Positions 1 to 19,382 of a stretch of DNA of 19,382 bases are shown one piece after another. Both the position numbers and the translations under genes were made by a program. The notes under the pieces are model-generated. The model made no database searches. It saw nothing but the letters and a program-made list of their open reading frames with translations, and was not told the origin of the DNA. Position 1 is the first letter of the stretch; each line of letters begins with the position of its first letter. Source of the stretch: Gallionella sp. (GTDB lineage: Bacteria > Pseudomonadota > Gammaproteobacteria > Burkholderiales > Gallionellaceae); assembly GCA_025362155.1 (NCBI GenBank), contig JANYHX010000081.1, positions 1 through 19,382 on the forward strand. The letters are read 5' to 3'.

Positions 1-353
1 TTTACCTGTGCTTTGGTATTTTCCGGCGCAGTCTCAACAGGCTTACCCTCATCAACGATGCGCGCCAGATTATCGCCTTCAAAATAAAGCGTCAGGTTTT
101 GCTTCTCGATTACTTTGGCGCCACGCTCCAGGCGATATGCATAATCCCAGCGATTGCTGTGAAATACATCGTTGATCATCGGTGTGCCCATCACATAACG
201 CACTTGCTGTTTGGACATGCCGAGCTTAAGTTTTTCGCGCATATCCGCTATCACGAAATTCCCCTGACGGATGTCCATCTTGTAAGATGTCAAAAAGGGT
301 ACGCTGCTGCAGGAAGCCAACAGCACGGAAAGCAAAAGCAGTTTGATACGCAT
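1..353 (-). CDS. bamE: Outer membrane assembly lipoprotein BamE (SmpA/OmlA), 3' end cut by window edge
   Basis: BamE is a small outer-membrane lipoprotein of the BAM complex that folds beta-barrel proteins. The reading frame starts MRIKLLLLSVLLASC, a lipoprotein signal peptide ending in lipobox LLASC with the lipidated Cys at residue 15. The family hallmark DIRQGN follows, then a segment with GMSKQQVRYVMGTP and WDYAYRLERG, typical of the SmpA/OmlA fold. About 117 codons are visible and the C-terminus lies off the left edge. I chose the ATG at 353 because AAGGA lies 9 bases upstream; an in-frame ATG at 359 is only 3 bases from it and fits less well. It lies 38 bp downstream of recN on the same strand, matching the nadK-recN-bamE order known from enterobacteria, so co-transcription is likely. 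Confidence 0.92.
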   Translation of the reverse strand, partial: MRIKLLLLSVLLASCSSVPFLTSYKMDIRQGNFVIADMREKLKLGMSKQQVRYVMGTPMINDVFHSNRWDYAYRLERGAKVIEKQNLTLYFEGDNLARIVDEGKPVETAPENTKAQV

Positions 354-391
354 AGTCATAATTCCTTAATTTAAAGCCGCCGCATAATACC

Positions 392-2068
392 TTAAGCGGC
401 GGTAGCCAACATCTCCGCCGCATGTTTGCGCGTCGTTTCAGTTATTTGTACGCCACCCAACATGCGCGCAATTTCTTCCACACGTTGTTCGCCATTCAGC
501 GCGGTAATACGGCTTAGCGTGACACCATTTTCCACCGTCTTGCTCACTTGCCACTGCTGGTCGGCGGTGGCTGCGACTTGGGGCAAATGCGTAACGCACA
601 ACACCTGATAGGATTTACCCAATTTTTTCAGCAGATGTCCCACGATTTCCGCGACGCGCCCGCCAATGCCGCTATCTACCTCGTCGAAGATCAGCGTCGG
701 CACACTGGCGACCTGTGAAGTGGCGACCTGAATCGCCAGGCTGATACGCGACAACTCGCCGCCCGATGCGACCTTGGCCAAGCTGCGCGGCGGGCCGCCG
801 GGATTGGCAGCAACCTGAAACTCTATGGTCTCCAAGCCGTAAGCATTGCCCCCGTGATCATTATCTTGGGCCAACGGCAGCAAAGCCACTGCAAAATTAC
901 CGCCCGGCATCGCCAATGTTTGCAGTGCCGCAGTAATCTCTTTCGCCAATTTGTGGGCAGATTTTTTTCGCGCTGCCGATAATTTTTGCGCTGCAGCAAG
1001 ATAGCTTTGCTGCGCGGTTTTTTCCTGCTGCTCCAGTTCGGCCAAATCAGCATCGCCGCCTAGCTCCGCCAAGCGCGCGATCACGCGCTGCAAGGCCACA
1101 TCCAATTGCTCCGGCGCAACGCGATATTTGCGCGCCGCATCCATCACGCTTTGAATACGCTGTTCCTGTTCGCGCAAGCGTTGCGGATCGGTATCTAGTC
1201 GCTGCTGATAATGGCGCAATGCATACACTACTTCCTGCAATTCCGTTTGCGCGCTTTCCAGCATGCGCAATATTTCGCCCAAGCTGGCATCATGCTGCAT
1301 GCCGTCACGAATACGCGCAGTCAGCGCGTTGAGTTGCGCCAGACACGCGGTGTCCGCTTCACTCAAGGTTTCCAAACCAAATTCAGCCGTTTCCAATAAG
1401 CTTGCAGAGTGCGCCAAGCGTGCATAATCAGCTTGCAACACCTCCCATTCCGGCGCACTGAATCCCAGCCCTTGTAACTCGTTACACTGAAATTTTAATA
1501 ACTCGCGCTCAGCCGTTACCGCTTCGGCGTTCTCGCTCAAGCTGATGCGACGATGGCGTAACGTTTGCCAACCGCGATACAAAGTTGCAACTTTTTCCGC
1601 TACATCCACCGTACCTGCATAACCATCCAGCAACAAGCGCTGCGCATCGGGACGCACCAACGACTGATAGGCGTGTTGTCCATGTATATCCAGCAACTGC
1701 TCGCCCGCTGCACGCAGCTGTTGCAACGTTGCGCTGCGTCCGTTGATGAAACCGCGTGTACGTCCTCCGGCATCCAGCACGCGGCGCAGCAAACATACAC
1801 CCTCATCGCCTTCCAGCTCTTGTTCGCGCAACCAGATTTGCATATGCGGCAACGCAGCAATATCGAACTCGGCCGCGATCTCGGCGCGCTCGCAGCCGTT
1901 ACGCACCATGGTTGCGTCGCCGCGTTCACCGAGCGCCAACGACAGCGCGTCGATCAGTATGGATTTACCTGCGCCGGTCTCGCCGGTCAGCGCAGTAAAG
2001 CCTGCGGAAAAATCCAGCTCCAGGGATGAGACGATGACGAAATCGCGAATGGCTAAAAATTTCAGCAT
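392..2068 (-). CDS. recN: DNA repair protein RecN
   Basis: RecN is an SMC-like ATPase that acts early in double-strand break repair by homologous recombination. The 558-residue protein is the usual family length. The N-terminal half-ATPase has Walker A GETGAGKS at residues 29-36. A long, charged, Gln/Leu/Ala-rich central region is consistent with the antiparallel coiled coil. The C-terminal half carries the ABC signature ASGGELSRI, Walker B LIFDEVDSGIGG and the H-loop region CVTHLPQVAA. The ATG at 2068 gives MLKFLAIRDFVIV, the expected RecN N-terminus. The gene begins 11 bp after the nadK stop and is followed by bamE, so it probably sits in one transcription unit. Nothing looks broken. Confidence 0.97.
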   Translation of the reverse strand: MLKFLAIRDFVIVSSLELDFSAGFTALTGETGAGKSILIDALSLALGERGDATMVRNGCERAEIAAEFDIAALPHMQIWLREQELEGDEGVCLLRRVLDAGGRTRGFINGRSATLQQLRAAGEQLLDIHGQHAYQSLVRPDAQRLLLDGYAGTVDVAEKVATLYRGWQTLRHRRISLSENAEAVTAERELLKFQCNELQGLGFSAPEWEVLQADYARLAHSASLLETAEFGLETLSEADTACLAQLNALTARIRDGMQHDASLGEILRMLESAQTELQEVVYALRHYQQRLDTDPQRLREQEQRIQSVMDAARKYRVAPEQLDVALQRVIARLAELGGDADLAELEQQEKTAQQSYLAAAQKLSAARKKSAHKLAKEITAALQTLAMPGGNFAVALLPLAQDNDHGGNAYGLETIEFQVAANPGGPPRSLAKVASGGELSRISLAIQVATSQVASVPTLIFDEVDSGIGGRVAEIVGHLLKKLGKSYQVLCVTHLPQVAATADQQWQVSKTVENGVTLSRITALNGEQRVEEIARMLGGVQITETTRKHAAEMLATAA

Positions 2069-2079
2069 TAGGCAAACAT

Positions 2080-2952
2080 TTAAAATGTTTGATTCCAGAG
2101 CAGCTTTTCGCGCAGTGTATGGTAATAGCTATGCCCTACCGGATGCAGCAGATAAACCATTTCGGGATGGCGGGTAACAATGATTTTGTCGTTCACCTGT
2201 AAGTCGTAGCTGGAGTGACTGTCGAAGCGTACTTGTATGTCACTAGAGCGGGGCACCACGATCTCAATTTCGGCAGATCCCTGTACCACAATGGGTCGAT
2301 TGCTCAATGTGTGCGGGCAGATCGGAACCAGTTCCAGCACATCAAGGCTGGGATGCAATATTGGCCCGCCGGCAGACATTGCATAAGCCGTCGAGCCAGT
2401 GGGTGTCGAAACAATCAACCCATCGGCGCGTTGGTTATAGAGATACTCGCCATCAATGCGCACCTCAAACTCGATCATGCTGCTGGTATTTGTGCGATAT
2501 ACCACTACTTCGTTAAACGCCCGTCCGCTATACACTTCAACATCGTCGCGCAACACGCGTGCCGCAAGTAACAAACGCTGCTCGGTGACAAACTTGCCAT
2601 CCAGCATCGCCGCCATCGTATCCTGCATATTGTCCAGCGTGAGGTCGGTGAGAAAACCGAGCCGCCCCTGATTCACACCAACCAGCGGCACATGGCTCAA
2701 CGACAAAGTGCGCGCGATATTCAGCATGGTGCCATCGCCGCCCAGCACAATAGCCATATCCGCAGCGCGACTAATTTCAGTCAGATTCATTGCCTGATAG
2801 GGACTATTGTTTAGATGCGCGGCGCTCACACTATCCACCACCACGGTCAATCCTCTGGAGGATAGAAATGCGGCCAGGCTCATCAGCGGTGCGGCGATTT
2901 CCGGGGCGTTTTGCTTGCCGATCAGCGCGACAGTTTTGAAAGGGAATTTCAT
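2080..2952 (-). CDS. nadK: NAD(+) kinase
   Basis: NadK phosphorylates NAD+ to NADP+ in the cytosol. The 290-residue product has the kinase motif GGDGTML at residues 71-77, the FNEVVVYR segment, and the C-terminal core GLIVSTPTGSTAYAMSAGGP that binds the dinucleotide. I placed the start at the ATG at 2952 (MKFPFKTVALIGK), where family similarity begins. A longer frame to 2988 adds 12 residues (MSLPGRCGLIAL) unlike NadK. No strong Shine-Dalgarno is visible before either start. The gene is the first of nadK-recN-bamE. In many betaproteobacteria hrcA would be its divergent neighbour, but here hrcA is about 10.6 kb away. Confidence 0.95.
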   Translation of the reverse strand: MKFPFKTVALIGKQNAPEIAAPLMSLAAFLSSRGLTVVVDSVSAAHLNNSPYQAMNLTEISRAADMAIVLGGDGTMLNIARTLSLSHVPLVGVNQGRLGFLTDLTLDNMQDTMAAMLDGKFVTEQRLLLAARVLRDDVEVYSGRAFNEVVVYRTNTSSMIEFEVRIDGEYLYNQRADGLIVSTPTGSTAYAMSAGGPILHPSLDVLELVPICPHTLSNRPIVVQGSAEIEIVVPRSSDIQVRFDSHSSYDLQVNDKIIVTRHPEMVYLLHPVGHSYYHTLREKLLWNQTF

Positions 2953-3079
2953 GAGCGCGATTAAACCACATCGCCCAGGCAATGACAAAACCGGCTTAAG
3001 CAGGGGAGGGCACGAATGCGAGACGCTGATCTATACGAGAGAGGCCTTCCCGTTACTGCTCCAATTACAACCGGCCTGA

Positions 3080-3730
3080 CTACAGTCCTGAAATGTAATC
3101 CGTCAATGACTCAATTTCAGCATCGGTCAAAGACTTGGCAATTTTGTTCATCACCCCGTCTGGGCTGTTACTGCGTTCGCCGCTACGCCAGTGGAGGAGC
3201 TGAGCGCGCAGATAACCCTTGTGCTGGCCGCCTGTCACCGGGTAGGTTGAAATGTTAGGCGCTTTGCCTTTGCCGTTTATTCCATGGCAACTTTCGCAAG
3301 CGGGAATACGCCTGCTTGCATCACCTTGCAGGAATAACTTCTTCGCGACCGGATTGTCTCCCTTGCCATTACCTTGCATCTTTTTCTGGCTGGCAAAATA
3401 AGCGGCAATATTGGTCAGCTCGGTATCGTTAATGGTCTTCGACATGGCACTCATGATCTGATGAGTGCGCGCCCCAGTCTGAAAGTTACGAAGTTGCTTG
3501 GCAATATAAGAAGCATATTGTCCGGCAAGATTGGGAATTAAATCCTCTGCACTGAGCCCCACTTCACCATGGCAGCCTTGGCAAAAATATGATGAGGTCT
3601 TGCCGAGGACTGGGTTGCCGCTGCCCATGCGCTGCTTGATCGCCTCGGGAGAATCAGTGGCATGTGCGGTAGTGAAAGCAAGGAGAGAAACTGAAATTAA
3701 ACAGCTAATGAATTTTTTCAAACAGCTCAT
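3080..3730 (-). CDS. Di-heme cytochrome c, c4/class I type
   Basis: A secreted electron-transfer protein of the cytochrome c4 type, two class I haem domains in tandem. The 216-residue product starts with a cleavable signal peptide (basic MSCLKK, hydrophobic core, cleavage near AHA-TD at residues 22-25). Haem-binding CQGCH is at 50-54 and CESCH at 145-149. Met94 or Met96 and Met194 (PDGVMNKIA) are plausible distal ligands. Each half ends with the class I helix (LTNIAAYFASQ; IESLTDYISGL). Such proteins usually pass electrons between the bc1 complex and terminal oxidases or periplasmic reductases. The gene is divergent from the DUF455 gene. It belongs to a different family from the DHC proteins farther right. 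The partner is unknown. Confidence 0.9.
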   Translation of the reverse strand: MSCLKKFISCLISVSLLAFTTAHATDSPEAIKQRMGSGNPVLGKTSSYFCQGCHGEVGLSAEDLIPNLAGQYASYIAKQLRNFQTGARTHQIMSAMSKTINDTELTNIAAYFASQKKMQGNGKGDNPVAKKLFLQGDASRRIPACESCHGINGKGKAPNISTYPVTGGQHKGYLRAQLLHWRSGERSNSPDGVMNKIAKSLTDAEIESLTDYISGL

Positions 3731-3847
3731 CGTAAGCGTCCCCTTATAAAAATGTAATTAAATTATATGATCCATGTAATGATAAACCCATTCATGAATT
3801 TTATTAAAAGTTTTGCTTATTTGCGGCGAATTATACGGACCTCTATT

Positions 3848-4654
3848 GTGAAAACAGAATTAAGACGGGCAGCACTTTTTTGGCTCGCAGAAAAAGATCC
3901 TGCTTGCAAAGCTGAAGGGGTGCGTCGGCTGGCGCAAGCGTGGTTGTCGGAGGAAATCAAACTGGATCCGCAGGCGGCATTGACAGCACCGCAAACCATA
4001 CCCGGTCATCCGTTTAAACCCGAGCTGGTGGCACCACGCTTGGCCAAGCGCCGTTCGATGATTACCTCAGAAGGCCGCGCCACCCTGATTCACGCGCTGG
4101 CGCATATCGAATTCAATGCGATTAATTTAGCGCTGGATGCGATCTGGCGATTCCCGGACATGCCAAAAGAATATTACGCCGATTGGTTGCAGGTGGCGGA
4201 TGAAGAGGCATTACATTTCTCGATGCTGAACGAACATTTGCGAGTTCTGGGATACGCATATGGAGATTTTTTGGCGCACAGCAGCTTGTGGGAGATGGCC
4301 GCCAAAACACAACACGACATCCTCGCGCGCATCGCGCTGGTGCCGCGCACCATGGAAGCGCGCGGACTGGACGCCACTCCGCAAGTGCGCGCCAAACTTG
4401 CGCAAGCCGGAGATAAAGCTGCCGCCGCAATCCTGGATATTATTCTGCGTGATGAAATCGGCCATGTCGCCATCGGCAACCGCTGGTACAACTGGCTATG
4501 CGAGCAACGCGGCCTGGAACCTCTCGCCACCTATGCCCGCCTGGCAGCCGAGTATCAAGCGCCGGTGCTGCGTGGGCCATTTAATCTGGAAGCACGACGT
4601 GCGGCGGGATTCAGTGAGCTCGAGTTGGCTGCGCTAAATATTTCCACAGCCTGA
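3848..4654 (+). CDS. DUF455 family ferritin-like protein
   Basis: A predicted four-helix ferritin-like protein of the DUF455 (COG2833-type) family, whose biochemical role is not established. Candidate metal ligands are visible as carboxylate/His motifs: the Glu and His of LIHALAHIEFNAINLALD, ADEEALHFSML, and RDEIGHVAIG near the C-terminus. This pattern fits a di-iron centre. I prefer the GTG at 3848 (VKTELRRAALFWLAEKDP), because related proteins begin just before this segment. The frame extends to an ATG at 3767, but those 27 extra residues are basic/hydrophobic and unlike the family, and no Shine-Dalgarno precedes the upstream ATGs. The gene is divergent from the c4-type cytochrome and lies 100 bp before the dCTP deaminase gene. 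Confidence 0.85.
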   Translation: MKTELRRAALFWLAEKDPACKAEGVRRLAQAWLSEEIKLDPQAALTAPQTIPGHPFKPELVAPRLAKRRSMITSEGRATLIHALAHIEFNAINLALDAIWRFPDMPKEYYADWLQVADEEALHFSMLNEHLRVLGYAYGDFLAHSSLWEMAAKTQHDILARIALVPRTMEARGLDATPQVRAKLAQAGDKAAAAILDIILRDEIGHVAIGNRWYNWLCEQRGLEPLATYARLAAEYQAPVLRGPFNLEARRAAGFSELELAALNISTA

Positions 4655-4712
4655 TAACGTTAAAGGGCTATCTAGCCTCCGGATTAGCTCAGTCCACTCC
4701 CTTTAATTTAGT

Positions 4713-4718
4713 TATAAT
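4713..4718 (+). promoter_or_regulatory. Candidate -10 box before the dCTP deaminase gene
   Basis: A perfect TATAAT lies 36 bp upstream of the ATG at 4755 in an AT-rich stretch. The -35 region at the right spacing (about 4690-4695) matches poorly, so this is a weak candidate for a sigma-70 promoter that would let the deaminase be transcribed separately from the DUF455 gene. Confidence 0.3.
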
Positions 4719-4754
4719 TGTTTTGAATATGTAAGGTACAAAAGAGTAAATACT

Positions 4755-5963
4755 ATGAATGAAGTGATAACGGAGACCGATAAAACGACCCATCCTGGTT
4801 TGATAGCTACACCGCGCGTGGGCGACTATACCGGCATCCTTCCGAGTCAGAAGATTAAGGAGATGCTGAGTAACGGCGAGATCAAAACGCTGCTGGCAAA
4901 AATTGATGATGACCAAGTCCAGCCCGCCAGCATAGACCTGCGCCTTGGGGACTATGCCTATCCCGTAGATACGAGTTTTCTTCCCGGCAAGGGTATGAGA
5001 GTCCTCGATAAAATGAGGCAGCTTGATGCCCGGTTTGCTGATTTCAAAATAGATATCAGCAAAGGCGCTGTTCTGGAAAAAGGGCGGGTATATGTTATCC
5101 CTCTTATGGAATCCATCAATTTAAGAAGTGGCGTTGCTGCCTTCGCTAACCCTAAAAGCTCAACAGGAAGGCTGGATATTTTGACGCGCCTGATTGCCGA
5201 TGAAGCGAGCAGTTTTGACCAGGTAACAGAAGGTTATAAGGGCGATCTGTTTATAGAGATTGCGCCGCGAAGTTTCAGTGTAGTGGTAAAAACGGGCACC
5301 CGATTGAACCAGCTAAGATTTCGCCGCACACGAGGAGAGGGAGCGAAACCCATCACCGCCGCAGAATGGAAAAAGCTTCTTGATGACGGCCAGATTTTTG
5401 ATTCCAGTGACCACGAAACAAATGCAAAATCAATCAAATCAGGGGTTTTACCTTTCACTGTAGATTTGAAAGGCTCTGGTGGTGAAGGCAGCCTAATCGG
5501 CTATCGTTCGAAGAAACATGCCAAACGTATTGACCTGGAAAGGCGGGACTATGACCCGTTGGATTTCTGGGAGCCAATCCGTTTTCACAAAACGTCTTCA
5601 TTGATATTGGATCCTGATGAATTCTATATTCTCATGACGAAAGAAGCGATTGCAGTGCCGCCGGATTATGCGGCTGAGATGCTGCCGTATGACACCCGTG
5701 CAGGTGAATTCCGTGTCCATTATGCCGGTTTTTTTGATCCTGGATTCGGTTGGGATGCCAAAATAAATAGAGCGGGAAGCAGCAGGGGAGTTCTGGAAGT
5801 GCGCTCACACGAGGTACCCTTCCTGCTGGAGCATGGGCAGACAGTCGGATGGCTGCGCTATGAACGTATGGCAGCACGACCGGAGCTTTTGTACGGACAA
5901 GACATTAATTCTAACTATCAAGGACAGAGCCTTAAATTAGCCAAGCAGTTTAAGCAACTGTGA
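4755..5963 (+). CDS. 2'-deoxycytidine 5'-triphosphate deaminase, long two-domain form
   Basis: Deaminates dCTP to dUTP in the cytosol, feeding dTTP synthesis. The product is 402 residues, about twice the enterobacterial Dcd (about 190), and matches the long two-domain form of the DCD family. The N-terminal domain has QPASIDLRLGD (residues 56-66), the active-site segment NPKSSTGRLDI (132-142; Ser135/Ser136 and Arg139) and GDLFIEI with Glu168 as the likely catalytic base. The second domain (about 230-402) repeats the beta fold (DYAAEMLPYDTRAGEFRVHY; FFDPGFGWDAK; GQTVGWLRYERM) but has no second copy of the SSTGR motif, so it is probably structural or regulatory. AAGAG at about 8 bases supports the ATG at 4755. 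The gene is convergent with hslR. Confidence 0.88.
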   Translation: MNEVITETDKTTHPGLIATPRVGDYTGILPSQKIKEMLSNGEIKTLLAKIDDDQVQPASIDLRLGDYAYPVDTSFLPGKGMRVLDKMRQLDARFADFKIDISKGAVLEKGRVYVIPLMESINLRSGVAAFANPKSSTGRLDILTRLIADEASSFDQVTEGYKGDLFIEIAPRSFSVVVKTGTRLNQLRFRRTRGEGAKPITAAEWKKLLDDGQIFDSSDHETNAKSIKSGVLPFTVDLKGSGGEGSLIGYRSKKHAKRIDLERRDYDPLDFWEPIRFHKTSSLILDPDEFYILMTKEAIAVPPDYAAEMLPYDTRAGEFRVHYAGFFDPGFGWDAKINRAGSSRGVLEVRSHEVPFLLEHGQTVGWLRYERMAARPELLYGQDINSNYQGQSLKLAKQFKQL

Positions 5964-5994
5964 AGTTATATTAGCTTAGCACTCTTGTTTATAC

Positions 5995-6408
5995 CTACCA
6001 TTCTCCATTGCCTTTCCTCGTTTGCTTGAAATGCTCAATCTCGCGCCGATCACGTTTGGTAGGCCTGCCCTTGAAATGAAAGGGTTGCGGGTCAGTTTTA
6101 AGTTGGGCAATGATCACTTCACGGCGCTGACGGCTTTCGTCGGTCTCACGATATAGTTTCTGCGCTTCGGGTGCGGGTCCGCGTTTATTGGAGAGTGCCA
6201 GTACCTCCACGAGGTACTGATAACTTCCAACTTGGATGCTTAACAGGTCTCCCACGGTCAACGATTTGGCAGGCTTGACACGTTCATTCCTGACCTGCAC
6301 TTTACCGCTCTCAATGGCGCTGATTGCCAGCGAGCGTGTTTTGAAAAAGCGCGCCGCCCACAGCCATTTATCAATGCGGAATTTTTCTGTGTGCTTATCT
6401 GTAGTCAT
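5995..6408 (-). CDS. hslR: S4-domain RNA-binding heat shock protein Hsp15 (HslR)
   Basis: Hsp15 binds free 50S ribosomal subunits that carry a nascent chain and helps recycle them after heat shock. The 137-residue product has an N-terminal S4 RNA-binding domain (about residues 9-68: RIDKWLWAARFFKTRSLA, ESGKVQVRNERVKPAKSL) and a basic C-terminal tail (PQPFHFKGRPTKRDRREIEHF), close to the length of E. coli Hsp15. I chose the ATG at 6408 (MTTDKHTEKFRIDKWLW). An upstream frame to 6450 adds 14 unrelated residues and runs into the neighbouring pseudogene. In several betaproteobacteria this gene sits beside hemH and grpE; here it is about 7 kb from hrcA-hemH. No clear Shine-Dalgarno is visible. Confidence 0.9.
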   Translation of the reverse strand: MTTDKHTEKFRIDKWLWAARFFKTRSLAISAIESGKVQVRNERVKPAKSLTVGDLLSIQVGSYQYLVEVLALSNKRGPAPEAQKLYRETDESRQRREVIIAQLKTDPQPFHFKGRPTKRDRREIEHFKQTRKGNGEW

Positions 6409-6446
6409 TTTGATTGAATGCAAATTTACACATTTTAAATGTCTTA

Positions 6447-6775
6447 TCAACGGCCATGGCCCGGGAAATATTCATGGCCATGCGAAACATCGCCGGTAGT
6501 TTTCATCCAGTTATTTATGAAGGCGGATTGCATTTGCGCGACTGTCGGGCGATGCGGAAGTGGAAGTCACGCCAATGATTTTTATCCTGCGCATGACCGA
6601 GCCAGTATCTGCAATGCCCACACCGCCGGTAAAGCTGATTTTTCTGTCTACAATCAATAATTTTCGGTGGGTGCGATTATTCAGTCGAGCCAGGTTAACC
6701 GGTACGGCACTAGGCCCAAGCAAATTTCCCATGGAGCGCAAAAAATGCGGCTCACATCGCGACCTTAGTCTTTTA
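6447..6775 (-). pseudogene. Remnant of a phospholipase D / cardiolipin synthase-type gene
   Basis: Three short pieces in different frames read as one stretch of a bacterial cardiolipin synthase. Piece one, ending near 6607, gives LARLNNRTHRKLLIVD and FTGGVGIAD; its HRKLLIVD is an HKD catalytic motif (6646-6669). After a frameshift near 6603-6607 the sequence continues WLGHAQDKNHWRDFHFRI. After another disruption near 6544-6553 it continues VAQMQSAFINNWMKTTGDV and HGHEYFPGHGR, then a stop at 6447. Only about 100 residues of a protein normally over 380 survive. The N-terminal part and the second HKD motif are missing, so it cannot be functional. The right edge is approximate because homology fades toward the DUF5062-like gene. 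Confidence 0.8.
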
Positions 6776-6784
6776 CGGGGGTAT

Positions 6785-7048
6785 TTATTTCGACAGCAGC
6801 GGATGATCTGCGGGTAATTGTTTTGCGTACCAGAGTGCAAGTTTATGCCGTAAGGTTTTTTCGGCAACCTGATCTTCAGGCAAGGGCTGAATGACTTTGT
6901 CATGGGCCAGCAGGCGGTAGATGTATAACAGCTTCTCGCTGGCGGAATCAGTGGCTTCAAATTCCACCACGCCGCGCCCCTCGGCATATTTGACGCCTGC
7001 GATTAACGCTGCCTTGAATAATTCTGCTTCATGTTTTAATTTTTTCAT
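6785..7048 (-). CDS. DUF5062-type small protein
   Basis: An 87-residue soluble, mostly helical protein of unknown function. The start MKKLKHEAELFKAAL, the central KLLYIYRLLAHDKVIQPL and the end LRHKLALWYAKQLPADHPLL resemble the DUF5062 family known mainly from gammaproteobacteria; this assignment is from memory of the family pattern. GAGGA lies 5 bases before the ATG at 7048, supporting translation. The gene begins 11 bp after the stop of the Kef-type antiporter on the same strand, so the two are likely co-transcribed. No signal peptide or membrane segment is visible. Confidence 0.65.
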   Translation of the reverse strand: MKKLKHEAELFKAALIAGVKYAEGRGVVEFEATDSASEKLLYIYRLLAHDKVIQPLPEDQVAEKTLRHKLALWYAKQLPADHPLLSK

Positions 7049-7059
7049 CGCGGTCCTCG

Positions 7060-8853
7060 TTATTGTTTGGCATCCAAATCCTCATTCAAAAGATTAATCG
7101 TGTCTGCTTCAAATAACGATTTCAGTTGTTCTGAGGCTTGCTGTGAATTTTGAATGAGCTGAGCCTCATCAGAATGAACCGCATGCTGCACCTCTATCAA
7201 TTCTTCATCGTGTTTCCTGAACAGCGCAACGGCACGCGCTGCGGCGGGCGCGGCAAAACCCATTTTCTCCAGCGCCTGTTGCGCGACGGCGATACTGGAC
7301 AAAAATGTCTCGCGATAAATCATCTTGACACCCAGGTCGCGCAACTGAAAATAGTGTGCTCTGTTGCGCGCCCGCGCCACGATGGGCAAGTCGGGGAAAT
7401 GTTGACGAACCAGCGCAGCCGTTTTCAGTGATGCGGCGACATCATCAATGGCGAGCACAAAAAGTTTGGCCTCAGCGGTCTTGGCGGCCAATAACAAATC
7501 AAGGCGGGTCGCATCGCCAAAATAAATCTTGTTGCCAAAACGGCGCACGAAATCTACTTGCTGATAATTCACCTCCAGTGCGGTAAATGGTATGCCGCAC
7601 ATTCTTAATACACGCGAAACAACCTGCCCGACACGTCCGAAGCCGGCGATGATTACCGGGTTGCCGGGTCCGTCTATCACATCATACTCAGGTGTGCTTT
7701 TGCGCTCAAGCCAGCGCGTGCTCATGCGCTCGTGCGCGATCATAACCACGGGCGCGAGCAGCATCGAAATGGTCACTGCCATAACCAACAGCTGTGAGGT
7801 GTGAATGTCGAATATGCCCAAACCGGTTGCGGCGGCAAACAGCACAAAAGCAAACTCACCACCCTGCGCAAGCGCCACTGCAAGGCTTTGGGCAGTATTA
7901 TTGGGCGTGCCGGTGGTGCGAGAAATTGCATACATCACGGCAAACTTGACCAGCATCATCCCCAGCGCCAATCCAAATAAAGTAAGAGGTGCATTCCACA
8001 GCAGCGTAAGGTTGGCGCTCATGCCCACGGCCATGAAGAACAGACCGAGCAACAGGCCTTTGAATGGCTCAATGTCAGCTTCAAGTTCGTGGCGAAACTC
8101 AGAATCTGCCAGCAAAACGCCGGCCAGAAATGCGCCCAGCGACATGGACAAACCGATTTTTTCCATAATCAGCGCTGTACCTATCACCAGCAGCAACGCA
8201 GCAGCGGTAAAAACTTCCTGGCTGCGGTTGTGCGCAATAAATTTGAGCAAAGGGCGGATAACCAGCCTACTACCGGCGATCAGCACCGCGATGACAATCA
8301 CGCCTTTGGAGACCCCCAGCCATTGGCTTTCGCTATGCACTGTTACCGGAGCCAGCAACGGTAACAGCGCGAGCAGCGGAATCACCGCCAGGTCTTGAAA
8401 CAATAATATTGCAAACGACTCTCTGCCATGGCGGGTCAATAATTGTTTGCGCTCGGTTAAAAAGGACATGACCAGTGCCGTGGATGACATCGCACAGCCC
8501 AGCCCGATGATCAAAGCCGCCTGCCAGTTAAAACCTGCGGCTATGGCAAGCGATGCCACCACCAAGCCCGTCGCCATTACCTGCGCGCTGCCCAGCCCGA
8601 AAACTGAATTGCGTAAAGTCCATAATCGCCGTGGCTCCAATTCCAGACCAATGAGAAACAGCAATAGCACGACGCCGAATTCGGAAAATTCCAGCGTAGA
8701 TTCGACGGCACCAATGACACCCAGCCCCCCTGGCCCAATGATCATGCCCGCCGCCAGATAGCCAAGCACCGCCCCAAGTTTCAGGCGCTGAAAAATGGGC
8801 ACGATAAGAACTGCCGTAAGCAGAAAAATCGCGACTTGTTCGAGCAGGTGCAT
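7060..8853 (-). CDS. KefB/KefC-type monovalent cation:proton antiporter (CPA2 family)
   Basis: An inner-membrane K+ (or Na+)/H+ antiporter. The product is 597 residues. About the first 380 form a CPA2 Na+/H+ exchanger domain of some 12 membrane helices, with LGYLAAGMIIGP near the start, FLIGLELEPRRLW, MSLGAFLAGVLLADSEF and AQGGEFAFVLFAA. The last ~200 residues are a cytosolic RCK/TrkA-N domain with the Rossmann motif IIAGFGRVGQVV, followed by FGDATR and ARARNR, as in the KefB/KefC nucleotide-binding domain. I chose the ATG at 8853 (MHLLEQVAIFLL) with AAGG upstream; a TTG at 8862 would sit on top of that site. Whether it is gated by glutathione adducts like E. coli KefB/C cannot be told. It is followed by the DUF5062-like gene, not by a KefF/KefG-type ancillary gene. 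Confidence 0.93.
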   Translation of the reverse strand: MHLLEQVAIFLLTAVLIVPIFQRLKLGAVLGYLAAGMIIGPGGLGVIGAVESTLEFSEFGVVLLLFLIGLELEPRRLWTLRNSVFGLGSAQVMATGLVVASLAIAAGFNWQAALIIGLGCAMSSTALVMSFLTERKQLLTRHGRESFAILLFQDLAVIPLLALLPLLAPVTVHSESQWLGVSKGVIVIAVLIAGSRLVIRPLLKFIAHNRSQEVFTAAALLLVIGTALIMEKIGLSMSLGAFLAGVLLADSEFRHELEADIEPFKGLLLGLFFMAVGMSANLTLLWNAPLTLFGLALGMMLVKFAVMYAISRTTGTPNNTAQSLAVALAQGGEFAFVLFAAATGLGIFDIHTSQLLVMAVTISMLLAPVVMIAHERMSTRWLERKSTPEYDVIDGPGNPVIIAGFGRVGQVVSRVLRMCGIPFTALEVNYQQVDFVRRFGNKIYFGDATRLDLLLAAKTAEAKLFVLAIDDVAASLKTAALVRQHFPDLPIVARARNRAHYFQLRDLGVKMIYRETFLSSIAVAQQALEKMGFAAPAAARAVALFRKHDEELIEVQHAVHSDEAQLIQNSQQASEQLKSLFEADTINLLNEDLDAKQ

Positions 8854-8917
8854 AGCGATCAAACCTTAAATCTAGAATCAACACTCGGGCAAATTAATTA
8901 ACCTAGAAACCGCACCC

Positions 8918-10387
8918 TTAAGAAGAAGCTGATGTATGTGAACGATCTGGGTAGGCGCGCTTGAATGCTTCCACAATGTCGGGATCAAATTGCTGGCCTG
9001 CTGCCTCTTGCAGGCGACGCATTGCTTCCTCGTCTGGCATTCCCTTGCGGTAAGGACGGTCGGCGGTCATAGCATCAAAGGCATCGGCTACTGCAAGGAT
9101 GCGTGCAGCCAATGGAATTTCCGTCCCGCGCAAACTGTCGGGATAGCCTTGACCGTTGTACCATTCATGGTGATGACGTATAGCGGGAATAAACTCGCGA
9201 AACAGGTGCATTTTGGAAAGGATTTGGGCGCCATCATCTGGGTGATGTTTGACGATGACATATTCTTCTTCAGTCAGTCTGCCGGCCTTATTGAGTATGG
9301 AGGACGGCACACCGATTTTACCAATGTCATGCAACAACCCCACTATTTTTAACCCCGCCAGTTGCTGCTCGTTCCAGCCCAGGGCTTTACCTATCATAAG
9401 CGCATAGTTTGTGACCCGTTTAGAGTGGCCAGCCGTCCACGGTGATTTTTTCTCTACCGTTTCTGCCATGCCTAGTACGGTTTCCTCTGTTTGGTTCCGA
9501 AGGCGCGAGAACAGACGGCCTAGCTCTGTGGAGATGCCTATCATATTTACCATGGCCACGCACAATGCAATCTTGCGATCATTCAGTGGATCACGTTCGC
9601 TCGACCTGAATTCGCCAAAAATAGCCATGCCCTGCGCCCGCTCCTTATGCACAATAGGAATGCACAGGACATTCGTTTCCTGGTCGCCAAACAGCAATGC
9701 CGATTCGCTGGCGCTTAAATTATCGCATCGCTGCAGCAGGCCGAATTGCTTGCTGTGCATGAAGCCCCATAACAGGGGGCATTGTTCTTCCGTCACTTGG
9801 GTTAGTAGGGATTGCACCTGGGGGAGATTTCTTACCGAATGAACCGCTCGCACCTCGAGTTTTGTGGCGGACATATCTAATATCGCAATGCGGCACCAGG
9901 TCACTTTGGCTGAATCAGCGAGAGACTTTACAAACTGCTGAAGTATTTCCTGTTCAGTGGCGGACGAGTTCAACAATTGGCTCATTTCCACCAGCTTGGC
10001 CAATTCCATTGTCTGCTCGCGTATAGAATTGTCTTGGCGGCGCAGCAGGACCTGGACTTGCCCGGTCATGTTATTAAATGCGCTAACGACGGTGCTGATT
10101 TCCTGGCCATAAGCCTGTTCAACCGGTTGGCTGAAATCTCCCGCAGCCAAACGCTGGGTACCAGCGCGGAGCCCGAGCAAAGGCTGAAAAATAAATTTAT
10201 TTCCGAACCAAGCCAGTGCGGCCAGGATTAGAAGTTCGCTGCCCGTCAGGAACGGCTGCAAAGCCGTGTTGCGGCTCAGCCAATAATCTATGCCCAGCAT
10301 CAAGCCCAGCAGCAGAATCAAGAATGCCATTAGCAGACGGATATTAATGCTCACCTCCCAAGTACTCTTTAATGCTGGATGAAACAT
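8918..10387 (-). CDS. Membrane-bound HAMP-GAF-HD-GYP protein, probable c-di-GMP phosphodiesterase
   Basis: Predicted to hydrolyse cyclic di-GMP at the inner membrane. In the 489-residue form from the ATG at 10387, two membrane helices (about 17-35 and 48-62) are joined by only about a dozen residues, leaving almost no periplasmic sensor. A HAMP linker follows (about 65-115), then a short coiled coil, a GAF domain (about 145-290) with several Cys (165, 203, 221, 242, 276), and an HD-GYP domain (about 300-480). Catalytic motifs are intact: HDIGKIG with His353/Asp354, HHHEWYNGQGYP with GYP at 414-416, and ADAFDAMTADRPYR. The start is unsure: ATG 10387 has no Shine-Dalgarno, while GGGAGGTG at 10352-10359 precedes or overlaps a GTG at 10354 and an ATT at 10348. 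The gene ends the SHP/DHC cytochrome cluster. Confidence 0.88.
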   Translation of the reverse strand: MFHPALKSTWEVSINIRLLMAFLILLLGLMLGIDYWLSRNTALQPFLTGSELLILAALAWFGNKFIFQPLLGLRAGTQRLAAGDFSQPVEQAYGQEISTVVSAFNNMTGQVQVLLRRQDNSIREQTMELAKLVEMSQLLNSSATEQEILQQFVKSLADSAKVTWCRIAILDMSATKLEVRAVHSVRNLPQVQSLLTQVTEEQCPLLWGFMHSKQFGLLQRCDNLSASESALLFGDQETNVLCIPIVHKERAQGMAIFGEFRSSERDPLNDRKIALCVAMVNMIGISTELGRLFSRLRNQTEETVLGMAETVEKKSPWTAGHSKRVTNYALMIGKALGWNEQQLAGLKIVGLLHDIGKIGVPSSILNKAGRLTEEEYVIVKHHPDDGAQILSKMHLFREFIPAIRHHHEWYNGQGYPDSLRGTEIPLAARILAVADAFDAMTADRPYRKGMPDEEAMRRLQEAAGQQFDPDIVEAFKRAYPDRSHTSASS

Positions 10388-10529
10388 AGCCGGTAAAAAC
10401 AACCCAAAACAGCAGCCCTAACAGTAGCACAGTAATTAGGCCCAGCAATTTATGGTAATTAGGCGAAACGTAACCAAAATTAATTATCCCAATTTGAATA
10501 GTTCGGAATGGACGCCGTATCCACATCAT
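10344..10529 (-). CDS. Candidate 61-residue single-helix membrane protein
   Basis: A short frame of unknown function between the second DHC gene and the HD-GYP gene. It reads MMWIRRPFRTIQIG, then YHKLLG and one clear membrane helix (LITVLLLGLLFWVVFTGYV), with a polar tail ending EYLGGEH. AGGG lies 5 bases before the ATG at 10529. It overlaps the 3' end of the DHC gene by about 50 bp and the 5' region of the HD-GYP gene, which suggests translational coupling if it is real. I recognise no family; it could be a small accessory subunit of the neighbouring cytochromes. It could also be noncoding, since the overlaps leave only about 90 bases of its own. Confidence 0.4.
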   Translation of the reverse strand: MMWIRRPFRTIQIGIINFGYVSPNYHKLLGLITVLLLGLLFWVVFTGYVSSSIKEYLGGEH

Positions 10530-11043
10530 AGACACCCTGTGCGGCTTGGGTATGACACTTGTCGCAAAAGCTTAGCGACTTTACCCCCTTATTGCCCTTG
10601 ACCATTTTTTCGGGGATATCATTGTGTTTGCGGGAGATGTAACGCAGCTCGGTGATACGCAAGGGTGTAGGGCCATCCGTCGTGGCCACGGCGATTTTGC
10701 GTGAGCGTTTGTACCATGATTTATCTGCTGCGTTGTCCACTGCATAATCATGAATGACCTTCAACGTGGCATCGTCGAGTTCGGCATTGACACCGAAATG
10801 TTTGCGCAACGCGTCCGGAGTCAGCAGCGCTTCCCAGGATTTGGCCGGTAACAAACCGGGTTGATAGGCGAAGTGACATCCACTGCATTCATCTTGATAT
10901 TGTTTGTCGGTGACCGGCTTCACTCCTTTGGTTCTGGAAAAATTAAACAGCCAAAAAATAAAATCCTCTTCCGCGCCTGCATATGCACTATTCAATGCCA
11001 GAGTGACCGCTAATAATGCGGCTTCCCATTTCCTTTGCATCAT
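10480..11043 (-). CDS. Di-heme cytochrome c, DHC family (second copy)
   Basis: A periplasmic di-heme cytochrome of the DHC family, partners of SHP. The 187-residue product has a signal peptide (MMQRKWEAALLAVTLALNSAYA). The first haem site is CSGCH at 53-57 in the family context ECSGCHFAYQPGLLPAKSW; the second is CDKCH at 160-164. His82 (KHFG) and His140 (RKHND) are candidate distal ligands for bis-His haems. It resembles the DHC at 12411-12896 but is longer, with an extra N-terminal stretch (DFIFWLFNFSRTKGVKPVT) and a different tail (SIPNYSNWDN). GGAG lies 4-7 bases before the ATGs at 11043/11040. It starts 9 bp after the four-helix membrane protein, implying co-expression. Confidence 0.9.
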   Translation of the reverse strand: MMQRKWEAALLAVTLALNSAYAGAEEDFIFWLFNFSRTKGVKPVTDKQYQDECSGCHFAYQPGLLPAKSWEALLTPDALRKHFGVNAELDDATLKVIHDYAVDNAADKSWYKRSRKIAVATTDGPTPLRITELRYISRKHNDIPEKMVKGNKGVKSLSFCDKCHTQAAQGVYDVDTASIPNYSNWDN

Positions 11044-11052
11044 CTCACTCCA

Positions 11053-11709
11053 TTACCAGGTCATTTTAATCGCCACAACCATAGCCGCTGCGCCTAATTC
11101 AGCAATACCTGAATGGTTTACCGGCACGGTGGAATGGGCGGAAGCATTTACTGCATAAAGCATGAGTAGTGCACCTGCCGCTGCCAGCCTCGCATGCATT
11201 TTATCCGGGTCGAAAAAACTGTCTTCCCAATGAATGTCGTTCCAGTGAACCACCAGTCCGGTCATTACTGTGGCTATGGCCATCGCAGCAGTCGCGCGTG
11301 CCAGCCTGGTGTGAGTGGTACCGGACGTCTGACGGGGCTGCTGCTGTGAAGCGGTTGTGCAGTTGTCACAACCTTCCCCTGGCGCGGCCAACACCGTCAG
11401 GCCTGCTAACACCACGGTCCCCAAACCCAAATATTGGTGAGTCTTTCTGCCTGATATCCACGGAGGGTGAAATTCCGTAGCAGGTAGGGTTATATCCGCC
11501 TGTCCCTGGATGACATCGGCCTCATTCGCTGCCAACAGGTAGACCGGAGAATTAAAGGATAAGGATTTTAATGACTGGGAATTATGGGTATAAAAACTGG
11601 CGGCAGTCGGTAGATCAAGATTCACACTATCATCTGCGTACACCATTCCGGATAAAGCCGCCAAGAAAATACCCGCGATAGTATTTCTAAACTCAATCCT
11701 GCATTTCAT
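11053..11709 (-). CDS. Four-helix membrane protein with conserved-looking His residues, possible b-type haem subunit
   Basis: I do not recognise a named family. The 218-residue product has a signal-like N-terminus (RNTIAGIFLAALSGMVYA), about 60 soluble residues, and four membrane helices at about 92-109, 136-155, 173-190 and 201-216. Histidines sit at helix ends: His91 (KTHQYLG), His133 (THTRLAR), His155 and His160 (VVHWNDIHW), His172 (MHARLAAAG), His192 (AHS) and His199 (NHSG). This layout suggests a cytochrome b561-like protein that could hold one or two b haems; that is inference. A CDNC pair (Cys114/Cys117) lies in the loop after helix 1 and could bind metal or be redox-active. It lies between the cytochrome b561 gene and the second DHC in the same operon. 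Confidence 0.75.
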   Translation of the reverse strand: MKCRIEFRNTIAGIFLAALSGMVYADDSVNLDLPTAASFYTHNSQSLKSLSFNSPVYLLAANEADVIQGQADITLPATEFHPPWISGRKTHQYLGLGTVVLAGLTVLAAPGEGCDNCTTASQQQPRQTSGTTHTRLARATAAMAIATVMTGLVVHWNDIHWEDSFFDPDKMHARLAAAGALLMLYAVNASAHSTVPVNHSGIAELGAAAMVVAIKMTW

Positions 11710-11777
11710 TTCTTAAAAGCCCCCTTTAAGCTACTTTTTTTGTTCCGCTGTACGGCAGGTTTATCTGCCCACTAGCA

Positions 11778-12398
11778 TTAGCCCAGCGGTTTCTTGACAT
11801 AAGCGAACCAGAATATGACAACTGCGACCAACATCAACACGCCGAGCCAATTATAGGCGCGCTGAATACCTTGCCCCGATTCAGCGGATTTAAACCCGGT
11901 GAGCATGGAACGCAGCAGATTCTCACGATGCAAAATACTGCTGATCAGCACGCCGATGAGGTGCAGCACTATCACGCCCAGCATGATATAGGTCGCCGCC
12001 CCATGCAGATCACCCACGACATCGCTGGCATCATCTTGTAGCGCCATCACGCCAGTCACGCAAATAAATATTCCCAGCCCCAACAGCATCCAGACCGACA
12101 CACTTCCCGCCGGATTATGTCCCAGATAATGTTGCGGTTTGCCTTTGATCAAGGTGAGTAAATATATAACGATTTCCCTAGGGTTGAACAGGAAGGAGCG
12201 AAACCGTGCATAGCGTGTGCCGGTAAAACCCCACAGCAAGCGAAACACCAGCAAGCCCAGCAGGATATAGCCCAATGCCACATGATAATTGCGCAGACGT
12301 TCCGAGTCTGCCGTCAGATAGGCCGCGACAAAGGCCAGCACCTGTAACCAGTGAAACATTCGTGTGGGCGCGTCCCAAACCAAAATACGTCGTAGCAT
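11778..12398 (-). CDS. Cytochrome b561-family membrane protein
   Basis: An inner-membrane di-haem b-type cytochrome of the prokaryotic cytochrome b561 / Ni-Fe hydrogenase b-subunit family. It is likely to take electrons from quinol and pass them to periplasmic cytochromes. The 206-residue product begins LVWDAPTRMFHWLQV, the family signature with His16. Helices lie at about 15-30, 38-57, 101-120, 134-154 and 183-200. His39 (YHVALGY), His132 (DLHGAATY) and His146 (LHLIGV) are further probable haem ligands, along with HNPAGSVSVWML in the 90s. AAGG sits 6 bases before the ATG at 12398. It begins 12 bp after the first DHC gene. SHP, DHC and this cytochrome b family are known to be encoded together. 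Confidence 0.92.
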   Translation of the reverse strand: MLRRILVWDAPTRMFHWLQVLAFVAAYLTADSERLRNYHVALGYILLGLLVFRLLWGFTGTRYARFRSFLFNPREIVIYLLTLIKGKPQHYLGHNPAGSVSVWMLLGLGIFICVTGVMALQDDASDVVGDLHGAATYIMLGVIVLHLIGVLISSILHRENLLRSMLTGFKSAESGQGIQRAYNWLGVLMLVAVVIFWFAYVKKPLG

Positions 12399-12410
12399 GA
12401 TGCGCCTTTT

Positions 12411-12896
12411 CTACTTGGGTATTTTTACATCGTCTTCGTTGAAATCCCCGCTCTCCGCCTTGGTGTGGCACGCGCCGCAATTGGCCGGACTCTTGACCTT
12501 GGGGTTTTTCCAGACGCTAGTAGACACTTCGCTGTGTTCGGACTTGAACGAACGGGTTTCGGTGATGCGCAACAGTGGCTTGCCCGATGCATTATATTTT
12601 TTGGCGCTGGCATTTTTTTCCAGAAAGGCCGTAATCTCACTGGCGGAGGCGGCATCCAAGCTGGCATCGCTGCCAAAATGCTTGTCCAGCCCTGACATGA
12701 TCGCGCGCCATGATTCGGCAGGTAACATGCCCGGCGGATAGGCTACGTGGCAGGCACTGCACTCACTCTTCCACCTGGCATTGTCGGCCGTGCGCTTCTG
12801 GCCATCATGATCGTCAGCTTGCGCAACAGAAAGCGTCGCGCTCATCGCCAGCGCGACAGCGACATTTCGGGTGAAATTTTTTATATGGAATAGCAT
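12411..12896 (-). CDS. Di-heme cytochrome c, DHC family
   Basis: Probable electron donor to the SHP cytochrome encoded just upstream. The 161-residue product has a signal peptide (cleavage near AQA-DD at about 27-28). Haem sites are CSACH at 46-50, in the family context ECSACHVAYPPGMLPAESW, and CGACH at 140-144. His73 (KHFG) and His121 (SEHSEV) are candidate distal ligands. LRITETRSFKSEH is shared with the second DHC (LRITELRYISRKH), so the two are paralogues. AGGAG lies 6 bases before the ATG at 12896. It starts 9 bp after the SHP gene and is followed 12 bp later by the cytochrome b gene. Confidence 0.93.
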   Translation of the reverse strand: MLFHIKNFTRNVAVALAMSATLSVAQADDHDGQKRTADNARWKSECSACHVAYPPGMLPAESWRAIMSGLDKHFGSDASLDAASASEITAFLEKNASAKKYNASGKPLLRITETRSFKSEHSEVSTSVWKNPKVKSPANCGACHTKAESGDFNEDDVKIPK

Positions 12897-12905
12897 GATA
12901 GTCTC

Positions 12906-13325
12906 CTATTTGTGTATGGTGAGCAGGTAAGTAATCACGTCACCCTTCTCTTGTGCCGTGCATTCACGATCAAGCACATCGTTACAATTGCGCTTGAACC
13001 ATTTAGCTACTTTTTTCATATCGGTGAATCGTTCTTCATTGGCCGCCGGAGCGAGCGGCTTGATGATCTTGTCAGTCTCGGAATGTTTTCCCTGCGCGGC
13101 AGGGTTGTCGGTATGGCAAGTGGAGCAACTCAAATTGTGATTATGTTTGGTCTTGAAAAAATTCTCCCCGCGCGTGGCCGAGAATTCCTGAAATCCCGGC
13201 GTGCCCGCTGCTTCAACTTTAAAAGTAGCCAATACCTCGATGGGTGTTTCCGCAAATGCCGATTGTATCGGTAGCTCGGCAATCAACATCAGTACCGAAC
13301 CTAATGTAAAAATTACGCGCAACAT
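12906..13325 (-). CDS. SHP-type (DUF1924) monoheme cytochrome c
   Basis: Homologue of sphaeroides haem protein, a high-spin class I-like cytochrome whose Asn haem ligand is released on reduction so that O2 or NO can bind. The 139-residue product has a signal peptide ending near AFA-ET (residue 25), haem site CSTCH at 67-71, the family stretch TDNPAAQGKHS, then IKPLAPAANEERFTD and KWFKRNCNDVL. An Asn in RNCN (113 or 115) is the expected distal ligand. Cys114 and Cys122 match the conserved disulfide pair. AAGG lies 6 bases before the ATG at 13325. It is the first gene of the minus-strand cytochrome cluster, reading away from hrcA. The 227-bp gap to hrcA must hold its promoter, which I could not define. 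Confidence 0.92.
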   Translation of the reverse strand: MLRVIFTLGSVLMLIAELPIQSAFAETPIEVLATFKVEAAGTPGFQEFSATRGENFFKTKHNHNLSCSTCHTDNPAAQGKHSETDKIIKPLAPAANEERFTDMKKVAKWFKRNCNDVLDRECTAQEKGDVITYLLTIHK

Positions 13326-13517
13326 AAGTGACCTTTAAAAATAATGCTTCATTGAGTAGTTTGTAAGATAGAAGTTCGGTCTAGATAATAATTTATGATG
13401 CGTACACTTCGCTGGTTTTGTGTTAGGAGCGCCGCCTCACGGGAAGGACATACGAATGATTTTATCGCCCGCGAGCGCAATATCCCGGATTTGCACAGCT
13501 CGTGATTGTAAAGCCGG

Positions 13518-13545
13518 TTGAGCGGCGCAGCGTCAATGGTAGAAT
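13518..13545 (+). promoter_or_regulatory. Candidate sigma-70 promoter of hrcA, apparently leaderless
   Basis: TTGAGC (13518-13523) and TAGAAT (13540-13545) are separated by 16 bp and match -35 and -10 consensus at 4/6 and 5/6. The hrcA ATG at 13553 begins 7 bases after the -10 box, where a transcript would normally start, and no Shine-Dalgarno precedes it. No CIRCE palindrome is seen here. The rest of 13326-13552 shows no gene. Confidence 0.45.
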
Positions 13546-13552
13546 CTCTCCT

Positions 13553-14572
13553 ATGCTCAACGACCGCGCACAAATCCTGCTCAAGACTTTGGTGGAACGC
13601 TACATCAGCGAAGGTCAGCCAGTCGGCTCGCGGGCGCTCCTTCAATATTCCGGGCTGGAAGTCAGCTCGGCGACTATCCGCAACGTCATGTCCGAACTGG
13701 AAGACATAGGCTTGGTAAGCAGCCCGCATACCTCGGCAGGCCGCATTCCCACTGGCTTGGCGTATCGTTTGTTCATTGACACCATGCTCGTCACCAAACC
13801 GCTGGACAGCGTGAGCATGCAGCAGATGGAAAATAAATTACAGCCGGACAATCCGTCGCGGCTGATCGCCCAGGCTTCCAATATCCTCTCCGAACTGACC
13901 CACTTCACCGGCGTGGTCGCCACCGCGAGACGCAGCGCAATCACTGTGCGCCAGATCGAATTTTTACGCTTGGGCGAAAAGCGCGTGTTGCTCATCATCG
14001 TGATGCCAGATGGCGAAGTGGAGAATCGTGTACTGTTGCTGGAGCGCGATTACACCCAATCGCAACTCACCGAGGCGGGCAACTTTCTTAACCAGAATTA
14101 TATTGGTTGCAGCTTCTCGCAAATTCGTGACCGGCTGCGTGGAGAATTGCAACAACTGCATCAGGACATGAGCGCGCTGATGACAGCAGCACTGGCCGCA
14201 GGCGATGCCGCGCAAGCAAAGCAATCCGAAGACTATGTGATTAGCGGCGAACACAATTTGTTGCATGTGGCCGATCTGTCCACCGACATGAACTGCTTGC
14301 GCGGATTGTTTAATTTATTCGAACAGAAAACCGAGCTGTTGCAACTGCTGGATGCTGCCCGCCGCGGGCAAGGCATTCATATCTTTGTCGGCAGTGAATC
14401 CGGCCTGGCATCGCTAGACGAATGCAGCGTGATCACCGCGCCCTACTCTGCCGACGGCAAAGTGGTAGGTACGCTCGCCGTAGTTGGTCCGAAGCGCATG
14501 GATTACGAGCGTGTCATTCCTATTGTGGACATCACCGCGCGCTTGTTGGGCAATGCGCTTTCGCAAAACTAA
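13553..14572 (+). CDS. hrcA: Heat-inducible transcription repressor HrcA
   Basis: HrcA represses chaperone genes by binding CIRCE operators, with its own folding depending on GroEL. The 339-residue product has an N-terminal winged helix ([48 protein letters not shown]) and the GAF-like dimerisation domain typical of the family. The C-terminus reads [19 protein letters not shown] and [22 protein letters not shown], as in other HrcA proteins. The ATG at 13553 gives the canonical N-terminus; an upstream GTG at 13502 adds 17 unrelated residues. It is followed by hemH after 30 bp. No complete CIRCE element is seen in this window, so its targets (grpE/dnaK, groESL) lie elsewhere. Confidence 0.95.
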
Positions 14573-14602
14573 ATTTTCTAATATTAACTAACAGGATTAT
14601 TT

Positions 14603-15691
14603 ATGGCCTACCAGATTGAACCCTCTATCCCTCACGGCACACCCGCCAAGACCGGCATCCTGCTGGTCAACCTCGGTACACCTGATGCGCCCACTGCCGC
14701 AGCCGTACACCCTTATCTCAAGGAATTTCTGAGCGACCCACGCGTCGTGGAGATACCCAAGTTTATCTGGTGGCTGATTTTGAATGGCGTCATCCTTAAT
14801 ACTCGCCCGAAAAAATCTGCCGCAAAATATGCATCGATATGGATGAAAGAAGGTTCGCCATTGCGCGTTTACACTGAAAAACAGACTTTGCTATTGCAAG
14901 GTTATTTGGGTGATCGCACCAGAGCACCTTTCGTGGTGGACTACGCAATGAGCTACGGCAATCCCTCCATCGCCCTCGCAATGAAAAAACTCAAGGAGCA
15001 AAATTGCCAGCGCATTTTGATTGTGCCGATGTATCCGCAATATGCCTCCAGCTCGACAGGTACCGTGTTTGATCTGGTATTCCGGGCATTACAAAAAATG
15101 CGCAGTGTTCCCGCCGTGCGTACCGTCCGGAATTTTCACGACAACTACGGCTATATCAAAGCACTGGCGAACAATATCAATGACTACTGGATGAAACATG
15201 GCCGCCCCGAAAAACTGGTTATGAGCTTTCACGGTGTGCCGCAATACACCTTGGAAAAAGGCGATTTTTACCATTGCGAGTGCCACAAAACGGGACGCCT
15301 GCTGGCACAGGAACTTGGCTTGAGTCCTGAGCAATACGCGATCAGTTTCCAATCGCGCTTTGGCAAAGCAGAGTGGATTAAACCCTATACCACCGCCACC
15401 CTGCTCGAACTCGGCAAACAAAAAACCAAACGCGTGGACGTGGTCTGCCCTGGTTTTGTCGCCGATTGTTTAGAGACACTGGAAGAAATTGCGATGGAAG
15501 GCAAGGAAGATTTTCAGCACGCCGGCGGCGGCGAATACCACTACATTCCTTGCCTCAATGAGCGCGGTGACTGGATACTCGCGCTGACCAATCTGGTATT
15601 GGATAATTTGCAGGGCTGGCTGATCGAGGCGAATGCAGGAGAACTGGAACAAGGCAGGCTGCGTGCGCTGGCGATGGGGGCGAAAAAATGA
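14603..15691 (+). CDS. hemH: Ferrochelatase
   Basis: Inserts Fe2+ into protoporphyrin IX in the last step of haem b synthesis, at the membrane or in the cytosol. The 362-residue product shows [14 protein letters not shown] near the N-terminus, EGSPL, the [13 protein letters not shown] loop, SFHGVP with the metal-handling His210, and [17 protein letters not shown] with the conserved Glu. AGGA lies about 8 bases before the ATG at 14603. The hrcA-hemH order is common in betaproteobacteria, where the S4-domain gene and grpE often follow. Here hemH instead meets a convergent VOC gene. The product is relevant to the many haem proteins encoded to the left. HCECH (224-228) is not a haem-attachment motif. 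Confidence 0.96.
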
Positions 15692-15755
15692 AATTGATGC
15701 ACACGTTTTTTATGTTTTTATTCCCCCTGACAAGAATTTCCTTTTTGATTAATAA

Positions 15756-16172
15756 TTACAAAGGCATCACGATAAGCATCCACGACACGCCAAAGCGATC
15801 AGCGACCATGCCGAAGCGCGAGGAGAAGAAAGTCTTGGTCAATGGCATCTGCACTTTTCCGTTTTCACCCAGCGCGGCGAACAGCCGCTCAGCCTCGTTA
15901 TCGTTTTTCACCGAGATTGTCAGCGAAATGCCCTTGAAGTCCGGTTTACCGGAGCATAAACCGTCGGAAGCCATTACCGTTGTCTCGCCGATCCGGAAGC
16001 TCGAGTGCATTATCTTGTTGTCCGCACCGGGCGGTATCATACCGGGCTGATGAGGTTCGGGACTCTCCTTGTAACGCATCAGCGTCGTTACCTCCGCGCC
16101 AAGCGCTTTGCGGTAGAACTCGATTGCCTCCTCACAGCGGCCTTCGAAATACAGATAAGGTTGAACTTGCAT
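15756..16172 (-). CDS. PhnB-like VOC family protein
   Basis: A 138-residue cytosolic protein of the vicinal oxygen chelate superfamily, PhnB/YjdN-like branch. It begins MQVQPYLYFEGRCEEAIEFYRKALGAEV, followed by MRYKESPEPHQPGMIPPGADNKIMHSSFRIG and MASDG, then GISLTISVKNDNEAERLFAALGENGKVQMPL and FGMVADRFGVSWM, the typical beta-alpha-beta-beta-beta pattern. The substrate is unknown; members are often annotated glyoxalase- or demethylubiquinone methyltransferase-like without proof. AAGG lies about 11 bases before the ATG at 16172. It converges on hemH with 64 bp between and follows the MFS gene on the same strand. Confidence 0.88.
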   Translation of the reverse strand: MQVQPYLYFEGRCEEAIEFYRKALGAEVTTLMRYKESPEPHQPGMIPPGADNKIMHSSFRIGETTVMASDGLCSGKPDFKGISLTISVKNDNEAERLFAALGENGKVQMPLTKTFFSSRFGMVADRFGVSWMLIVMPL

Positions 16173-16222
16173 GGTGTTTACTGCCTTGGGTAGTTAGTCA
16201 TCGTGCCAATTCTATAATACGC

Positions 16223-17689
16223 TTACATTACGCCAGCGTTATCGTCGGCAACAATTGCCTTTTTGGCGCCGCGGGTTGATGTTTGATCCCGGATACGAAT
16301 AAATATTCCACCAATCAATCCTGCACTTGCGGCAAACACAGCTCCCACAGAAAATGCCAGATGGTAACCTGCATTCAGTGCTTCGATAGATTCGCGACCT
16401 GATATCAGCAGGCCGTGCGTCCGCGCGGCGGCCACGCTAGCGAGTACCGCCAGCCCTAGCGCGCCCCCTAGCATGAACGAAGTATTGACCATACCTGAGG
16501 CAAGCCCGGAGTCGCCCGGTTCAACATCGTTCATTGCTGCAAGTAACACTGGGTTAAGCGCCATACCCGCGCCTATGCCGAGCAGCAGCATGCCGGGGAG
16601 TATGTGAGCGATGAAATTTCCATCGACGGGCGAGAGAGAAAATAACCCCAGCCCCGCTGCGGCCAGCAGCAGCCCTACCGCGATAGGCGGCCTGGTGCCG
16701 AAGCGCATGACGATTTTAGCGGAAAGCCCCAGCGAGAATGCGGCCATGATCAGGTTAGCTGGTAAGAATGCAAGGCCGACCTGCAGCGGGCTGTAGCTCA
16801 GCACGAGTTGCATGTACAGCGCGGAGATGAAGAACCATGCGAACATCGCGGCTGCCCACAACACACCGGTGACATTGGAAACCGCCACATTGCGCAAACG
16901 GAACATCGCCAACGGCATCAGCGGATGTTGGACTCTTGATTCGATAGTGAGGAAAATAACGAGCAGCACCGCTGCAACGCCGAGCAATACCAGAGTCTGC
17001 ATCGATATCCAGCCCGCCTCATTACCATTCACGATCGCATACACGGCGAGCATCAGGGAGCTCGTCACCGTTATTGCTCCCGCGACGTCAAGCCGCTCAC
17101 CGTGCGCCTGTCCACGCTCATCCGGCAACAGACGCATGCATAGCGCGTACACTGCGACGCCAATCGGCAGGTTGACAAGAAATATCCAGTGCCAGTTGAA
17201 TGCATTGGTCAGCAGGCCGCCGAGCAACACGCCTATGCTGCCACCACCAGCACACACGAAGCCATAAATTCCCATCGCCTTGGCGCGGTCTTGCGGCTCG
17301 GAGAACAGATTCATGATCAGCGACAGCGCAACTGCGGAAACAATCGCGCCGCCCAGTCCCTGTATTGCCCGTGCGGCAATGAGTAACGCTTGAGTATTAG
17401 CCAATCCACACGCCGCAGAAGCGAGCGTGAACAAAGTAATGCCAAGTAGGAAAAGTTTTCGCTGTCCATACAAATCTCCCAGCCGTCCACCCAGCAGCAG
17501 AAAGCCGCCGAAGGTGACCATGTATGCATTCACCACCCATACCAGCGAGGTTTCGGAAAAGCCGAGATCAGTCCGGATTGAAGGCAGCGCGACATTCACA
17601 ATGGTGGTGTCGAGAACAATCATCAACACCCCGGCGCAAAGAAGATAAAGCGCGAGCCAGCGCGTATGTTCGTTACTGCTCTTGTTCAT
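16223..17689 (-). CDS. MFS drug exporter, DHA2 (EmrB/QacA-like) family
   Basis: A proton-driven inner-membrane efflux protein with about 14 membrane helices. The 488-residue product shows DHA2 motifs: LDTTIVNVALPSIRTDLG in helix 1, motif A GGRLGDLYGQRK, motif B ARAIQGLGGA, and GGLLTNAFNWHWIFLVNLPIG in helix 6. The ATG at 17689 has AGGA 6 bases upstream; the frame also runs to 17731 but those residues (MIAVSRISNNKGNP) cover the ribosome binding site. It lies 38 bp after the SRPBCC gene, suggesting one transcript. Substrate unknown. No periplasmic adaptor (EmrA-like) or outer-membrane factor gene is adjacent. Confidence 0.92.
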   Translation of the reverse strand: MNKSSNEHTRWLALYLLCAGVLMIVLDTTIVNVALPSIRTDLGFSETSLVWVVNAYMVTFGGFLLLGGRLGDLYGQRKLFLLGITLFTLASAACGLANTQALLIAARAIQGLGGAIVSAVALSLIMNLFSEPQDRAKAMGIYGFVCAGGGSIGVLLGGLLTNAFNWHWIFLVNLPIGVAVYALCMRLLPDERGQAHGERLDVAGAITVTSSLMLAVYAIVNGNEAGWISMQTLVLLGVAAVLLVIFLTIESRVQHPLMPLAMFRLRNVAVSNVTGVLWAAAMFAWFFISALYMQLVLSYSPLQVGLAFLPANLIMAAFSLGLSAKIVMRFGTRPPIAVGLLLAAAGLGLFSLSPVDGNFIAHILPGMLLLGIGAGMALNPVLLAAMNDVEPGDSGLASGMVNTSFMLGGALGLAVLASVAAARTHGLLISGRESIEALNAGYHLAFSVGAVFAASAGLIGGIFIRIRDQTSTRGAKKAIVADDNAGVM

Positions 17690-17727
17690 GGGATTTCCTT
17701 TATTGTTACTGATACGGCTGACTGCGA

Positions 17728-18255
17728 TCACTTTTCTGTAAGCGCCTTCAGGTTAGCCAGGCTATCCTCGAAATCCTTGCCTATCATCTTGTCCATATTA
17801 ACGAACACCGAAAATAATTTGGATAGAAAAGAAGCTGGTCCGTGCATACTCCAGTTGATGTGCGTCCCGCCACCTTGAGCCTGCAAGTCCAGGTCGGCCA
17901 TGTTGTGGCCTTCAAAGGGCGCGATGAAATCCAGCTTGAGCTGCACTTTTGAGTAAGGAATGGACTCGGTAATTTCCATTTTACCTTTACCGACTTTGCT
18001 GTTGCCTTCCCACGCGTACACTGCCCTTTTTCCCTGTGCCGAGCCGCTAAAGGTTTTTTTCATGTTCGGATCCATTTTTTCCCATGTGGACCAGGCTCGC
18101 CAATTGTGCAGATCATTGATTTGCGCAAACACCTGCTCCGGTGCGGCCTTGATATCCGCAGATCGTTCGACCCGGAACGTGTCCGGCTTGGTCGCCGCAA
18201 AGATCAGAACTGCGGCGATAATAATAATGACTGCGAGGACGATAATCATAAGCAT
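17728..18255 (-). CDS. Membrane-anchored SRPBCC (polyketide cyclase/START-like) protein
   Basis: A 175-residue protein with one N-terminal membrane helix (MLMIIVLAVIIIIAAVLIFAA) followed by an SRPBCC/polyketide-cyclase-2 domain: FRVERSADIKAAPEQVFAQINDLHNWRAWSTWEKMDP, then KMEITESIPYSKVQLKLDF and THINWSMHGPASFLSKLF. The domain binds hydrophobic ligands in related proteins, but the ligand here is unknown. GAGG about 8 bases upstream supports the ATG at 18255. It precedes the MFS exporter by 38 bp and follows a VOC pseudogene. Mixed SRPBCC/VOC/ArsR groups are common in accessory clusters. Confidence 0.85.
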   Translation of the reverse strand: MLMIIVLAVIIIIAAVLIFAATKPDTFRVERSADIKAAPEQVFAQINDLHNWRAWSTWEKMDPNMKKTFSGSAQGKRAVYAWEGNSKVGKGKMEITESIPYSKVQLKLDFIAPFEGHNMADLDLQAQGGGTHINWSMHGPASFLSKLFSVFVNMDKMIGKDFEDSLANLKALTEK

Positions 18256-18290
18256 TTATATTTCCTCAATACGATTGTTTAGCCGGAACG

Positions 18291-18574
18291 TTAGCCTGGG
18301 GTCGCGTCGGGCTCCATATAAAATACTTCCCAGATATGTCCATCCAGATACTCATATCCATGGCTGTACATAAAGCTGTGATCCACCGGCTTTCTAGGCG
18401 TTGTTCCGCCAGCAGCCCCAGCCTTGCGCAGCATTACATCCACCTCGGCCGACTGGCGCAAAGACAAGGCTATCATGGCTTCGCTACTTTTAGAGGCATC
18501 GCAAATCTGCTTTTCGGTAAACGTCTGGAAAATTTCTCGACCAGCAGCATTACGAAAATGTCTCCGCTGATGTT
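18291..18574 (-). pseudogene. Truncated, frameshifted VOC (glyoxalase-like) gene
   Basis: Two frames together read as the C-terminal two-thirds of a VOC protein. The first piece is SGDIFVMLLVEKF (down to about 18525). At a TTTT run the frame changes and continues FQTFTEKQICDASKSSEAM, then LRKAGAAGGTTPRKPVDHSFM, and ends GHIWEVFYMEPDATPG before the stop at 18291. The first 50 or so residues of the family are absent. Similarity stops near 18574, a few bases from the REP-like hairpin at 18582-18618, so the 5' end was probably lost in a rearrangement there. It lies between the AHSA1-type and SRPBCC genes on the same strand. Confidence 0.78.
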
Positions 18575-18581
18575 AGCGCTT

Positions 18582-18618
18582 CTTAAGGCCGTTCGGGCTG
18601 AGCTTGTCGAAGCCTTAA
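18582..18618. repeat. REP-like imperfect palindrome
   Basis: CTTAAGGC (18582-18589) and GCCTTAAG (18611-18618) form an 8-bp perfect stem around TTCGGGCTGAGCTTGTCGAA (18592-18611), whose own ends TTCG/CGAA pair. The core resembles dispersed intergenic repeats found in many proteobacterial genomes. It contains the TAA stop of the AHSA1-type gene (18615-18617) and abuts the broken end of the VOC pseudogene. It could form a transcript-end hairpin. Confidence 0.65.
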
Positions 18619-19131
18619 GCTTTCGCCAAATACTCCTCCAACTGCTCAAACGTCCCGCCCCAGCCTTGCCGCATACTATCGTGCATTTTGGCAAAGATTT
18701 GATATTGTACTTCGGTCGCATTCAGCGGCGCCCAGCGCAAAGTAATAGTGGTTTTACCGTTCTGCTCTTCAAATGTTGTCGTTGAAAGTGTTTGCAGCGG
18801 CCAATTGTCTATCATAGGCGCGGGTGTAACGTCGCCCTGCGCGTTCGAGAAAGAAGAAACCAGCACCAATTTTTTCGGTGCATCAATTTCGCGAAAAACC
18901 CACTTGCCCCACATCTCCTTGCCATCCGGCGAGCGCATCGCATAATGAAATGTGCCACCCGGCCGAAAATCCAGCGCAGCATGCGAAATGGTCGTCCCTT
19001 TCGGCCCGAACCAGCGCACCAGATGCTCGCGCTCCGTCCATGCCTGCCACACCTTTATGCGTGGCGCATTGAAAGTACGGGTAATAACGAAAATCCTGCT
19101 CGGCAGTGGTGCTAGCGTTTTTTGCGTCCAA
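18615..19131 (-). pseudogene. AHSA1-type SRPBCC gene with an N-terminal frameshift
   Basis: The gene begins at a TTG (19131) with AAGGAG 7-8 bases upstream and reads LDAKNASTTAEQDF. At the run GATTTTCG (about 19087-19091) the frame is lost. One base later the family sequence resumes: FVITRTFNAPRIKVWQAWTEREHLVRWFGPKG, ending TFEEQNGKTTITLRWAPLNATEVQ and GWGGTFEQLEEYLAKA. Apart from the shift the protein would be a normal Aha1-like SRPBCC domain of about 170 residues. A GTG at 19052 could restart translation but would lose the first strand of the fold. Either real decay or a sequencing error in the T run explains it. It overlaps the end of the ArsR fragment by 20 bp. Confidence 0.75.
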
Positions 19132-19312
19132 TTTTTCTCTCCTTGGGTTTGGGTGAAAGTTTTTTTGGGGTGCGGGATTTTTTCTGCGGGGATTGCATGG
19201 TTTTTAAATAAGCATCCAGCCGGTCGAAGCTCTCTTCCCAGAATTGGCGGTACTGCTCTATAAAATCAGCCACCTCTTGCAGCGGTTGCGTATTCCGCGC
19301 GATGGTGAACAA
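19112..19312 (-). pseudogene. C-terminal fragment of an ArsR-family regulator
   Basis: The frame reads NTQPLQEVADFIEQYRQFWEESFDRLDAYLKTM, then a very basic tail (PQKKSRTPKKLSPKPKERKIGRKKR). The first part matches the C-terminal dimerisation helix of ArsR-type repressors that precede AHSA1-type SRPBCC genes. The winged-helix DNA-binding domain is missing: similarity stops near 19294, where 23-bp tandem repeats begin, and an in-frame TAA (19316-19318) lies inside the repeats. The start shown is only the limit of the open frame. ArsR with a downstream AHSA1-type gene is a familiar arrangement, which supports the identification. Confidence 0.6.
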
Positions 19313-19382
19313 GGATTACACGGGAACGTGAACACGGTTTACACGGCATCGTGAACAAGGATTGCAGGCGATCGTGAACAAA
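19305..19382. repeat. 23-bp tandem repeat array running off the window
   Basis: Three consecutive 23-bp units start at 19305, 19328 and 19351, and a fourth begins at 19374; each opens with GTGAAC. Units share GTGAACA and a variable, partly alternating middle (AGGATTACACG, CGGTTTACACG, AGGATTGCAGG). Spacing is exact and there are no spacers. The array sits at the broken 5' side of the ArsR fragment. Confidence 0.8.

Follow-up and report, generated by a model that had tools for sequence, protein, structure and literature searches.

Gene content of the locus

The window analysed here, 19,382 nucleotides of Gallionella sp. DNA, carries seven frames between positions 8918 and 13325, all on the minus strand and at the positions given in the initial annotation. 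The gaps between them, from the SHP gene through to the HD-GYP gene, are 9, 12, 68, 9, −56 and −11 bp, and the 68-bp gap described earlier before the four-helix gene is therefore correct. The features of the locus are as follows.

12906..13325, minus strand: SHP (DUF1924; IrcB position), a monohaem cytochrome c with one CxxCH, Asn113 and Cys114/Cys122
12411..12896, minus strand: DHC1, a dihaem cytochrome c like those of classic SHP operons, with two CxxCH
11778..12398, minus strand: b561-type cytochrome b in the IrcD position, from the clade of classic SHP operons
11053..11709, minus strand: IrcC-type (four-helix) protein with invariant His 91, 133, 155, 172 and 199
10480..11043, minus strand: DHC2, an IrcA-type dihaem cytochrome c with two CxxCH
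10344..10535, minus strand: small hydrophobic frame
8918..10354 from GTG (to 10402 with a possible TTG), minus strand: HAMP-(GAF)-HD-GYP protein
13502..15691, plus strand: HrcA and ferrochelatase genes, divergent from the cluster
4755..10479: stretch bounded by a dCTP deaminase-like gene and the small frame, not found at that place in syntenic relatives

The Pfam matches of the window proteins above the cut-off were DUF1924, DHC (twice), Ni_hydr_CYTB, HD_5, HD and HAMP. The SHP combines the DUF1924 domain with one CxxCH, and both DHC1 and DHC2 combine PF09626 with two. Relatives found by sequence in the PDB were 1dw0 (SHP) and 1e8e (cytochrome c'') for the SHP and 2fw5 and 3u99 for the DHCs. 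Residue N113 of the window SHP aligned to Asn88 of 1dw0, which we take to be the sixth ligand of the haem; the same column holds His in 1e8e. C114 and C122, the cysteines expected for a disulfide after the Asn position, are conserved, and the window protein carries, as far as residue positions can tell, the Asn and disulfide signature of SHPs. Of the 83 SHPs from IrcC-bearing clusters, 82 have Asn as the residue at the sixth-ligand position, the exception being a contig-end fragment, as do 27/27 classic SHPs; 12 IrcC-bearing loci lack the SHP gene. Asn as the sixth ligand is described for the SHP family, with mention of N88D, in excerpts of the SHP-family literature (PMC2909971), which also propose an electron-transfer unit of SHP, DHC and cytochrome b. 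Both gene order and sequence agree with such a unit in Gallionella, as the initial annotation had it.

In the IrcC-type protein, the five His residues (91, 133, 155, 172 and 199) are invariant across 62 IrcC sequences. Four helices were predicted with confidence; the conserved His lie at or near the ends of predicted membrane helices, and haem binding is itself a prediction. Structure comparison returned generic helical-bundle matches only, without a clear structural relative. We infer that IrcC may be a second b-type cytochrome and a candidate haem b binder.

The frame at 10344–10535, formerly listed as a tiny membrane frame, gained no support as a gene. Across 158 family genomes it matched only its own sequence and, at E ~0.007, two short segments of 28 and 21 residues. 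It is probably not a gene and might be a remnant of the 3' end of a ubiB gene.

Relation to the irc cluster

The five genes for SHP, DHC1, cytochrome b, the IrcC-type protein and DHC2 are one conserved module, and this module is probably a variant of ircABCD, published as an iron-responsive cluster of Sideroxydans (PMC12442390, PMC8788666, both in excerpt). The genes at 10480–13325 would thus be the Gallionella version of the irc cluster, an SHP operon joined to ircC-ircA. DHC2 corresponds to IrcA, SHP to IrcB, the four-helix protein to IrcC and cytochrome b to IrcD. This relationship was overlooked in the initial annotation; in the irc cluster, the four-helix protein (IrcC) and the second DHC (IrcA) are the constant partners. 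No irc paper occurred among the papers naming SHP in the literature searched.

The published rule, as excerpted, asks for three or more irc genes in a span of 20 kb at E < 1e-10 in BLAST with CL21 queries (PMC12442390). Four window proteins pass this E limit when compared by phmmer with the canonical cluster L032: SHP at 6e-34, cytochrome b at 7e-42, IrcC at 3e-60 and DHC2 at 8e-83. IrcC and IrcA homologues occur together in the window cluster. Its SHP and cytochrome b fall in the clade of classic SHP operons instead of the canonical irc clade of IrcB and IrcD, which makes the cluster an irc variant and not a plain member. The window grouped with the classic SHP operons with support of 96 in the SHP tree (108 rows) and 99 in the cytochrome b tree (94 rows); all trees are quick ones with many forks open, and clusters of other gene order, or in which a gene was short or missing, were left out of these two. 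The cytochrome b tree includes the mostly empty row L176 (26% filled), and one out-group irc row falls within its classic set. In the midpoint-rooted IrcC tree (96 rows), the window's gene order does not form one clade. What the data show is the content and order of the genes, their motifs, their linkage and their clade placement. The Gallionella cluster reads as a chimera, in which a classic SHP-DHC-cytochrome b operon would have been joined to an ircC-ircA pair, substituting for ircB and ircD.

The cluster shares with ircABCD (Slit_1321-1324) of Sideroxydans ES-1 and CL21 the relatives of IrcC and IrcA, an SHP-family monohaem cytochrome c and a b-type cytochrome. It differs by the extra DHC1, by an SHP and a cytochrome b that stem from the clade of classic SHP operons, and by the order SHP-DHC1-cytochrome b-IrcC-IrcA against IrcD-IrcC-IrcB-IrcA in irc. 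An Hsp33 gene was not found in the window (best tblastn E 0.15); Hsp33 lies in the locus of 1/13 clusters of the window's order as opposed to 25/38 canonical ones whose downstream flank is 2 kb or longer. With the classic SHP operon (Meyer et al. 2010; PMC2909971, in excerpt) the cluster shares the SHP with its Asn position, a DHC, a cytochrome b and tight spacing, whereas IrcC and the second, IrcA-type DHC are additions. In the same excerpts, most SHP operons are reported to come with a sensor kinase or response regulator; neither was found among the window genes scanned beside the cluster. IrcA and IrcB have also been called homologues of Ghiorsea GrcJ and GrcI (PMC12442390, in excerpt).

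For the distribution of the module, 124 IrcC-bearing loci were reduced by the identity of the last 120 residues to 95 distinct clusters, the window excluded. IrcC was detected in 73/158 family genomes. One set of relatives consisted of the best 80 of 94 confirmed matches, one set of loci had flanks of about 1.5 kb or less, and at most four candidates per genome were scored in one search. The window's five-gene order recurs in 13 of the 95 clusters and a four-gene form lacking DHC1 in 6 more, so the join is common to several lineages and has been kept. DHC2 is clustered with IrcC in 88/95 (five of the seven misses are at a contig end), and ferrochelatase and HrcA genes lie upstream in 11 of the 13 relatives with the same five-gene order.

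HD-GYP gene and c-di-GMP genes near irc clusters

The protein encoded downstream contains the HD and GYP motifs (HDIGK and HHEWYNGQGYP) and has 5z7c and 4mcw as PDB relatives by sequence; hydrolysis of c-di-GMP is its predicted activity. A start at GTG 10354 is favoured over one at TTG 10402, since a 90%-identical relative in genome G498 aligns only from residue 17. Of the HAMP-GAF-HD-GYP architecture proposed initially, HAMP and HD-GYP were found, whereas Pfam searching of the window protein gave no GAF domain at E ≤ 0.1; a GAF domain is suggested only through the HAMP-GAF-HD-GYP relative in genome G017 (49% identity over residues 58–484), which has one. Both relatives share the HAMP and HD-GYP core with its HDIGK and GYP motifs. 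A longer periplasmic part that carries CxxCH is present in the G017 protein and lacking in the window protein, as had been noticed, and in the G498 protein. The G498 gene adjoins a ubiB-like gene in a genome (83% complete) that is not among the 73/158 with IrcC, and the absence of this domain therefore does not depend on the cytochromes.

A close HD-GYP relative occurs in 3/158 family genomes, its own included, in a search that scored at most nine candidates per genome. Behind DHC2, the syntenic loci L092, L098 and L138 have NAD kinase and RecN genes, with DUF455 or cytochrome c added in two, and the stretch 4755..10479 was not found between DHC2 and this block in any of the three. The HD-GYP gene is a lineage-specific neighbour outside the conserved module.

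The expectation that c-di-GMP enzymes accompany the module held weakly upstream and failed downstream. Of the 85 irc clusters with at least 800 bp of upstream flank, 16 are directly preceded by a GGDEF(-EAL) gene, 15 of them in one clade, versus none of 25 classic SHP operons (those of 27 loci with enough flank). Directly downstream on the same strand, none of the 77 other clusters with at least 800 bp has a c-di-GMP gene. These genes were detected by phmmer with single domains at E ≤ 1e-4, by which divergent ones may be missed. The N-terminal parts of 13 of the 16 upstream proteins fell into six groups at E 1e-20 (five without L165, where a cNMP-binding GGDEF protein is encoded upstream of the cluster), while 11/13 merged at E 1e-3, probably via shared PAS parts.

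Proposed function and alternatives

The b561-type cytochrome and IrcC may form a quinone-linked membrane electron path that would exchange electrons with the two periplasmic dihaem cytochromes, with SHP, predicted to bind O2 or NO on reduction, as the O2/NO-reactive end. Electrons might run from quinol to SHP, in line with the SHP literature, or inward from Fe(II)-derived carriers, in line with the irc papers. The irc genes were reported to be up with Fe(II) oxidation (PMC12442390, PMC8788666, in excerpt). Slit_1321-1324 were at comparable levels in all samples by proteomics (PMC12016527, in excerpt), so this induction is not seen everywhere, and for the Gallionella chimera a response to iron is a prediction from Sideroxydans, the source of the induction data. 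An alternative is that the locus is a classic SHP operon that serves NO/O2 detoxification and has no part in iron oxidation, ircC-ircA being adjacent by chance; this is unlikely. The clade of its SHP and cytochrome b and the reported NO dioxygenase activity of R. sphaeroides SHP (PMC2909971, in excerpt) are in line with such a role, but the recurrence of the five- and four-gene forms in 13 and 6 of the 95 clusters argues for a maintained association.

The initial annotation regarded the HD-GYP protein as the output of the module, the haem redox or gas state being passed through the membrane to the phosphodiesterase. Its gene starts 125 bp behind DHC2 on the same strand, no terminator-like site was found by scanning between them, the G017 relative carries CxxCH in its own periplasmic part, and GGDEF(-EAL) genes precede some irc clusters though none of the 25 classic SHP operons. 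However, the observation that the initial annotation had named as a refutation applies: the gene is not adjacent in relatives that keep the cytochromes (0/77). Among these, the sole HD-GYP gene within 3 kb downstream (L052) lies on the other strand at a distance of 2.1 kb from a solitary ircC; and the G498 protein lacks the periplasmic part in a genome outside the IrcC set. Signalling of this kind is thus very improbable. The HD-GYP gene would rather be a lineage-specific arrival, for which read-through transcription would be the simplest coupling, if there is any. Since no terminator-like site was found, one transcript is possible, and the gene has the only HD_5 match in its genome (88% complete, with 20 GGDEF matches over the cut-off). 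Iron- or O2-dependent expression of the operon could then raise the genome's only HD-GYP enzyme. This coupling by co-transcription is conceivable, with the odds somewhat against it, as it concerns one genome only and a promoter of a type outside the scan could sit in the 125 bp.

A broader link, by which irc/SHP clusters of iron oxidisers would be repeatedly tied to c-di-GMP turnover, appears doubtful. In this reading, one clade would retain a GGDEF(-EAL) gene in the upstream slot while exchanging the gene that occupies it, as the five N-terminal groups at the strict cut-off would suggest, and the cNMP-binding GGDEF gene upstream in L165 and the only HD-GYP gene of the genome, downstream in the window, would be further cases. 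If true, the iron/O2 electron path, through its state or its expression, would set a surface or stalk lifestyle.

The equation of IrcB with SHP and of IrcA with DHC makes the known redox and gas chemistry of these families available for the irc proteins. In nature, SHP and cytochrome b have been swapped and IrcC-IrcA retained, which suggests this pair as the one to focus on and as the better marker, and the five fixed His residues provide a concrete haem b prediction for IrcC, a protein so far called "hypothetical".

Identity and distribution of the cluster

The SHP–DHC–cytochrome b module of the window is a form of the iron-responsive (irc) cluster. In Sideroxydans, Slit_1321-1325 encode a cytochrome b, a hypothetical, a monohaem and a dihaem protein and a heat shock protein, respectively; these genes were reported to be upregulated with Fe(II), and homologues were mentioned for Gallionella ES-2 and Mariprofundus PV-1 (PMC8788666). 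The first four were named IrcA (dihaem), IrcB (monohaem), IrcC (hypothetical) and IrcD (b-type), and irc expression was described as raised when the cells were able to oxidise iron (PMC12442390). The irc genes were reported to be co-located and to occur in 50 Gallionellaceae genomes (PMC10734462), and the irc-cluster proteins were detected at comparable levels in all samples of another study (PMC12016527). SHP operons were listed for Mariprofundus and Leptothrix by Meyer et al., who proposed the electron path quinol, cytochrome b, DHC, SHP (PMC2909971). The equation of IrcB with SHP was not found in the mostly open-access irc literature searched. The main text of PMC12442390 lacks the word "sphaeroides", none of the "sphaeroides heme protein" papers found within the same mostly open-access scope is an irc paper by its title, and wider searches gave no irc–SHP link among the matches listed.

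The seven minus-strand frames and the spacing given in the initial annotation were confirmed in the window sequence; no support was obtained for the small frame 10344-10535 as a gene. SHP matched DUF1924, both dihaem proteins matched the DHC family, cytochrome b matched Ni_hydr_CYTB and the HD-GYP protein matched HD_5, HD and HAMP, all above cut-off. Asn113 of the window SHP, which is followed by two conserved cysteines, aligns with Asn88 of R. sphaeroides SHP (1dw0; number counted from the alignment), and cytochrome c'' (1e8e) has His in this column.

A single-sequence search detected the four-helix protein (IrcC) in 27 of 60 sampled family genomes, a profile search in 73 of 158 and a search across the class in 14 of 369; each count includes the window's own genome. 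The named loci (best 80 of 94 confirmed matches) belong mostly to Gallionella, Sideroxydans and other Gallionellaceae, and also to Nitrosomonadales, Ghiorsea and other Zetaproteobacteria; a few are labelled only Proteobacteria, Betaproteobacteria, Gammaproteobacteria or Pseudomonadales. DHC2 (IrcA) accompanies IrcC in 88 of 95 distinct loci; five of the other seven end at a contig edge, and two (L052 and L054) are solitary copies. These solitary ircC genes (L052:7498-8157 and L054:3372-3977) occur in genomes with a second copy elsewhere. The most frequent order is cytochrome b–four-helix–SHP–DHC2 (49/95). The window order, SHP–DHC1–cytochrome b–four-helix–DHC2, occurs in 13 loci, 11 of which share the window's upstream ferrochelatase and HrcA genes, and the same order minus DHC1 in six. 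The arrangement ircC–SHP–DHC2 was observed in L160, L161, L164, L166, L168, L169 and L171 (Ghiorsea, Mariprofundaceae and other Zetaproteobacteria); none of these loci, some of which are on short contigs, had a match to the window cytochrome b. Among the 71 irc loci that extend 2 kb or more downstream, 26 encode the redox chaperone Hsp33 (e.g. L034:9239-10120), 25 of them being of canonical order.

Chimeric composition and IrcC

In both the SHP and cytochrome b trees, the window and the loci sharing its order group with stand-alone SHP–DHC–cytochrome b operons, apart from the canonical irc rows. The SHP set (support 96) contains 27 classic and 22 mixed-order rows, 49 in all; the cytochrome b set (support 99) contains 42 rows, among them a single irc row of the out-group. 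In the SHP tree, one branch (support 96) separates all 59 canonical and out-group irc rows from the others; for cytochrome b, a single clade of such rows was not rejected (p-AU 0.67). By these sequence groupings, the Gallionella cluster is a chimera which has retained IrcC–IrcA and uses SHP and cytochrome b of the classic operon type. Supplementary figures of the irc papers may already display this arrangement.

His 91, 133, 155, 172 and 199 of IrcC are invariant in 62 aligned sequences. The structure model (mean pLDDT 78, within-helix blocks mostly at least 90) predicts helices at 87-107, 132-158, 168-191 and 200-217, and structure comparison gave no clear match to a known fold. Counted along these helices, His 91, 155 and 172 would face one side of the membrane, the periplasmic one given a cleaved signal peptide, and His 133 and 199 the other. 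This predicted arrangement fits two b haems; alternatively, the conserved acidic loop (residues 155-172) would form a metal site.

Genes for c-di-GMP turnover

The proposal that the module ends in an HD-GYP c-di-GMP phosphodiesterase was not borne out by comparison. None of 77 other clusters has a same-strand c-di-GMP gene immediately downstream (five have one on the opposite strand within 3 kb downstream), and no HD-GYP gene was found behind DHC2 in the syntenic relatives. In three of these (L092, L098 and L138), DHC2 is followed by an NAD kinase–RecN block, which in two cases also includes DUF455 or cytochrome c; the genes after DHC2 vary among the rest. About 5.7 kb of the window (4755-10479) separates DHC2 from this block and carries HD-GYP, a dCTP deaminase-like gene and others, including:

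7060-8862: gene for a KefC-like potassium/proton antiporter, which immediately follows HD-GYP in the lineage-specific stretch

A cytochrome c protein (3080-3730; PdsA-like, below cut-off) is encoded beside the window's DUF455 gene, and both belong to the NAD kinase–RecN synteny block. Close HD-GYP relatives (E <= 1e-70) occur in three of 158 family genomes, namely its own, G498 (90%) and G017 (49%), and at E <= 1e-90 in its own alone among 369 of the class sample. In G498 (83% complete), which is not among the family genomes with IrcC, the gene follows one with an ABC1 (UbiB-type) kinase domain. The G017 relative (L190:6423-8273) has a periplasmic part with CxxCH, possibly a c-haem sensor, ahead of HAMP-GAF-HD-GYP; no Pfam match at E <= 0.001 covers this part. 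Since no terminator-like site was found between DHC2 and HD-GYP, and HD-GYP is the only HD_5 match in its genome (88% complete, 20 GGDEF matches over cut-off), its co-expression with the cytochrome module in this Gallionella sp. is plausible.

Of 85 irc clusters, 16 have a GGDEF or GGDEF-EAL gene immediately upstream on the same strand, at a distance of no more than 300 bp; none of 25 classic SHP operons has one. This pattern differs from the HD-GYP arrangement and is no reason to count HD-GYP as a member of the module. Fifteen of the clusters (L037, L042, L051, L053, L116, L117, L123, L127, L128, L132, L137, L142, L147, L150 and L156) fall in a single 16-row clade, and L165 stands apart. The upstream proteins of the clade carry several different sensor parts:

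Types of GGDEF(-EAL) proteins encoded upstream of irc clusters
L037: MHYT-PAS
L042: phosphonate-binding-PAS
L051 and L117: PAS arrays
L123: PAS type
L142: HAMP-GGDEF
L165 (outside the clade): cNMP-binding GGDEF

This variety would reflect either an old signalling island that was reshuffled or a slot under selection.
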